Shown one piece after another: positions 1 to 40,508 of a stretch of DNA of 40,508 nt. How positions within the stretch are numbered: the stretch's first letter is position 1; every line of letters starts with the position of its first letter. Below the pieces are notes generated by a model. It saw only the letters and a list, made by a program, of their open reading frames with translations, did no database searches and was not told where the DNA came from. Source of the stretch: a virus. The DNA is taken from the IMG/VR virus record IMGVR_UViG_3300010370_000077, positions 1 to 40,508 of that record. The stretch is one strand, 5' to 3'. Made by a program: the position numbers and the translations under genes.

Positions 1-2236
1 GAGCGGCAACATTGTATGTATCGCGTGCGGTATCGTGAAGATACCAATTAGCTGTGGTATCAGTTCGCTTAGTTAATACCCATCTACTTTTAAACCCGGT
101 ATACACAAAGGGTCCATCTGACGCCCCATTTCCGGTGTACGAACCAAATGCGCTATAGCCCGCCACGGGGGTCCAGCAGTAGGCGACGAAATTGTTGCCG
201 TTGTTATTTGTATCTATACCTACTCCAAACAAACTTGAAGTCGGAGCAAATCCACCAAGGCCACCCCAAGCAGCAACAGCCCCTGAAACAGCACCAGTGC
301 TATTTAAGATTAAACACCAGTTGTTCCACGGTGATGAGTTTATGTACTGATGCCCCACAATCCAATTACTGCTTGCGCTTCTATTTTTGATGATGATCAT
401 TTGAGGAGCAACGCCTAGGCCGTGACCGATAGTGCCAGGGCTGCCATTTCCCGTCCAAGTGACAACACTGAACCCCGCCGAGATGTTGGCGCGGACGGTG
501 CTGGTTATGGTGCCGCTGGTGTTCGTCGCGTTGCTGCTGCCGGCGTCCCAGGTCCAGCCCACATAGGTGGCTGAGTTGGTATTAACTTGCGCCAGTGTAC
601 CGAGGCTAAAGCCGTCACTATTGAACGCGGTTACGCCACCGTCGCTGGTGACTTCGGCGTCAGTAGTGTTGGACTCAAGCCGCTTTTCTGCGCCGCGTAC
701 TGCGTCATACAGTGCATGGTCAGTGGCACCAGAACGCCCCTTGATCCAGATCAGATCAGGGTTGAAGCCAAGACCCGTGATGCTGCGAGCTGAGCCGTTA
801 CCAGTCCACAGCACCACATCCATCACCGTATTGGGCTTAGCGATGGTGGGCGTTGGCAGCAGGGTGTCCACCAACGGCGAGAAGCCCGACGGCGCGGTGT
901 AACTCCATGCCCTTTGGCCGAAGTTAATGCTACCCGCCGCTCCAGAAACTCCAGTCCCTACAACAATAGCCATAGGACTTGTGTAAGAATAAGAAATGGT
1001 GCTGGGACTATGTTGAACTACTCCGTTTTTATAAAAAGCAACAGTTTTGTTTGTGGCATCAAGCGCTAGTCCAAGCACGTCACCGTTGGACAATGTTAAA
1101 CCGTTTGTAACTTCAGTAAGATAGTTTTGAATAACATTGCCGCTCCCTTGATACCAGCCAACTGATTCATCGTAAAAACCAAGCGTTGAGCCAGAAGGCA
1201 TCGGCAACTTGCTTATCCCAAAAGAAATGTAGGTCGCACTATTAACGGTAAGTTCGCAATACCATTTGCCGCTTGGTGGGACAATCGTGGAAGAGGCTTT
1301 AGCGTTAGCTGATGATGTTGTGTACTGAAGGTTGCCGTTGGACAGGGTAACACCGCTCAAGGCGCTTACTTCCAACGGATTAAGGGTCGCGTAATTCCCA
1401 CTCACCTCGCCGCCCGCCCCCGTCGAAGTGCCAGCCGAGGTCGGGTGGTCGCGGAGGGAGTCGTTGCCCGAGCCGGCGGTAACGGAGAGATTGTTCGGCG
1501 TCCAGTTATTGCTACCCGCAGCATCCTTGCCCAAGGTCGTTGCTGTAGCAGCCGAGTTGTCGCTGAAGTCAAGGAAGAACCCGTTGGTGCCGTAGCTGCC
1601 CGAGTAGGTTTTTGCAATCCACTGCCCGGTGGTGGCGGAGGTCTCCCCGAATGACGATGGGGTTAGGGCTTGACCGTCGATGAAGTGGACTAGGGCGAGG
1701 TAGCCGTCGAGGTAGTTACCGGAGCCATAGGGAGGGTTGGACCCTATTGCATGTCCATTCGTAGTATTAAAAAGAGTATCTGTATTTTGTAAATTGGCAG
1801 TTGTTTCCCACGTCTGCAGTGCGCCGTTAACGTAAAACTTAAAGCGGTCTGCTGCAGTGCTTTGCGCGGTATCAGCTGCAATTACAAAATGATACCAGGC
1901 GCAAACATCTCTAAATCTTGCAGCAGAAACATGACTGTAGTATCCGCCGTTGGACACATTATTTGTAATGTAAATTTTGCTGTCATTATTTCCAAGCCCA
2001 AAGCCAATTACTGATCTATTCGTGTCCCCGCTTCCGGCGCTAAAAAGCCAGCCGTCAGACAGACTTGAACGCTTCACCCACCCACTCCACGTCCAAGTCT
2101 TCCTGTTCCCCGCACTAGCGGGCGTGCGACTGAGGTAGGCCGAATCCGGTGCGTTGAACCTGACGCTTCTGCCCGCAGTGGCGCCGCCTGCAGCAGCAGA
2201 ACGCAGCAGTAATTCGTTGACGCCGCCAGGAATCAT
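1..2236 (-). CDS. Large tail fibre / receptor-binding protein, N-terminal 745 codons (runs off window)
   Basis: An open frame starts at ATG 2236, four bases after the stop of the preceding fibre gene, and stays open to base 1. Translated by eye, roughly residues 20-215 form a concanavalin/LamG-like lectin fold (GWVKRSS, WYHFV, YLDGYLALVHFIDGQ, then GTNGFFLDFSDNS). Residues about 275-420 resemble a SPRY domain (GKWYCELTV, GWYQGSGN, VAFYKNG). After that come two copies of a cyanophage tail module: WTGNGS, GLGFNPDLIWIK, VRG.EKRLESN, GVTAFNSDGFSLGT. These families are known as virion adhesins; host binding is inferred. The C-terminus of the same gene lies at 40508-40380 across the circular join. 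It is the distal gene of the tail cluster and is probably translated with its upstream neighbours. Its G+C is lower than the core tail genes, suggesting exchange. Confidence 0.9.
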   Translation of the reverse strand, partial: MIPGGVNELLLRSAAAGGATAGRSVRFNAPDSAYLSRTPASAGNRKTWTWSGWVKRSSLSDGWLFSAGSGDTNRSVIGFGLGNNDSKIYITNNVSNGGYYSHVSAARFRDVCAWYHFVIAADTAQSTAADRFKFYVNGALQTWETTANLQNTDTLFNTTNGHAIGSNPPYGSGNYLDGYLALVHFIDGQALTPSSFGETSATTGQWIAKTYSGSYGTNGFFLDFSDNSAATATTLGKDAAGSNNWTPNNLSVTAGSGNDSLRDHPTSAGTSTGAGGEVSGNYATLNPLEVSALSGVTLSNGNLQYTTSSANAKASSTIVPPSGKWYCELTVNSATYISFGISKLPMPSGSTLGFYDESVGWYQGSGNVIQNYLTEVTNGLTLSNGDVLGLALDATNKTVAFYKNGVVQHSPSTISYSYTSPMAIVVGTGVSGAAGSINFGQRAWSYTAPSGFSPLVDTLLPTPTIAKPNTVMDVVLWTGNGSARSITGLGFNPDLIWIKGRSGATDHALYDAVRGAEKRLESNTTDAEVTSDGGVTAFNSDGFSLGTLAQVNTNSATYVGWTWDAGSSNATNTSGTITSTVRANISAGFSVVTWTGNGSPGTIGHGLGVAPQMIIIKNRSASSNWIVGHQYINSSPWNNWCLILNSTGAVSGAVAAWGGLGGFAPTSSLFGVGIDTNNNGNNFVAYCWTPVAGYSAFGSYTGNGASDGPFVYTGFKSRWVLTKRTDTTANWYLHDTARDTYNVAA

Positions 2237-2239
2237 GGA

Positions 2240-3046
2240 TCAGCTCAGGTTGGTGATCAGCGTAGCCGCGATATTATTCGCCCCACGCACCGTGTACACC
2301 AGCACATCAACAGCACTGGCTGTGGTCGTCAAGGTCGGGGCAGTACCACCAGAAAAGTCCCAGTAAGTGCCGAACGCCAGGGTCCGCGAGCCGGTGCCAT
2401 CCTGCGAGATAAAAATTGCACCAGACTGTCCGGCCACAATGTTGGTCGGGTTTGCCAAAGTCCGGTTGCCGCCCAGCGTCACGCTGAAATTGTTGCTGTC
2501 CGAAAAGTCCGGCGTAATCGTGGTGCCATCCGTCAACGCAGTCACCTCACCGCGCTGTCCCTTTGTCCAAGTCTGTGCCGTATCCAAGCCGGCGTAGGTC
2601 GCCCAGCCCAATGCACCAGCGCCGTCGGTCTTCAGTGCCTGGTTGGAGGTGCCGTCAGTGGCAGGCAGCGTGAACGTCACATTGGACGCCACAGTGCCAG
2701 GAGCCTGCAGGGCGATGTAGTTGCTGCTATCGCTGTCGGCAAAACGCACATCCGACTGGGCGTTCAGCGTGATGTCGCCGGTAAAGGTCGCACCAGTTGT
2801 GCTAACCAAACCCAAGTTGGTCAGCGTGACATCGCCAATCGTGATCCAGGCGCTATTGGCACCGTTACGCAGCTTCAGCAGTGCGGGGCTGACGCCGGTA
2901 TCAATCCACCACTGATAGGCGTAGGTGGTCGATGGGGCGGTTGAGCCGCTGTTCTGGCTGACGACTGCCGCCAGCACGCTGTTCAACTCGGAGCGGAAGT
3001 TTGCACCGCTCTGGTTGGCTAAGACGTAATCGGTTGCCTGTGCCAT
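2240..3046 (-). CDS. Tail fibre / tail tip appendage protein
   Basis: A 268-residue protein begins MAQATDYVLANQSG, a start shared by many phage fibres that attach to a J-like tip. It overlaps the J stop by one base (TGATG at 3046). The N-terminal 45 residues are the likely attachment part. The middle is beta-rich, with repeated TLTNLG, DITLNAQSDVRF and FTLPATDGTSNQALKTDG motifs found in trimeric phage fibres. The C-terminal 100 residues (WTKGQRGEVTALTDG, FSVTLGGNRTLANP, GQSGAIFISQDG) resemble a common fibre knob or shaft module. No enzymatic motif is visible. It probably links the J tip to the large adhesin encoded just downstream; that is inference from order. Confidence 0.85.
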   Translation of the reverse strand: MAQATDYVLANQSGANFRSELNSVLAAVVSQNSGSTAPSTTYAYQWWIDTGVSPALLKLRNGANSAWITIGDVTLTNLGLVSTTGATFTGDITLNAQSDVRFADSDSSNYIALQAPGTVASNVTFTLPATDGTSNQALKTDGAGALGWATYAGLDTAQTWTKGQRGEVTALTDGTTITPDFSDSNNFSVTLGGNRTLANPTNIVAGQSGAIFISQDGTGSRTLAFGTYWDFSGGTAPTLTTTASAVDVLVYTVRGANNIAATLITNLS

Positions 3047-6000
3047 CAGGTGATCTGCCTGCCGTGACCAACGGCTTGATAGTCGAAAGTCTTACTCACT
3101 ATCGTAGCCCCGCTGTTCCTAAAGGTCACGGTAAAGCCTGTCCGGCTAATGCTCGACACTGTGAAGTAGTCGCCGGTACTCATGTCCTGCGCCGTGATGC
3201 CCACGCTCGGTGTGCCGTAGAACGCGGTCGGGAAGGTCACCGCATACGCCCCGGCGCCGCTGGTTTTGTTGCGTTCGCTCTCCACCCGCCGCTGGAATTG
3301 CGTGATCACGCCCAGCTCCTCCACCACCACGTTCTGCGCCGGGTTGTTGCTGGTGGCCTCAACCTTGAACTGGAAGCCCCGACCACGGGTGGTGTTATTG
3401 ACGAACGGCTGCCATTCGCCCCAGGTCGGTGTGCCGCTTGGGTTATCAGCCGTTGTGCGGACATACAGCTGGCAGTTGGCAGCACCGAGGTCATCGCCGT
3501 CAATGTCATCCCACAGGTCGATATCCTCCAGGCGGTCATCCCAGAGGTTGCCGGGTTCGTAGGCGCGGGTCTTCAGGATGTTCCGCAGGTCAATGTCGTA
3601 GGTGCCGCCCAAATCCAGCGTCTCGGCAAAGATGTAGCTGCCTTCGCTTGCGGCGCCACCGATGTAGTCAATCAGTCCCAACGCATCCCAATCGCCATCG
3701 GTGGCCATGTCATCCACCAACGTGTCGGACGCCAGGATCAACCCGATTTCCTCCTCGTTGTAGGACATGTTGTTGGTGGTGCCGTTGAACGGCGGGCTGT
3801 TGTCCTCCTCGCGGTATTCCTGGATCAGCAGGGTGTCTTGCGGTGCCGGCAGGTCGACGATGACGGTTGCCGTGCCAGCTGATTCGTTGCCGGTGGAGTC
3901 AACCGCACGGATGAAGTAGGTGCCCTCCAGCAGCGGGACAATCTTGCGGGTGCTGCTGCCTGCAACGGCTGGCACAATATCGTTCGCCTGACCCCAGGTG
4001 GCTGTGCCATCAGCGAGGGGGCTATGGCGGATGCGGATCTGACCGCCAATCTTCACGTCAATATCAGCTGCCTGCGGCCAGTACAGCTCCGCGTTTTTGT
4101 CGTCAATCGGTGCGATGAACAGATCTGGGATGGTGTTCGGCGGTGCGGTCTTGCCAATGGCATCAAAGGTTGCCGTAGCAGCGTTGCTACCTCGCCGGGC
4201 TGAGTTCTCAGTGGTGATCTCAAACTCGTACCGCCCCACCTCAGTGTCCAGGATTTCGTACTCCGGCGCTTTGGGGTAGTGGGTGGTCCAGTTGCCGTTA
4301 GCGACGCGATACCGGAAGCGATACTGATACGCCTGCGGGATTGGCTGCCAGCTGACGATGATTTTCTGGACAACCTGCCCGTTGCTTTCGTAGAGGTATT
4401 CCGCCGCTTGGATGTTGCTGGTGGCCGGCGGTGGCACGTTCAGGTTTGTGATATCCCGCACCGGGATCTCTTGGTGCCGCTCCACGTAGTCGTATTTCTG
4501 CGCTGAATACGCCAGGCCGGTGATGGTGTAGAGGGCACCGTCTTCTTCGGTAACGCTGAGAACACGCCAGAGCGTTGGGCGAACATCGTCTGAGCTGATG
4601 ACAAAAGGCGCACCAGGCTGCGGGGTGCTGACCAGTGCCGTCTCAAGGAAGATCAGGTTGCCGCTACTGCTGCTGATGCGGCTGCTGCCGAACGTGCCAT
4701 CAGGCAGGAGGACACGGATGACAGGGTTCTGCGTCAGGTTCGGGATAACTGTTTGCGTGGTGTCATCAATCAGGATCTGAGTGGTGGTGGCAGTATTGAC
4801 GCGACCGCCGCGACGCTCACCGCTGATCACCGGGTCATAGACCTGCACCACATCACCGGGGCGGACCATGATGCCGGCATCGGCTGAGGTCTGGAATGAG
4901 ATGGTGTTGGTCTCGTTCTGCTCGCTGTAGAGCATCCACTCACCGATACGGCGTGCCTGGCCGCGTGATGTGCAGGCGAAGGCGGAAATGTCAGCCTTGA
5001 CGACGCCATATTTGGCGATGGCCTCTGCGTCTTGGACCACCTCATAGTTCACGTCGCGTGCGTCGAGGTCCATGTAGGACACCTGCACGACGGTGTGGCG
5101 GGTCTTCAGGCTGCTGCCGCTGTAGGTGAAATCACCGTTGATGACGTTTGCCGGAGAGAAGCAATAACTGAAATCGGTCGGGCGGTCTTGGGCAAGGGCA
5201 AGCGCACCAGTGCTCCAGAACGGCATGGCTCGGAATGTTGAGCACATGTCATTGATGAGCTTGTATGCCTCCTCCTGGGTTTGGATGTTGACCGAACAGG
5301 AGAAGCGCGGCTCAAATACGCCGGTGCCGTCGTCGATGCCGTGTCTGCCAGTTTGCGCGTCGTAGTCGTCGGTGGTGCCCGAACGGCCGTCAGTTAAGTA
5401 GGTATTCCGGGCGGAGCAGTATTGGCTGGCTTCGTAGAACGCCCACTTGTCCAGCTTGCTGGCTTGGATGTGGTCGCCAAAGCCATAACGCTTGCTGGTG
5501 AGCAGATCCCACAGGATCCAAGCCGGGTCTGAGGTCCACTGCGTACCGCCCCAGGTGTAGCCGCCGCTGGTGCTTTGCGTGAAGGTGCCATCCCACGGCT
5601 CATCCTTAAAGATCAGCGCACCACGGCCATAAGGTCCCAGTGCAGGGCGGGCATTGCTGGGGATTTGAACCTTGATGCCACGGATGCGGAACGAGCGGCT
5701 TGGGATACTGCCGAACTGTTCTGCGGGCAGGACAAAACCAACTATTGCACTATTGGGATAACGCAGTTTGGAGTAAATAATTTCGCTATATGACGCCCAG
5801 TAAATCTTGTCAATCTGGGTGAAATTTACGCCAGTAGGAGCATCTTCGGTTTTTCGCAAAACACGAATAGCTACACTTGAAGTCCAAGCTTGCTTGAACT
5901 CAACGACAAAAGATCTTTGATATAGGTCAGCGGTGCGACCCAAGAATTTCATTCTGCTATCAGTTTGCGGAATTCCACCATTGGCAGGGTCTGATGAAAA

Positions 6001-6564
6001 CGCTCCGCCGTCGTATGAAACTTCAACCTGCAAGTCGACTTGTGTGCCAACAACTGAACCATCAGCCTTGAAAAACTGCAGCTGCGGCAGTGAGATTGTG
6101 ATGCGAACAGCATCAACATTTGTGTCAGTAACTGTACGTGTTACAGGGGTCGAAAAAGTGATTAGCGAGTTGACGTTATACGGTGTTTCATTGGCGCGGA
6201 ATCCAGGAATCCAAGTCTGATTTTGCGTGCCGAAGCGCAGATAGTTGAGAACGCCTTTGAAGTTAAAGTCGCTGTTCTGAAGCGAGCTTATATTTGCATC
6301 TTCTCTGATAACTGGTGTGTTATCAATGAAGGTATCTTTCAGTGCCGCGTTATTGTAGTCAACAGTATTTTTTGTGTAGTTACGCGCAGACGGGAAGCCT
6401 TCAATTTCGCCTTCGCTAATGACCTCAAGGATGCGTGCATACTGAACGGAGTTCAGGTTATCCCTGGGGACGCTTGCGCCACCTGCGCCACCTGTTCCGC
6501 CACCCTTGCCGCCACCGCCACCGCCACCGCCGCCAGCACCAACAATGGTTTTATTGTCCTTCAT
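3046..6564 (-). CDS. Central tail tip / host specificity protein (lambda J-like)
   Basis: This 1172-residue protein is the size of lambda J and lies directly after the I-like gene, as in lambda. It opens with a glycine-rich stretch (residues about 8-30) followed by LNSVQYARILEVISEGEIEG, the conserved J start. Residues about 260-650 hold the tail-hub region, with YGFGDHI, RFSCSVNIQTQEEAY and VRPGDVVQVYDP. Two fibronectin type III-like domains follow (around 700-790 and 800-900; IIVSWQPIPQAYQYRFRYR, AELYWPQAADIDV). The C-terminal 75 residues end in a beta domain (SVGITAQDMSTGDYFTVSS). It forms the tail tip and contacts the host envelope. DNA encoding residues about 1-270 is visibly richer in A+T than the rest, which suggests mosaic exchange. 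Confidence 0.95.
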   Translation of the reverse strand: MKDNKTIVGAGGGGGGGGGKGGGTGGAGGASVPRDNLNSVQYARILEVISEGEIEGFPSARNYTKNTVDYNNAALKDTFIDNTPVIREDANISSLQNSDFNFKGVLNYLRFGTQNQTWIPGFRANETPYNVNSLITFSTPVTRTVTDTNVDAVRITISLPQLQFFKADGSVVGTQVDLQVEVSYDGGAFSSDPANGGIPQTDSRMKFLGRTADLYQRSFVVEFKQAWTSSVAIRVLRKTEDAPTGVNFTQIDKIYWASYSEIIYSKLRYPNSAIVGFVLPAEQFGSIPSRSFRIRGIKVQIPSNARPALGPYGRGALIFKDEPWDGTFTQSTSGGYTWGGTQWTSDPAWILWDLLTSKRYGFGDHIQASKLDKWAFYEASQYCSARNTYLTDGRSGTTDDYDAQTGRHGIDDGTGVFEPRFSCSVNIQTQEEAYKLINDMCSTFRAMPFWSTGALALAQDRPTDFSYCFSPANVINGDFTYSGSSLKTRHTVVQVSYMDLDARDVNYEVVQDAEAIAKYGVVKADISAFACTSRGQARRIGEWMLYSEQNETNTISFQTSADAGIMVRPGDVVQVYDPVISGERRGGRVNTATTTQILIDDTTQTVIPNLTQNPVIRVLLPDGTFGSSRISSSSGNLIFLETALVSTPQPGAPFVISSDDVRPTLWRVLSVTEEDGALYTITGLAYSAQKYDYVERHQEIPVRDITNLNVPPPATSNIQAAEYLYESNGQVVQKIIVSWQPIPQAYQYRFRYRVANGNWTTHYPKAPEYEILDTEVGRYEFEITTENSARRGSNAATATFDAIGKTAPPNTIPDLFIAPIDDKNAELYWPQAADIDVKIGGQIRIRHSPLADGTATWGQANDIVPAVAGSSTRKIVPLLEGTYFIRAVDSTGNESAGTATVIVDLPAPQDTLLIQEYREEDNSPPFNGTTNNMSYNEEEIGLILASDTLVDDMATDGDWDALGLIDYIGGAASEGSYIFAETLDLGGTYDIDLRNILKTRAYEPGNLWDDRLEDIDLWDDIDGDDLGAANCQLYVRTTADNPSGTPTWGEWQPFVNNTTRGRGFQFKVEATSNNPAQNVVVEELGVITQFQRRVESERNKTSGAGAYAVTFPTAFYGTPSVGITAQDMSTGDYFTVSSISRTGFTVTFRNSGATIVSKTFDYQAVGHGRQIT

Positions 6565-6566
6565 GA

Positions 6567-7172
6567 TTAGTAGGCGCTGGATTCAGGGTCGTCGGTCAAG
6601 ATTGTGCTCGAAATTGTGACGCTACCCACAATCGTTTCGCCATAAACAATAGGGACAGGCACGCCTTGGCGGCTCACGTTCTGGATGCCGCTGAAGCTGT
6701 ATGACTTGCGTGGATCTTGTTCGCTATCTGGTCCAGTTGCGACTTGGGGAACGGGGGTCAACATCTGCGCAACGCCACCTAAGACCATGGCGCCACCAAT
6801 CAAACCAATCTTGGTCATTGCAGCGCCACCAATCGCAGCGCCAATGCCAGGTAGCAACAGCGAGAACGCAATCAATCCAATGCCAGCCAAGATCTGACCA
6901 GTTGTGCCACCCGCCCCAACCATGACCGGCACAATCCTGATTTCCTCCAGTGCGCCAACCGGCAGGTGCAGCTGGTCGGGTTCGTCGCCAATTTGCAGCG
7001 GGCGGTCTGACACCAACACCTTGTAATGCTGGTCTGCCATATGGCCGCGTACTGCCGGGAAATTTGCCAGCAGGAAACGCACGGCTTCAGCCGGGTTGGC
7101 TACATCAGCCTTGAAAACGCGGCGCTTCAGAAACTTCGCCAGTGATCCGTAGACCTTGATCTTGCGAAGCAT
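6567..7172 (-). CDS. Tail assembly protein (lambda I-like)
   Basis: A 201-residue protein lies between K-like and J-like genes, the place of lambda I. The N-terminal 85 residues look like a ubiquitin-type fold (IKVYGSLAKFLKRR, AVRFLLANFPAVRGHM, YKVLVSD). They are followed by a hydrophobic glycine-rich segment at about 88-140 (GQILAGIGLIAFSLLLPGIG, then AMTKIGLIGGAMVLGG) that could insert in a membrane. A hydrophilic tail follows (SGIQNVSRQGVPVPIVYGETIVGS), which is a hallmark of the family. Lambda I is needed for tail tip assembly but is not abundant in the virion. The stop is separated from the J start by two bases, so translation is likely coupled. Confidence 0.92.
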   Translation of the reverse strand: MLRKIKVYGSLAKFLKRRVFKADVANPAEAVRFLLANFPAVRGHMADQHYKVLVSDRPLQIGDEPDQLHLPVGALEEIRIVPVMVGAGGTTGQILAGIGLIAFSLLLPGIGAAIGGAAMTKIGLIGGAMVLGGVAQMLTPVPQVATGPDSEQDPRKSYSFSGIQNVSRQGVPVPIVYGETIVGSVTISSTILTDDPESSAY

Positions 7173-7174
7173 CG

Positions 7175-7885
7175 TCAGACCCTGCTGGTATGCCGCAGGA
7201 CACGGCCTGTGCTTTTCTGATAATAGCCGCCATACACATCACGACTACTAAGACGACCCCGTAGGTGATGCAGAAACAAACCGTCGCCAAGGTAGACGCC
7301 GCAATGGTTTAGACCCGGTGAGTTCAGGCACATCAGCAGCAGGTCACCAGCCTTCAGCCCGTCGTCTGGGTTGATCATCACGAAGCCGGTGTCCTCGTAG
7401 CAGCCTTCAAACATCGGCTCTAGGTCAAACTGCTCTGGCAATGCGGGGCGTGTCCAGTCGCGGAGTTCCAGCCCCCATTCCTCTTTGTACCAGTCGCGTG
7501 CCAGCGTCCAGCAGTCCGCCACAATCCATAGCCATGGACGGCCAATCAGTGGTGGTTTGTAGCCGCAGGGTTCGTAGCTGCCCCAGGTTTCTTCATTGGG
7601 TTGAACAATGTGCCACGGCAACCCGGACTTTTCCGCTGCAATCTTGTCCGCCTCGCTTGGCTGGGGTGCCGTATGCGGATGACTGTGGACGACCGCCACA
7701 ATCTCGCCAGCATCCTCGGCGTTGGCGTAATCCTCAGGATCCAGCAGGAACAGGTCGTTGCCGGGCAGCAGGTTCTTGCACGGCCAGTAACGTTTGCGGC
7801 CTTTGATAACCACCAGCAGACCGCAGGATTCACGCGGATATTCCGCCTTAGCGTGTTCCAGTGCTGCAGTCTTCCAGGCAATCAT
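7175..7885 (-). CDS. Tail tip peptidase with JAMM and NlpC/P60 domains (lambda K-like)
   Basis: A 236-residue two-domain protein. Residues 1-115 form a JAB/MPN metallo-isopeptidase-like domain: a Glu in YPRESCGLL and the zinc motif HSHPH followed nine residues later by Asp (PSEAD). Residues about 125-236 form an NlpC/P60 cysteine peptidase: Cys in [11 protein letters not shown] and His in [11 protein letters not shown]. All predicted catalytic residues are present. In lambda, K acts at the tail tip; the P60 part is thought to cut peptidoglycan stems during DNA entry. It overlaps the end of the L-like gene by four bases and ends two bases before the I-like start, as expected for a compact tail-tip operon. 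Confidence 0.93.
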
Positions 7886-8814
7886 CCGATGTAGGTGCCA
7901 ATGGACGGGAAGCTACCAAATGGCACGCCGGCATCAGCGTTGGGGTCAAACCGTTTTTCGCAGCTGCTCAGTCGCTTGCCGCATACATCCTGCGCCAACG
8001 TGCCAACCGGGTTGTCGTTGACATCGAAATAGTTGCTGCCGGTGTAGCCGCACTCGGCGCTGCGATAAACCCACTGGCAAATATTGGCGATGCACTGACG
8101 CTTTGGCGCACGCACTCCAGCTAGGTCAAATGCACTGACAAGTTCGAACTCAACGATGTTGCGGTTCTCCAAGACCTTGCGGTCCACGTAGTAGATCTCG
8201 CGTGGCGCCTCAGCTGTCGGGTCTGGTGTGCCGTAGGGATTCGTGTTGCCAGGGAAATTCACGCCATCCAAGTACCGCGCCAGCGTGCGGATGCGGGTCA
8301 GTTTGGCGCCGCACAGGTCATTGCCAGGGTTGTCTGCGTTGATCTCAATCATCAATAGCGACAGCAGACTGAACAGGTTCGACACGCGGATCTTGGGTCT
8401 GGGCAGCTGGCCGTCGCCTCGATACTCAAACCCTTCCACCTCAATCGGGTAGCGGGTGTACTGATTACTGTTCCAGGTGACGCCCGTGTTCGGGGTCTTC
8501 AGCGTTAGCCCAGCGTGGAAGCGATAGGTCGAGTTGACGCCATGCAAGCTGGCAAAGGTCTCCAGCTCATACAGGTCGATGATTGCCGTGGGTGACAGTT
8601 CGGAAAGTTCCGGTGCAACTGCCCCAACGGCAAGCCAGGTGATTGTGCCGTCAACAACGGTGTTATTGGCGAGCGTTGCCCAGCCAGGTTCGGTGCTGCC
8701 GCTTGTGCCAGCCACACTGCAGCGAAACACCAAGCCGGTGCCTTGCTGGGTTGTAGGACGGACAACAGCGCCAACCGCATAGGACGTGGTGGCCTGCCAA
8801 GCGGAATAAGCCAT
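7882..8814 (-). CDS. Minor tail protein (lambda L-like, cysteine-rich)
   Basis: This 310-residue protein lies between M-like and K-like genes. Residues about 70-310 match the L family: [15 protein letters not shown], then [19 protein letters not shown] and a cysteine cluster ([27 protein letters not shown]) ending with a GSFPSIG-type tail. Lambda L carries an iron-sulfur cluster in this region, and the conserved cysteines make the same likely here. Residues 1-68 are an extra N-terminal module ([18 protein letters not shown] ... [17 protein letters not shown]) like small carbohydrate-binding or decoration domains seen on phage tails; lambda L lacks it. The start ATG is directly next to the M-like stop. 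Confidence 0.92.
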
Positions 8815-9156
8815 TTACGGTTCGTAGACCTGCCGGAAGGTGGCGGTGATCGTGGCGCGATTTACATACGGTATGGATTTGCTCCACTCGTCGCAACGCC
8901 ATTTGTACGAGGTAGCACTGTCTGGAGGTGTCCAGTCAAAAGCGTCGCCGTCCTCAGCGCGGGCATCTAAAAATGCCTCGATTGTGTCCGCGTTGGATTC
9001 TGTGACTTCCCAGGTCAAGTTCCAGGTTTTGGGGTTCTGGTTCAGGCCAAAGCGCAGTACCTGCTCGTAGCCGTCACCAAACTTCACAACCCGGTTTGTA
9101 GGGCGGCTTGTTTTTTGCGAGCCATAAGTTGGGTTGATGGAAGGGAAGGTTGCCAT
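8815..9156 (-). CDS. Minor tail protein (lambda M-like)
   Basis: A 113-residue protein with the M-family pattern NRVVKFGDGYEQVLRFGLN ... WNLTWEV ... EAFLDARAEDGDAFDWTPP ... WRCDEWS ... ATITATFRQVYEP. Lambda M sits between the tape measure protein and the tip complex. Its start overlaps the tape-measure stop by one base (TGATG at 9156), so translation is probably coupled. Confidence 0.92.
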   Translation of the reverse strand: MATFPSINPTYGSQKTSRPTNRVVKFGDGYEQVLRFGLNQNPKTWNLTWEVTESNADTIEAFLDARAEDGDAFDWTPPDSATSYKWRCDEWSKSIPYVNRATITATFRQVYEP

Positions 9157-11618
9157 TAGCGCAGGATTCCTCCAGGGCGTTTTTGCTTGATCAGTTCTTG
9201 CTGGACGGCTGCGGCGACGACGCGAGCCAGCTGACCTGCTTGTCCGGCATCTCCGCTAACACTAGAGCCGCTGGCGTCGACGTTGATTGTGATGTTCGAG
9301 CTGCCCATGCCCATAGCATCGTTGGGATAGATGCTGCCACTGGAGCGCGGCATAAACAGTTCAGGACCCCGTTCGCCCACTAAATAAGATTGACCTGCAG
9401 AAACAGGGCCGCCGTTTGCTCTTTGTGGAATACCGTAATTCGGTCCAAATGTTCCATATTTGCCGACGATTCCTCCACCAGCTCCAAGAGGGGTGGCCGG
9501 ATTAAAAGGTGTAAGGAATGAACGGATTGAATTTATGGCCTGCTCAATAACAAATATACGAAGAAGTTGATTGGCAATATCTATAAGCACACCGGAGGCA
9601 ATTTGCTGTAAACTTTGCTGCCAATTTTGTGAACCTTGAATGAGTAAGTCAAATGTAGAAATGAAACCTTGGTTTAAAGACCCAGAAATGCTTTCGGTTA
9701 GATCTTTTTGTTGTTTTACAGCATTGTTTAGCTCATACTGTTGCTCGATATATTTCTGCATGTCGTCGAGACGACGTTGCCCATCAGTGCGAGCTATTTC
9801 AGCTAGCTCGCGCTCGGTGTCTCGTTGAGAAGCAACAATGGCAGTTTGACCCTCAAATATAATGGCTTGCTGTGCCCGGACATTAGTTTCGTTTGCTAGT
9901 TCTTTTGCATACTGAAACTGTAGTTCAAGTATTTTTTGTTGCCCTTCGAGACGCGCAACTAACATCGGATCTCTTGCGGCTTCGGCTGCCGCAATGCGGT
10001 CTTGGATAGTGGACTGCAGCTTCATTACTTCAGCTTCGGCCAGTCGATCACGCACAACTTCAGCTACACGCAGTGCTTCTTTCTCGGCAATTTTTGCGGC
10101 ACGTTCAGCCGCACGATCCCTACTAGCAGCTCCACTCGGTGCTGCTTGAGAAGGTGCGCGGAAAGTCTCTAGCGGTGTTGTCGGTGTGCTGGGTGCAAAT
10201 GCTCCGGGGACTAGAGATTTAAGTTGGCGAGTTCTTTCTTGCTGGAAAAATGTTTCGGCCGCGGGGTTAATAGCACGGATGCCACCTAAAACACCAAATT
10301 TACTGGTTGTTGCTTTTTGGGCTGCAGCTTCTGCCTGAATAGTTGCCTGGGTCATACGACCACCAGCCATTAAGTCGGCCAAACGTGAAATTGCTCTGGA
10401 TACTGCGTTAATAAAATCGGTTACTCTGTCAGTCAGCCACTTGAATACAGGACCAAAAGCTGTAATAAATTTGGATGCCAAGTTGGTTACAGCTTTACCT
10501 AATTTATCCACACTATCTTGCAAATTATCCATTGCAGATTTTGGCTTATTAGCTGCATCTGTACCTTTATTGCCCATATCTACAAGCGTATCAATTAATG
10601 TTTGGACTGAAATAGTCCCATCCTTTGCCATCTTCAGGATGGTATCTCTACTTGTCTTGTATCTGTTAGCTAAAGCACCTTGAATATCAATACCCTGGCT
10701 GCTTAGTTGATTAAGTGTGGCCTGACTTACCTTGCCAGATTCAAGTGCGGAAGTAATCGCATTACCGACTTTTTCAAAAGATCCACCGTATTTATCGGTA
10801 AGTGTTGTAATAAGTTGGATTGCTTTTGCTTGATCTTCAAGCGCCAATCCGACGCCGCGTACATTTTGAATTACACTCGTAAATTTTTCTACGTCGGTAT
10901 TGGCAACCTTAAACGCGTTCGATAGCTGCTGAGTTTGTTGGGAAGAAAATCCAATATCTTGGCCAAGTTCTTTAATTTTTTGTCCTTTACTTGCAATATC
11001 ACCGATTAGCGTGCCAACCAGAGATAGACCAAAACCGAATTGGCCCCCTAGAAGACCTCCTAAACCGCCGCCGATAGCACCGCCAGCGGCAGCACCAGCG
11101 CCTTGTCCAAACAACAAAGGAAAAGCACCACCAATGATGGCGTTACTGGCCGCTCCACTTAGACGTCCTGCTACTTGTTTGTTGATAAAACTTGGGGGCG
11201 CAGCGGCAAAATTTGCCATGCGGCGACCCATTGGGCTAAAGCCGCCGCTAAATGCCGGACCTCCAGGACCTAGTTCGACTGCACTGGCTTGAGCGCCTTT
11301 GATAAGTTCTTTTTGAAGACGAAGTTGACGCAAATACTCGGCAGATTTTTGACGAGCTACTTGATTTTCCCGTTCTGTTACTTGTAAAAATTCACGTTCT
11401 GCTTTTAAGCGTTCTTGCGCTAGTCGTAGTCTTTGCTTATCTAGTTCTGTAACCTGTCTTGCGCCGGCGGCATTGTAAGGGTTTATCGCTTTTGTCTTTT
11501 CAAGCGCGGCATTTAGTTGATTTACAGCTTTTAAGGTTTTGTCAACTTCGTTGGAAAACTGCTTAAGTTTGTTGGCACCCTGCAGTGCGACTTCAATGTC
11601 TACGCTGTAGTTGGCCAC
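9156..11618 (-). CDS. Tape measure protein
   Basis: An 820-residue protein that fixes tail length and is expelled with the DNA. Residues 1-110 are coiled-coil rich (NKLKQFSNEVDKTLKAVNQL ... KQRLRLAQERLKAEREFLQV). Residues about 155-210 are a glycine-alanine hydrophobic stretch likely to cross a membrane. Residues 230-400 carry the TP901-type core (FSSQQTQQLSNAF, SQGIDIQGALANRYKTSRD, VQTLIDTLVDMGNKG). Residues about 500-640 form another long coiled coil rich in Ala, Glu and Gln. The C-terminus is glycine- and serine-rich. At about 1.5 angstrom per residue the tail would be near 120 nm (inference). The gene is richer in A+T than its neighbours, mostly between 9.4 and 11.6 kb. Confidence 0.95.
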   Translation of the reverse strand: MANYSVDIEVALQGANKLKQFSNEVDKTLKAVNQLNAALEKTKAINPYNAAGARQVTELDKQRLRLAQERLKAEREFLQVTERENQVARQKSAEYLRQLRLQKELIKGAQASAVELGPGGPAFSGGFSPMGRRMANFAAAPPSFINKQVAGRLSGAASNAIIGGAFPLLFGQGAGAAAGGAIGGGLGGLLGGQFGFGLSLVGTLIGDIASKGQKIKELGQDIGFSSQQTQQLSNAFKVANTDVEKFTSVIQNVRGVGLALEDQAKAIQLITTLTDKYGGSFEKVGNAITSALESGKVSQATLNQLSSQGIDIQGALANRYKTSRDTILKMAKDGTISVQTLIDTLVDMGNKGTDAANKPKSAMDNLQDSVDKLGKAVTNLASKFITAFGPVFKWLTDRVTDFINAVSRAISRLADLMAGGRMTQATIQAEAAAQKATTSKFGVLGGIRAINPAAETFFQQERTRQLKSLVPGAFAPSTPTTPLETFRAPSQAAPSGAASRDRAAERAAKIAEKEALRVAEVVRDRLAEAEVMKLQSTIQDRIAAAEAARDPMLVARLEGQQKILELQFQYAKELANETNVRAQQAIIFEGQTAIVASQRDTERELAEIARTDGQRRLDDMQKYIEQQYELNNAVKQQKDLTESISGSLNQGFISTFDLLIQGSQNWQQSLQQIASGVLIDIANQLLRIFVIEQAINSIRSFLTPFNPATPLGAGGGIVGKYGTFGPNYGIPQRANGGPVSAGQSYLVGERGPELFMPRSSGSIYPNDAMGMGSSNITINVDASGSSVSGDAGQAGQLARVVAAAVQQELIKQKRPGGILR

Positions 11619-11647
11619 GGCAAGGCGTAGAAGAGTCTGTCAGCAGT

Positions 11648-12188
11648 TTAACTGGAACGCATCGTACCAGTCTGTCCTTTGCGCTTGGCGCGTTCCATTG
11701 CTTTTTCTTCCTCTTCACCTCGGATCTGATAAAACGCGGCCCACGTTGTCAACTCTTCTTGAGTCAGCTGTTGTGTTAAACAACTGACTGTCATGCCAAG
11801 TTCTTTGGCAAGGAAAAATATGAAGAACCAGCCGGAGTCAGCTTTTGAGGGCGGCTTTCGCTTCCTCCACCTTGGTTTCGGTGCCGGAGGTTAGCATCGC
11901 CAGCTGGATTTCCTGGAGGATGTTGGCCTCGACTTCGCGGCGGAGGGCGGCACGGTCACCATCGGCAAAGAGGCGTTTGCCGTCTTTGTCGAGGGCTTTC
12001 TCCAGCATCAGGCTCAGCGCAAAGTCGCCGGCGTCGTCAGCGGCGGATTTTTTCTGGATGGATTCGCGTTCAGCGATGGTCAGAGGGTGCCAGTAGATCT
12101 CCAGCACGATCTCGCCTTCAACCTTGACCTCGTGCTTGTACAGCTGGCTGACACCGAACTTGTTACGCAGCAGTTCGACGGCTCGCAT
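11648..12188 (-). CDS. Tail assembly chaperone, G-T type fusion made by ribosomal frameshift (candidate)
   Basis: The chaperone frame ends at 11838, but the +1 frame (equivalently -2) continues without a stop to TAA at 11648. It reads ADSGWFFIFFLAKELGMTV, then LTQQLTQEELTTWAAFYQIR and a charged tail ending GTMRSS. The pattern LAKELGMTV...L...EL..W.A+Y is that of the T extension of lambda-type G/GT chaperones. It starts upstream of the only in-frame ATG (11794), so a fusion is more likely than a separate gene. The fused product of about 180 residues would carry the tape measure during tail assembly. It lies directly before the tape measure gene, as expected. The exact shift mechanism is not proven by sequence alone. 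Confidence 0.78.
11838..11849 (-). other. Candidate programmed frameshift site at the chaperone stop codon
   Basis: On the minus strand the codons are CTC AAA AGC TGA. A +1 slip at the slow TGA context, or a -2 slip on the A run, places the ribosome in the open downstream frame, while the -1 frame closes after about 17 codons. The location, just before the tape measure gene, is where siphophages normally place this shift. Confidence 0.6.
11838..12188 (-). CDS. Tail assembly chaperone, short form (G-like)
   Basis: A 116-residue protein: MRAVELLRNKFGVSQLYKHEVKVEGEIVLEIYW, then PLTIAERESIQKK and a helical, acidic C-terminus ending EEAKAALKS. The N-terminal beta part with a WHPLTIAE-like turn is characteristic of small tail chaperones in siphophages. 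It would coat the tape measure protein until the tube polymerises. It is 29 bases downstream of the tail terminator gene. The last sense codons before TGA (CTC AAA AGC) are where the frameshift into the longer product would occur. Confidence 0.85.
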   Translation of the reverse strand: MRAVELLRNKFGVSQLYKHEVKVEGEIVLEIYWHPLTIAERESIQKKSAADDAGDFALSLMLEKALDKDGKRLFADGDRAALRREVEANILQEIQLAMLTSGTETKVEEAKAALKS

Positions 12189-12217
12189 TGGGGAAACGCG
12201 GTTTGTTCAATAATACA

Positions 12218-12646
12218 CTAGGGGTTTGCCGTAAATTGGCAAGAAATCAGTCCTACAAAGTGGGAACGATCTTCAATCTCTAAGGGTGTGGGACCCACGA
12301 TGTCGAGGACGCGAGGATCACAGGTGTAGGTGTCGGTGTAGCCCGGCGCGTTGACGGAAGTCAGGCCGTCGATCACGGCTTCGCTGATGGCAGCCAACGT
12401 TGCTGTTCCAGCAGCTTTAGGGACGTAGACATTGCAGGTGATGACGCCCGAGTAAAAATCCGCGGCGGCGCCCATGTTTTGGAGGGTGGAGCGGTTGAAG
12501 TTCACCGACATGGCGATGTACTTCGTGGTTTTGCTCGGGGTGGTATACGGCATATTGTCGAACACCATTGTCACCGTGTTGTCCACAGCAGCAACGGCAT
12601 CGCGGACAGCTTTTTCGAATGCGGCGCGAACGTCTACAAGTGCCAC
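12218..12646 (-). CDS. Tail terminator / tail completion protein candidate
   Basis: A 142-residue protein, MALVDVRAAFEKAVRDAVAA followed by beta strands (VTMVFDNMPYTTP, KYIAMSVNFNRST, SGVITCNVYVPK, GLISCQFTANP). Size, the helix-then-beta layout and the position between the neck protein and the tail chaperones match lambda U-type tail terminators, which cap the tube and join it to the head. Sequence motifs are too weak for a firm family call, so the role is mostly inferred from order. Confidence 0.7.
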   Translation of the reverse strand: MALVDVRAAFEKAVRDAVAAVDNTVTMVFDNMPYTTPSKTTKYIAMSVNFNRSTLQNMGAAADFYSGVITCNVYVPKAAGTATLAAISEAVIDGLTSVNAPGYTDTYTCDPRVLDIVGPTPLEIEDRSHFVGLISCQFTANP

Positions 12647-12649
12647 GGG

Positions 12650-13156
12650 TTAGATCCTCTCGTAAGAAACATACTCGCGACCACGTAAGAAGCCCATCAT
12701 TCCAATGCCCTTGGCTGCTCCAACAAAAACTTGGGGGCCGCGGCGTTCTTGGAAGCTGCTCTGAATTAGTGAGCGCAATTCACCTTGGACAAACACGGCA
12801 ACCTTGGGGTTCTCCAGTGCATACGCTGCATACTTTGTGGCATTGCCGATAAATACTTTGTCGGTGAATTTGAAGGTCGGAACTTTGAAACGTGGTTCTA
12901 TGCGGAACGCTGTTGTGTCGCCTTTGTCGCGGCGTTTTTTGAGGTCGCCCCAAGGCGCGAAATCTTGAACGCGGTCGGTCGGTTTGGTACGTTGAGTACC
13001 GGCTTTCCAGCTGGATGCAAAGAAACCCGTGTAAACGGGGCTGTTTTCTTTGCTAGCAAGTCCCTCGAGTGCCAGTTGGATAAAGGCGTTGAAGTCGTTA
13101 TTCAGTTGTTGCTGAAGATCTGGAACGATATTGTTGATGCCACGCTTGCGTGCCAT
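12650..13156 (-). CDS. Neck / head-tail joining protein (HK97 gp10-like candidate)
   Basis: A 168-residue basic protein: MARKRGINNIVPDLQQQLNN, LALEGLASKENSPVYTGFFASSW, then FTDKVFIGNATKYAAYALENP. The pattern SPVYTG.FASSW...N...YA..LE is that of the HK97 gp10 family of neck proteins, which connect the portal vertex to the tail. Its start overlaps the stop of the preceding gene by one base (TGATG-type junction at 13156). Confidence 0.8.
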   Translation of the reverse strand: MARKRGINNIVPDLQQQLNNDFNAFIQLALEGLASKENSPVYTGFFASSWKAGTQRTKPTDRVQDFAPWGDLKKRRDKGDTTAFRIEPRFKVPTFKFTDKVFIGNATKYAAYALENPKVAVFVQGELRSLIQSSFQERRGPQVFVGAAKGIGMMGFLRGREYVSYERI

Positions 13157-13542
13157 TAGAAGCGCACCAGCAAGATGAAGAGATAGGTTTGGCCGCCGCG
13201 GTAGGTGCGGATGTCAGTGATCTGGGCAGTACGGCTGGAGCCGGCATAGGTCAGGATAATTTCGTCCTGAAGTGTGGGTTGGTTGTTGCCGATTAGGTCG
13301 GGTGTTATGTAGATCTTGGCTTGGCGTTGTTCGCGGCCTTCCTCTTCTTCGGAGACTACAAATTCGATGGGAACGCTGATGTTCGAGTAGGTCGTATTAG
13401 TAGTAGTGACTGCTCCGGTGTCGATGTTGTAGCTGGGAGTTATTTTGCGTGTGTATGTAATGGTGGTGTCGAGCGCAGTTCCAAGCTCGGCGACCACGTC
13501 TTTGGCGACTGATTTGAATAATGAATCCAGTGTTCCGGCCAT
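13156..13542 (-). CDS. Head closure / head-tail adaptor protein candidate
   Basis: A 128-residue protein with MAGTLDSLFKSVAKDVVAEL, ITYTRKITPSYNIDTGAVTTT and DEIILTYAGSSRTAQITDIRTY. It is mostly beta, of the size and position of the stopper (head closure) proteins that sit between the connector and the tail terminator in HK97-like heads. The assignment relies on gene order and fold-like pattern rather than on a diagnostic motif. It follows the connector gene with one base between. Confidence 0.7.
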   Translation of the reverse strand: MAGTLDSLFKSVAKDVVAELGTALDTTITYTRKITPSYNIDTGAVTTTNTTYSNISVPIEFVVSEEEEGREQRQAKIYITPDLIGNNQPTLQDEIILTYAGSSRTAQITDIRTYRGGQTYLFILLVRF

Positions 13543-13543
13543 A

Positions 13544-14074
13544 TCAGCCTCGGAAAACGCGGAATTGGTAGGTGCCCGAGCCGCCTAGGCAGTAGGCGCC
13601 GAGATAAGACTGGAGCCAGGGGTAAACGTCGAAGACGTTGTTGATGGTGCCGACGGCCTGACTGGTTTTGCTGTACTTGACGCGCATGTCGCCAAGTTGC
13701 ACTTCGTCATAAAGGCCGGTGGTGCCGGTGCTATCGGTGATAGCGCCAGTGTCATTGGCCAAGGCACGCGCCAGCTCGTAGGTGGCGTACTTGATGTCGT
13801 TGGGGATTAGGGAGCACTCCAGCTCCACGCCGTCGACGTCGTAGTTGTTGCGAGGCCACTTCAGGGCTTGGTCTTCATCGCAGCGGTCGCCGTAGTAGTT
13901 GAGGCTGTCGATCCAGCGCGTGGCAGAAATCAGGGCGCGGTTTTTCTGGTCGTCGGTCTTGTTGGTCCAGGTGCTGGAGTCTGGAACGGTTTCGAAATAA
14001 GCGTTGGCGTCAGCAAGCGTTACATAGCTGTTGGCCGTCGTGCTACTCAGAGTGGCATTGATCGTCGCGGCCAC
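13544..14074 (-). CDS. Head-tail connector / adaptor protein (DnaT-like family)
   Basis: A 176-residue protein: TTANSYVTLADANAYFETVP, KNRALISATRWIDSL, KYATYELARAL, then EVQLGDMRVKYSKT. This is the pattern of the adaptor family often labelled 'DnaT-like' in phage annotation, which binds below the portal. It is the first gene after the capsid terminator, so it must either be transcribed by readthrough or from its own start. I see no strong promoter in the 27 bases between the hairpin and its ATG. Confidence 0.82.
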   Translation of the reverse strand: MAATINATLSSTTANSYVTLADANAYFETVPDSSTWTNKTDDQKNRALISATRWIDSLNYYGDRCDEDQALKWPRNNYDVDGVELECSLIPNDIKYATYELARALANDTGAITDSTGTTGLYDEVQLGDMRVKYSKTSQAVGTINNVFDVYPWLQSYLGAYCLGGSGTYQFRVFRG

Positions 14075-14110
14075 GACTTACTTTTCGTGCTTTGTTTCAG
14101 TGTAGCGCCA

Positions 14111-14138
14111 ATAAAAAGCCCCACCCGGAGGTGGGGCC
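14111..14138 (-). terminator. Rho-independent terminator after the major capsid gene
   Basis: On the minus strand GCCCCACC pairs perfectly with GGTGGGGC around a four-base loop (arms 14137-14130 and 14125-14118), followed by TTTTTAT. It lies 24 bases after the capsid stop and would reduce expression of downstream connector genes relative to capsid. Confidence 0.9.
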
Positions 14139-14161
14139 GTAACGTCCGTCCAATCTGACTA

Positions 14162-15241
14162 TCAGATGGTGGAGGTGTCGAGGGGGCTGTTGACGGTGAG
14201 CTGAACCACAGGGATCAGGTCGATGTCGTAGGTGGCCTGCCAGTTGCCGGAGGTGGCAAGGGTGCCGTTGGTGGGGTTGTCGGAGCCGGAGTTCCACTTG
14301 GTGCCCATCACGTGATAGGCGCTGTGGTAATCCACAGACAGCACTTCCTGCTTGGACAGGATGTTGCGGTCGGCTTCGATGCGGAGGTCCTGCTGCACAC
14401 CTTCCAGGATCGTGCCCGACTTGGTGAGGTAGCAATAGAACTCACGCTGGTGACCGGCGGTGCCGGGGGCAACGGTGTTCACCAGGGGATCCATGATGAC
14501 GCGGCAGCCAGCAAACTCGCCGATGGAGCGAGCGCCAACGCCCACACCGCCACCGCCCCAGACCACGGAGCCGGCGGCAGCCAGAGCCGAGGTGGAGAAG
14601 GTCAGCAGGCCCACCTGATACAGGTAGAAGCCCACGGAGGGGTGAACCACCAGGATGTCCAGTTCGTCGCCGCGCTCACCCAGCAGGTTGCGGGCGCGAG
14701 CCACAGCGGCGCCAGTCAGGAAGTTGGCTTCGGCAGCGCCGGAGGCGGCAGCCACGCCAAGGTCCAGGCTGTTGGCGGACAGGGCGGAACCGAACAGACC
14801 GGCCAGTTGGCTGAACAGACGGGCGCTGTTCAGTTTGTTGATGGCATCGGCCAGCTGGTTGCGGATGTGAAGCATCGGGTCTTCACCGGCGGCCAGCATC
14901 GCAACGTCATCCACGGCATACGCGAAACCGCGATGGCAGATGGTGGCGATTTGAGTGGCGGTCCCGATCTTTTGAGGGGTCAGGTAACCGGCGGTGCTGG
15001 TGCCCCAGGTGGCCGTCCCGTCCATGATCTCCTCGGTAGGAGCGGTCGGGTTGAACTCAGGAACTTGGATGCGGGTGCCGCCTTGGCGGGCGTCCAGCAG
15101 GCTGTTGCGGACAATCGCACCGCTCTTCAGGAAGAGGCTGCGATCTTTGATGGCCTCAGACACATAGGTGCTGAGGTTATTGCGCTTGACGACGTCCGCG
15201 AGGAGGACACCGCCAGAGTAATTCTGAAATGGTGCGGCCAT
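14162..15241 (-). CDS. Major capsid protein
   Basis: A 359-residue protein located after the scaffold gene and before the connectors. Motifs include LADVVKRNNLSTYVSEAIKD, RQGGTRIQVPEF, GTATWGTSTAGYLTPQKIGT, HRGFAYAVDDVAMLAAGEDP and a C-terminal HVMGTKW. These match HK97-fold capsid proteins with an N-terminal arm and no delta domain or fused protease. The length suits a T=7 shell of a 40 kb genome (inference). It has its own upstream spacer of about 70 bases and a strong terminator downstream, consistent with high expression. Confidence 0.93.
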   Translation of the reverse strand: MAAPFQNYSGGVLLADVVKRNNLSTYVSEAIKDRSLFLKSGAIVRNSLLDARQGGTRIQVPEFNPTAPTEEIMDGTATWGTSTAGYLTPQKIGTATQIATICHRGFAYAVDDVAMLAAGEDPMLHIRNQLADAINKLNSARLFSQLAGLFGSALSANSLDLGVAAASGAAEANFLTGAAVARARNLLGERGDELDILVVHPSVGFYLYQVGLLTFSTSALAAAGSVVWGGGGVGVGARSIGEFAGCRVIMDPLVNTVAPGTAGHQREFYCYLTKSGTILEGVQQDLRIEADRNILSKQEVLSVDYHSAYHVMGTKWNSGSDNPTNGTLATSGNWQATYDIDLIPVVQLTVNSPLDTSTI

Positions 15242-15312
15242 TGTTATGGACCAAAAGGTGTGGTTTGCGGGGTCCTAGTCACAGACCAGGGGTGGTGCAC
15301 CACAGGTGCGAT
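15242..15312 (-). promoter_or_regulatory. Leader between scaffold and major capsid genes, containing a 12-base palindrome
   Basis: The 71-base spacer holds the perfect palindrome GTGGTGCACCAC at 15292-15303. With the terminator at 14111 it isolates the capsid gene as a separately controlled unit. No clear -10/-35 pair is visible, so its use as a promoter or operator is a guess. Confidence 0.4.
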
Positions 15313-16026
15313 TTAGAGTCCTGCCTCCCTCTTCAGCACAGCTGCGAGGTCGGGGTCCTGACTAGAAATTAGCATCTGTTGTGTGAGGTTGATTGAACCC
15401 TCTTTCCAAGGGTTCGCTACACCTGCCACAGATGCAATCGCTGCGGGTTTGGCACCCATACCAGCGGCAGAACTCGGCTTGAAGTGGTGCTCATAACCAG
15501 AACCGGGGTTCTTCAGCGTGGCGAGGTAGGCGTTAATGTCCTGTTCCACGCCACCATTGAGCACTACGAGGTTGCCGGTGTCGTTTTTACGCAGATTAGA
15601 TTGCACCAGCTGGAGCATTTGTTCTGCGTTGATGGCGCCGGCTTGACTGATGGCGGCCATCGCTTTGGTGCGGATGGCTGCGGTTTCGTTGGATGCACGC
15701 ATGTCCTCCAGTTGTTTTTGGAGGTCTGCGATTTGCTGGTCTTTTTCTTGGGCAGTGCGGTTGGCCTCTTCCCAGAGGTCTTTCCACTGGCCCTGGTCTT
15801 CCAGCGTTTTTTTACGCTGTTCGTCCTGTTTTTTGTAGACCTCGTCCAACTTGGCTTTGATGCCTTGGAAACGTTCCTCGGCTTCGGTGGCCTGGGTTTT
15901 GAACGCTGTTAGCTGTGCTTCGTATTCGGCACGGACGGCGCTCAGGTCAGGAGATGGAGCGGTGTCGGCTCCAGCCACGGGCTGGGTCTCAGACGCCACG
16001 GGCGTCTGGATGACTTGCTCTTCCAT
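15313..16026 (-). CDS. Capsid scaffolding protein
   Basis: A 237-residue protein directly before the major capsid gene. Residues 30-115 are a long Glu/Lys/Gln-rich coiled coil (AEYEAQLTAFKTQATEAEER, AKLDEVYKKQDEQRKK, QIADLQKQLEDM), typical of scaffold proteins and of the GP20 minor structural family. The C-terminal part (SGYEHHFKPSSAAG ... WKEGSINLTQQ) probably binds the capsid subunit. No protease motif is present, so any maturation protease is unidentified. It is removed or cleaved during head assembly in related phages. Confidence 0.88.
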   Translation of the reverse strand: MEEQVIQTPVASETQPVAGADTAPSPDLSAVRAEYEAQLTAFKTQATEAEERFQGIKAKLDEVYKKQDEQRKKTLEDQGQWKDLWEEANRTAQEKDQQIADLQKQLEDMRASNETAAIRTKAMAAISQAGAINAEQMLQLVQSNLRKNDTGNLVVLNGGVEQDINAYLATLKNPGSGYEHHFKPSSAAGMGAKPAAIASVAGVANPWKEGSINLTQQMLISSQDPDLAAVLKREAGL

Positions 16027-16029
16027 GAA

Positions 16030-16218
16030 TTAGAACTCGAAGGTTTCAGGTGTTTCGGTGGTTTCGGCCTCGGACGTTGCCTTGCGGCCACGCTTTGAAG
16101 GCTTCTCTTCCTCCACGGGAGGTTTGTCCTTTTCGTAAAGGTCGCAAGCGCGAAGCTCGACAAGTTCCCACTTGTATGAGCCGTCGGCTTGCAACACTTT
16201 GTCCAGGTGTTTGCTCAT
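16030..16218 (-). CDS. Small charged protein of the head cluster, unknown function
   Basis: A 62-residue protein, MSKHLDKVLQADGSYKWELV, followed by a proline-, lysine- and glutamate-rich tail ending in TPETFEF. It sits three bases upstream of the scaffold start, so the two are translated together. The SKRGRK cluster in the tail could bind nucleic acid or the shell. I do not recognise the family. A TAGACT element lies 22-32 bases upstream of its ATG. Confidence 0.75.
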   Translation of the reverse strand: MSKHLDKVLQADGSYKWELVELRACDLYEKDKPPVEEEKPSKRGRKATSEAETTETPETFEF

Positions 16219-16264
16219 CCCTAGAACTGAAATGCAGCTCTAGTCTACTGCAGAAGAACTAGCG

Positions 16265-17203
16265 TCACACACTTGCGCCAACGTCGTCGATGGTTGCAGG
16301 TGACAGCGTTACCCATGCAGCTCCCGTATAGCCCTCGAAGCAGCCGGCGGTTGTATTGAAGCGGATCATCCCGGTGGCTGGTGTTTCTGGGCGTTGGGCA
16401 GTCGTACCAACAGGAGCCTGGATGTACTGATTGGTTGTGTAGAAAGTTGCGGCCAGCGACACAACACCGGAGGTAACCGCGATTCCTGTACCTGCAGTTA
16501 CGGTTGCGTTAGAGCCCGCAGGGCCTTGAGGGCCTTGGGGTCCCTGGGGGCCTGCTTCGCCTTGGGGACCTTGAGGACCTGTTGGACCCGCAGGGCCGGT
16601 CGCACCTGTTAAACCTGTATCGCCGGTGTCGCCTTTGTCGCCCTTGGCGCCTTGGATGCCTTGGGGGCCGGTTGCTCCAGCTGGACCTTGTTCGCCTTGG
16701 GGACCTTGGGGGCCTGTGGCGCCAGTTGCACCTGTTGCGCCAGTAGGGCCGGTAGGACCCGTGGCACCTGTGGCGCCAGCCGGGCCTGTATTGCCTACAG
16801 CGCCACGGGGGATGACAAAGTTGAGGATTGCGGCTTCGGATGTGCCGACGTTGGTGACTGTGGCGGATGTGCCAGGGTCGCCGGTCGTGACTGTGCCAAT
16901 GGCAATGGTGCTGCCTGTGCCGGCGCCCCCACCGCCGCCTTCGGTGGATAGGTTGCCATTAATGAGTAGTTCGGTGTTGCGTGGGTTGCCGGCTAGCGCA
17001 ATCGGGATGTCGTTCCAGCCGCTGCTGGTGCGGGGACCGTACAGCTCGGCGGTGCGGGTGTTGATGTACCAGTCGCCGCGACGGCCTTCGGATTGGGGTG
17101 GGCCGTCGCCAGATAGCAAACTGCGGACGTCCTTTAGGCCGCGTGCCAGCTTCACCAAGGTGGCGAATTGAGCCAGCGTCAGATAGTCGGAACGGACGGC
17201 CAT
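16265..17203 (-). CDS. Collagen-like repeat structural protein
   Basis: A 312-residue protein whose residues 134-229 are about 32 uninterrupted Gly-X-Y triplets (GPQ, GAT, GPT, GDT). This pattern forms a trimeric triple helix in bacteria and phages. The N-terminal 133 residues include a [13 protein letters not shown] motif often found in phage fibre attachment domains and a glycine-rich linker. The C-terminal 80 residues ([31 protein letters not shown]) match a common fibre tip module. Placement between portal and scaffold, away from tail fibre genes, suggests a fibre on the head or neck. It starts three bases after the portal stop. Confidence 0.88.
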
Positions 17204-17206
17204 TGG

Positions 17207-18763
17207 TTATTGGAGCAGCGCGTTGATCAGTTGCTCCATGCGGTCAGGAGTTAGTTCGTCGGTGGTTTCGTCCTCGACTTCGCCAGGAGATTCCTCGTCT
17301 TCGCCTTCGTCGTCCATAGATTCCAGCTCGCCGGGTTCTTCGCTAGGGAGATCGCCGATTTCCAGCGTGGGCAAAATTTCGCCTTGGTTGAGGATGGCGC
17401 GGACTTCGCCAAGCGTGATAACGCCCTTGTCGTAAAGGGCAGTGATAGCCGTGACGTCTTGGCCGATTAGGCGGTTGATGTCGAAGTCGCGGCTGATGCT
17501 TACCTCAGGCGGTTCCAGGCCGAGGTAGGCGGCGGCGAAGTTGAAGGCTTTTTGGAGGGTTTGTTCCAGGTCGAGGCTGACGGCAGCCAGCATCGAGTTG
17601 GTGTCGACGCGGTCCAGGCGGCGGGCGTCGGCAGACTCGGCGACAAACTTTTGTTGGCTCAAAGTGCTGATGCCCAAGGTGGACATCTGCTGCTGGAGTT
17701 CGCGGATTTCGTTGGATTGGGCTTCGAAGGCGCTCGACGCCGGTTCGACGTAATAGACCTTGTTGCCGGGTTGGGTGGCGATTGCGTAGTTGACGCTGAT
17801 GGCCATGTCCTTGGTTTGATCGTCCCAGCCCTCTAGGACGAGCATTGGTTGGGAGGCGATATGCAGGCTGTGAATAAGGTCCGCTTGGCGCTGGAAATGA
17901 GCCAGGTTGAGGTAGGCCACGTCGATCAGTGGCGGGCGACTGATCAGTGTGTCCACCTTGTTTGAATAGGTGGTGACGAACGGTATTTCGGGCAGGCTAT
18001 AGGTGCCGGAATCGACTAGCTCGTAGTCATTGGACTGGTTGTTCGGTTCTGCGAAGCCGGCACCAAGTGGCTTCATTTCTTGGCGTTGGCGGTAGACCTC
18101 GTAGCGGCCTTGCTCGATGACGCGGATTTGTTCGTAGGTTTTTTCGCCGAAACGGCCTTCGGGGACGATTGCGGTTTCGTGGATGCGAACTTGGGTCAAG
18201 GTGCCGTAGGCCGCGTCGCGGTCCAGGCGCCAGCCGTAGATGTTGTAAGGGTCGACCTCGACCCAGTAGGGGCGGCGGCCTAAAGCGCGTTCTTCCGCCA
18301 GGCTGCGGGCGCCAGAAGGGGCCGGAAAGTCAACCAGTGTGTGGGCTTGACCGTAGGTCAGGCTGCACAGCAGCAGGCGGCGGGCGTATTCGTCGAGGTC
18401 AGAGCCGCAGCCGTCGACGTCCTTGGCGAAAATCTCGCGCCAGTAGGGGTCGCCCTCAAGGGCGATCGGTTTGCGGAGGATTAGGCCGGCGGCAGCGCGA
18501 ATCAGACGTTGCGTATAGGGCGAGAAGACGGCGCGGTTGACTCGGCTCATGTAAGCCCGGTAGTCCTCGCGGGGTTCCAGCGGGAGGAAGGCTTCGCTGT
18601 TTTCGCGTAGGTATTCGGTGCCGCGAGTGACGGCTTTCATGACTTCCCAGCCCTTCATCATGTCCAACACGGCCGCCGTGCGGATAAAAGGGCTGTCTCC
18701 ACTGCCTTGGTAGGTCGTGGAGACGATGTGGGTTGGGAATTGGCCGGGTACTGAGTAGGTCAT
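17207..18763 (-). CDS. Portal protein (DUF4055 type)
   Basis: A 518-residue protein in portal position. Motifs include HIVSTTYQGSGDSPFIRTAA, WEVMKAVTRGTEYLRENSEAF, YTQRLIRAAAGLILRKPIAL, YGQAHTLVDFPAP, RPPLIDVAYLNLAHFQRQADLI and a C-terminal Asp/Glu-rich tail. The Y.LR..E.FLP......Y..R..RA.F pattern is that of the DUF4055 family, regarded as portals in many siphophages. Twelve copies would form the DNA channel and the docking site for the terminase. The acidic C-terminus (about 60 residues) is long for the family. Confidence 0.9.
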   Translation of the reverse strand: MTYSVPGQFPTHIVSTTYQGSGDSPFIRTAAVLDMMKGWEVMKAVTRGTEYLRENSEAFLPLEPREDYRAYMSRVNRAVFSPYTQRLIRAAAGLILRKPIALEGDPYWREIFAKDVDGCGSDLDEYARRLLLCSLTYGQAHTLVDFPAPSGARSLAEERALGRRPYWVEVDPYNIYGWRLDRDAAYGTLTQVRIHETAIVPEGRFGEKTYEQIRVIEQGRYEVYRQRQEMKPLGAGFAEPNNQSNDYELVDSGTYSLPEIPFVTTYSNKVDTLISRPPLIDVAYLNLAHFQRQADLIHSLHIASQPMLVLEGWDDQTKDMAISVNYAIATQPGNKVYYVEPASSAFEAQSNEIRELQQQMSTLGISTLSQQKFVAESADARRLDRVDTNSMLAAVSLDLEQTLQKAFNFAAAYLGLEPPEVSISRDFDINRLIGQDVTAITALYDKGVITLGEVRAILNQGEILPTLEIGDLPSEEPGELESMDDEGEDEESPGEVEDETTDELTPDRMEQLINALLQ

Positions 18764-18767
18764 TTAG

Positions 18768-19043
18768 TCACCATTTGGTGCGATCCGCCCAGTAAGCGGC
18801 CGACATCTTTCCTTTCTTGATGTTAGCCGCGTGCCTTGCTTTGAACGCCTCGCGGCGTTTACGGTCGGCTTCCGATTCCCCAGTGCGTTTGGGGGAGCCG
18901 GAAACGCCTTGTTGGCCGAAGCGGATAAGTTTTACTTTATCGCCTTCTTTTGCCAAGACTGCGTGTGACTTATCGGGGTGATTAGGGGTGCGTTTTGGTT
19001 TGTTGTAGCCGGCAAATTTTTCGCCGCGGTATTCAATCGTCAT
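18768..19043 (-). CDS. Small basic conserved phage protein, unknown function
   Basis: I place the start at ATG 19043, giving 91 residues from MTIEYRGEKFAGYNKPKRTP. A longer frame upstream only mirrors the preceding gene. Motifs KLIRFGQQGVSGSPKR and RREAFKARHAANIKKGKMSA followed by YWADRTKW recur in small phage proteins encoded next to portal or head genes. It has a pI well above 9 and may bind DNA or an acidic virion surface (inference). It overlaps the preceding gene by 11 bases and precedes the portal start by four. Confidence 0.85.
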   Translation of the reverse strand: MTIEYRGEKFAGYNKPKRTPNHPDKSHAVLAKEGDKVKLIRFGQQGVSGSPKRTGESEADRKRREAFKARHAANIKKGKMSAAYWADRTKW

Positions 19044-19233
19044 CGTCGTCCTCCTCGTCTTCGGGGTCGGCGATTGGTACCAGGATTTCGATACCGTTGG
19101 CAAGCATCGTGATGAAGCCACCGAGAGTTTCGGGTTTGGAGGGCGTTTTGAACACGAACGTGGCGTGCGTGGTGCCCTCCTCCCCGTCAATCTCGATGTG
19201 GATACAGCCGCCAGTGACGGTTTGGATCGTCAT
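19033..19233 (-). CDS. Small acidic protein, unknown function
   Basis: A 66-residue protein, MTIQTVTGGCIHIEIDGEEG, with a C-terminal run of Asp and Glu (EDEEDDDDD). It overlaps the stop of the second tail-tube paralogue by one base (TGATG at 19233) and overlaps the next gene by 11 bases. The acidic tail next to a strongly basic partner gene suggests that the two small proteins might pair; that is speculation. No family recognised. Confidence 0.75.
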   Translation of the reverse strand: MTIQTVTGGCIHIEIDGEEGTTHATFVFKTPSKPETLGGFITMLANGIEILVPIADPEDEEDDDDD

Positions 19234-19649
19234 CAGATGGCTGCAGTGATCGCGCCAGAGGTGATGAAGTTGCAGGTGATGACCTCCAGTTCGCCCACCG
19301 TGGCGGAGGTGTCCATGCTGGTGATGATGCCCGAGAAGCTGATCTTTTTGCCGCCGGTGGTATCCAAATACAGCTCGAAGGCGGCGTTGGCGTTGTCCTC
19401 GGTGGTAAGGACGTCCTGCAGGAAGGCTGCGGTTTCGTCGGCGCTGGATGCCGTGTACATCAGTTCGACGGTGCCGCTGCCGGAAATCAGGCCGCCAACG
19501 AACTCGCGGCTGGTGGAGCCGTGGTCGGTGACGTCCAGCGTGTCCTTGTTGATGGTCAGGGACCAGCTGCGGGTGGATGCCAGGGCGACTGCGGTGCTGC
19601 CGTCATTTTCGAATTTGACGGAGCCTTCCTCGCCACGAAAGAAAGCCAT
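19233..19649 (-). CDS. Tail tube protein paralogue 2
   Basis: A 138-residue protein, MAFFRGEEGSVKF, then STRSWSLTINKDTLDVTDHG, FVGGLISGSGTVELMY, FELYLDTTGGKKISFSG and GELEVITCNFITSGAITAAI. The TINKDTLDVTD..STSREFV...GSG pattern is that of siphophage major tail (tube) proteins. It aligns without gaps to the upstream paralogue with about 96 of 138 identities counted by eye. One copy may build the tube and the other a specialised ring, or they may alternate; this is inference. A CATAGACTGG element precedes its start by about 30 bases. Confidence 0.85.
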   Translation of the reverse strand: MAFFRGEEGSVKFENDGSTAVALASTRSWSLTINKDTLDVTDHGSTSREFVGGLISGSGTVELMYTASSADETAAFLQDVLTTEDNANAAFELYLDTTGGKKISFSGIITSMDTSATVGELEVITCNFITSGAITAAI

Positions 19650-19704
19650 GACTGGAGCAGGGATAACCTTTGCTCCAGTCTATGGCCTAGTTGTTGGGTT
19701 TTTA

Positions 19705-20121
19705 TCAGATAGAGGCGGTGATAGCGCCGCTACTAATGAAGTTGATGGTGATAACTTCCAGTTCGCCGACCGTGGCGCTGTAGTCGGCACTTGTGATGAT
19801 CCCGGTGAAGGTGATCTTTTTGGTGCCGCTAGTGTCCAAATACAGCTCGAATTGAGCGTCGGTTTGGTCGCGGGTGGTAAGAACGTCGTCGATGAAGTTC
19901 AGAGTTTCGCCAGCGCCGGGGGCGGTGTACATGACCTCGGCGCTGCCGCTGCCGGACAGCAGGCTGCCGATAAATTCACGGCTGGTCGAACCTTGATCGG
20001 TTACGTCCAGGGTGTCTTTGTTGATGGTGAAGCTCCAGCTGCGGGTGGACGACACCGCGGCGACGGCGCCACTGCTGTCCTTGAAGCTGATGGAGCCCTC
20101 CTCGCCGCGATAAAAAGCCAC
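19705..20121 (-). CDS. Tail tube protein paralogue 1
   Basis: A 138-residue protein with the same length and layout as the next gene: MAFYRGEEGSISF, STRSWSFTINKDTLDVTDQG, FIGSLLSGSGSAEVMY and GELEVITINFISSGAITASI. It is probably the major tail tube subunit. It lies between the large terminase and the portal, far from the tail terminator and chaperone genes where a tube gene normally sits, and no tube gene is found there. Its upstream spacer is 30 bases. Both copies have intact motifs, so neither looks like a decaying pseudogene. Confidence 0.85.
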   Translation of the reverse strand: MAFYRGEEGSISFKDSSGAVAAVSSTRSWSFTINKDTLDVTDQGSTSREFIGSLLSGSGSAEVMYTAPGAGETLNFIDDVLTTRDQTDAQFELYLDTSGTKKITFTGIITSADYSATVGELEVITINFISSGAITASI

Positions 20122-20151
20122 GGGTTATAGCCGTAAAGGGTTATTTCGAGT

Positions 20152-20334
20152 TTAGTCGATGATTTCTTCGACGAGTTCCAGGGCAGCGGCCACTTCTTTT
20201 TTGGATTTTTTGGGGGTGGCGGCGATGACGGCTTGTTTGGCCAGGAAACGGGCGCAGCGGGGGTCCCAGAGCGCGGGGTTGCGCTTGCCTTTGAGAAGCT
20301 CGATTACGTCGAGCATTTCGGCGGTGATTTCCAT
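20152..20334 (-). CDS. Small protein upstream of tube genes, unknown function
   Basis: A 60-residue protein read from ATG 20334: MEITAEMLDVIELLKGKRNP, PRCARFLAKQAVIAA, then KKSKKEVAAALELVEEIID. Predicted to be helical throughout. The start is four bases after the preceding stop, so it belongs to the same operon. A longer frame starting at 20532 is a shadow of the neighbouring gene. No family recognised. Confidence 0.75.
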   Translation of the reverse strand: MEITAEMLDVIELLKGKRNPALWDPRCARFLAKQAVIAATPKKSKKEVAAALELVEEIID

Positions 20335-20338
20335 GGGA

Positions 20339-20689
20339 TTAGCCGTGATAAGCCACGGCAATGTGCGGGTTGATGCTAGGCGTACCGGAGCTGATGGATG
20401 CGATACGCATACGGATTTTGGCGGCGGGTTTGCCGTCGTAGAAGTAGGCGTATTCCCCGTTGGAGTTGATGGTTTTACCGTTGTCGATGGTGAACCAGTT
20501 GCCGTTGCCGTTGAAGCTGCACTCCAGGGCAAGCTGGAAGTTGGCGCCGCCGGTCACACTTGCGGCAAAGGTATAGCTGGAGGATTGGGCAGGAACTTCC
20601 ATCCAGTCGTTTACGGCAGACATGGTGTTGCCGTGGTGTTCCAGCAGGTTGGTGTAGCGGTCGGTGCTGAGGATGGAGACGGCGGCCAT
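20339..20689 (-). CDS. Putative virion protein, unknown function
   Basis: A 116-residue protein: MAAVSILSTDRYTNLLEHHG, then beta-rich segments (SSYTFAASVTGGANFQLALE, GNWFTIDNGKTIN, YAYFYDGKPAAKIRMRIAS). The all-beta composition and the location beside tube genes point to a virion surface or decoration protein. I do not recognise a family. Its start is two bases after the preceding small gene's stop. Confidence 0.78.
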   Translation of the reverse strand: MAAVSILSTDRYTNLLEHHGNTMSAVNDWMEVPAQSSSYTFAASVTGGANFQLALECSFNGNGNWFTIDNGKTINSNGEYAYFYDGKPAAKIRMRIASISSGTPSINPHIAVAYHG

Positions 20690-20691
20690 GG

Positions 20692-20862
20692 TTATTTGCT
20701 CCGTTTTTTGGCGGTTTTGGCGGCGGCGCGGAAAGCAGCGGCGGTTGGGGCGCCTTTGGTGCCGGGTTTACGCATTTTTTCGCCGCTGCCGGCGGCAATG
20801 CGCTTGCGTTTGGCAGCGATGTTGGCGTAAAGGCCGGGATCGCCGGGTTTTTTGCGTGCCAT
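20692..20862 (-). CDS. Small Lys/Arg-rich protein, unknown function
   Basis: A 56-residue protein translated by eye from ATG 20862: MARKKPGDPGLYANIAAKRK, then RIAAGSGEKMRKPGTKGAPT and an alanine-lysine rich C-terminus (AKTAKKRSK). Very basic, so it probably binds nucleic acid; small basic proteins of this composition are common beside head genes in cyanophages. It starts two bases after the stop of the DUF6496 gene, which suggests coupled translation. Confidence 0.8.
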   Translation of the reverse strand: MARKKPGDPGLYANIAAKRKRIAAGSGEKMRKPGTKGAPTAAAFRAAAKTAKKRSK

Positions 20863-20864
20863 GG

Positions 20865-21044
20865 CTACTTTTTTCCTTTTTTCATGGGTTTTTTACGTGC
20901 CATGCCTGCTTCGGAGAGGGCGATGGCGATTGCCTGCTTACGGCTGGTGACTTTTTTGCCCGAGCTGGATTTCAAAGTGCCAGCGCCGTATTCGCGCATC
21001 ACTTTTTCGACCTTTTTTTGGGCCTTTGTCGGTTTCTTGGCCAT
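20865..21044 (-). CDS. DUF6496-family small basic protein
   Basis: A 59-residue protein, MAKKPTKAQKKVEKVMREYG, then GTLKSSSGKKVTSRKQAIAI and ALSEAGMARKKP. The VMREY..GTLKS.SGKKV..RKQAIAIALSEAG pattern is that of the DUF6496 family, which is common in phages and bacteria but has no known function. The C-terminal KKPMKKGKK run is strongly basic. It follows the large terminase gene; a CATAGACTGG element lies about 20 bases upstream of its start. Confidence 0.88.
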   Translation of the reverse strand: MAKKPTKAQKKVEKVMREYGAGTLKSSSGKKVTSRKQAIAIALSEAGMARKKPMKKGKK

Positions 21045-21078
21045 ATCTACAGAGCTTATGGATCCAGTCTATGGCTGA

Positions 21079-22329
21079 TTAGTACAGGCGATAAGAGGTT
21101 GTTCCAAGGACACCGTGTTTGGCGAGGTTGAATTGTTGTAGGCATAAATACCCGAAAGCGTCGAAGGCGTGGTCGACGCCTAGGTTTTTGTTGGGAAGGC
21201 CGCTTCCGGGCGTGTAAGTCAAAGTGCGGAGGGATTTGATCAGTTCTTTGCAGCGTGGGTGGATGAGGGTGCGACGTGTTCCAGTGGCATCGAGGAGGGC
21301 GGTGTTCACGGCGGTGATTTTGTCGCGGATTTTCCAGGGGGCTTTGGGGCTGGAGACGTTAAAGCCGTTGCGGCGCAAGATGTTGTGGTCGGTTAGACCC
21401 ACGCCGCTGGTTTTGCGGGCGCCGCCTGTGGGGTCCGGGCAGGCGATGACGCGGCGATCCACGCCGAAACGGCGGGTTACTTCTTCGGCAAAATCCCAGG
21501 TGGTGGCGCCACCAGTCAGCATTATTTCGTCGAAGACGTAGAGGGTGTCGTCTTTGCGGACCGCGCAGATGCCAGACATTGGGTCGACGTTGAAGTCCAC
21601 TCCAAGCAGGAGGGGGAGGACGGAAATGTCGGCGGATTCGGTGGAAATGTTGGCGTCGCTAAAGGAGACGGCGACGAGACCGCTGAGATTCTCGAAGCTC
21701 GCCTCGAATTCTTGGCGGAAGGTGCGGGCGTCGAGTTGGCTGCGGGCGGCTTCGATTTCTTCCGGGGGGACGTTGTCGCCGTCGATCGTCGTGAATTGCC
21801 ATCTGCTCCAGTCGGAGTCGCCGCTTTCGGCGTATTGCCAGAGTTCGTAGAACCAGCTGGCTGTGCCGTCGGGCGTGGAGATGAATAATGCCCAGCCTTG
21901 TTTGTCGGCCAGGGCGGGTCGGATGACTTCGAACCAGACGTCGGCAGACATGAAGGCGGCTTCGTCCATCACCACGCCAGCCAGGCTGCGGCCGCGGAGG
22001 GCCATGGCGTTTTCGGTGCCTTTTAGTTCGATCGTGCTGCCGTTGACGAGTTCCAACTTGAGGTCGGTTTCGTTTTTGCTCTTGATCCAGGCTTTGGGGA
22101 CTAGCTTTTTTAGGACTTTCCAGGCGATGTCCTTGGCCATGCGGTAGGTGGGGGCCGCGTAGAAAAAGGTTTCGCCCGGGCGTTCGATTGCTCCACGCAG
22201 GAGTTCGATGCAGGAGAGGTAGCTTTTGCCGAAACGGCGGCCGGCGACAAGCACTCTGAAACGTTTGCGGCTGTTGAAGACTTGGCCTTGGGCGTATCGG
22301 AGGGTTAGTGCGCCAGCCTCGGTGGGCAT
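21079..22329 (-). CDS. terL: Terminase large subunit
   Basis: A 416-residue DNA packaging motor. Walker A is GRRFGKS at residues 30-36 and Walker B is VVMDEA with the acidic pair at 122-123. The coupling motif is LFISTPDG at about 152-159. The C-terminal RNase H-like nuclease starts with LLGVDFNVDPMSG (about 243-255), has an EIMLTGG segment, and ends with GVDHAFDAFGYL (catalytic Asp near 393-396). All expected catalytic residues are present. It would cut and translocate concatemeric DNA into the prohead at the portal. The gene is separated from terS by about 680 bases holding two tiny genes, which is unusual. A TACTACA element abuts its ATG. Confidence 0.97.
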   Translation of the reverse strand: MPTEAGALTLRYAQGQVFNSRKRFRVLVAGRRFGKSYLSCIELLRGAIERPGETFFYAAPTYRMAKDIAWKVLKKLVPKAWIKSKNETDLKLELVNGSTIELKGTENAMALRGRSLAGVVMDEAAFMSADVWFEVIRPALADKQGWALFISTPDGTASWFYELWQYAESGDSDWSRWQFTTIDGDNVPPEEIEAARSQLDARTFRQEFEASFENLSGLVAVSFSDANISTESADISVLPLLLGVDFNVDPMSGICAVRKDDTLYVFDEIMLTGGATTWDFAEEVTRRFGVDRRVIACPDPTGGARKTSGVGLTDHNILRRNGFNVSSPKAPWKIRDKITAVNTALLDATGTRRTLIHPRCKELIKSLRTLTYTPGSGLPNKNLGVDHAFDAFGYLCLQQFNLAKHGVLGTTSYRLY

Positions 22330-22345
22330 TTTGTAGTAGACGGGT
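22330..22345 (-). promoter_or_regulatory. TACTACA element directly upstream of terL
   Basis: Minus-strand GTCTACTACAAA ends at the terL ATG. The core matches the TACTACA element found before four other genes in gene orientation. So close to the start codon it cannot be a normal -10 box for a leadered mRNA; it could mark a leaderless start or a protein-binding site. Confidence 0.35.
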
Positions 22346-22387
22346 ACCTTCTAGGGTATTACAGGATTTCGACCTCTTCCCCCCTGC

Positions 22388-22594
22388 CTAGTCGTCAAGG
22401 GTGCAGTAGGTGTTGTAGGTGTACGCCCCAAGCGGGCAAGAAGTGCCGATGCGGTTAATGGATTGCTTGCTCGGGGTAATGCTGCGGCTGGGGAAGCAGT
22501 AGCTGGATTGGACGTAATAACCCAGGGGGCAGGATGCTCCAACGCGGGTGATTGGGGGGACTGTGGTGGCGAGGATGAGGAGGCTGGCGAACAT
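22388..22594 (-). CDS. Small secreted-type protein with two cysteine repeats
   Basis: A 68-residue protein. Residues 1-16 (MFASLLILATTVPPIT) look like a short signal or membrane anchor. It is followed by two copies of a 21-26 residue unit: RVGASCPLGYYVQSSYC and RIGTSCPLGAYTYNTYC. The unit R(V/I)G(A/T)SCPLG.Y....YC has two cysteines, consistent with one disulfide per repeat outside the cytoplasm. Short proteins with CP.G.Y...YC units are known in marine picocyanobacteria, but I know of no function. It lies between terS and terL, and TCTGTACTACA stands about 12 bases upstream of the ATG. Confidence 0.8.
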   Translation of the reverse strand: MFASLLILATTVPPITRVGASCPLGYYVQSSYCFPSRSITPSKQSINRIGTSCPLGAYTYNTYCTLDD

Positions 22595-22595
22595 G

Positions 22596-22612
22596 GAGTT
22601 GTAGTACAGAAG
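22596..22612 (-). promoter_or_regulatory. TGTACTACA element upstream of the cysteine-repeat gene
   Basis: Minus strand TTCTGTACTACAACTCC lies just before the ATG at 22594. The core TGTA-C-TACA is a 9-base inverted repeat and is shared with sites at 30246 and 31349. It could be a binding site or part of a promoter. Confidence 0.5.
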
Positions 22613-22683
22613 AGCTTTTAGTTTAGCAGAGTAGAAGGAATTGGGAATGTACCAGTAGGTTCCCCACCACCCGGTACAAACGC

Positions 22684-22761
22684 ACTACTTTCGCAACTCG
22701 CCCCCCTATTGCGAGTAGTACGCCTGTTCGCCCCGAGAAAGTTTGTAATTTTTCGGGGCGA
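22684..22761. repeat. Two adjacent stem-loops in the terS-terL gap
   Basis: ACTCGC (22696-22701) pairs with GCGAGT (22711-22716), flanked by ACTACT/AGTAGT. Next to it TCGCCCCGA (22728-22736) pairs perfectly with TCGGGGCGA (22753-22761), extended by GAAA/TTTT. The second stem lies 16 bases beyond the stop of the tiny lipoprotein gene but has no uridine run, so it is not a standard terminator. Confidence 0.7.
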
Positions 22762-22776
22762 GAACGAGAACGGTTA

Positions 22777-22893
22777 TCAAACCCGCAGCGGTACAGCAAC
22801 GCCAGCGGCTGCGGCCAGTAGGGCAAGGGTGAGCGGTGGAGCGGTGCAGGATCCAGCCAGGACTAGGAGCAGGACAGCGGCGGCGGTTCGCAT
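22777..22893 (-). CDS. Tiny lipoprotein-type peptide (38 residues)
   Basis: Translated by eye from ATG 22893: MRTAAAVLLLVLAGSCTAPP, then LTLALLAAAAGVAVPLRV and TGA at 22777. Residues 1-15 form a lipoprotein signal peptide, and LAGSC is a good lipobox, which would give a mature peptide of about 23 residues starting at Cys16. Outer-membrane spanin lipoproteins (Rz1 type) are short and proline-rich, but this one is hydrophobic and lies far from the lysis genes. A role in superinfection exclusion or envelope change is possible. The ribosome site is weak, so expression is uncertain. Confidence 0.55.
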   Translation of the reverse strand: MRTAAAVLLLVLAGSCTAPPLTLALLAAAAGVAVPLRV

Positions 22894-22981
22894 GGGGTAG
22901 GTGGGTTGCCTTACCCTGTAACAATACAGCCAGCGGTGGCCGCGGCTAGGCGGTTTGCGCCAGTTTGCAAGCTGTCTACTG

Positions 22982-23013
22982 TCTCAACCTAAGGCAGCCG
23001 ATCTCAACCTAAG
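22982..23013. repeat. Direct repeat at the terS stop
   Basis: TCTCAACCTAAG occurs at 22982-22993 and again at 23002-23013, a period of 20 bases, with the second copy covering the terS stop codon. Confidence 0.8.
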
Positions 23014-23476
23014 ACTCGCCGCGCTTGTCTTCCACCACGATCGACAGCTGCGGCGCAGCGGCGGCCAGCTGTTCCGGTGCAGCCTCCCCGATCACCGCGC
23101 CCATGTCTTTGAGCAGCATCGCCACCGTCTGCAGCTGGCCCTTCCTGAGGGCTTTCTGAACCGTAGCTAGGCGCAGTGCCTGTATTTGGTTAAGCAGATT
23201 CTCGCGGGTCTCAATTTGCTCCGTCTTAAGAATCTGCATGGCCGCGGCGTAGTCCCTTCCGGCCGTAACCTCAGACACAGAAAAGCGATCCATCACTTTC
23301 TGCAGGACTTGGCGCCTAGTCCCACCCTCCAGCATCGCCGCATAGGCGAAGTTCATCCGCTCATCCATCCGAACTTGCGAACCCTTGCCACCACGCCACC
23401 GTTTGGTGGGATCGTTGGCCACCGTCAGGGGTTCTTTGTTTACATCCTGGCCGGTGGAATCCTCCACGGTTAGCAT
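23009..23476 (-). CDS. terS: Terminase small subunit
   Basis: About 155 residues from ATG 23476; a GTG at 23479 just before it is an alternative. The N-terminal part (KRWRGGKGSQVRMDERMN, then AYAAMLEGGTRRQVLQKV and FSVSEVTAGRDYAAAM) looks like a helix-turn-helix DNA-recognition domain. It is followed by helices for oligomerisation (ETRENLLNQIQALRLATVQK) and a C-terminal tail (LSIVVEDKRGES) that would contact TerL. Position upstream of terL, size and domain order support the call. It would recognise the packaging start site, possibly the inverted repeat at its own 5' end. No terminator separates it from the late operon. Confidence 0.85.
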   Translation of the reverse strand: MLTVEDSTGQDVNKEPLTVANDPTKRWRGGKGSQVRMDERMNFAYAAMLEGGTRRQVLQKVMDRFSVSEVTAGRDYAAAMQILKTEQIETRENLLNQIQALRLATVQKALRKGQLQTVAMLLKDMGAVIGEAAPEQLAAAAPQLSIVVEDKRGES

Positions 23477-23503
23477 CACAAACGTTCTGCGCTCATGCTA
23501 ACC
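23468..23503. repeat. 9-base inverted repeat over the terS start
   Basis: GGTTAGCAT (23468-23476) and ATGCTAACC (23495-23503) are perfect inverted copies separated by 18 bases. The left arm contains the terS ATG. This is a candidate operator or packaging recognition site; small terminases often bind near their own gene. Confidence 0.75.
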
Positions 23504-23513
23504 TCTGGCGCCC

Positions 23514-23540
23514 ATAAAAAAGCACCGCGGAAGCGGTGCC
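23514..23540 (-). terminator. Rho-independent terminator of the three-gene leftward operon
   Basis: Minus strand GCACCGC pairs with GCGGTGC around a four-base loop (arms 23539-23533 and 23528-23522), then TTTTTTA. It lies 23 bases after the stop at 23563 and just before the terS region, so terS needs its own promoter. Confidence 0.9.
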
Positions 23541-23562
23541 GTTGGGTTTGTGGTTGCGCCAG

Positions 23563-23811
23563 TCAAGCCGGGGGAAGCTGCGGCAGGAAGGGCCACCGTG
23601 CCACGCGCCTAGCTTCTGTCAGTGTCCGGCAAGCGGTGCGGACGTGCACAGCACCAATGCCGGCCTCGCGGTTAAGCCAGCCGCCGACGTGGTAGGCGCA
23701 GTCTTGCCACCAAACCACCAAGCCGGTTCGCTTGTCGGTTTCGATGTATCCGCACCGGAAGCCGTAAGGGGTAAGGGTGCCAGAAGCCGTGAACATAGAG
23801 GAGGCTGCCAT
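23563..23811 (-). CDS. Unknown protein, third gene of leftward operon
   Basis: An 82-residue protein: MAASSMFTASGTLTPYGFRC, GLVVWWQDCAYHVGGWLNRE, VRTACRTLTEARRVARWPFL. The pattern suggests a compact alpha/beta domain with an internal helix rich in Arg and Ala. Four cysteines are present, but no zinc motif is clear. It starts three bases after the stop of the preceding gene and is followed by a terminator. No family recognised. Confidence 0.72.
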   Translation of the reverse strand: MAASSMFTASGTLTPYGFRCGYIETDKRTGLVVWWQDCAYHVGGWLNREAGIGAVHVRTACRTLTEARRVARWPFLPQLPPA

Positions 23812-23814
23812 TGC

Positions 23815-24081
23815 TCAGAACCCCACGCAATAGGTATCGGCGTCGATGCTGTGACAGCTGACGGGGGCCCAGTCAACGCCAGCCTTAACGCAGGCGGTCA
23901 AAGCTGCGGAGATGGGGCCATCCTGAAACGGAACGGATCCACGCCAAACCGTTTCGCGGTCGCGGCGGATGCTGGCAATCCAGCGGGAACCGCGGCTGTT
24001 GGTTGGGCCGTGGTATTTAACGACAGCGCAGGCGGTGGAACCGCTGACGTGGGTTCCTGTCCAGTGGAATTCTTGGGCCAT
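23815..24081 (-). CDS. Unknown protein, second gene of leftward operon
   Basis: I place the start at ATG 24081 (88 residues, MAQEFHWTGTHVSGSTACAV ... SRWIASIRRDRETVWRGSVP ... CVKAGVDWAPVSCHSIDADT). A longer reading from 24129 would run through the promoter-like GTGCTACTG element, so the shorter start is preferred. Composition suggests a small soluble beta-rich protein. No family recognised. Confidence 0.7.
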   Translation of the reverse strand: MAQEFHWTGTHVSGSTACAVVKYHGPTNSRGSRWIASIRRDRETVWRGSVPFQDGPISAALTACVKAGVDWAPVSCHSIDADTYCVGF

Positions 24082-24136
24082 GGGGTGAGCCTTAGGGTTG
24101 GGGTCTCGTGAAATACAGTAGCACGGCAACAGCCGC

Positions 24137-24868
24137 TCACACCAGGGCAGGCTCCAGCGGATCGCGGGAACCGTCCGGCCACGGGTAGGGTTCGCGGCGC
24201 CATTCTTGATCCGGTGCCAACAGTGCCAGCCCGGTTAGCTGCGAGAGCGTAACGGTGTTCAGGTGTTCGGCTGCTTCCTCGAAGTTGAAGCGGGGGCCGT
24301 CGCTCTCGTGGATGCAGCACCAGCTAAGCCGGTCGGCCACGGTCACCCATGCAGCGCCCGCTTCATCGTCCGAAAGCTTGTCGATCTGTTCCTCGGCCCA
24401 GTAGCTGTCGGCGGTGTCGGGCCCGTAGGGCTCCAGCGCCTTAGCCAAGGTCTCGCGCCAGTCGGCCATGCCCCAGCGCTCCCATGCTTTCTCTTCTTCC
24501 TCTTGCTCAAGCTCCGCTAGGTCGGACTCATCCGCCACGGGGTAGCTTTCAAGGTCGGCGGCCCACTGATCAGCAGCCTTAAGCGCTGCGGTATCGCTCT
24601 CGTGGATTAGGAAGATCTCATACCAGCCGCAGGCCCAGTGCCCCATGCGGGTGATGCCAGTCTCCTCAGATTGCGCCAGCCGTTCTAGGTCGGCGGTAAC
24701 GGTGCGCCAGTTCGACAGGCTCACGCTGTCGGCGGTGTCACGGCTGATGCTGACTGGCGCCAAATAGAACGCCGACAGATCGGCGCCCATGTAGTTGCCA
24801 GTGGAGCCGAAAGCCGGATCCTGGGGGCTCCAGCGCTGTAGGTGTTCGGGGGTGTAGGCGGTTTGCAT
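24137..24868 (-). CDS. Unknown acidic protein, first gene of leftward operon
   Basis: A 243-residue protein from ATG 24868 (MQTAYTPEHLQRWSPQDPAF). Visible segments are SNWRTVTADLERLAQ, GHWACGWYEIFLIHESDTAA and the acidic helix LAELEQEEEEKAWERWGMAD. The GHW.CGW.E...+...D....A......L..YPV.DE..L pattern recurs in phage and bacterial proteins that I know only as hypothetical. There are no catalytic motifs or membrane segments. A GTG start at 24904 is possible but falls inside a promoter-like GTGCTACA element. It is transcribed divergently from the 24986 gene. Confidence 0.75.
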   Translation of the reverse strand: MQTAYTPEHLQRWSPQDPAFGSTGNYMGADLSAFYLAPVSISRDTADSVSLSNWRTVTADLERLAQSEETGITRMGHWACGWYEIFLIHESDTAALKAADQWAADLESYPVADESDLAELEQEEEEKAWERWGMADWRETLAKALEPYGPDTADSYWAEEQIDKLSDDEAGAAWVTVADRLSWCCIHESDGPRFNFEEAAEHLNTVTLSQLTGLALLAPDQEWRREPYPWPDGSRDPLEPALV

Positions 24869-24893
24869 GGCAGGGTGTGCCGTAGTGCCCCCG

Positions 24894-24985
24894 AAATGTA
24901 GCACAACAGCAAGCCCCCAGCGGCTGTTGCAACTGGTGCTACTGTTGCAGGGTATCCCTCAGCCGAACCCCGGCAGGATCGAACC
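24894..24985. promoter_or_regulatory. Divergent control region with TGTTG / GTGCTAC repeats
   Basis: Between the divergent genes, TGTTG and GTGCTAC recur in both orientations: leftward TGTTGTGCTACA (24908-24897), rightward GCTGTTGCAACTGGTGCTACTG (24923-24944) followed by another TGTTGCA. A third leftward copy, TGTTGCC-GTGCTACTG at 24131-24116, precedes the next gene in the leftward operon. The elements sit 29-42 bases before start codons. They may be promoters or operators. Confidence 0.55.
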
Positions 24986-25171
24986 ATGGCAACACCAACC
25001 ACGGCCGTTATGGTCACCCTCGCGCCAGAGCACTGGCTGCGGATTGAACGGGCCCTACATGGCGCCGCCGCTCACCTATACCGCACCGGCGACACCGTAG
25101 AGGCCAAACGGTTCCAGCACACCCGCCAGCTGATCCAGCACGTTACCGATGGATGGGAGGCTGAGGCGTGA
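24986..25171 (+). CDS. Small unknown protein, first gene of short rightward operon
   Basis: A 61-residue protein, MATPTTAVMVTLAPEHWLRI, ERALHGAAAHLYRTGDTVEA, then KRFQHTRQLIQHVTDGWEAE. Predicted two-helix protein. It overlaps the next gene by four bases (GTGA), so both are translated together. Its upstream region is shared with the leftward operon. No family recognised. Confidence 0.72.
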   Translation: MATPTTAVMVTLAPEHWLRIERALHGAAAHLYRTGDTVEAKRFQHTRQLIQHVTDGWEAEA

Positions 25172-25590
25172 GCGGCGGAGACTGGAACACCCGGAAGGAG
25201 CGATCAGCGCTCCAGCGCGACACCCGCGAGCTTGAGCGGGAACAGATCCGACTTGAGAAACGCCAGCTGCGCGATCTCCGCTGGGCGATCGAGCGCAGCA
25301 CCGTTAAGGCGACCGATTGGGCAGACTTGCTCACGCTCCAGCAGCGACACGGCAAGGAAGGCCCGCTCCAGCTATGGCGGGAACTGGTGCCGTACTGGCG
25401 AGACTGCCAGCGGGTCAACCGCGGCGCTGACATACCCGCGGAGCTTTTTCCACAGATTGCGGGGCTTTTTACGCGCACCGATGATCAGCCGCCAGCACCA
25501 GCCACTAGGCGCAAGCCCGCTAAGGGTGCCAGCCGTAAGACCCGCTCAGATGCTGGCAAGGCCCGCAAATGCACCAGCGCCCCAGTCTGA
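25168..25590 (+). CDS. Unknown charged coiled-coil protein
   Basis: A 140-residue protein starting at GTG 25168, coupled to the preceding stop by GTGA. Residues 10-50 are an Arg/Glu/Leu-rich coiled coil (LQRDTRELEREQIRLEKRQL). Next comes YWRDCQRVNRGADIPAELFP, then a lysine- and arginine-rich C-terminal tail (TRRKPAKGASRKTRSDAGKA) that could bind DNA. It is followed by the iteron region and a convergent nuclease gene. No family recognised. Confidence 0.72.
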   Translation: MSGGDWNTRKERSALQRDTRELEREQIRLEKRQLRDLRWAIERSTVKATDWADLLTLQQRHGKEGPLQLWRELVPYWRDCQRVNRGADIPAELFPQIAGLFTRTDDQPPAPATRRKPAKGASRKTRSDAGKARKCTSAPV

Positions 25591-25778
25591 TACCCCAGCC
25601 CTCACCCTCCTGCGGTGGGGGCCCTTCCTGTCCCATGGGTGAGACTCACGAGACTTACCCCGAGACACCCATAGCACCAGTCCCCTAGGGCAGCGGCCCC
25701 ACGCCTAAGGTGCTCCAGCTGAATTCCTACAGAGAGCAGGCCATGAATGGCTTTTTAGAGCCAGCCATGAATGGGTTT
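25591..25778. promoter_or_regulatory. Non-coding convergent intergenic stretch
   Basis: This 188-base stretch has no supported gene. It contains a perfect palindrome GTGAGACTCAC (25639-25649), two more GAGAC copies 10-11 bases apart, one GCTCCAG heptamer at 25712 and the first two ATGAATGG iterons. No T-rich terminator hairpin was found between the convergent genes. Confidence 0.6.
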
Positions 25779-25853
25779 TCAGGCCGAGGTATGAATGGCG
25801 TTTTCGAGGGCCTTTAGGCCCGAGAAGTACAGCTCCACCCGAGTCATGAATGA
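25743..25853. repeat. ATGAATGG iterons with 24-base period
   Basis: ATGAATGG(C/G)NTTTT starts at 25743, 25767 and 25791, exactly 24 bases apart, and a variant ATGAATGACTTTTC starts at 25846. Two further ATGAATGG octamers occur at 26000 and 26133, all on the + strand. The array covers the 3' end of the nuclease gene and the spacer beyond it. Confidence 0.8.
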
Positions 25854-26618
25854 CTTTTCAGCGTCCTCCAGCTGGTCGCGGGTCATGTGGTGGACGTTGG
25901 GGGTGCCACAGCGTCGCGCCAGCACAATGGCGGCGCCGGTGGGTTGGAGGCCGGTGAGGTGCTTTAGTCCCAGCGAGTAGGCGCCGCACTGGTCGATGTA
26001 TGAATGGCCGGTTGGTAATCTGTCCTCGGCGTCGGTTTTGCGTCCCACGCTGGTTTTCCAGTCTGCCAGCACCAGCTCGTTATTTTTCATGCCTACTAGG
26101 GCGTCGCAGGTTCCAGCGAAGCCGGCGGGGTGATGAATGGAAAATTCGCTGGCGAAAATTTCGGTGACGTGCTCGGAGATCCAGTCGGAGAGGCCGCGGG
26201 CATAGCCTGAGGCGCTCCAGCCAACGCGGGGAACATTTGGCCTCACCCGTTGGAGAGCCCACTGTGTGATCTTGGGCGGGATACGCGCCAGCCCTTGATC
26301 GTCCCAGCGAATGGCGTTGCGCTTGTTTGCAGTAGAACGCGCCAGCTGTTGGGCGGTCTTGAGGAGGTATTCAGCTTGTGAATGGGCCATGTTGCCGCGG
26401 GTGGCGGCGATGTTGCGCTGACAACTGGCCTCCACTGGTCCCAGGCGGGCTTCCCAACGCTCCAGGCCGGTTTTGTCGCTTGTTTCCTTCAGGATGTGTG
26501 TAACACTATGGTAGGTATTGCCTCTGATGTCCCGGTAGACCCTGAATGGGCCGGTGTCGTCTCGCTCCAGCCTCCATTTCCTGAGTTCTGCCAGGGTGTC
26601 TTGGGTGTTGGAGGCCAT
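25779..26618 (-). CDS. PD-(D/E)XK exonuclease (RecB/Cas4-like)
   Basis: A 279-residue protein. The nuclease core is visible at about residues 165-225: HHPAGFAGTCDALVGM (metal Asp), ELVLADWKTSVG (the D..K motif) and YIDQCGAYSLGLKH (conserved Gln-Tyr). The N-terminal half, YHSVTHILKETSDKTGLERWEAR followed by NIAATRGNMAHSQAEYLL, has the HxxxE helix of phage exonucleases. It probably resects or recycles DNA during recombination-dependent replication. It is co-directional with the ssDNA-binding gene upstream, and the terminator between them means partial readthrough or its own promoter. The pairing suggests an exonuclease/SSB recombination module. Confidence 0.87.
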   Translation of the reverse strand: MASNTQDTLAELRKWRLERDDTGPFRVYRDIRGNTYHSVTHILKETSDKTGLERWEARLGPVEASCQRNIAATRGNMAHSQAEYLLKTAQQLARSTANKRNAIRWDDQGLARIPPKITQWALQRVRPNVPRVGWSASGYARGLSDWISEHVTEIFASEFSIHHPAGFAGTCDALVGMKNNELVLADWKTSVGRKTDAEDRLPTGHSYIDQCGAYSLGLKHLTGLQPTGAAIVLARRCGTPNVHHMTRDQLEDAEKSFMTRVELYFSGLKALENAIHTSA

Positions 26619-26650
26619 TTAGTTATTCTTTCCCAATCTGATAATACCAG

Positions 26651-26678
26651 TAAAAAAGCCCCACGCAATGGTGGGGCC
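26651..26678 (-). terminator. Rho-independent terminator after the ssDNA-binding gene
   Basis: Minus strand GCCCCAC/GTGGGGC stem (arms 26677-26671 and 26664-26658) with a six-base loop, followed by TTTTTT. Outer bases AATACC/GGTATT could extend the structure. Confidence 0.9.
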
Positions 26679-26696
26679 GGTATTACTTAACGGCGA

Positions 26697-27278
26697 TCAA
26701 GCGGCCTTGAAAGGATTAGCTCCAGTCAGAAGGCGGCTGATGTCGAAGCCTTCGGATTTGGCCTCAAGCCAGGCGGCATCGATGTGCTCTTGGCTGCCTT
26801 TTTTGCGAGGTACCGGGCGCAGGGTGTACTCGGTCAGCAGGCCGGAGCCTTTCTTGCTGACGGTGAAGTCCCACTTCAGCAGGTTCTCGTAGTCCTCCAT
26901 TTGGGACACCTGATCCAGTTCCTTGAGGACGGACTTTTGGGTGATCTGCAGGACTTGGACTTTGCCGGACTCGTAGTTGTAGACGGGGACGGCGATGGCG
27001 AACTTGACATCGGCGGTGCCGGGGCCGCCGCGGCCTTCGCGGGGCTCGAACTCACCCATCTCGGCTACGACGTCCTCGTAGGTGGGCTCGAAGTCGAAAC
27101 GGAAGGGCTTGGAGGCGCCGTTGGCGGTGCCCCAGGACTCGTAAAACTCCAGCGGTTCGTCGGAGAGCAGTGCGAAGCGCACGGAGCCACCGTCAGGCAG
27201 CTTGCTCAGACTCAGATAGCCGCCGCCGCTGTTGCTGCTGTTGACATTGGCGGAGGCGGATTTGGAAAGGAAACCCAT
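26697..27278 (-). CDS. Single-stranded DNA-binding protein candidate
   Basis: A 193-residue protein: a serine/asparagine/glycine-rich N-terminus (SASANVNSSNSGGGYLSLSK), then GGSVRFALLSDEPLEFYESW, KFAIAVPVYNYESGKVQVLQ, then ITQKSVLKELDQVSQMEDYE and LKWDFTVSKKGSGLLTEYTL. The KLPDGGSVRFALL...P...Y and VPV.NY...KVQVLQITQ..L patterns are those of phage ssDNA-binding proteins of the gp32-like OB-fold group. It lies between nuclease and primase-helicase genes, supporting a replication role. A CATAGAC element stands about 40 bases upstream of its start. Confidence 0.8.
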   Translation of the reverse strand: MGFLSKSASANVNSSNSGGGYLSLSKLPDGGSVRFALLSDEPLEFYESWGTANGASKPFRFDFEPTYEDVVAEMGEFEPREGRGGPGTADVKFAIAVPVYNYESGKVQVLQITQKSVLKELDQVSQMEDYENLLKWDFTVSKKGSGLLTEYTLRPVPRKKGSQEHIDAAWLEAKSEGFDISRLLTGANPFKAA

Positions 27279-27363
27279 TGTGGTTTTTGGCTTTTGGATG
27301 GTCGCCCGAGGGCAACGTCTATGACATTAGCACGTTCTTGACGAGGTGGCTAGCCTAGTAAAA

Positions 27364-27392
27364 CGCCCCAACTGCGTTGGGCAGCCGGGGCG
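27364..27392. promoter_or_regulatory. Mutually exclusive hairpins in the primase-helicase leader
   Basis: CCCAAC (27367-27372) can pair with GTTGGG (27376-27381), or CGCCCC (27364-27369) with GGGGCG (27387-27392). The two stems share 27367-27369 and cannot coexist. They lie between SSB and primase-helicase, 18 bases before its GGAG ribosome site. On the minus strand the small stem is followed by GCGTTTTA, a weak terminator. Confidence 0.6.
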
Positions 27393-27423
27393 CGGTAAAA
27401 CATTCCTGTAGGAGTCTAACAAC

Positions 27424-29835
27424 GTGTCGCATGTGACGCAAGAGTTGCTGGCATTTGTGCGCCAGCTGCCGCCTGGTATTGCCTACGCGCCTATTTACGC
27501 CAAGGGGCAGGCCATTCAGTCCGGGAAAATCAGTAAGGGCAAAACCCCGTTGGAGCGCAGTCACCATCAGGTGATGACGCCGGCGGATGTGGCGCTCCAG
27601 ATCGAGCGCAAGCCGGAGGTGTTCAAGGCGGTGGGAGCGTTCACCGGGCCCCGTAGTGGTGGTCTGGTGATCTTGGATGTGGACCGCAACCTGGCTCGCC
27701 TTAAGAAGAAGTGGGGCTCCAGCCTGGACGGGGCGCCGGTGGTTGAGTCCACTAAGTCCAACGCTGCGAAATACCTGTTCCGCGTGCCTGAAGGCTTGTG
27801 GGCTGAGGTGAAGGGGATTGGCCTGTCGGATACCGGGGCGGGCTACGAGGTCCTCTGGGGCCGCCAGGGGCTCCTCTACGGGGCTTATCCGGGCTCTAGC
27901 GATGGGAAGGCGCCAGAAGGGCAATACGGCTTCACAGGCGATCTGGAGGCCATTCCAGACGCTCCAGAGTGGTTGATCGCGGAGATGAAGGATGCCGCTG
28001 GCCGTGAGGTGCAGGACGGTGGCTTCATCAAGAACCGCAAGGCGCTGGACTTTTCGGATCGAGACCCAGATGAGATTGCTGAGATTATTCAGTCGGCGCT
28101 GAAGGTGATCCCCGGTCAGGGCGCTGGCAGCCGGGATCACTGGGTCAAGGTGGGCATGGCGATTCACTCGGAGCTGCCGAACGAGCGGGGCCTGATGCTC
28201 TGGTCGGCGTGGTCGGCTGAGGATCCGGAATACAGCGATGAGTGGGCTGGCTCCAATCCCTGTGAGGAGGTTTGGAAGAGCTTTCGGAAGGGGCCGGTAA
28301 GCCTGGGCTCGCTGTTTTGGCTGGCGGATCAGCAGCTGCCTGGGCGGCTGTGGTTGTCGGAGGATCTGCGGAAGGTGGTGGCCGAGGTTGAGGCCGATAA
28401 CGTCACCCGGATTCGCCAGGTTGTCATCACCTATGCCGAGGTGATTCGCCGGGCTAAGGAGATCCAGGAGATCCAGAACCCGGCGGAGGCGGCGCACGCC
28501 ATGAATGTGCTGGCTCTGGAGGCTGGCTACCGCGATGCTGGGGCTCTGGAGCGGTTGCTGATCGCCCAGATGCAGTTCGAGCAGCAGGACGACGAGATGG
28601 CCATGAGCAGGCTGTTGGAGAAGGACCTGAAGTTCGAGTACCTGATCCCGGATCTGCTGCCTTGCCCGGGCACTGTGATGATCCACGGCGCTGGTGGTGA
28701 TGGCAAATCAATGTCGGCCTGGACTATCGCCAAGCACGTGGCCCGCGGGATTCCGTTCTCGGTGCGGGGTGATCTTGTTCCAGTGCAGTCCGGGCCTGTT
28801 CTGATCCTCAACGGTGACCAGAGCGAGGTGCAGGTTCAGCAGCAGCTGCGGGATCTGGAGTTTCAGGCGAGCGACCCCGTGACCGTGGTGATGGGGTGGG
28901 ACCTGAACTGGTACTACCGCTTCACCAAACTGATCGAGAAGCACCGGCCCAAGCTGGTGATCATCGACTCGATCACGGGTTGCAGCCGTGGGTCGGCGTT
29001 CGATGAGAACAAGAAGGAGTTTGCGAGCCCGATCTACTGGTTGGCTAACAACAACGGGCGGACTTTCCCGGCCTGCACGATCCTGCTGATTCACCACGCC
29101 AACAAGACCGGTGGGTTCCGGGGCAGCACCGCCATCAGGGACGCTGTGGATGAGGTGTGGGGGCTGCGGCGGCCCGATAAGAAGCAGCTGGAGCAGACCG
29201 GCGCCAATGCTCGCCTGATCACCGTGGAGAAGTCCAGGGCTGGTCGTGATGGCAGCAAGCTGCTGATGAAGCTGGAGAGCGACCTGACGTTCTCGCTGAC
29301 CGACTACGTGGAGCTGGATGGCGATAGCTCCAGTCCGGCTTCCATCGTGGATCGGGTGCTCCAGCGCATCAGGGCTGCCTACCCACGCTCGGTCAGTCGG
29401 TCTGATCTGGCGGCTGATCCGTTATGCGGTGGCAGCGTCGCTGGAATTAAGAAGGCGACCCAGCGATTGGTCTCCCGTGGTCTTATTTGTGTCTCAGGTG
29501 AGACGCCTGGGAGGAATGGTGCTCCAGGTAATCCCTTGTTCCAAGCAATTACCTCGCGTGAAAAGCCTTTAAAAGTGTGTCCCTCGGTATCAGAAGCCTT
29601 GGTACGACTGGAAAAGGTACCGGGACACGGGGTAGAGGCTGTCCCGGTCCCCCTTGACGATCTGGTAACTGGCACAGACCCCCGGGACACCGATTCGGGC
29701 TGTCCCGGTATAGAAGCCAGTCATACCAATGGATCTGGTACCGAGGGACAGCTTTTGCATGGCTCCCCAAGGGAAGAACGGTCGGCGGAGGAGTTGACCG
29801 CCCTGATGGAGCAAGCCGCACAGCTTTGGGACTGA
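27424..29835 (+). CDS. Primase-polymerase / superfamily 4-like helicase fusion
   Basis: An 803-residue protein from GTG 27424, with GGAG at 27411-27414 as ribosome site. Residues about 30-200 form a primase-polymerase domain (GPRSGGLVILDVDRN). Residues 205-300 match the PriCT_2 region (DHWVKVGMAIHSELPNERGL ... LGSLFWLAD). Residues about 400-640 are a RepA/DnaB-type ATPase with Walker A (HGAGGDGKS), Walker B (KLVIIDSITG) and LLIHHANKTGGFRGST. A winged-helix-like segment follows at 645-700. The last 90 residues are disordered and encode the nested repeat cluster. It would prime and unwind DNA for the phage polymerase. Confidence 0.93.
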   Translation: MSHVTQELLAFVRQLPPGIAYAPIYAKGQAIQSGKISKGKTPLERSHHQVMTPADVALQIERKPEVFKAVGAFTGPRSGGLVILDVDRNLARLKKKWGSSLDGAPVVESTKSNAAKYLFRVPEGLWAEVKGIGLSDTGAGYEVLWGRQGLLYGAYPGSSDGKAPEGQYGFTGDLEAIPDAPEWLIAEMKDAAGREVQDGGFIKNRKALDFSDRDPDEIAEIIQSALKVIPGQGAGSRDHWVKVGMAIHSELPNERGLMLWSAWSAEDPEYSDEWAGSNPCEEVWKSFRKGPVSLGSLFWLADQQLPGRLWLSEDLRKVVAEVEADNVTRIRQVVITYAEVIRRAKEIQEIQNPAEAAHAMNVLALEAGYRDAGALERLLIAQMQFEQQDDEMAMSRLLEKDLKFEYLIPDLLPCPGTVMIHGAGGDGKSMSAWTIAKHVARGIPFSVRGDLVPVQSGPVLILNGDQSEVQVQQQLRDLEFQASDPVTVVMGWDLNWYYRFTKLIEKHRPKLVIIDSITGCSRGSAFDENKKEFASPIYWLANNNGRTFPACTILLIHHANKTGGFRGSTAIRDAVDEVWGLRRPDKKQLEQTGANARLITVEKSRAGRDGSKLLMKLESDLTFSLTDYVELDGDSSSPASIVDRVLQRIRAAYPRSVSRSDLAADPLCGGSVAGIKKATQRLVSRGLICVSGETPGRNGAPGNPLFQAITSREKPLKVCPSVSEALVRLEKVPGHGVEAVPVPLDDLVTGTDPRDTDSGCPGIEASHTNGSGTEGQLLHGSPREERSAEELTALMEQAAQLWD
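29578..29750. repeat. Three nested variant-matched inverted repeats
   Basis: Six TGTCCC..GGTA elements alternate in orientation. The outer pair TGTCCCTCGGTA (29578-29589) and TACCGAGGGACA (29739-29750) is a perfect 12-base inverted repeat that includes the extra TC/GA. The middle pair TACCGGGACA (29618-29627) and TGTCCCGGTA (29701-29710) is perfect over 10 bases. The inner pair TGTCCCGG (29640-29647) and CCGGGACA (29682-29689) is perfect over 8. All lie inside the disordered C-terminal coding part of primase-helicase. Confidence 0.85.
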
Positions 29836-30179
29836 TGGACCGCTTTAAGCCGCCTAACTTTTTCCTAGGGCTCATGCGGGTTGCCGCGTGGCTGATCTGG
29901 AGGGAACCCGTGGCCAAGTCGGAACCAGCACCGCCGAAGCGCCCCAGGAAGCCAACCTTGGGATTCACGGTGGGTGACATACCGTTTGAGCTGCTGGCCG
30001 TGGTGCGGATCGCCTGGTACCGCAAGGGCATGGCGTACGAGGTGGAGGAGTACGTGATCGAGGAGTGCCCGGATGCCCAGGCGCAGTTCCACTACATTGT
30101 TGGGACGGCGCTGAAGCAGGGTGCTGACGTCTGCGTTCTGACCCAGTACCAGCCGGAGGACCTCGGGGTGCCGACTTAG
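29835..30179 (+). CDS. Unknown protein coupled to primase-helicase
   Basis: A 114-residue protein from ATG 29835, which overlaps the primase-helicase stop by one base (TGATG). The N-terminus (MDRFKPPNFFLGLMRVAAWL) could be an amphipathic or membrane-touching helix. It is followed by a proline- and lysine-rich linker and a helical domain (FELLAVVRIAWYRKGMAYEV, EEYVIEECPDAQAQFHYIVG). The last segment resembles a small winged-helix or tetratricopeptide-like helix pair, but no family is recognised. Ends 34 bases before the terminator-like hairpin. Confidence 0.75.
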   Translation: MDRFKPPNFFLGLMRVAAWLIWREPVAKSEPAPPKRPRKPTLGFTVGDIPFELLAVVRIAWYRKGMAYEVEEYVIEECPDAQAQFHYIVGTALKQGADVCVLTQYQPEDLGVPT

Positions 30180-30182
30180 GGC

Positions 30183-30211
30183 TTGACACCCATCTGTTTA
30201 GGTGTAACACT
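30183..30211 (+). promoter_or_regulatory. Sigma-70-type promoter
   Basis: TTGACA at 30183-30188 is a perfect -35 box. TAACAC at 30205-30210 (or AACACT at 30206-30211) is a fair -10 box with 16-17 bases between. Predicted transcription start is near 30217, inside the hairpin that follows. Confidence 0.75.
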
Positions 30212-30212
30212 A

Positions 30213-30247
30213 AGGACAGCTCACACCCCGTGGGCTGTCCTATTTTT
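30213..30247 (+). terminator. Strong terminator-like hairpin immediately downstream of a promoter
   Basis: AGGACAGCTCAC (30213-30224) pairs with GTGGGCTGTCCT (30230-30241) with a single G-U pair and a five-base loop, then ATTTTT. It would end transcription from the primase-helicase operon. For the promoter at 30183 it would lie at the very 5' end of the RNA. Confidence 0.85.
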
Positions 30248-30256
30248 GTACTACAA
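30246..30256 (+). promoter_or_regulatory. Palindrome TTGTACTACAA before the next gene
   Basis: TTGTA-C-TACAA is a perfect 11-base inverted repeat around one base. It begins in the T tract of the terminator and ends directly before the GTG start at 30257. Its core TACTACA recurs before four other genes. Confidence 0.6.
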
Positions 30257-30499
30257 GTGGAATTTTTTACGCACACTGAAATTGAAAACACCAAGCTCAG
30301 CCCTTGGTACTTCGCCGTCCATTGGGCTGGCATGGTGCTCCAGCAGAAAATCGCCGACATGGAAGCCGCTGGCGGCGATCCCATCTACGACATCCGCCAG
30401 CTGGAAAACCTCCAGGAACTGGAGATGTTTTTGAAGATGAGCTGGGACCAGTGGCTTGACAACCTCCAGGCTCGGCAGACTGCTCAGGAGACCAAATGA
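30257..30499 (+). CDS. Small unknown protein after the terminator
   Basis: I place the start at GTG 30257 (80 residues, VEFFTHTEIENTKLSPWYFA ... AGMVLQQKIADMEAAGGDPI ... LEMFLKMSWDQWLDNLQARQ). A GTG at 30230 would put the start inside the terminator stem, so it is less likely. There is no Shine-Dalgarno sequence, which suggests leaderless or weak translation. It is mostly helical and acidic. It overlaps the next gene by four bases (ATGA). No family recognised. Confidence 0.7.
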   Translation: MEFFTHTEIENTKLSPWYFAVHWAGMVLQQKIADMEAAGGDPIYDIRQLENLQELEMFLKMSWDQWLDNLQARQTAQETK

Positions 30500-30759
30500 C
30501 CCACGTACTTGAAATTGACTCCGTTACTTTTGAAGACGGCGGCCGCCGCCTCGTTGTCGACGCCGTTATTGATGACGCTGTTCTGGTGCGCTCGCAAAGC
30601 CACTTCGAACCAGCGGAATGGGGGCCTGCCCTGTGCAGAGGCTCCTTCGAGCTTCACGATGAGGATGTGATCCCGTCCAGCGATGCCGGATTCCGAGAAC
30701 TCCTCGCCCAGCGAGTCGACGACTGGGCGCCAATCGACCAGAGCGATTGGTACGACTGA
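30496..30759 (+). CDS. Small unknown acidic protein
   Basis: An 87-residue protein: MTHVLEIDSVTFEDGGRRLV, VDAVIDDAVLVRSQSHFEPA, then WGPALCRGSFELHDEDVIPS and a C-terminal DDWAPIDQSDWYD. It is beta-rich and acidic. The start overlaps the preceding stop by ATGA. A similar helical-beta small protein is often seen in cyanophage early regions, but I know of no function. Confidence 0.75.
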   Translation: MTHVLEIDSVTFEDGGRRLVVDAVIDDAVLVRSQSHFEPAEWGPALCRGSFELHDEDVIPSSDAGFRELLAQRVDDWAPIDQSDWYD

Positions 30760-31009
30760 AGCCCGCGAGCTTCGTAACGCTCCTGATTACGACGATTGGG
30801 AGTACGGCACCGAGCCGATTCCCGGCGATACTCACTGGGTCAAGATCCACACCTTGACCCAGCTTTACCGCCACCTCATCTACGTATTTGCCACCAGCGA
30901 CACCATCTGCTCCAGCAGACTGGCCGAGTTGGCCATCTACGAGATTTTCAAAATGCGTCTATCGGGTCTCATCTCGATACGGCAGCAGGATCCACGCTTT
31001 TTCGCATGA
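30683..31009 (+). CDS. Small unknown protein overlapping its upstream neighbour
   Basis: A 108-residue frame from ATG 30683; the first 25 codons overlap the preceding gene in another frame. The real start may lie later, as the conserved-looking part begins near residue 25 (EARELRNAPDYDDWEYGTEP, then HTLTQLYRHLIYVFATSDTI, RLAELAIYEIFKMRLSGLIS). The C-terminal half is helical and moderately hydrophobic. It ends in an ATGA overlap with the next gene. Confidence 0.65.
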   Translation: MPDSENSSPSESTTGRQSTRAIGTTEARELRNAPDYDDWEYGTEPIPGDTHWVKIHTLTQLYRHLIYVFATSDTICSSRLAELAIYEIFKMRLSGLISIRQQDPRFFA

Positions 31010-31263
31010 CTGAAACCACGTACCAGCCCTTTTATCGGTCGTTCATGTTGGGCAGGACCGTTTACCTGGACGCCATTCGGGACATGCCGATGCGCGACCT
31101 GGAGCTGCTCAACATCGAGACGCTTGCTGCGCTGAAGGAGGCGCAGATGTACCACAAGTCGTATGACGACTCACATTGTGAGGAGGCCAGCACCTGGTAC
31201 AGGCGCATGAAAACGGCCGGCTACTTTCAGGCTGCCATCGAAATCACCCTTAAAAATCGATGA
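31006..31263 (+). CDS. Small unknown helical protein
   Basis: An 85-residue protein from ATG 31006, which shares ATGA with the preceding stop. Sequence segments: MTETTYQPFYRSFMLGRTVY, LDAIRDMPMRDLELLNIETL, AALKEAQMYHKSYDDSHCEE, YFQAAIEITLKNR. It is predicted to be all helical. A longer frame from 30796 only shadows the upstream gene. No family recognised. Confidence 0.75.
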   Translation: MTETTYQPFYRSFMLGRTVYLDAIRDMPMRDLELLNIETLAALKEAQMYHKSYDDSHCEEASTWYRRMKTAGYFQAAIEITLKNR

Positions 31264-31340
31264 CGGTCTTCACCCTCGCTGTCTGCGTTTTCACTGCCGT
31301 TGCTATAGGCATCTTGTACATCGGTACAGCCCTCCACTGA
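31260..31340 (+). CDS. 26-residue single-pass membrane peptide
   Basis: Translated by eye from ATG 31260: MTVFTLAVCVFTAVAIGILY, then IGTALH and TGA at 31338. The whole peptide is one hydrophobic helix. The start overlaps the preceding stop by ATGA, the same coupling used along this operon, which supports translation. It could act on the host membrane, for example as an exclusion or toxin-like peptide. The TGTACTACA element follows nine bases downstream. Confidence 0.55.
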   Translation: MTVFTLAVCVFTAVAIGILYIGTALH

Positions 31341-31348
31341 CGGCTTTC

Positions 31349-31357
31349 TGTACTACA
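31349..31357 (+). promoter_or_regulatory. TGTACTACA element upstream of the HTH gene
   Basis: TCTGTACTACA with the 9-base inverted core TGTA-C-TACA lies 20 bases before ATG 31377. The identical core occurs at 22600 and 30247 in the orientation of the downstream gene. Confidence 0.55.
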
Positions 31358-31376
31358 CTTCAACCCGTTCGTCCCA

Positions 31377-31763
31377 ATGAACATGCACATTCTTTCTGAC
31401 CAGCAGTTCCAGACGATTACTACCGCCCTGGAGCAAGCCTTCGTTGCTATCAACGCTGCCCAGCACGTTGAAATTGACCTGACCACTTCCAAGCAAATTG
31501 CCCCAGCCGCTAAGGCAGAAAAGGCGGTAGCCAAGCCGAAGTCTCAAAGTAAGACTCGTAAGTCCAGCCGCAAGGCGAGGGCGGCGCTGACGGAGAAGAA
31601 GGTGCTGGAGATCAAGCGCCAGCTGCAGGCTGGTGGCAAGTCGGTGGCCAAGATTGCCCGGGAGTTTGGGGTGCATAGCACCACCATCAACTGCATTAAG
31701 TGGGGCAAGACCTGGAAGCATGTGACGCTCCAGCAGGACAAGGCCGCGACCGTGGTGGGCTGA
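31377..31763 (+). CDS. Small DNA-binding protein with C-terminal helix-turn-helix
   Basis: A 128-residue protein. The N-terminal 40 residues are helical (LSDQQFQTITTALEQAFVAI). Residues 45-70 are a lysine/serine/alanine-rich linker. Residues about 72-118 form a helix-turn-helix (LTEKKVLEIKRQLQAGGKSV, then AKIAREFGVHSTTINCIKWG and KTWKHV) of the type found at the C-terminus of HNH homing endonucleases and in small phage regulators. The second HTH protein at 32708 has the same layout. Its own upstream TGTACTACA element could be its target (inference). Confidence 0.82.
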   Translation: MNMHILSDQQFQTITTALEQAFVAINAAQHVEIDLTTSKQIAPAAKAEKAVAKPKSQSKTRKSSRKARAALTEKKVLEIKRQLQAGGKSVAKIAREFGVHSTTINCIKWGKTWKHVTLQQDKAATVVG

Positions 31764-31765
31764 GG

Positions 31766-32278
31766 GTGGCGGTTCTTTCTGACGTTGATATTCACGCGCT
31801 GGCGCGGCGTGATCTTGTGACCCCGTTCGTGCCGGAGCTGGTGAATCCAGCGAGTCTCGATGTGAGACTCGGCGAGAACTTGCTGGTGGAGTTGCCGTCA
31901 ACGCCCCAGTTGGTGCCCTACTCCATTGCAGGGTGTACGCAGGAAGAACCGTTCATGCTCCAGCCGCATGAGTTCGTGCTGGCGGAGACGCTGGAGGAGT
32001 TCCGGTTGCCTGACTGTATTGCTGGGCAGCTGGCGCTCAAGTCCAGCCGGGCGCGTGAAGGGATCGAACATCTGCTTGCCGGATATGTCGATCCCGGATA
32101 CGCCGGTCGCCTCACGCTGGAGTTGCAGAACGCACGCTCCATGCACGCGGTGCCGTTGTGGCCTGGGATGCGGATTGGGCAGATTGTGTTCCATACGCTC
32201 ACCATGCTGCCAAGCAAGGACTACTCAAAGACTGGCCGTTATCACGGCGATACCCAAGTTCAGGCTTCTAAAGGATGA
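31766..32278 (+). CDS. dcd: dCTP deaminase (dCTP deaminase/dUTPase family)
   Basis: I start at GTG 31766, two bases after the preceding stop, giving 170 residues from VAVLSDVDIHALARRDLVTP. Key motifs are VNPASLDVRLGENLLVE, FVLAETLEEFRLPD, KSSRAREG (Ser and Arg of the substrate site) and GYVDPGYAGRLTLELQN (catalytic Glu in LEL), then WPGMRIGQIVFH. The enzyme converts dCTP to dUTP, or directly to dUMP in the bifunctional type. It adjusts nucleotide pools for phage DNA synthesis. The frame upstream to 31700 shadows the HTH gene. It shares ATGA with the next gene. Confidence 0.92.
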   Translation: MAVLSDVDIHALARRDLVTPFVPELVNPASLDVRLGENLLVELPSTPQLVPYSIAGCTQEEPFMLQPHEFVLAETLEEFRLPDCIAGQLALKSSRAREGIEHLLAGYVDPGYAGRLTLELQNARSMHAVPLWPGMRIGQIVFHTLTMLPSKDYSKTGRYHGDTQVQASKG

Positions 32279-32535
32279 AGGAATTTAGTGTCGACATTAC
32301 GGATGCTGTTCACCATCCGTCGCATTACACCGCTGGCAAAATCGAGGTCATCGAAGTGCTGGAGGATTGGGTGCAGCACGCTCCAGATGCTGTGACTGGT
32401 TCGCTCCAGTGGCAGTGTTTGAAGTATCTCAGCCGGATGTGGCTGAAGAAAGATCCGCTGGAAGATGCGGAGAAGTGTCGCTGGTACTTGAATCGGCTGA
32501 TTAACACCTTGGCGACGGAGGCTTACCGGGACTGA
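32275..32535 (+). CDS. DUF3310 protein (phage nucleotide-metabolism associated)
   Basis: An 86-residue protein with the full DUF3310 pattern: VHHPSHYTAGKIEVIEVLED, LQWQCLKYLSRMWLKK, PLEDAEKCRWYLNRLI. The family is common in phages next to nucleotide metabolism genes and is often labelled 'nucleotide kinase' without evidence. The HPSHY and KYL.R...K...ED..K..WYL motifs are intact. It is coupled by ATGA to the deaminase gene, which supports a shared pathway. Confidence 0.92.
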   Translation: MKEFSVDITDAVHHPSHYTAGKIEVIEVLEDWVQHAPDAVTGSLQWQCLKYLSRMWLKKDPLEDAEKCRWYLNRLINTLATEAYRD

Positions 32536-32711
32536 TGCCGACTCGATTTCGTACCGTCAAGCTGGTGACGTACGCAGTGCATCGGCAGGGTGGCTGGATT
32601 GAGCGCCAGCCACACGCCATGCCGACCTACACCGTTAAATTGCCCGACGGAGATCCAGCTGGACCCTTCAACCGGAAGGAACTGATTACTTGGGCGAACA
32701 TCAATTTGTGA
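32535..32711 (+). CDS. Small unknown protein (58 residues)
   Basis: Translated by eye from ATG 32535, which overlaps the DUF3310 stop by one base: MPTRFRTVKLVTYAVHRQGG, WIERQPHAMPTYTVKLPDGD, then PAGPFNRKELITWANINL and TGA. Basic N-terminus, beta-rich centre. It overlaps the next gene by GTGA. Its full use of the space and double coupling support it as real. No family recognised. Confidence 0.7.
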   Translation: MPTRFRTVKLVTYAVHRQGGWIERQPHAMPTYTVKLPDGDPAGPFNRKELITWANINL

Positions 32712-32920
32712 AGAAGCGGCCCCCGACCAAGACGTCGTTCAAACCTGGGTCGATTCCAGGGAACTCAGTTTTGACGGCACAGAACGCGCTGGACATTAGG
32801 CAACTCCACGCCGCTGGCTTCCCGCTTAACCAGCTGGCCAAGGTGTACGGGGTGTCGTACCAGCATGTTTGGGCCATCGTGAACAACAGGAAGTGGCGAA
32901 ATGCGCTGCAGCAAGTGTGA
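32708..32920 (+). CDS. Small helix-turn-helix protein
   Basis: A 70-residue protein from GTG 32708 (GTGA overlap with the preceding gene); a TTG at 32690 is less likely. Residues about 27-66 (ALDIRQLHAAGFPLNQLAKV, then YGVSYQHVWAIVNNRKWRNA) form the same helix-turn-helix type as in the 31377 gene. The first 25 residues are basic and proline-rich (KKRPPTKTSFKPGSIPGN). A transcription regulator or a relic of a homing endonuclease DNA-binding tail; the intact coupling argues for a functional gene. Confidence 0.78.
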   Translation: MKKRPPTKTSFKPGSIPGNSVLTAQNALDIRQLHAAGFPLNQLAKVYGVSYQHVWAIVNNRKWRNALQQV

Positions 32921-33110
32921 TCACGAGAGGTTTGATGTAGATCGGACTTGCCGGGATACGGCGGAGACGATTTTGCGCCAGCGGAAATGCGTTAGGTGCG
33001 GGCACAAGGTTTTTACGGTGGAAGTCGAGTTGCCCGATGGTGCAGCTCATCACACCAGGTTCGGCAAGATGAAACGCTTGCCGGGATTTTTACGATTCAA
33101 GTTTTTCTGA
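32901..33110 (+). CDS. NrdR-like zinc ribbon protein
   Basis: A 69-residue protein whose first 43 residues, MRCSKCDHERFDVDRTCRDT, then ETILRQRKCVRCGHKVFTVE, reproduce the four-cysteine zinc ribbon of the ribonucleotide reductase regulator NrdR, including the R.R.C..CG..F.T.E end. The ATP-cone domain of NrdR is absent. Phages often carry such minimal ribbons; binding DNA or host NrdR is conceivable. No ribonucleotide reductase gene is in the window. It overlaps the HTH gene by 20 bases and the next gene by one (TGATG). Confidence 0.8.
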   Translation: MRCSKCDHERFDVDRTCRDTAETILRQRKCVRCGHKVFTVEVELPDGAAHHTRFGKMKRLPGFLRFKFF

Positions 33111-33382
33111 TGCAGATCCCAATTAATAGCCGGCCTTGCGCTAAATGCGGCCGGGCAACTACAAATGCTGTGCACTGCTTCACCTGTTATCGCTCCAGCG
33201 ATGCTGGGAAAGAGGAGTTGCGAGTGCAGCGTTTGATGGAGAAGTACAAGCCGCTGGAGGATGGCGGCGAGTGTCGGCGGTGCGTGCACTGGTACCACCG
33301 CTGCACGCTGGGGTTTCCAGAGGGTGGTACCAGCCTTGCTGAATTGTGCGCTGCCCGGGAGTTGGGGGATCTGCTAGAGTAG
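33110..33382 (+). CDS. Cysteine-rich zinc finger protein
   Basis: A 90-residue protein from ATG 33110 (one-base overlap with the preceding stop): MQIPINSRPCAKCGRATTNA, VHCFTCYRSSDAGKEEL, then GGECRRCVHWYHRCTLGFPE and LAELCAARELGDLLE. CAKC...HCFTC is a likely four-cysteine zinc site and CRRC..WYHRC a second. Together with the previous gene it forms a pair of small metal-binding proteins just before the polymerase gene. A longer frame from 32996 shadows the preceding gene. No family recognised. Confidence 0.78.
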   Translation: MQIPINSRPCAKCGRATTNAVHCFTCYRSSDAGKEELRVQRLMEKYKPLEDGGECRRCVHWYHRCTLGFPEGGTSLAELCAARELGDLLE

Positions 33383-33404
33383 GAGAGTACACGCCCTACC
33401 AGGC

Positions 33405-35231
33405 ATGGAAATCCTTTTTGGCATCGAGCACCTCTCCACTTTGGAGGGGGCGACTACTGTTGCATTTGACGTGGAGACGACTGGGCTCCAGCCGACCCAG
33501 GGTGGGTTGCGGTTGCTCCAGCTCTGTACCTACGGCAAAACGCCGGTGGTGATCGATTGTTTCGCACTTGAGACTAACGATTGGATTGAGCTGGAGGAAT
33601 TTTTTGAGATTGAGCGCACCTGGATCGCCCATAACGCGGTGTTTGATCTGGGTTGGCTCCAGGAATATGAGATTTATCCGGCGGGCAAGGTTATGTGCAC
33701 CATGCTGGCCAGCCGCGTGCTCACCAATGGTTTGGCCAACGTCAAACACGGTTTGCAGCATGTGGTGAAGCGGTATCTGAAGGAGGAAATTTCTAAGGAA
33801 GAACAGCGCAGTGACTGGTCTGGTGATCTGACCCAGAGCCAGATGGAATATGCCGCTAAGGATGTGGTGGTGTTGACCGAGCTGGAGCGGCAGATCGCGC
33901 AGCGGATGGCTACAGGTGGTCTGTATCCGGCGTGGTTGCTGGAGTGCAGTGCGCTGCCGGCGATGGCGCAGTTATGGCGTACAGGGCTTCCTTTCAACAA
34001 GGAATCCTTGACCCAGTTGATTGAAGACCTCGATATTGAACACCACGAGGTTGGTGAGAAATTCATCGAGGATTTCGACGCGGCGTTGCCCGAGCGCGCC
34101 AAGCTGTGCCGGGGGCTCGATAACAAGCTGCTGTACCAGACAAAGCCTGGCGCAAAAGGAAAGAAAGTTGATGCCGATATTTTTAATCTCAATAGTCCGG
34201 CGCAGCTGCTAAAGAAGTTCACCGCATTGTTGGGCGAAGCGCCGATTGATCCAAAGACTGAGAAGCAGAGTGCAAGTAAGGCTGCGCTCCAGGAATATGT
34301 TGCAGAGCACAAAGTTATTGCTGATTATTTGCGGTGGAAGCGTGTAGAAAAGCGGAGGCAGATGGCGGAGACGTTGTTAAAGAATTTGTCGAAAGACGGG
34401 TTTATTCGTGCCAGTTATCTGCAGATGGGTGCGGATACTGGGCGGATGAGTTGCATGAGTCCCAACCTGCAACAGATTCCGCGGGATCAGCGGTTTAGGG
34501 CGTGCGTTCAGGCTCCAGCTGGCTGGCGACTGGTTGTAGCGGATTACGGCGGGATGGAGATGCGGCTGGCGGCCGCTGAAGCTCAAGATCCTCTTATGAC
34601 TCGGGCGTTCCAGCAGGGGAAGGACCTGCATACGATTACGGCGATGCAGATCTACGGGGTCGCCGAGGATGAGGTTACGAAGGAGCAGCGCCAGATTGCA
34701 AAGTCGGCCAACTTCGGTTTGTTATACGGAAGCGGTGCAAAAGGACTCAGAAATTATGCAGCAACAATGGGAATCCAAATGGATATTGATGAGGCGAAAG
34801 AGGTGCGGGAAAAGTTCCACGCTGCTTATACGGGGATCCACGAGTGGCAGTACAAAAATGCTCGCGCTGCTGATGCGGCTAAGGACAATCCATCTATCAA
34901 CATCCGCATATCGGGGCTCCGGCGGTTTCTTCCGGGTGAGAACAATAAACTCACCACCCGTTGCAACACTCCAATCCAGGGGGCCGGTGCCGCCGTGCTC
35001 AAACTTACGCTCAGCAAACTGTGGCCGCTCCTTAGAGCAGACCGGGAAGAGCGGGTGCGCTTGGCCGGCGTGGTGCATGACGAGATCATCTTGCTCGTCG
35101 TAGAAGAACACGCCGAGACTTGGGCACTCCAGCTGCAAAAAATCATGGAAGAGTGCGAGGCTCGTTGGCTTGGTGATATTCCGCCGCTGGCCGAAGCTAA
35201 GGTCGGGTTGAGCTGGGATCAGGCAAAGTGA
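33405..35231 (+). CDS. DNA polymerase, family A with 3'-5' exonuclease
   Basis: A 608-residue replicative polymerase. The proofreading domain (residues 1-190) has Exo I VAFDVETTGL, Exo II IAHNAVFDLGW and Exo III YAAKDVVV, all with their acidic residues. The polymerase domain has motif A VADYGGMEMRLAA, motif B EQRQIAKSANFGLLYG and motif C VHDEIILLV. There is no 5'-3' exonuclease domain, as in T7-type phage polymerases. The residue aligned with E. coli Pol I Phe762 is Phe (SANFGLLYG). Motif A carries GGME in place of the usual SQIE. It is coupled by GTGA to the next gene. Confidence 0.96.
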   Translation: MEILFGIEHLSTLEGATTVAFDVETTGLQPTQGGLRLLQLCTYGKTPVVIDCFALETNDWIELEEFFEIERTWIAHNAVFDLGWLQEYEIYPAGKVMCTMLASRVLTNGLANVKHGLQHVVKRYLKEEISKEEQRSDWSGDLTQSQMEYAAKDVVVLTELERQIAQRMATGGLYPAWLLECSALPAMAQLWRTGLPFNKESLTQLIEDLDIEHHEVGEKFIEDFDAALPERAKLCRGLDNKLLYQTKPGAKGKKVDADIFNLNSPAQLLKKFTALLGEAPIDPKTEKQSASKAALQEYVAEHKVIADYLRWKRVEKRRQMAETLLKNLSKDGFIRASYLQMGADTGRMSCMSPNLQQIPRDQRFRACVQAPAGWRLVVADYGGMEMRLAAAEAQDPLMTRAFQQGKDLHTITAMQIYGVAEDEVTKEQRQIAKSANFGLLYGSGAKGLRNYAATMGIQMDIDEAKEVREKFHAAYTGIHEWQYKNARAADAAKDNPSINIRISGLRRFLPGENNKLTTRCNTPIQGAGAAVLKLTLSKLWPLLRADREERVRLAGVVHDEIILLVVEEHAETWALQLQKIMEECEARWLGDIPPLAEAKVGLSWDQAK

Positions 35232-35398
35232 CGCGCCAGGACTTTGAGTATCGGGTCAGGATGTACCGCCTTCATGGCCCGATGCTCGACGTCTTTGTCG
35301 TGGCACCTGATGCGTTCCAGGCACATCAAAAAGTCAGGTACGAATACCCTGGCTGCATGGTGCAGTCGATCCTGCGAGTCTCAGAGTGTGTCTTATGA
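35228..35398 (+). CDS. Small unknown protein downstream of DNA polymerase
   Basis: 56 residues, translated by eye from GTG 35228: VTRQDFEYRVRMYRLHGPML, DVFVVAPDAFQAHQKVRYEY, then PGCMVQSILRVSECVL and TGA at 35396. The V.A.DA..A...V...YPG..V.SI..V pattern resembles small 'ASCH or ferredoxin-like' repeats and also the 36214 protein (AIQVARNRYPNCMVEV), so these two small proteins may be distant relatives. It shares GTGA with the polymerase and ATGA with the next gene. Confidence 0.7.
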   Translation: MTRQDFEYRVRMYRLHGPMLDVFVVAPDAFQAHQKVRYEYPGCMVQSILRVSECVL

Positions 35399-35610
35399 GT
35401 CCCGCCCGCACTGGACGAGAGCTGGTGATGGAGTGGTTGATGCGGGAGGTGCGCCAGGCGAAGACTGCGGATTTGCATCGGGCCGCGGCGTTTTTGGAGT
35501 GGGCGCGGGGAATTAGGAAGGGGTGCTCCAAGCAACGGAATGGAGCGCGGGCGGCGCAATCCAATGCGTGGCGGAAAAAAGTGGATGATGATGTTCGGTG
35601 GGGCGTCTAG
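35395..35610 (+). CDS. Small basic helical protein
   Basis: 71 residues from ATG 35395 (MSPARTGRELVMEWLMREVR, AKTADLHRAAAFLEWARGIR, then KGCSKQRNGARAAQSNAWRK). The helices and arginine-rich face suggest nucleic acid binding, but no motif is diagnostic. It is coupled to the preceding gene by ATGA. A GTCTC...GAGAC inverted element lies just downstream. Confidence 0.68.
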   Translation: MSPARTGRELVMEWLMREVRQAKTADLHRAAAFLEWARGIRKGCSKQRNGARAAQSNAWRKKVDDDVRWGV

Positions 35611-35613
35611 TGT

Positions 35614-35640
35614 GTCTCAGTATGCTATCGTGTAGGAGAC
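35614..35640 (+). promoter_or_regulatory. Candidate operator upstream of the ribbon-helix-helix gene
   Basis: GTCTC (35614-35618) and GAGAC (35636-35640) flank a -10-like TATGCT (35621-35626), with TCTA and TAGA just outside the arms. It lies 14-40 bases before ATG 35654, a usual place for autoregulation. No convincing -35 box. Confidence 0.4.
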
Positions 35641-35653
35641 TAGAGGGCGTATT

Positions 35654-35920
35654 ATGCCGCTGAAGCACGGGCAAAAAGTTTATTGCCAGCTGTTGCTGGA
35701 TACCAATCGGTACAAGTTGGCCGAGCAGCTAGCCAGCGAGCAGGGGAAAAAAGTGACCGGGATGCTGCGGGAGATGGTGTACGCGGCATTGGAGAAGGTA
35801 CTGCCGGCTTCTGATTACAAGGCGGCGGAAGCTGCTGATAAAGCGGCATGGGCTGAGTCGGTGCAGCGGCGGGTGCAGGGAAGGATGCGCTCCAAGCAAC
35901 AGCCAGATGTATCAGAGTGA
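35654..35920 (+). CDS. Ribbon-helix-helix (CopG/Arc-like) regulator candidate
   Basis: An 88-residue protein. Residues 5-50 (HGQKVYCQLLLDTNRYKLAE, then QLASEQGKKVTGMLREMVYA and ALEKVL) give a short beta strand followed by two helices, with hydrophobic spacing like CopG/Arc repressors (.V.....L......L..LA...G...T..LRE.V...L). The C-terminal half is an alanine-, lysine- and glutamine-rich helix. If it is a repressor, the inverted GTCTC/GAGAC element upstream is a natural target. There is no adjacent toxin gene, so a toxin-antitoxin role is not supported. Confidence 0.65.
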   Translation: MPLKHGQKVYCQLLLDTNRYKLAEQLASEQGKKVTGMLREMVYAALEKVLPASDYKAAEAADKAAWAESVQRRVQGRMRSKQQPDVSE

Positions 35921-36007
35921 GACGCATAAGACATAGTTAGATGTCGTCATAGTCTGGGTCGTATCCAGTAAAGTTACTAGGCTTACACAGTAATTCACTT
36001 ATCACTC
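35921..36007 (+). promoter_or_regulatory. Short intergenic leader, no clear promoter
   Basis: An 87-base A+T-rich spacer before ATG 36008. It contains TTACTAGGCTTACACAG and CTTATCAC segments but no good -35/-10 pair and no ribosome site. It could carry a weak promoter for the last three rightward genes. Confidence 0.35.
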
Positions 36008-36223
36008 ATGACTCGTTATGTCGTTATGGCCGGGGATCGTTGGATCACGGCGGTTTATGGTCCAGGTAACGGGATTGGGTACACGCGTACCAAAGAGGAT
36101 GCGTCGACCTGGGTCACGTATGAGCGGGCTGTCGCTGCGGCGCGAGTTGTTGCTCAGTGCACTGACAGCCCTGTTGCTATTCATAGCATTGAAGAACCCA
36201 ATTACCCCAAGTCATGGAAATAG
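36008..36223 (+). CDS. Small unknown protein
   Basis: A 71-residue protein: MTRYVVMAGDRWITAVYGPG, YTRTKEDASTWVTYERAVAA, then ARVVAQCTDSPVAIHSIEEP. One alpha/beta unit, with a TYERAVAAARVV helix typical of small cyanophage early proteins with no assigned function. It overlaps the next gene by ten bases. No Shine-Dalgarno sequence. Confidence 0.72.
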   Translation: MTRYVVMAGDRWITAVYGPGNGIGYTRTKEDASTWVTYERAVAAARVVAQCTDSPVAIHSIEEPNYPKSWK

Positions 36224-36483
36224 TGCCGGGCCAGAACGGCCTGCGCTCGTACGAGCTAACAATCTGGCTGCCCGGTAAAGGCGCCAAGCGTGATCTTGTT
36301 AAAGGGTTGTCGCTGAACCACGCAATTCAGGTGGCAAGAAATCGTTACCCGAATTGCATGGTGGAGGTGCCGCCTGAGGCGGCGCCGAAGCCTAGGCTGG
36401 CGCGGTCACATGCTGGTCCGAAGGAAGAACGGAACCGGCGACTCAAACTTGTGGAGAAAAAACGGGATGAGCACTCCAGCTGA
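36214..36483 (+). CDS. Small unknown protein with basic tail
   Basis: An 89-residue protein: MEIVPGQNGLRSYELTIWLP, GAKRDLVKGLSLNHAIQVAR, then YPNCMVEVPPEAAPKPR and a lysine/arginine-rich C-terminus (KEERNRRLKLVEKKRDEHSS). The first 55 residues form one alpha/beta unit like the 35228 protein. The basic tail could bind nucleic acid. It overlaps both neighbours. No family recognised. Confidence 0.72.
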   Translation: MEIVPGQNGLRSYELTIWLPGKGAKRDLVKGLSLNHAIQVARNRYPNCMVEVPPEAAPKPRLARSHAGPKEERNRRLKLVEKKRDEHSS

Positions 36484-36649
36484 CTGGGCGACCGAAGCGT
36501 GGGCGCGTGTTTGCGTGGATCAGGCGCGGGCGGATTTTTTGGACAGGCTTTATGTGCAAGATGGCCGGGATAATCCCGAGCATCCGCTCCACTCGCTGTA
36601 CACCGGGCTGTACCAGCTGTATATCCAGCAGTTGGAGGAAGGCGCTTAG
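36467..36649 (+). CDS. Last rightward gene, small unknown protein
   Basis: 60 residues from ATG 36467: MSTPADWATEAWARVCVDQA, RADFLDRLYVQDGRDNPEHP, then LHSLYTGLYQLYIQQLEEGA. Predicted all-helical. An ATG at 36410 in frame would overlap the preceding gene more deeply. Its TAG stop overlaps the TAA of the leftward gene from the other side within the four bases TTAG (36646-36649), and I see no terminator in between. Confidence 0.72.
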   Translation: MSTPADWATEAWARVCVDQARADFLDRLYVQDGRDNPEHPLHSLYTGLYQLYIQQLEEGA

Positions 36650-36867
36650 GCCGAGTCGCGGTCCATGCCAAATTGGCCGGCTAGGTTGTCCGCTGCTTCG
36701 CGGATGGCCCAGTTGGCCTTTGTTTTCTCCAGCTGGTGGAGTGTGTTTAGAACAAGGGCGGCTTCGAGGAGGCCGCGGTAATCACCGGAGTTGAAGCGGT
36801 CGATTAGCCATTGGTCCGTGGCGGCTTTGTGGAAGCTCGACTCGGTGCTGTGTTCGATGGGGCGCAT
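36646..36867 (-). CDS. Small unknown protein, last gene of leftward unit
   Basis: 73 residues from ATG 36867, two bases after the endolysin stop: MRPIEHSTESSFHKAATDQW, LIDRFNSGDYRGLLEAALVL, then NTLHQLEKTKANWAIREAAD. A helical protein whose pattern recurs in cyanophages but has no function known to me. Location after the endolysin suggests late expression. A longer reading from 36897 would overlap the endolysin. Confidence 0.78.
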   Translation of the reverse strand: MRPIEHSTESSFHKAATDQWLIDRFNSGDYRGLLEAALVLNTLHQLEKTKANWAIREAADNLAGQFGMDRDSA

Positions 36868-36869
36868 GG

Positions 36870-37997
36870 CTAGTTGGGGCGGATACGCATGAACCAACCT
36901 GTGTCGTCACCCTCGATTAACCAGCGGGGAAGCCAGTTCTTACGGGAGTAAGCCACGCCGGCGCCACCTTTGTGGCTGACGTAGCCGCCGTTGACGAGGT
37001 TGGCCTCGCCGTAGGGGTCGTTCATGATGAAGTGCGTGGGCGTGAATCCCACCACGACGCTCCAGTGGCCGCCGCCGGTTGGATCGCTGACTGGACCTTT
37101 ATGTAGCCAGCCGACAGGGACAGGGTGGCCGTTGCTGATTTCGCTCTCCAGGTCTTCGACCGTGCCGTCCATCTCGAAGGTGGCGGTGAGTCCCAGGGCT
37201 TTTAATGCGGCGATTTGGGCCTTGGGGTCGGTGGTATCACCAAAGCGAGCGCGGAGTTTGTTGTACTCGTAGTCGCCCGAGATCTTGCCGTAGTACCGCG
37301 CCACCATTGCGCAGCTGGAGCTGAAACACTGGCGGTAGCCGGTTGCTCCATCGTCGGGTCCGAGTTGGTATTCGTAGGCGACCTTGAGGATTTTTTCCTT
37401 GGGTTTGACCTTGGGTTTGGTGCCAGCGTGTTGTTCCATCAGCTGGATTAGCTTGCCGGCGTAGTTGGGGTCGGTGGCATAGCCTTCGCGCACCAGCCAT
37501 TGGGCGGCTTCTTCGCGGGTGGTGGCGCCGTTACAACCCTTGTATTGCTTGTAGTCCTTGTACCAGTGGTCGACCAGGTAGATCACGCACGACAACAGGT
37601 CCGGGAAGTCAATGAACGTGTCGGTAATCGTGACCCACTGGCCGTTGATGAATTCTTGGGTTTTGGTGGCGCTGCCTTCGCCTTTTAGCCCGAAAAAGTT
37701 GTTTCTGCCTGAAACCAGCTTGCCGTAACCGGATTCCAGTGCCCATTGGGCAGCGACAAGTTCTGGAAATTTGGCGCCGGCGACGCGGGCAGCTTCAAGC
37801 ACACCTTCCCAGGTGTTGGGGAAGCTGCTTTGTTTGCCGGCTACGCTCCAGGTTTTGAACCAGCCCTGGTCGCGGCCGAGGATGTTGGGGTTGGCCTTAT
37901 TGATGGCTTGCTCCAGCTCGGTGATGGCGGCGAGCTGGTGCGGAAGGGCCTTGTAGTAGCGAAAGAGATCGGCGAGACGGATCTTTGTGGTTGCCAT
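36870..37997 (-). CDS. Endolysin with glucosaminidase and C39-like peptidase domains
   Basis: A 375-residue protein. Residues about 60-190 match the LYZ2/glucosaminidase fold: EGVLEAARVAGAKFPELVAA, ALESGYGKLVSGRNNFFGLK, then YATDPNYAGKLIQLMEQH. The Glu in ALESGYG is the likely catalytic residue. Residues about 215-365 resemble a C39-type cysteine peptidase: YRQCFSSSCAMVARYY (Cys), GGHWSVVVGF (His) and FIMNDPYGE (Asp). The peptidase half may cut stem peptides. There is no signal peptide, so a holin is needed. The small membrane protein gene directly upstream is a candidate. Alternatively it is a virion-associated lysin. Confidence 0.88.
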   Translation of the reverse strand: MATTKIRLADLFRYYKALPHQLAAITELEQAINKANPNILGRDQGWFKTWSVAGKQSSFPNTWEGVLEAARVAGAKFPELVAAQWALESGYGKLVSGRNNFFGLKGEGSATKTQEFINGQWVTITDTFIDFPDLLSCVIYLVDHWYKDYKQYKGCNGATTREEAAQWLVREGYATDPNYAGKLIQLMEQHAGTKPKVKPKEKILKVAYEYQLGPDDGATGYRQCFSSSCAMVARYYGKISGDYEYNKLRARFGDTTDPKAQIAALKALGLTATFEMDGTVEDLESEISNGHPVPVGWLHKGPVSDPTGGGHWSVVVGFTPTHFIMNDPYGEANLVNGGYVSHKGGAGVAYSRKNWLPRWLIEGDDTGWFMRIRPN

Positions 37998-38015
37998 TAC
38001 AAGGCCCTCGGGTAA

Positions 38016-38159
38016 TCAGAAACGGCGCTTGGGGAAAGTCAGCCGGAGTGCCTGAAGAATTAGTTGGATCCAGCTGTTGGATTTCAGGCTGCTCATACCG
38101 ATGATTTCGGAGCCGGCGGCAACCACGACGGCTGCTACGGCAATCTGTTGGTCAGTCAT
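38016..38159 (-). CDS. Small membrane protein, holin candidate
   Basis: 47 residues from ATG 38159: MTDQQIAVAAVVVAAGSEII, then GMSSLKSNSWIQLILQALRL and TFPKRRF. Residues 5-21 form a hydrophobic helix, and the C-terminal part is amphipathic and basic. This is the size of very small holins, and the gene lies 18 bases before the endolysin start. A TTG at 38201 would add 14 residues but lacks a ribosome site. A TCTACTACA element is about 30 bases upstream. Confidence 0.65.
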   Translation of the reverse strand: MTDQQIAVAAVVVAAGSEIIGMSSLKSNSWIQLILQALRLTFPKRRF

Positions 38160-38186
38160 AAAAAAGATGTGGCCTTTCTTGAGTTT

Positions 38187-38201
38187 AGCTGTAGTAGACA
38201 A
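38187..38201 (-). promoter_or_regulatory. TCTACTACA element upstream of the holin candidate
   Basis: Minus strand TTGTCTACTACAGCT lies 28-42 bases before ATG 38159, in gene orientation. It matches the TACTACA core seen before terL, the cysteine-repeat gene, the 30257 gene and the 31377 gene. Confidence 0.45.
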
Positions 38202-38258
38202 GAGCGCCAGAGCACGTAATAGTTTCTACGGCTACCGTTCCAGTAGCCACTGCCAGGT

Positions 38259-38579
38259 ATGGACCATCGCATCGAGGATGGCCAATACTTAAATAAAAAA
38301 GAGGCGAAATTAAGGTTTAGGCAATCAATCCTGAGCGATTGGGATAACAAGTGCGCGTATTGCGGTGATGACCTCAGGCGCAATGCCACGCTGGATCACG
38401 TACACCCCAAGATGAAGGGAGGCCTGACGCACCAGTGGAATTTGGTGGCGTGCTGCTTCGCGTGCAATATCGGTAAGTCGTCGGAGGATTGGCTGGAGTG
38501 GTATAGGCGCCAGCCGTTCTGGACGGCAGAAAGGGAGGATCAGATTATTTTTTGGATCACTGGAGGTCTTGTTGCTTAG
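38259..38579 (+). CDS. HNH endonuclease on the opposite strand of the lysis genes
   Basis: A 106-residue protein with the HNH core CAYCGDDL, ATLDHVHPKMKGGLTHQWN and CFACNIGK. It has two CxxC zinc pairs, the catalytic His in LDHVHP and the Asn in WNLV. No extra DNA-binding domain is present, as in small phage HNH proteins that aid packaging or act as free-standing homing enzymes. It faces against the surrounding late genes and its 3' end overlaps the leftward 38742 gene by 23 bases. Homing or packaging use is open; distance from terL favours homing. Confidence 0.88.
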   Translation: MDHRIEDGQYLNKKEAKLRFRQSILSDWDNKCAYCGDDLRRNATLDHVHPKMKGGLTHQWNLVACCFACNIGKSSEDWLEWYRRQPFWTAEREDQIIFWITGGLVA

Positions 38580-38742
38580 GGTCCCAGCCCATGCCTTCGA
38601 GATACATCACGGCAATGTAGTGGTCCTCGGCGTAACGGCAGACGCTATCTTTGCAAGCGCGGTAATACAGTTCGCCGCGTTCGTTCATTAGTTGCTCCAG
38701 GCGATAGCCGTTGCCGTGGTCGGTGACGTGGATGACGGCCAT
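38557..38742 (-). CDS. Small unknown protein
   Basis: A 61-residue protein: MAVIHVTDHGNGYRLEQLMN, ERGELYYRACKDSVCRYAED, then HYIAVMYLEGMGWDPKQQ. The beta-hairpin-like start and GYRLEQ..NERGELYYRA pattern suggest a small beta domain. Its start overlaps the stop of the membrane protein gene by one base. The last 23 bases lie antisense to the HNH gene. No family recognised. Confidence 0.74.
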   Translation of the reverse strand: MAVIHVTDHGNGYRLEQLMNERGELYYRACKDSVCRYAEDHYIAVMYLEGMGWDPKQQDLQ

Positions 38743-38984
38743 CAGCGGCGCAGCTCTAATTTGATAATACGAACGTCGTGATCTTTTACGGTGTCTTCCA
38801 GTTCACCAACGCGGGTTTTGAACTGTTCTTGATTTTGAATAACACGCTCCAGCTGAGATGGAACTGTGTAAACCAAGTAGCCGATTCCAGTAATACCGCC
38901 GCCGGCTAAAAGGACCAGCAAGCCGGCAGCAGCTTCTTGCTTGACGCCCCGCCAAAAACCAGTGTCAGACGGAGTTTGTGTCAC
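38742..38984 (-). CDS. Membrane protein with C-terminal coiled coil (holin or spanin candidate)
   Basis: An 80-residue protein. Residues about 16-40 (EAAAGLLVLLAGGGITGIGY, then LVYTV) form one transmembrane helix, and residues 45-80 a heptad coiled coil (RVIQNQEQFKTRVGELEDTV, KDHDVRIIKLELRR). One TM helix plus periplasmic-length coiled coil is the layout of inner-membrane spanins, but many phage structural or holin-like genes look the same. It lies five genes before the endolysin in the late unit. No Rz1-like gene is adjacent. Confidence 0.75.
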   Translation of the reverse strand: MTQTPSDTGFWRGVKQEAAAGLLVLLAGGGITGIGYLVYTVPSQLERVIQNQEQFKTRVGELEDTVKDHDVRIIKLELRR

Positions 38985-39022
38985 CGCAGTCAGTTGACCT
39001 GACTACATCTTATTAGGGTCTA

Positions 39023-39160
39023 TTAGCCTTTTCCTTGGCCGCGCAGTTTTTTGCGCCCGTGGTTGGGTTTGCTGCGCTGGCCTTGACCTTGGCGAGTGAG
39101 TTTGGGCGCTCCAGGTTGGTGCTGAACAGCCTTGGCGCCGACTTTGCTTTTAACCGCCAT
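39023..39160 (-). CDS. Small basic cyanophage protein (MAVKSK type)
   Basis: 45 residues, translated by eye from ATG 39160: MAVKSKVGAKAVQHQPGAPK, LTRQGQGQRSKPNHGRKK, then LRGQGKG and TAA. The QPG.PK.TRQGQG..SKPNHGRKK.RGQGK pattern is familiar from small proteins next to tail fibre genes in cyanophages; function unknown. Extremely basic and probably disordered, so RNA or DNA binding is possible. It overlaps the preceding stop by one base (TGATG). Confidence 0.85.
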   Translation of the reverse strand: MAVKSKVGAKAVQHQPGAPKLTRQGQGQRSKPNHGRKKLRGQGKG

Positions 39161-39687
39161 CAGACTGCTTCGCCACTGCTAACAGACTGAATCCCATCAA
39201 CATCAATAAGCTCAGTAGCAGCAGGCTCATCAAGGACAGGAGCATAGGGATCCCGAGGCCAGACGGGGTAGTCAGCGCCAGTAATGTATGTCGCCAGGGC
39301 TGGGGTGTCTACGGTCTCGCGGATGGCGGTCACTTTGGCGCCGGTGGCAAGGCGGATATCTTCGCGCCAGGTCTTGAGGGTGGGGTCAGCGGGTTTGCCG
39401 TTATCAGCCTCGCGGATGATGATCCAGTCGGTCGGGGCGAGCAGGCTGTTGGCGGTTTGCCGGGTGGCGGCGGCCCATTGCTCAACCAGCTGGGTGTGAT
39501 CCTTGGGTACGGTTGGTGACCACCAGAAACGCTGGTCGTAGGACGGCGGGTCGGGGACTTCCTCGATGCCGATGGCGGCGCGTTCCTCGGGTGTTGCCCG
39601 CCGCAGCCAGTTGGCAGGGTAATTCACGCCCATCCAACGGAATGGGGCATCTAAAGACAGGGGACGCCCGTCAGGCAGCACGAACAT
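39160..39687 (-). CDS. Tail fibre assembly-like protein
   Basis: A 175-residue protein: MFVLPDGRPLSLDAPFRWMG, NYPANWLRRATPEERAAIGI, QRFWWSPTVPKDHTQLVEQW, LLAPTDWIIIREADNGKPAD, TWREDIRLATGAKVTAIRE. The LPxNWL..ATPEER...GI and LL..TDW...R..D.G......L..WR..+R pattern is that of phage tail fibre assembly/chaperone proteins. It probably folds the large adhesin upstream. The first 15 residues are repeated in a 19-residue remnant on the far side of the HNH insertion. Its start overlaps the HNH 3' end by 17 bases. Confidence 0.85.
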   Translation of the reverse strand: MFVLPDGRPLSLDAPFRWMGVNYPANWLRRATPEERAAIGIEEVPDPPSYDQRFWWSPTVPKDHTQLVEQWAAATRQTANSLLAPTDWIIIREADNGKPADPTLKTWREDIRLATGAKVTAIRETVDTPALATYITGADYPVWPRDPYAPVLDEPAATELIDVDGIQSVSSGEAV

Positions 39688-40288
39688 CGTCAGGCTCCAA
39701 GCGGTTAGATTTTCGCAGGTTTTCTGCGGCGGGCAAGTACTGCAGATTTTCTACAGTGTGAAAACCACATACGGTTTTGCCCTGCAAAGGGTGTATGTGA
39801 TCCACATGATAACCGGGTGGGCATTCAGCGTAAAACTTTTTTATTGCTTCCAGATCTGCCCATGCTGGAATGGCCTGCCTTAGGTTTGCGCGTCTTTTGG
39901 CTGCGGCGTGCTTCCAATACCCCGGATTTTTGTTAATCCACTTAAGGTTTGTAGTGCGAACTTTATTTGAGTCCAGTTTCCATTTGGCTCTAGATCGCTC
40001 TAGTTCGTTTTCATGGTTTGCATAGTACCGCTGCTTTCCTATAGCAGACACACGCTCTTGATTGTTTTTATACCATTCACGTTGCTTTTGCACTAAACTT
40101 TTGTTTTTATGCATTCGGCAAACACGACATTCTTTGCTAGACGTATATCGCAGGTCTAAATGACCATATTTACACTTTTTGTTAGTAAAATAAAATCTAA
40201 GTTTTAAGCTTTTTGCCGCTTCAAAGGTGGTCGGGAAAAATGCAGCTTCACTATTATCTTGAAGAAATAGTTTTTTAAGTTCAATCAT
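39671..40288 (-). CDS. HNH homing endonuclease with N-terminal zinc ribbon
   Basis: A 205-residue protein. Residues 36-62 hold KKCKYGHLDLRY followed by KECRVCRMHKNK, a four-ligand zinc ribbon. The centre is a lysine/asparagine-rich helix that looks like a spacer (REWYKNNQERVSAIGKQRYY). The C-terminal HNH is YHVDHIHPLQGKTVCGFH followed by VENLQYLPAAENLRKSNR, with the expected His-Asn-His residues. A+T content is clearly higher than in its neighbours, so it is a likely recent mobile arrival. It splits a tail fibre assembly gene, leaving a truncated N-terminal copy upstream. The HNH start overlaps that remnant's stop by three bases plus. Confidence 0.9.
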   Translation of the reverse strand: MIELKKLFLQDNSEAAFFPTTFEAAKSLKLRFYFTNKKCKYGHLDLRYTSSKECRVCRMHKNKSLVQKQREWYKNNQERVSAIGKQRYYANHENELERSRAKWKLDSNKVRTTNLKWINKNPGYWKHAAAKRRANLRQAIPAWADLEAIKKFYAECPPGYHVDHIHPLQGKTVCGFHTVENLQYLPAAENLRKSNRLEPDDVRAA

Positions 40289-40340
40289 GATGCTTAAACG
40301 GGGCGTCGGGGCTGAGGGGGCGTCCGTCGAGGATGAACAT
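40281..40340 (-). pseudogene. Truncated N-terminal remnant of the tail fibre assembly gene
   Basis: Translated by eye from ATG 40340: MFILDGRPLSPDAPFKHHD, then TGA. Residues 1-16 match the start of the intact gene at 39687 (MFVLPDGRPLSLDAPFR) in 13 of 16 positions when one Pro is gapped. The reading frame then enters the HNH start and stops. It is either a second paralogue destroyed by the HNH insertion or a duplication made during insertion. Confidence 0.75.
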
Positions 40341-40379
40341 GGATCTAGGGCGTTGGTTTGAGTTTAGGCCGCGTGGCAA

Positions 40380-40508
40380 TTAGCGGGCACGGGCATAAGC
40401 AAATGGGTTCTCCGCGAAACAGGCGTATATGTACGTCCCGCCACTGGCGTTATATGCGGCGTCTGAATTGCGAAGTTTGAAACCATTTGAATTTATGTCA
40501 AATGCCGA
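40380..40508 (-). CDS. C-terminal end of the large tail fibre gene (partial, enters from window edge)
   Basis: Translated from the window end: SAFDINSNGFKLRNSDAAYN, then ASGGTYIYACFAENPFAYAR, AR and TAA at 40380. The SNGFKLR..........N.SG..YIY..FAENPF.Y..AR ending is the standard C-terminus of cyanophage tail proteins of the kind found at 2236-1, which itself breaks off at the matching place (HDTARDTYNVAA). The two segments are therefore one gene across the circular join. Joined directly they are out of frame: one leftover base at position 1, while this segment begins in codon phase at 40508. Confidence 0.9.
   Translation of the reverse strand, partial: SAFDINSNGFKLRNSDAAYNASGGTYIYACFAENPFAYARAR

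What the first reader, a model, noticed from the sequence alone, without database searches (positions are those of the whole stretch)
25743..26140. ATGAATGG iterons with an exact 24-base period at the nuclease 3' end
ATGAATGG(C/G)NTTTT starts at 25743, 25767 and 25791, with a variant at 25846 and further octamers at 26000 and 26133, all on the same strand. Exact periodicity across a stop codon into non-coding DNA is typical of protein-binding iterons. The place, between convergent genes next to replication genes, makes a replication origin plausible.
Basis: partly seen in the sequence, partly recalled or inferred. Interest (0 to 1): 0.75.

Follow-up and report, generated by a model that had tools for sequence, protein, structure and literature searches.

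The report
Polar repeat array, likely phage origin
Behind the nuclease gene of an uncultured virus, probably of tiny cyanobacteria, sits a cluster of one short DNA word that always points the same way; it recurs in well over a hundred related viruses and a few unrelated ones, and is most likely where the virus starts copying its genome.

Summary
The repeats are real: ATGAATGG at 25743, 25767 and 25791, a variant at 25846, and octamers at 26000 and 26133, all on the + strand. That is CCATTCAT on the nuclease-coding strand. The exact 24-base period is not the conserved feature. In 88 dereplicated IMG/VR relatives the 250 bases after the nuclease stop hold 230 CCATTCA and 1 reverse copy (shuffled mean 1.2), in 57 different spacing patterns. 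The core AAAnnGCCATTCA(T) persists in phages of 27-64% G+C and recurs in other lineages (G001, G003, G004), with the polarity of terL wherever both are seen. It is therefore a polar, DNA-level, protein-binding-type array, not a coding repeat. In low-G+C relatives and in G003/G004 it abuts or lies near the most A+T-rich stretch of the contig; in G001/G003/G004 it starts at the stop codon of a winged-helix protein gene: an initiator-plus-iterons-plus-unwinding layout. The window itself has no A+T tract, no regular spacing and no GC-skew switch. Best reading: an initiator-binding array marking a replication origin of fixed polarity (about 0.5); a terminase packaging site is the main rival. No binding protein is shown. 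New variant of a known kind.

The parts
25743..25756 (-). repeat copy 3 in nuclease sense: AAAAAGCCATTCAT; in the spacer after the stop codon
   Evidence: sequence conserved as AAAnnGCCATTCAT in relatives
25767..25780 (-). repeat copy 2: GAAAACCCATTCAT, overlapping the nuclease TGA stop (25779-25781)
25791..25804 (-). repeat copy 1: AAAACGCCATTCAT, inside the last codons of the nuclease; same place as the copy about 19 bases before the stop in many relatives
25846..25859 (-). variant copy: GAAAAGTCATTCAT, inside the nuclease gene
26000..26007 (-). octamer CCATTCAT inside conserved GHSY codons; membership in the array open
   Evidence: 65 of 87 aligned nuclease genes carry it, but codon conservation is within the range of other Ser/His columns
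26133..26140 (-). octamer CCATTCAT inside SIH codons; probably incidental
   Evidence: only 24 of 98 relatives keep it
25719..25742 (-). possible degenerate fourth 24-base unit (16 of 24 bases like the next unit, by eye)
   Evidence: sequence
25591..25778 (.). non-coding spacer between the convergent 3' ends of p140 and nuclease
25640..25648 (-). TGAGTCTCA element past the array; TGAGTCTC is present in 49 of 88 dereplicated relatives
25779..26618 (-). PD-(D/E)XK exonuclease gene (279 aa)
   Evidence: PF12705 E 9.5e-08; phrog_298 exonuclease E 5.4e-26
26697..27278 (-). SSB-like gene (193 aa)
   Evidence: phrog_1607 E 6.9e-06
27424..29835 (+). PrimPol-PriCT_2-AAA_25 primase-helicase gene (803 aa)
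25168..25590 (+). p140, convergent gene of unknown function, conserved 70-73% in G023 and G024; replaced by unrelated small HTH proteins in other lineages
23009..23479 (-). p156, terminase-small-subunit-like HTH plus long helix, just upstream of terL
   Evidence: position and homologues; model pLDDT 74.7; weak structural similarity to solved small terminases
21079..22329 (-). terminase large subunit, same strand as the CCATTCAT polarity
   Evidence: PF03237 and phrog_2

Best explanation
The array is a cluster of asymmetric binding sites, AAAnnGCCATTCAT read on the nuclease/terminase strand, for a sequence-specific DNA-binding protein. It most likely marks the phage's replication origin. Several copies in one orientation would load an initiator, which opens the duplex and lets the phage PrimPol-helicase and polymerase A start a fork of fixed polarity (unidirectional or rolling circle). 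Shown: the array, its polarity, its conservation at DNA level, its place between the replication genes and the terminase genes, and the A+T-rich tract next to it in several relatives. Inferred: that a protein binds it, that it is the origin, and the direction of replication.
For: Conserved motif with polarity: 230 forward and 1 reverse CCATTCA in the 250 bases after the nuclease stop of 88 dereplicated relatives, shuffled mean 1.2; CCATTCAT is the commonest 8-mer, in 72 of 88; 289 copies in nuclease 3' regions against 3 reverse copies in 630 kb. Same core at 27-64% G+C and in the lineages of G005 and of G001/G003/G004. The most A+T-rich 80-base window of the whole contig lies within 150 bases of an array in L083, L084, L086, L088, L142, L148, L154 and L195 (5-12% G+C in 28-37% contigs); in 55-kb G004 the global minimum is 161 bases away, and in the 11-kb G003 fragment 301 bases. 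In G001, G003 and G004 the array begins at the stop codon of a gene for a winged-helix protein; the DnaD N-domain is among the structural matches, Z 7.2, rmsd 5.8 over 92 residues. SSB-like, exonuclease and PrimPol genes lie next to it. Cultured cyanophages KBS-S-2A and MED4-184 carry their own repeats inside O-like or replication-initiation genes at the same map place, upstream of terL. GC skew has one sign over the genome whatever the gene direction, as expected for one-way replication.
Against: In the window and the other full G+C-rich genomes no A+T-rich tract lies near the array; lowest local 80-base window 49% G+C in the window. Copy number (0-7) and spacing vary freely, while classical iterons need precise number and spacing (PMC10797057). 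No skew switch at the array. No initiator gene is identified in the window clade; the winged-helix protein of G001/G003/G004 has no homologue found there, and its structural matches are generic winged helices.
Confidence: 0.48

Rival explanations
1. The array is the DNA packaging start (pac, or the terminase-binding part of cos). The small terminase binds the polar repeats and the large terminase cuts nearby, so packaging runs in one direction.
For: Polarity equals terL direction wherever both are seen, including loci where all neighbouring genes run the other way. TerS-like genes lie close to arrays in several arrangements: directly before a second array of 5-24 copies in L009, L050, L058, L093, L125, L134, L186; 350-550 bases before it in L094, L103, L112, L138, L156, L163; and a phrog_6299 small terminase about 700 bases before it in G001 and G004. 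Precedent: phage 9g pac has two 21-bp direct repeats upstream of its terminase gene (PMC5567051); SPP1 pac has three sets of direct repeats (PMC4737164).
Against: In the standard arrangement, including the window, the array is about 2.3-3 kb from TerS and directly after the nuclease. Contig ends near the array do not share one position. A packaging site does not explain the A+T-rich tract beside the array in low-G+C relatives.
Confidence: 0.24
2. Transcription or regulatory array at the early/late gene boundary, like the stoperators of cluster A mycobacteriophages: a repressor-like protein bound in one orientation blocks RNA polymerase.
For: It sits at the 3' end of the SSB-nuclease operon, and in many genomes directly after a stop codon in sense orientation. 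Small HTH proteins are often encoded next to it.
Against: In L084, L086, L088, the 30% G+C group and G005 the array lies between genes transcribed against it, so orientation follows the genome, not local transcription. Known stoperators are spread over the genome (PMC9283540 abstract); these are confined to one region.
Confidence: 0.12
3. Template sites read by the phage PrimPol itself on single-stranded DNA (NrS-1 polymerase style), so the array is a set of priming sites and needs no separate initiator.
For: Strict strand polarity and free spacing suit a single-strand template signal. The CCATTCAT strand is the C-rich one, as expected for the template of leading synthesis. NrS-1 polymerase needs an 8-base template word (PMC8718748, PMC7102993).
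Against: G001 (86 kb) and G004 (55 kb) carry arrays but no PriCT_2 match. The motif differs from TTTGGTTA and GTGG.
Confidence: 0.1
4. RNA-level element in the nuclease 3' untranslated region (binding sites for an RNA-binding protein or small RNA).
For: In clade A the copies lie in sense downstream of the nuclease stop, with occasional hairpins between them.
Against: Antisense to the flanking genes in low-G+C relatives and G005; hairpins only mildly enriched (8% against 5% in shuffles); no Rfam match.
Confidence: 0.06

Closest known systems
Iteron-type replication origins (phage lambda ori in gene O; iteron plasmids RK2, F, R6K)
   Same: several same-direction short repeats next to replication genes; in low-G+C relatives and G003/G004 an A+T-rich tract beside them; in G001/G003/G004 a winged-helix gene directly before them
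   Different: spacing and number not fixed; no A+T tract and no known initiator gene in the window clade; motif shared by phages of very different G+C
Repeats inside O-like / replication initiation genes of cyanophages KBS-S-2A (CPKG_00028) and MED4-184 (CPAG_00031)
   Same: map position upstream of terL; KBS-S-2A repeats include 24-base steps
   Different: inside the presumed initiator gene, other sequence (CCCCAAAAGG; AAACTAAA)
pac sites of phages 9g and SPP1
   Same: direct repeats upstream of terminase genes, polar
   Different: few longer repeats; here many short ones, usually 2-3 kb from TerS
NrS-1 polymerase template site TTTGGTTA
   Same: short strand-specific word in a siphovirus with a PrimPol
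   Different: two single copies in NrS-1, not a cluster; other sequence; PrimPol absent from some array carriers
Mycobacteriophage stoperators
   Same: asymmetric word of similar length, one orientation, in small intergenic gaps
   Different: stoperators are dispersed over the genome; here one region, and orientation independent of local transcription

Membership tests
Iteron-type replication origin | several direct repeats of one word in the same orientation | tested here: met
Iteron-type replication origin | fixed number and (near) helical-turn spacing | tested here: not met
   57 spacing patterns in 88 loci; broad spacing histogram
Iteron-type replication origin | adjacent A+T-rich unwinding element | tested here: not met
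   not met in the window and other G+C-rich members; met in low-G+C relatives and G004, nearby in G003
Iteron-type replication origin | cognate initiator gene close by | tested here: inconclusive
   winged-helix gene directly before the array in G001/G003/G004; no homologue found in the window clade; HTH protein 31377-31763 is only a candidate
Iteron-type replication origin | GC-skew switch (bidirectional origin) | tested here: not met
   same sign both sides in genes of both strands; compatible with one-way replication
Iteron-type replication origin | autonomous replication of a cloned fragment | not testable with these tools
   needs a culture system
pac/cos packaging site | lies in or next to the terminase genes | tested here: inconclusive
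   2.3-3 kb from TerS in most members, adjacent in others
pac/cos packaging site | virion DNA ends map there | not testable with these tools
   metagenome contigs; ends near the SSB gene do not coincide
Stoperator array | one orientation relative to local transcription | tested here: not met
Stoperator array | sites dispersed over the genome | tested here: not met
PrimPol template sites | PrimPol encoded by every carrier | tested here: not met
   no PriCT_2 in G001 and G004; records may be incomplete
attP arm-type sites | tyrosine integrase in the genome | tested here: not met
   no PF00589 in the window or in seven of eight other carriers
parS partition site | ParA-type ATPase in the genome | tested here: not met
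   no PF13614 match in 9 records
Repeated peptide | repeat confined to one reading frame of a coding region | tested here: not met
   copies cross the stop codon and occur in several frames

The most novel reading that the evidence does not exclude
One polar DNA word, AAAnnGCCATTCA(T), serves as a common start signal (for replication, or coupled replication and packaging) in otherwise unrelated phage lineages of picocyanobacteria at 27-64% G+C, perhaps because a host protein or a frequently exchanged phage protein reads it, and it works as a cluster with free spacing, unlike classical iterons.
Probability: 0.2. Interest if true: 0.8.

Novelty: new variant of a known kind. Interest (0 to 1): 0.6.

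Why it matters
Replication origins and packaging sites of the many uncultured phages of marine and freshwater picocyanobacteria are essentially unknown (own knowledge). Here a site can be recognised from sequence alone in well over a hundred metagenomic genomes, always with the same polarity. That makes the start and direction of their replication or packaging directly testable. The same word in unrelated phages raises the question of what reads it.

Tried and rejected
Chance: rejected. Repeated peptide: rejected. Host-derived repeat: a genome scan for the paired motif (25 scattered hits, none from cyanobacteria) gives no sign that it comes from hosts. Physical genome ends at contig ends near the SSB gene: the ends scatter, an assembly effect. 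RNA element: no Rfam match, hairpin enrichment weak, antisense to local genes in some lineages. Selection on the coding octamer at 26000: looked strong by raw codon use but not against other conserved codons. attP arms and parS: no integrase or ParA in the window. Array in cultured phages: none in S-2L, S-H1, KBS-S-2A, MED4-184 or MED4-117; blastn with an array as query found only short spurious matches. More relatives of the winged-helix protein: only the same record came back. TerS identity of p156 by structure: weak, inconclusive.

Full report
Observation. All five exact ATGAATGG in the 40,508-base window fall within 400 bases on the + strand; 100 shuffles had a mean of 0.87 and none reached five. 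Read on the nuclease strand the word is CCATTCAT with A-rich sequence before it. Three copies are 24 bases apart, then the spacing breaks. Copies lie on both sides of the nuclease TGA stop and in several reading frames, so no peptide repeat explains them.

Setting. The record is a fragment of an uncultured siphovirus-like phage; its 22-34 kb stretch has no close match among 50,697 phage records. The genes around the array are a PD-(D/E)XK exonuclease (25779-26618, -), an SSB-like protein (26697-27278, -), a PrimPol-PriCT_2-AAA_25 primase-helicase (27424-29835, +) and, further off, DNA polymerase A. On the other side lie p140 (25168-25590, +), a TerS-like gene (23009-23479, -) and terL (21079-22329, -). 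Host: probably picocyanobacteria, by inference. A 94-residue stretch of window protein 18768-19190 is 81% identical to a Synechococcus phage S-H1 protein (though related proteins also occur in Roseobacter and Vibrio phages); terL of the window resembles cyanophage S-2L among others, and terL of the array carrier G003 is closest to phages of Synechococcus WH7803 and Prochlorococcus MED4.

Conservation. 274 IMG/VR stretches encode relatives of the nuclease; 80 were fetched, and DNA-pattern scans brought more. In 88 dereplicated relatives the 250 bases after the nuclease stop contain CCATTCA in 81, with 230 forward and 1 reverse copy against a shuffled mean of 1.2; CCATTCAT is the commonest 8-mer, in 72 of 88. 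Copy number runs from 0 to 7 and there are 57 spacing patterns, so the period of 24 is one variant among many. Spacings show no clear helical phase. Around the first 80 relatives, 289 copies lie in the nuclease 3' regions while only 3 reverse copies occur in 630 kb. The consensus AAAnnGCCATTCA(T) is the same in the G+C-rich clade, in low-G+C relatives, in G005 and in G001, G003 and G004. G001 and G003 share a terL (86% over 394 residues) and with G004 a winged-helix gene, so these three are best counted as one or two lineages besides the window's.

Polarity. In the window clade the repeats lie in sense after the nuclease. In L084, L086, L088, the 30% G+C group and G005 they lie between genes running the opposite way, yet still on the terL strand. 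Orientation is therefore tied to the genome and not to local transcription, which speaks against an RNA or stoperator-like function and for a directional DNA process: replication or packaging.

Origin evidence. In L083, L084, L086, L088, L142, L148, L154 and L195 the most A+T-rich 80 bases of the whole contig (5-12% G+C) lie within 150 bases of an array; in the 55-kb record G004 the global minimum is 161 bases away, and in the 11-kb G003 fragment the three lowest windows are within about 300 bases. These loci are not all independent; they represent perhaps three or four lineages. In G001, G003 and G004 the array starts at the stop codon of a gene for a small winged-helix protein (model core pLDDT near 90 or above). 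Its structural matches are generic winged helices, the DnaD N-domain among them, and its alignment to the O-like protein of KBS-S-2A covers the same domain but is not significant by itself (E 0.059). Cultured cyanophages KBS-S-2A and MED4-184 have other repeats inside O-like or replication-initiation genes at the same map place; those of KBS-S-2A include 24-base steps. GC skew keeps one sign along the window and the other clade genomes in genes of both directions, which fits one-way replication and excludes a bidirectional origin recognisable by skew.

What does not fit. The window and all other full G+C-rich genomes of its clade lack an A+T-rich tract near the array. Iteron plasmids need precise spacing (PMC10797057), which is absent here. 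No initiator is known in the clade; the conserved HTH protein at 31377-31763 is a candidate only.

Packaging rival. TerS-like genes sit beside arrays in many arrangements: extra clusters of 5-24 copies start at or just after the TerS stop in L009, L050, L058, L093, L125, L134 and L186; TerS lies 350-550 bases before the array in L094, L103, L112, L138, L156 and L163; a phrog_6299 small terminase lies about 700 bases before it in G001 and G004. Direct repeats mark pac in phages 9g and SPP1 (PMC5567051, PMC4737164). In most members, the window included, TerS is 2.3-3 kb away. Contig ends give no sign of a cut. I put packaging at about 0.24 and the origin at about 0.48; the two could also be coupled in one region.

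Verdict. Shown: array, polarity, conservation, setting. Inferred: protein binding, origin function, direction.

Noticed in passing
L134:3311-3455 and L192:9661-9744: In L134 the cluster after the TerS-like gene has expanded into an (ATGA)n-type microsatellite with CATTCAT every 4 bases; in L192 a cluster about 1.7 kb after the TerS-like gene has copies every 9 bases, as if by strand slippage.
   Followed up: no
L095:5560-6055 (also L126, L132, L136, L150, L164, L123): In relatives of about 40% G+C a second array of 4-5 copies lies inside the nuclease coding region itself.
   Followed up: partly
25640-25648: TGAGTCTC(A), a second conserved word in the spacer (49 of 88 relatives), often at the start of a small membrane-protein-like ORF that is decayed in the window.
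   Followed up: partly
L009:5780-6000, L058:9670-9850, L050:8216-8400: Between TerS and terL, GTAC-rich palindromic repeats (GTACTA, TAGTAC) follow the second array; possibly another packaging or regulatory site.
   Followed up: no
L233:9650-10600 (G004): A long non-coding region next to the array holds about eight repeats of a unit of about 62 bases (AACATTTAAGAT...GTTAGTTAATC).
   Followed up: no
window, whole length: GCTGGAGC occurs 24 times on the - strand and 5 times on the + strand; a polar octamer, perhaps codon use, perhaps Chi-like.
   Followed up: no
19233-20121: Two neighbouring paralogous genes (19233-19649 and 19705-20121), seen as a 472-base tandem repeat at 75% identity.
   Followed up: no
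L243:16640-16790 (cyanophage KBS-S-2A): CCCCAAAAGG repeats with 24-base steps inside the O-like gene CPKG_00028 look like that phage's own origin repeats.
   Followed up: partly
G023:C1:2587-3060: One full relative carries a tyrosine integrase (PF00589), so part of the clade may be temperate.
   Followed up: no

Follow-up and report, generated by a model that had tools for sequence, protein, structure and literature searches.

Hypervariable half-sites inside a phage primase-helicase gene form a probable replication origin matched to the winged helix of its own initiator

Why would a phage primase-helicase gene carry, inside the coding sequence for its C-terminal tail, six short repeats arranged as nested inverted pairs? 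The window analysed here is a whole virus record of 40,508 bp. On its minus strand are structural genes of the siphovirus kind (tail fibre J, tape measure, portal and terminase). It also encodes an SSB, an exonuclease and a divergent replication cluster on the plus strand, with the primase-helicase (27424-29835), a dCTP deaminase-like protein and a PolA-type polymerase (33405-35231). A separate small protein, weakly HTH-like, is encoded at 31377-31763, and a minus-strand gene (36870-37997) joins glucosaminidase and C39-like peptidase domains (Pfam) in one protein, perhaps a mixed-type lysin. According to its translation, Pfam and structure models, the primase-helicase, or initiator, consists of Prim-Pol (residues 37-183), PriCT_2 (222-301), AAA_25/RecA-like helicase (403-563) and winged-helix (about 636-710) domains, a disordered tail (712-783) and a C-terminal helix (about 788-802). 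Pfam returned PF09250 (23.0 bits against a cut-off of 22.8, a marginal match), PF08707 and PF13481. Hence, a Prim-Pol, a PriCT, a P-loop helicase of the AAA_25/RecA-like kind, not SF3, and a C-terminal winged helix predicted from structure modelling are found in one chain, the domain set of archaeo-eukaryotic primase-helicases that end in a winged helix (PMC5862659, PMC4234260). The full-length model was poor and not usable beyond the disordered tail.

The six TGTCCC sites that an earlier note had described at 29578-29750 are present as stated, on the plus strand at 29578, 29640 and 29701 and on the minus strand at 29622, 29684 and 29745. They match from the outside in: the outer arms over 12 bp (29578-29589, TGTCCCTCGGTA, with 29739-29750, TACCGAGGGACA), the middle arms over 10 bp (29701-29710, TGTCCCGGTA, with 29618-29627, TACCGGGACA) and the inner arms over 8 bp (29640-29647, TGTCCCGG, with 29682-29689, CCGGGACA). 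TGTCCC is not enriched over the whole window (16 occurrences against 21.8 expected), but six copies in 173 bp are far more than chance would give: when the whole window was simulated 1000 times under a Markov model, no stretch of that length contained over four. The array also consists, in a layout absent from the earlier note, of three tandem 50-bp units of the form TGTCCC...GGGACA, 12 and 11 bp apart. Unit 1 (29578-29627, plus strand) contains half-sites 1 (TGTCCCTCGG, 29578-29587, plus) and 2 (29618-29627, minus); the centre (29640-29689, plus strand), 50 bp long in the window, contains half-sites 3 (29640-29649, plus) and 4 (29680-29689, minus); and unit 3 (29701-29750, minus strand) contains half-sites 5 (29701-29710, plus) and 6 (29741-29750, minus). 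Across their full 50 bp, units 1 and 3 repeat each other in inverted form (39 of 50 bases identical as reverse complement), sharing blocks (CC, ACTGG) on opposite strands.

The ACTGG block of unit 1 (29607-29611, plus strand) is kept in all relatives and mirrored by CCAGT in unit 3 (29717-29721). In relatives it lies midway in both 50-bp units, often with an inner CCAGT..ACTGG palindrome, and it seems to be retained where the half-site sequence differs (loci L228 and L222); the block may serve as another binding site. Outside the array, an exact TGTCCCGGTA 10-mer is found within the exonuclease gene (26528-26537, around 3 kb to the left), and arm 10-mers recur some 3.4-3.5 kb to the left of the array in loci L001 and L091. 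In 735 kb of flanking sequence, arm 10-mers occurred four times against about six expected, which is not above chance, and we rejected the idea of extra operator copies on this count. After the gene 3′ of the helicase, AAGGACAGCTCACACCCCGTGGGCTGTCCTATTTTT (30210-30247) has the look of an intrinsic terminator, its stem also containing GGACAG/CTGTCC.

Among relatives, 80 IMG/VR loci with 74-98% identity came from a protein search, and a strict spaced pattern of the 30 fixed bases was found in at least 105 contigs, all of them viral. The same pattern had no match in 84,980 bacterial and archaeal genomes, and the RepA-like genes of S-CBS4 and Manatee Spring, checked for a comparable array, had none. 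In every array-bearing locus examined, the array occupies the 3′ end of the same primase-helicase gene. Spacings are mirror-symmetric and nearly constant in more than 100 relatives (50/11/centre/11/50), with a centre of variable length and total length shifting in steps of three. The half-site is a 10-bp element made of a nearly invariant TGTCC and five hypervariable bases (N5), as in TGTCCCGGTA (window), TGTCCCACTG, TGTCCAGCTG and TGTCCTCTTT; arrays contain six of them in the window and up to about 13 in relatives. All 30 core bases are intact in 79 of the 82 distinct C-terminal sequences, and the cores occur in differing codon phases. Synonymous core positions showed no variation in 28 representatives (TGT is never TGC, and GGA is never another glycine codon), and diversity was 0.00-0.07 in the core, synonymous positions included, compared to 0.4-0.75 in N5. 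Since the core is fixed at synonymous positions across codon phases while N5 is hypervariable, selection acts on the DNA and not on the tail peptide. A second search, which gave proteins 53-79% identical to its own query, showed that most of these distant relatives retain TGTCC arrays in the tail. Some of them (L222 and L241) have direct TGTCC-N5 runs at 10-bp steps, opposite inverted runs, which suggests a unit of 10 bp, one per helical turn.

Within a genome, different arms agree in N5 at 3.77 of five positions, while between genomes the agreement is 1.93 for different arms and 1.98 for the same arm. One could argue that the nested arms are selected to pair, as the earlier note did from the matching variants of distant arms, and that they do so either in the mRNA, where they would control the downstream ORF (29826/29835) that overlaps the primase-helicase stop codon, or as a cruciform or single-stranded primase loading site. 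The region does fold far more strongly than its shuffles as RNA and ssDNA (z of -7.9 and -7.7), and the stem of plasmid pRN1 offers a precedent in which symmetry is required (PMC4234260). However, any inverted repeat would give such z values, so we set aside folding by itself as an explanation. Among the 28 representatives, nested partners matched better than tandem partners (12 against 3, p=0.035) and were also ahead of same-direction partners (12 against 5, p=0.14), a residual preference that can be explained by units 1 and 3 being inverted copies of one 50-bp element; a tandem-hairpin model (1:2, 5:6) fitted worse than the nested one. Against pairing, N5 is common to all six arms and not to partners alone. 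Mismatches between nested arms showed no G.T bias (6 G.T, 21 A.C), and the mean stability of the plus-strand RNA fell 2.7 kcal/mol short of that of its complement (p=0.025), neither of which points to G.U-tolerant transcript pairing. An Rfam search of the array gave only a sub-threshold snoRNA match (E of 0.11). Besides, direct half-site runs in L222 and L241 are unable to pair within the run, and pairing leaves unaccounted for the covariation with a DNA-binding domain described below. Selection for pairing is thus rejected as the main cause on the mismatch asymmetry, the strand energies and the all-arm agreement; the note's claim to that effect is mostly unsupported, control of the downstream gene by RNA is disfavoured, and we regard a structured RNA or ssDNA as an improbable account of the array. 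A cruciform or ssDNA hairpin may still be a step in what happens there.

If the arms share their N5 without being selected to pair, a protein could be reading each of them, and the initiator itself encodes a candidate just upstream. An AF2 model of residues 620-717 gave a winged helix (mean pLDDT of 75), with three helices (model residues 19-32, 40-45 and 53-65) followed by a strand-wing-strand hairpin. Among the nearest solved structures by Foldseek were the ROK repressor Lmo0178, bound to its operator, and regulators of the MarR type, with E values of 0.007-0.04 that indicate likeness at the level of the fold only. On the plus strand, the domain (residues 636-710) is encoded at 29329-29553, its recognition helix (672-684) at 29437-29475, with the K676 codon at 29449-29451, and its wing (694-704) at 29503-29535. 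We compared protein columns with N5 in 65 sequences by partial correlation, removing overall protein distance, which approximates a phylogeny-aware test. The best 18 of 393 variable columns all fell within residues 666-714, and the best column elsewhere reached 0.19. Leading columns were 701 (r of 0.78), 676 (partial r of 0.63) and 700 (0.61), and in the wing residues 700, 701, 703 and 704 track N5 with partial r of 0.50-0.78. Residue 676 is hypervariable and flanked by the invariant I675 and K677. The third base of codon 676 gave an r of 0.06 and helices 640-663 of the same domain gave values around zero; these controls make mere linkage to the array unlikely, and we rejected linkage or recombination as the source of the covariation. 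Base by base, N5 positions 6-8 go with residues 676 and 700, position 10 with 674 and 701, and position 9 with 699 and 702, the latter being less clean, as residue 26 in the primase domain, far from the winged helix, also gave 0.62.

N5 can also be predicted from the protein. Taking N5 from the genome with the nearest winged-helix residues, with close relatives excluded, leave-one-out prediction reached 0.80 for the winged helix and 0.75 for four helix residues, compared to 0.49 for an adjacent control and 0.37 for the remainder of the protein, which is no better than random (0.41). As these residues were picked once the covariation was known, testing residue 676 on further relatives is fairer, and its rule for bases 6-7 held over a set of 18 taken together (0.64 against 0.33, p=0.001), a set that is not fully independent, with a few loci near training sequences and loci related to each other. 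The rule is broken in two distant relatives (L210 and L222), both seemingly with a shorter wing. By eye, IRKAL/IRKAV goes with CACTG or CACCT, IRKAT or ITKAT with AACTG or AGCTG, IKKAT with CGGxx (the window) or CCCCT, and IGKAL with a T-rich N5. Also by eye, other half-sites occur in lineages whose winged helix clearly differs: TGTCGGAAAA in L228, with apparently the same 50-bp layout, TTTGTCAAAA in L229, TTTGGCAAAA in L227 and a CCGGA-type in L232. Loci L227, L229-L232 and L234 combine a different winged helix (GGKHRERAIRYGLDKLE, GGEHTERMNRSVLEKLE) with inverted repeats in that tail that also differ, and look like a second reader/site lineage. From these sequence comparisons, the recognition helix and wing of the initiator's own winged helix are probably what reads N5.

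A winged helix similar to MarR and ROK repressors in Foldseek, with sites just 5′ of the next gene, could also mean an operator array through which the protein represses or times its own gene or the next one, with no role in replication. However, this domain is fused to a primase-helicase, the sites are at the 3′ end of its own gene and not at a promoter, and the flanking sequence holds no significant further copies; we find such a role unlikely, somewhat more so than structured nucleic acid. Least probable of all is another phage or host protein as the binder (for partition or packaging, or the small HTH-like protein of the window), to which the ACTGG/CCAGT block might also point, since the array is always inside the primase-helicase gene and, among the helicase columns scanned, those associated with N5 cluster in the winged helix while synonymous controls stay near zero.

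According to the observed site architecture, DNA-level constraint and winged-helix covariation, we infer, with a probability of roughly 0.8, that the array is the phage's iteron-type replication origin, lying among the codons for the disordered tail of its own RepA-like initiator. Of the earlier note, the proposal of DNA evolving as an origin in that disordered C-terminal part is well supported by the constraint across codon phases and the covariation with the initiator's DNA-binding domain, while selection for pairing mostly did not stand. Prim-Pol/PriCT/helicase proteins with a C-terminal winged helix have been proposed to recognise origins through it (PMC5862659, PMC4234260), and recognition of an origin next to or inside the initiator's own gene has precedents (PMC7581432, PMC4234260, PMC6022878). 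GC skew in the window showed no switch at the array. In the mechanism that we propose, the winged helix would bind each half-site, its recognition helix and wing reading N5, and the opposed halves would load a pair of helicase rings in opposite orientations about the variable centre. This centre would be opened by the RecA-like motor, and the Prim-Pol domain would prime both forks for the PolA-type polymerase of the phage (33405-35231).

An origin inside the initiator gene means that recombination moving the origin carries the matched reader with it, so the pair can switch specificity together. It is possible, although we hold the idea only tentatively and think it rather doubtful, that N5 and the reader residues (676 and the wing) are under diversifying selection and switch together to new origin types. 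If so, co-infecting relatives, satellites and origin-targeting defences could not use or attack each other's origin, and placing the origin within the initiator gene would make lock and key one inheritable unit. The PLE RepA/ori pair with the origin-directed nuclease Odn (PMC8263062) and the arrest that additional copies of its origin impose on lambda (PMC4488673) are precedents related to changing origin identity; that pressure from origin targeting drives the changes of type seen here is speculation. In practice, dozens of natural reader/site pairs identify the half-site and point to the reading residues for Prim-Pol/PriCT winged-helix initiators, reducing the reader/site question to short oligonucleotides and a 98-residue domain. 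The N5 array could serve as an origin-type marker, with a possible winged-helix recognition code behind it, and the locus clearly shows one stretch of bases serving both as coding sequence and as a cis-acting DNA device, in a phage group that this analysis encountered solely in metagenomes.

In order to contextualize the array, we compared it with known systems. In Pseudomonas phage vB_PstS-pAN (MW651859, L189), repeats in either orientation, TGTGTTGGGTT and AACCCAACACA, come immediately after a primase-helicase gene, a candidate origin which differs from ours in being intergenic, in its motif and in its PriCT_2/Toprim/D5-like protein. The iteron-like TGTGTTGGGTT repeats, at L189 6700-7020 directly 3′ of that gene, look like an unannotated origin. 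Lambda O is not a primase-helicase, and the layout and sequence of its sites are unlike the window array; the P4 alpha helicase is of the SF3 type, and to our knowledge the P4 origin repeats do not lie inside the alpha tail. The likenesses are that ori-lambda is inside the initiator gene (PMC6022878) and that alpha primes, unwinds and binds origin repeats via a winged helix in one polypeptide (PMC4234260), although its primase is of the Toprim type, unlike that of the window initiator.

Closer in domain content are pRN1 ORF904 and Bordetella phage BIP-1/BPP-1, with the same Prim-Pol, helicase and C-terminal winged helix, and in BIP-1 also PriCT_2 (PMC4234260). In pRN plasmids the stem sequence diverges while its symmetry is kept, and neither gel shifts nor footprints with the purified pRN1 ORF904, a close analogue, showed specific binding to the stem-loop region (PMC4234260), a result that counts against the origin reading of the window array. 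pRN1 differs in having an SF3 helicase, one large stem-loop, lacking iterons, downstream of the gene and motifs ‘not yet identified’ (PMC4234260), whereas the window has identified half-sites and probable reader residues; the AAA_25/RecA-like domain, the discrete repeated half-sites and the direct runs in relatives set the array apart from the pRN1 type of stem-loop origin as described. In the PLE satellites of Vibrio cholerae, RepA and its iterons covary as matched types, and the phage origin-directed nuclease Odn targets one iteron type (PMC8263062). PLE iterons are intergenic and belong to a different satellite system, while the window sites are in a coding tail.

Finally, SaPI Rep/ori and SCCmec Cch2/ori resemble the array in that the C-terminal domain of an initiator helicase recognises short iterons by its own gene (PMC7581432), and SaPI Rep apparently binds as two hexamers (PMC7581432; Ubeda et al. 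2007 as cited there). The window likewise has short repeats at regular spacing in the initiator gene, and a helicase with a predicted C-terminal DNA-binding domain that matches the site type. The SaPI and SCCmec iterons, however, are intergenic, downstream of the gene, and go with other helicases, whereas the window sites fall within a reading frame, in a mirror-symmetric layout that stays fixed, and their presumed reader shares a chain with Prim-Pol/PriCT-2 and a RecA-like helicase. On our best reading, the array and initiator would work like a SaPI-type rep/ori pair. Compared to the open-access literature, what appears to be new is the location in the coding tail of the initiator, with a fixed layout and a readable reader/site code.

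Follow-up and report, generated by a model that had tools for sequence, protein, structure and literature searches.

A candidate compact insulator-promoter with a 5′-terminal mRNA stem-loop at a phage operon junction

Introduction

Can a promoter serve its own gene if the RNA made from it starts within a terminator hairpin? This question is raised by a short intergenic region in a viral DNA of 40,508 nucleotides (IMG/VR virus record IMGVR_UViG_3300010370_000077, positions 1 to 40,508). The whole stretch is referred to here as the window, and positions are counted within it. An earlier note, made from the sequence alone, described a promoter, a terminator hairpin and a palindrome stacked in 74 bases (30183–30256), and proposed either self-antitermination by the nascent RNA or production of a short RNA. 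The region is considered here together with its relatives in other viral contigs.

The locus and its relatives

In the window, the structural genes are on the minus strand and the replication genes on the plus strand. The promoter and hairpin occupy a 77-base gap between the stop codon of a 117-aa gene (30177–30179), which lies 3 bases 5′ of the −35 box, and the GTG of an 80-aa gene at 30257. The features are:

29826–30179, plus strand: 117-aa gene, the last of the upstream primase/helicase operon
30183–30188, plus strand: −35 box TTGACA, read directly; TTG(A/C)(C/G) in relatives
30203–30211, plus strand: extended −10, TGT followed by AACACT; TG, AAC and T−7 invariant in 47/47 non-redundant copies
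30212–30217, plus strand: discriminator AAGGAC, AAGGGC in most relatives; also supplies the outer part of the 5′ arm in the full hairpin
30213–30241, plus strand: full 12-bp hairpin with one U-G pair, predicted to form only in RNA reading through from upstream
30218, plus strand: predicted transcription start, A (+1); A in 47/47 copies, with the conserved 5′ stem start peaking here
30218–30236, plus strand: truncated 7-bp hairpin (−9.4 kcal/mol), predicted to open the RNA made from this promoter
30242–30247, plus strand: T tract ATTTTT, not conserved
30246–30256, plus strand: palindrome TTGTACTACAA; relatives read TATTACAA and similar
30257–30499, plus strand: 80-aa gene, GTG here and ATG in relatives; product acidic, predicted two-helix hairpin

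The downstream operon also contains a dCTP deaminase-like gene (31700–32278) and a family A DNA polymerase with 3′–5′ exonuclease (33405–35231).

No DNA similarity of the window to named phages was found. Among named phages, the 117-aa protein has distant relatives only in the Synechococcus phages KBS-S-2A and S-H1, and the window terminase has many matches, cyanophage S-2L among them at 42%; from these two proteins, we infer picocyanobacteria as hosts of the window phage. The carriers of the element in general are freshwater phages, probably with cyanobacterial hosts.

The unit recurs in viral contigs. An 18-mer from it, TGTGYAACRCTAAGGRCA, occurs in 103 stretches of the viral collection, with one copy in each; in 103/103 it sits 46–52 nt before the ATG of a protein family of 75–95 aa, to which the 80-aa gene of the window belongs. 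With the two flanking proteins as queries, 74 and 80 viral loci were matched. When aligned on the −10, the relatives show TTG(A/C)(C/G), 17 nt, TG(T/C) AAC(A/G)CT AAGGGC A, a hairpin, and an unstructured leader that often ends in TTACAAATG. The gap before the unit ranges from 76 to 930 bases. In many relatives it is filled by other sequence, and the unit remains next to the 80-aa gene. In bacterial genomes, the 18-mer has nine scattered matches, none of them cyanobacterial, which were taken as chance. The linked gene family has been found more than 100 times in metagenomic phage contigs and was not found in the named phage records searched.

A repeated phage-wide promoter was considered and rejected, since the element is single copy. 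This is the case in the window; among 14 contigs searched whole, 13 (40–59 kb) contain the exact 18-mer once, one of them with an additional match at one mismatch.

The promoter and its predicted start site

The −35 box is perfect, as first described, and a spacer of 17 nt ending in TGT (30203–30205) separates it from AACACT (30206–30211). Compared with a sigma-70-type promoter (−35 and −10 hexamers 16–18 nt apart), the −35 and the spacing conform and a TG extension is present, but the −10 departs from the consensus; the core is invariant in relatives. The earlier 'fair' −10 box is correctly located; the adjective was generous, as the hexamer has only 3/6 matches to TATAAT and a plain sigma-70 scan of the window makes no call there. 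Seven positions (T−15, G−14, A−12, A−11, C−10, T−7 and A+1) are invariant in the 47 non-redundant copies, and this invariance makes even a poor −10 credible as a promoter element. Its distance from TATAAT may reflect a phage-modified or alternative polymerase, or the site may be bound by a protein instead of being a −10.

Because TG, AAC, T−7 and A+1 are invariant, the transcription start is predicted at A30218, within the 5′ arm of the hairpin. To this extent, the earlier proposal of a start inside the stem is supported.

One hairpin in two transcripts

The 12-bp stem followed by a T tract is present as the earlier note had it. Its arms (30213–30224 and 30230–30241) enclose a 5-nt loop, and the stem is GC-rich and directly precedes ATTTTT in RNA arriving from upstream, as in intrinsic terminators. 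The fold has a z-score of −2.9, with 1/200 shuffles equally good. Terminators were scored with a purpose-written function of the d'Aubenton type, combining hairpin stability with a T-tract score. Among 14 terminator-like sites between 25 and 35 kb, the full hairpin ranks first, and no other such site was found between 29876 and 30200; its score in the window, 8.4, is modest. Elsewhere in the window, good terminator-like hairpins with TTTTT tails are seen at 26657–26678 on the minus strand and at 33060–33085 on the plus strand, the latter overlapping the end of a small ORF (32901–33110).

The picture differs for RNA initiated at the local promoter. It had been stated that such a transcript would begin with a terminator. 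Starting from A30218, 5/12 stem pairs are lost; the predicted folding energy is −9.4 kcal/mol compared with −27.3 kcal/mol for read-through RNA, and the terminator score falls from +8.4 to −36.8. The promoter's own RNA scores above zero in 0/47 copies wherever the start is set between −1 and +4 relative to the prediction, and would contain the full terminator only if begun at least 4 nt further upstream. Given the start at A30218, the statement is not supported.

What the local RNA would carry instead is a stem-loop at its extreme 5′ end, with 0–2 unpaired bases before it in a leader of about 35–40 nt. In 39/47 copies, a stem with 5 bp or more begins at nucleotides 1–3, compared with 3.2% of shuffles; the eight copies without it share one C-A mismatch. 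The count of copies with such a stem is at its maximum exactly at the predicted start and drops when the start is shifted either way, which is a separate indication of this start.

These results also bear on an attenuator, in which most local transcripts would stop at the hairpin as RNAs of about 30 nt and expression of the operon would need antitermination. The window hairpin does precede ATTTTT, and a start at or upstream of 30214 would make it score as a terminator. From the conserved A+1, however, none of the 47 own RNAs scores as a terminator, and no conserved sequence was seen that could pair in its place. The T tract on which a short RNA would depend is not conserved; its position reads GTTTCT in the nearest relatives and CTCTAC or CCCGTG in others. 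Such an attenuator is unlikely, and the short RNA of about 30 nt envisaged earlier finds no support.

The palindrome TTGTACTACAA does run up to the start codon as described, abutting GTG 30257, where relatives carry ATG. It is not conserved; arms of at least 4 bp occur in only 6/47 copies, and the closest relatives have only 2 bp. The palindrome is probably due to chance, the region being just unstructured leader, and a functional role was rejected for want of conservation. Matches to TTGTACTACAA with two mismatches number 14 in the window and 4.9 in shuffles, where palindromes count on both strands; no positional pattern among the window matches was seen.

A terminator on either side of the promoter

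In relatives, a terminator may lie on either side of the promoter. The start-side hairpin scores above zero in 14/47 copies, the window included, and a hairpin on the −35 side does so in 11/47. An example of the latter is CAGCCCGG-TTTGACG-CTGGGCTG-TTTTT, in which the −35 box forms the loop. Shuffles of the 47 copies never score above zero for either side (0/282). Terminators on both sides are found in 0/47 copies (Spearman −0.42), a mutual exclusion supported by few independent events. In the phylogeny of the 80-aa family proteins, the side switches at least three times. Twelve of the 47 relatives are borderline, and ten have no convincing terminator on either side in the scored stretch; two have one further upstream.

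Since the side varies, both sides are never occupied together, and at least three switches are seen, the comparison indicates that the operon has repeatedly retained a terminator ahead of it, though not always in one position. Clades with the terminator on the −35 side have the short 5′ hairpin as well, and this suggests that the hairpin has a second role.

Pairing in RNA or a site in DNA

Stem and loop sequences differ between clades and the pairing persists. When arms were recombined between relatives, they paired worse in 500/500 trials, both for all copies and within the 'down' clades. In the 'up' clades, covariation of the short hairpin is weak, with 6/500 recombined trials reaching the native value. 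U-G pairs occur in several clades and a C-A mismatch in one clade of eight (counted by eye). The persistence of pairing over different stems, the poorer pairing of swapped arms and the U-G pairs modestly favour a role of the hairpin in RNA.

A DNA operator is the alternative: a repressor or activator would bind the inverted repeat at +1 together with the conserved AAGGGCA, and the RNA hairpin would be incidental. In keeping with this, the start site falls within the repeat, conservation of the discriminator is high, and helix-turn-helix-like genes lie nearby (31377–31763 and 32690–32920). A protein site would not be expected to vary as widely in sequence, length and centre while its pairing persists, nor does an operator sit easily with U-G pairs that arose in several clades against a single C-A clade, or with terminators on the promoter's other side in other clades. 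This explanation is judged improbable, if slightly less so than the attenuator.

Whatever its role, the combination of promoter and hairpin is beyond chance, given the gene linkage in 103/103 stretches, the 5′ stems in 39/47 copies and the 0/500 result of arm recombination.

Proposed mode of action

The unifying point of the proposed mechanism is that the fate of an RNA would depend on where it starts. A compact junction would join two co-directional operons. Polymerase arriving from the primase operon would transcribe the whole hairpin and the T tract, and stop. The promoter (TTGACA, 17 nt, TGT-AACACT) would start RNA at A30218, in the 5′ arm of the terminator hairpin, and polymerase starting there would make only the inner 7 bp and would not terminate. 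The reading as origin-dependent termination is based on the local RNA, which lacks the outer stem and never scores as a terminator. Since the inner 7 bp would not terminate, the operon headed by the 80-aa gene would be driven by its own promoter and shielded from transcription that arrives from upstream. The short hairpin left over would form a 5′-terminal stem-loop on the mRNA and, by analogy, would probably slow 5′-end-dependent decay.

We consider a compact insulator-promoter with a 5′-terminal mRNA stem-loop to be the best explanation, at a probability of roughly 0.55; the sequence, its conservation, the pairing, the gene linkage and the scores are direct observations, and start, termination, insulation and mRNA protection are inferred. 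The further proposal of a self-insulating promoter, in which one hairpin ends every upstream RNA and no local RNA, and the terminator changes sides with its function kept, is put forward more tentatively, at somewhat below even odds. As for protection, a stabilising effect of 5′ stem-loops on mRNA is known (PMC3997798). This step is borrowed from E. coli and is less certain in cyanobacteria, because no close RppH homologue is known in them (PMC10989914).

If the insulator-promoter reading is right, about 75 bases are enough for a phage to finish one operon, insulate the following one and start it. It also gives a simple, testable rule (same DNA, different RNA 5′ end, different fate), and the element may serve as a useful compact insulated promoter.

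The 80-aa gene family

The 80-aa protein is predicted to form two long helices (pLDDT 89). The protein and two diverged members have no matches in named phages, and none was found for the 80-aa protein in PHROGs and Pfam. A sequence search of the PDB gave only marginal ribosomal matches (E > 0.5), and a fold search of BFVD gave nothing at E ≤ 0.001. As the first gene of a replication operon, it might be guessed to have an early host-directed or replication accessory role. Its strict linkage to the promoter marks this uncharacterised family as a good target.

The one-to-one linkage of leader and gene, and the small two-helix product, also bring to mind an RNA operator, in which a protein of the phage, possibly the 80-aa product, would bind the 5′ hairpin and control translation of its own mRNA. 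The product is acidic, with a net charge of −6 to −7 for the five members calculated, loop and stem lack sequence conservation, and some 20 nt separate the hairpin from the start codon. These properties speak against such control, which is judged quite improbable, below both the DNA operator and the attenuator.

Other elements in related loci

Some related loci (L012, L013, L018, L067, L068, L110, L160, L164, L175 and L267–L332) contain a conserved block of about 100 nt, GCCGGTGGCTGGTCCTCACGCGGTGCCAGCC..CCGCAGCCGGCC..CTACGG..CTTAGC, that is not in the window. It folds as an H-type pseudoknot with an inserted hairpin, and covariation is strong: 96% of cells are paired and 8/18 pairs are doubly changed (0/500 shuffles). 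At least 120 viral stretches carry the block, ahead of or next to a variety of genes; these include, by appearance and judged by eye, a sigma factor (L267, L301). Among the matches listed, it precedes the 80-aa gene in only 5/99 new stretches. No credible Rfam match was obtained in the loci scanned, and the block was not found in named phages. By its predicted fold, it is a candidate for a hitherto unknown structured RNA.

In L110, an abiF RNA (RF03085, 52.8 bits) lies at 3546–3582, in the gap before the unit. L013 and L110 have tRNA-like 3′ ends (GGTTCGAGTCC..) between the 117-aa gene and the unit; ARAGORN calls no tRNA in this gap, and the ends are possibly decayed tRNAs or integration scars.

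Comparison with known systems

In the titles and abstracts of the open-access literature, no matching precedent was found for phage promoters overlapping terminators. Three known systems share parts of the arrangement.

The put RNA of phage HK022 suppresses termination through the β′ zinc-binding domain of RNA polymerase. In a mechanism of this kind, the nascent leader would bind RNA polymerase, and later terminators would be ignored. The likeness is a structured RNA near a phage promoter, at the very start of an operon as in HK022 putL (PMC9378689). Put RNAs are about 70 nt long, with two stem-loops and conserved sequence (PMC9378689), whereas the window element has neither this length nor these properties: the leader is about half as long and, across relatives, has one hairpin of 5–12 bp (5–7 bp in the local RNA) whose stem and loop differ between clades. 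An Rfam scan of the promoter/hairpin region gave nothing credible. The earlier comparison with put is rejected on anatomy, since the hairpin is single, its sequence and loop are unconserved and the transcript lacks its base; put-like self-antitermination is very improbable, the least likely of the alternatives.

The 5′ UTRs of E. coli ompA and papA open with a hairpin that hardly any unpaired bases precede (PMC3997798, references 92–95), as is predicted for the RNA of the insulator-promoter. In the window, the hairpin would be the inner half of the upstream operon's terminator, protection is proposed by analogy, and the host decay machinery differs in that no close RppH homologue is known in cyanobacteria (PMC10989914).

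The terminator at the end of Tn916, an example of intrinsic terminators that serve as insulators in mobile elements (PMC11658703), is similar in that a hairpin and T tract exclude upstream transcription from the next unit. The window element differs in its predicted start inside an arm of the terminator and, in other clades, in a −35 box that forms the terminator loop.
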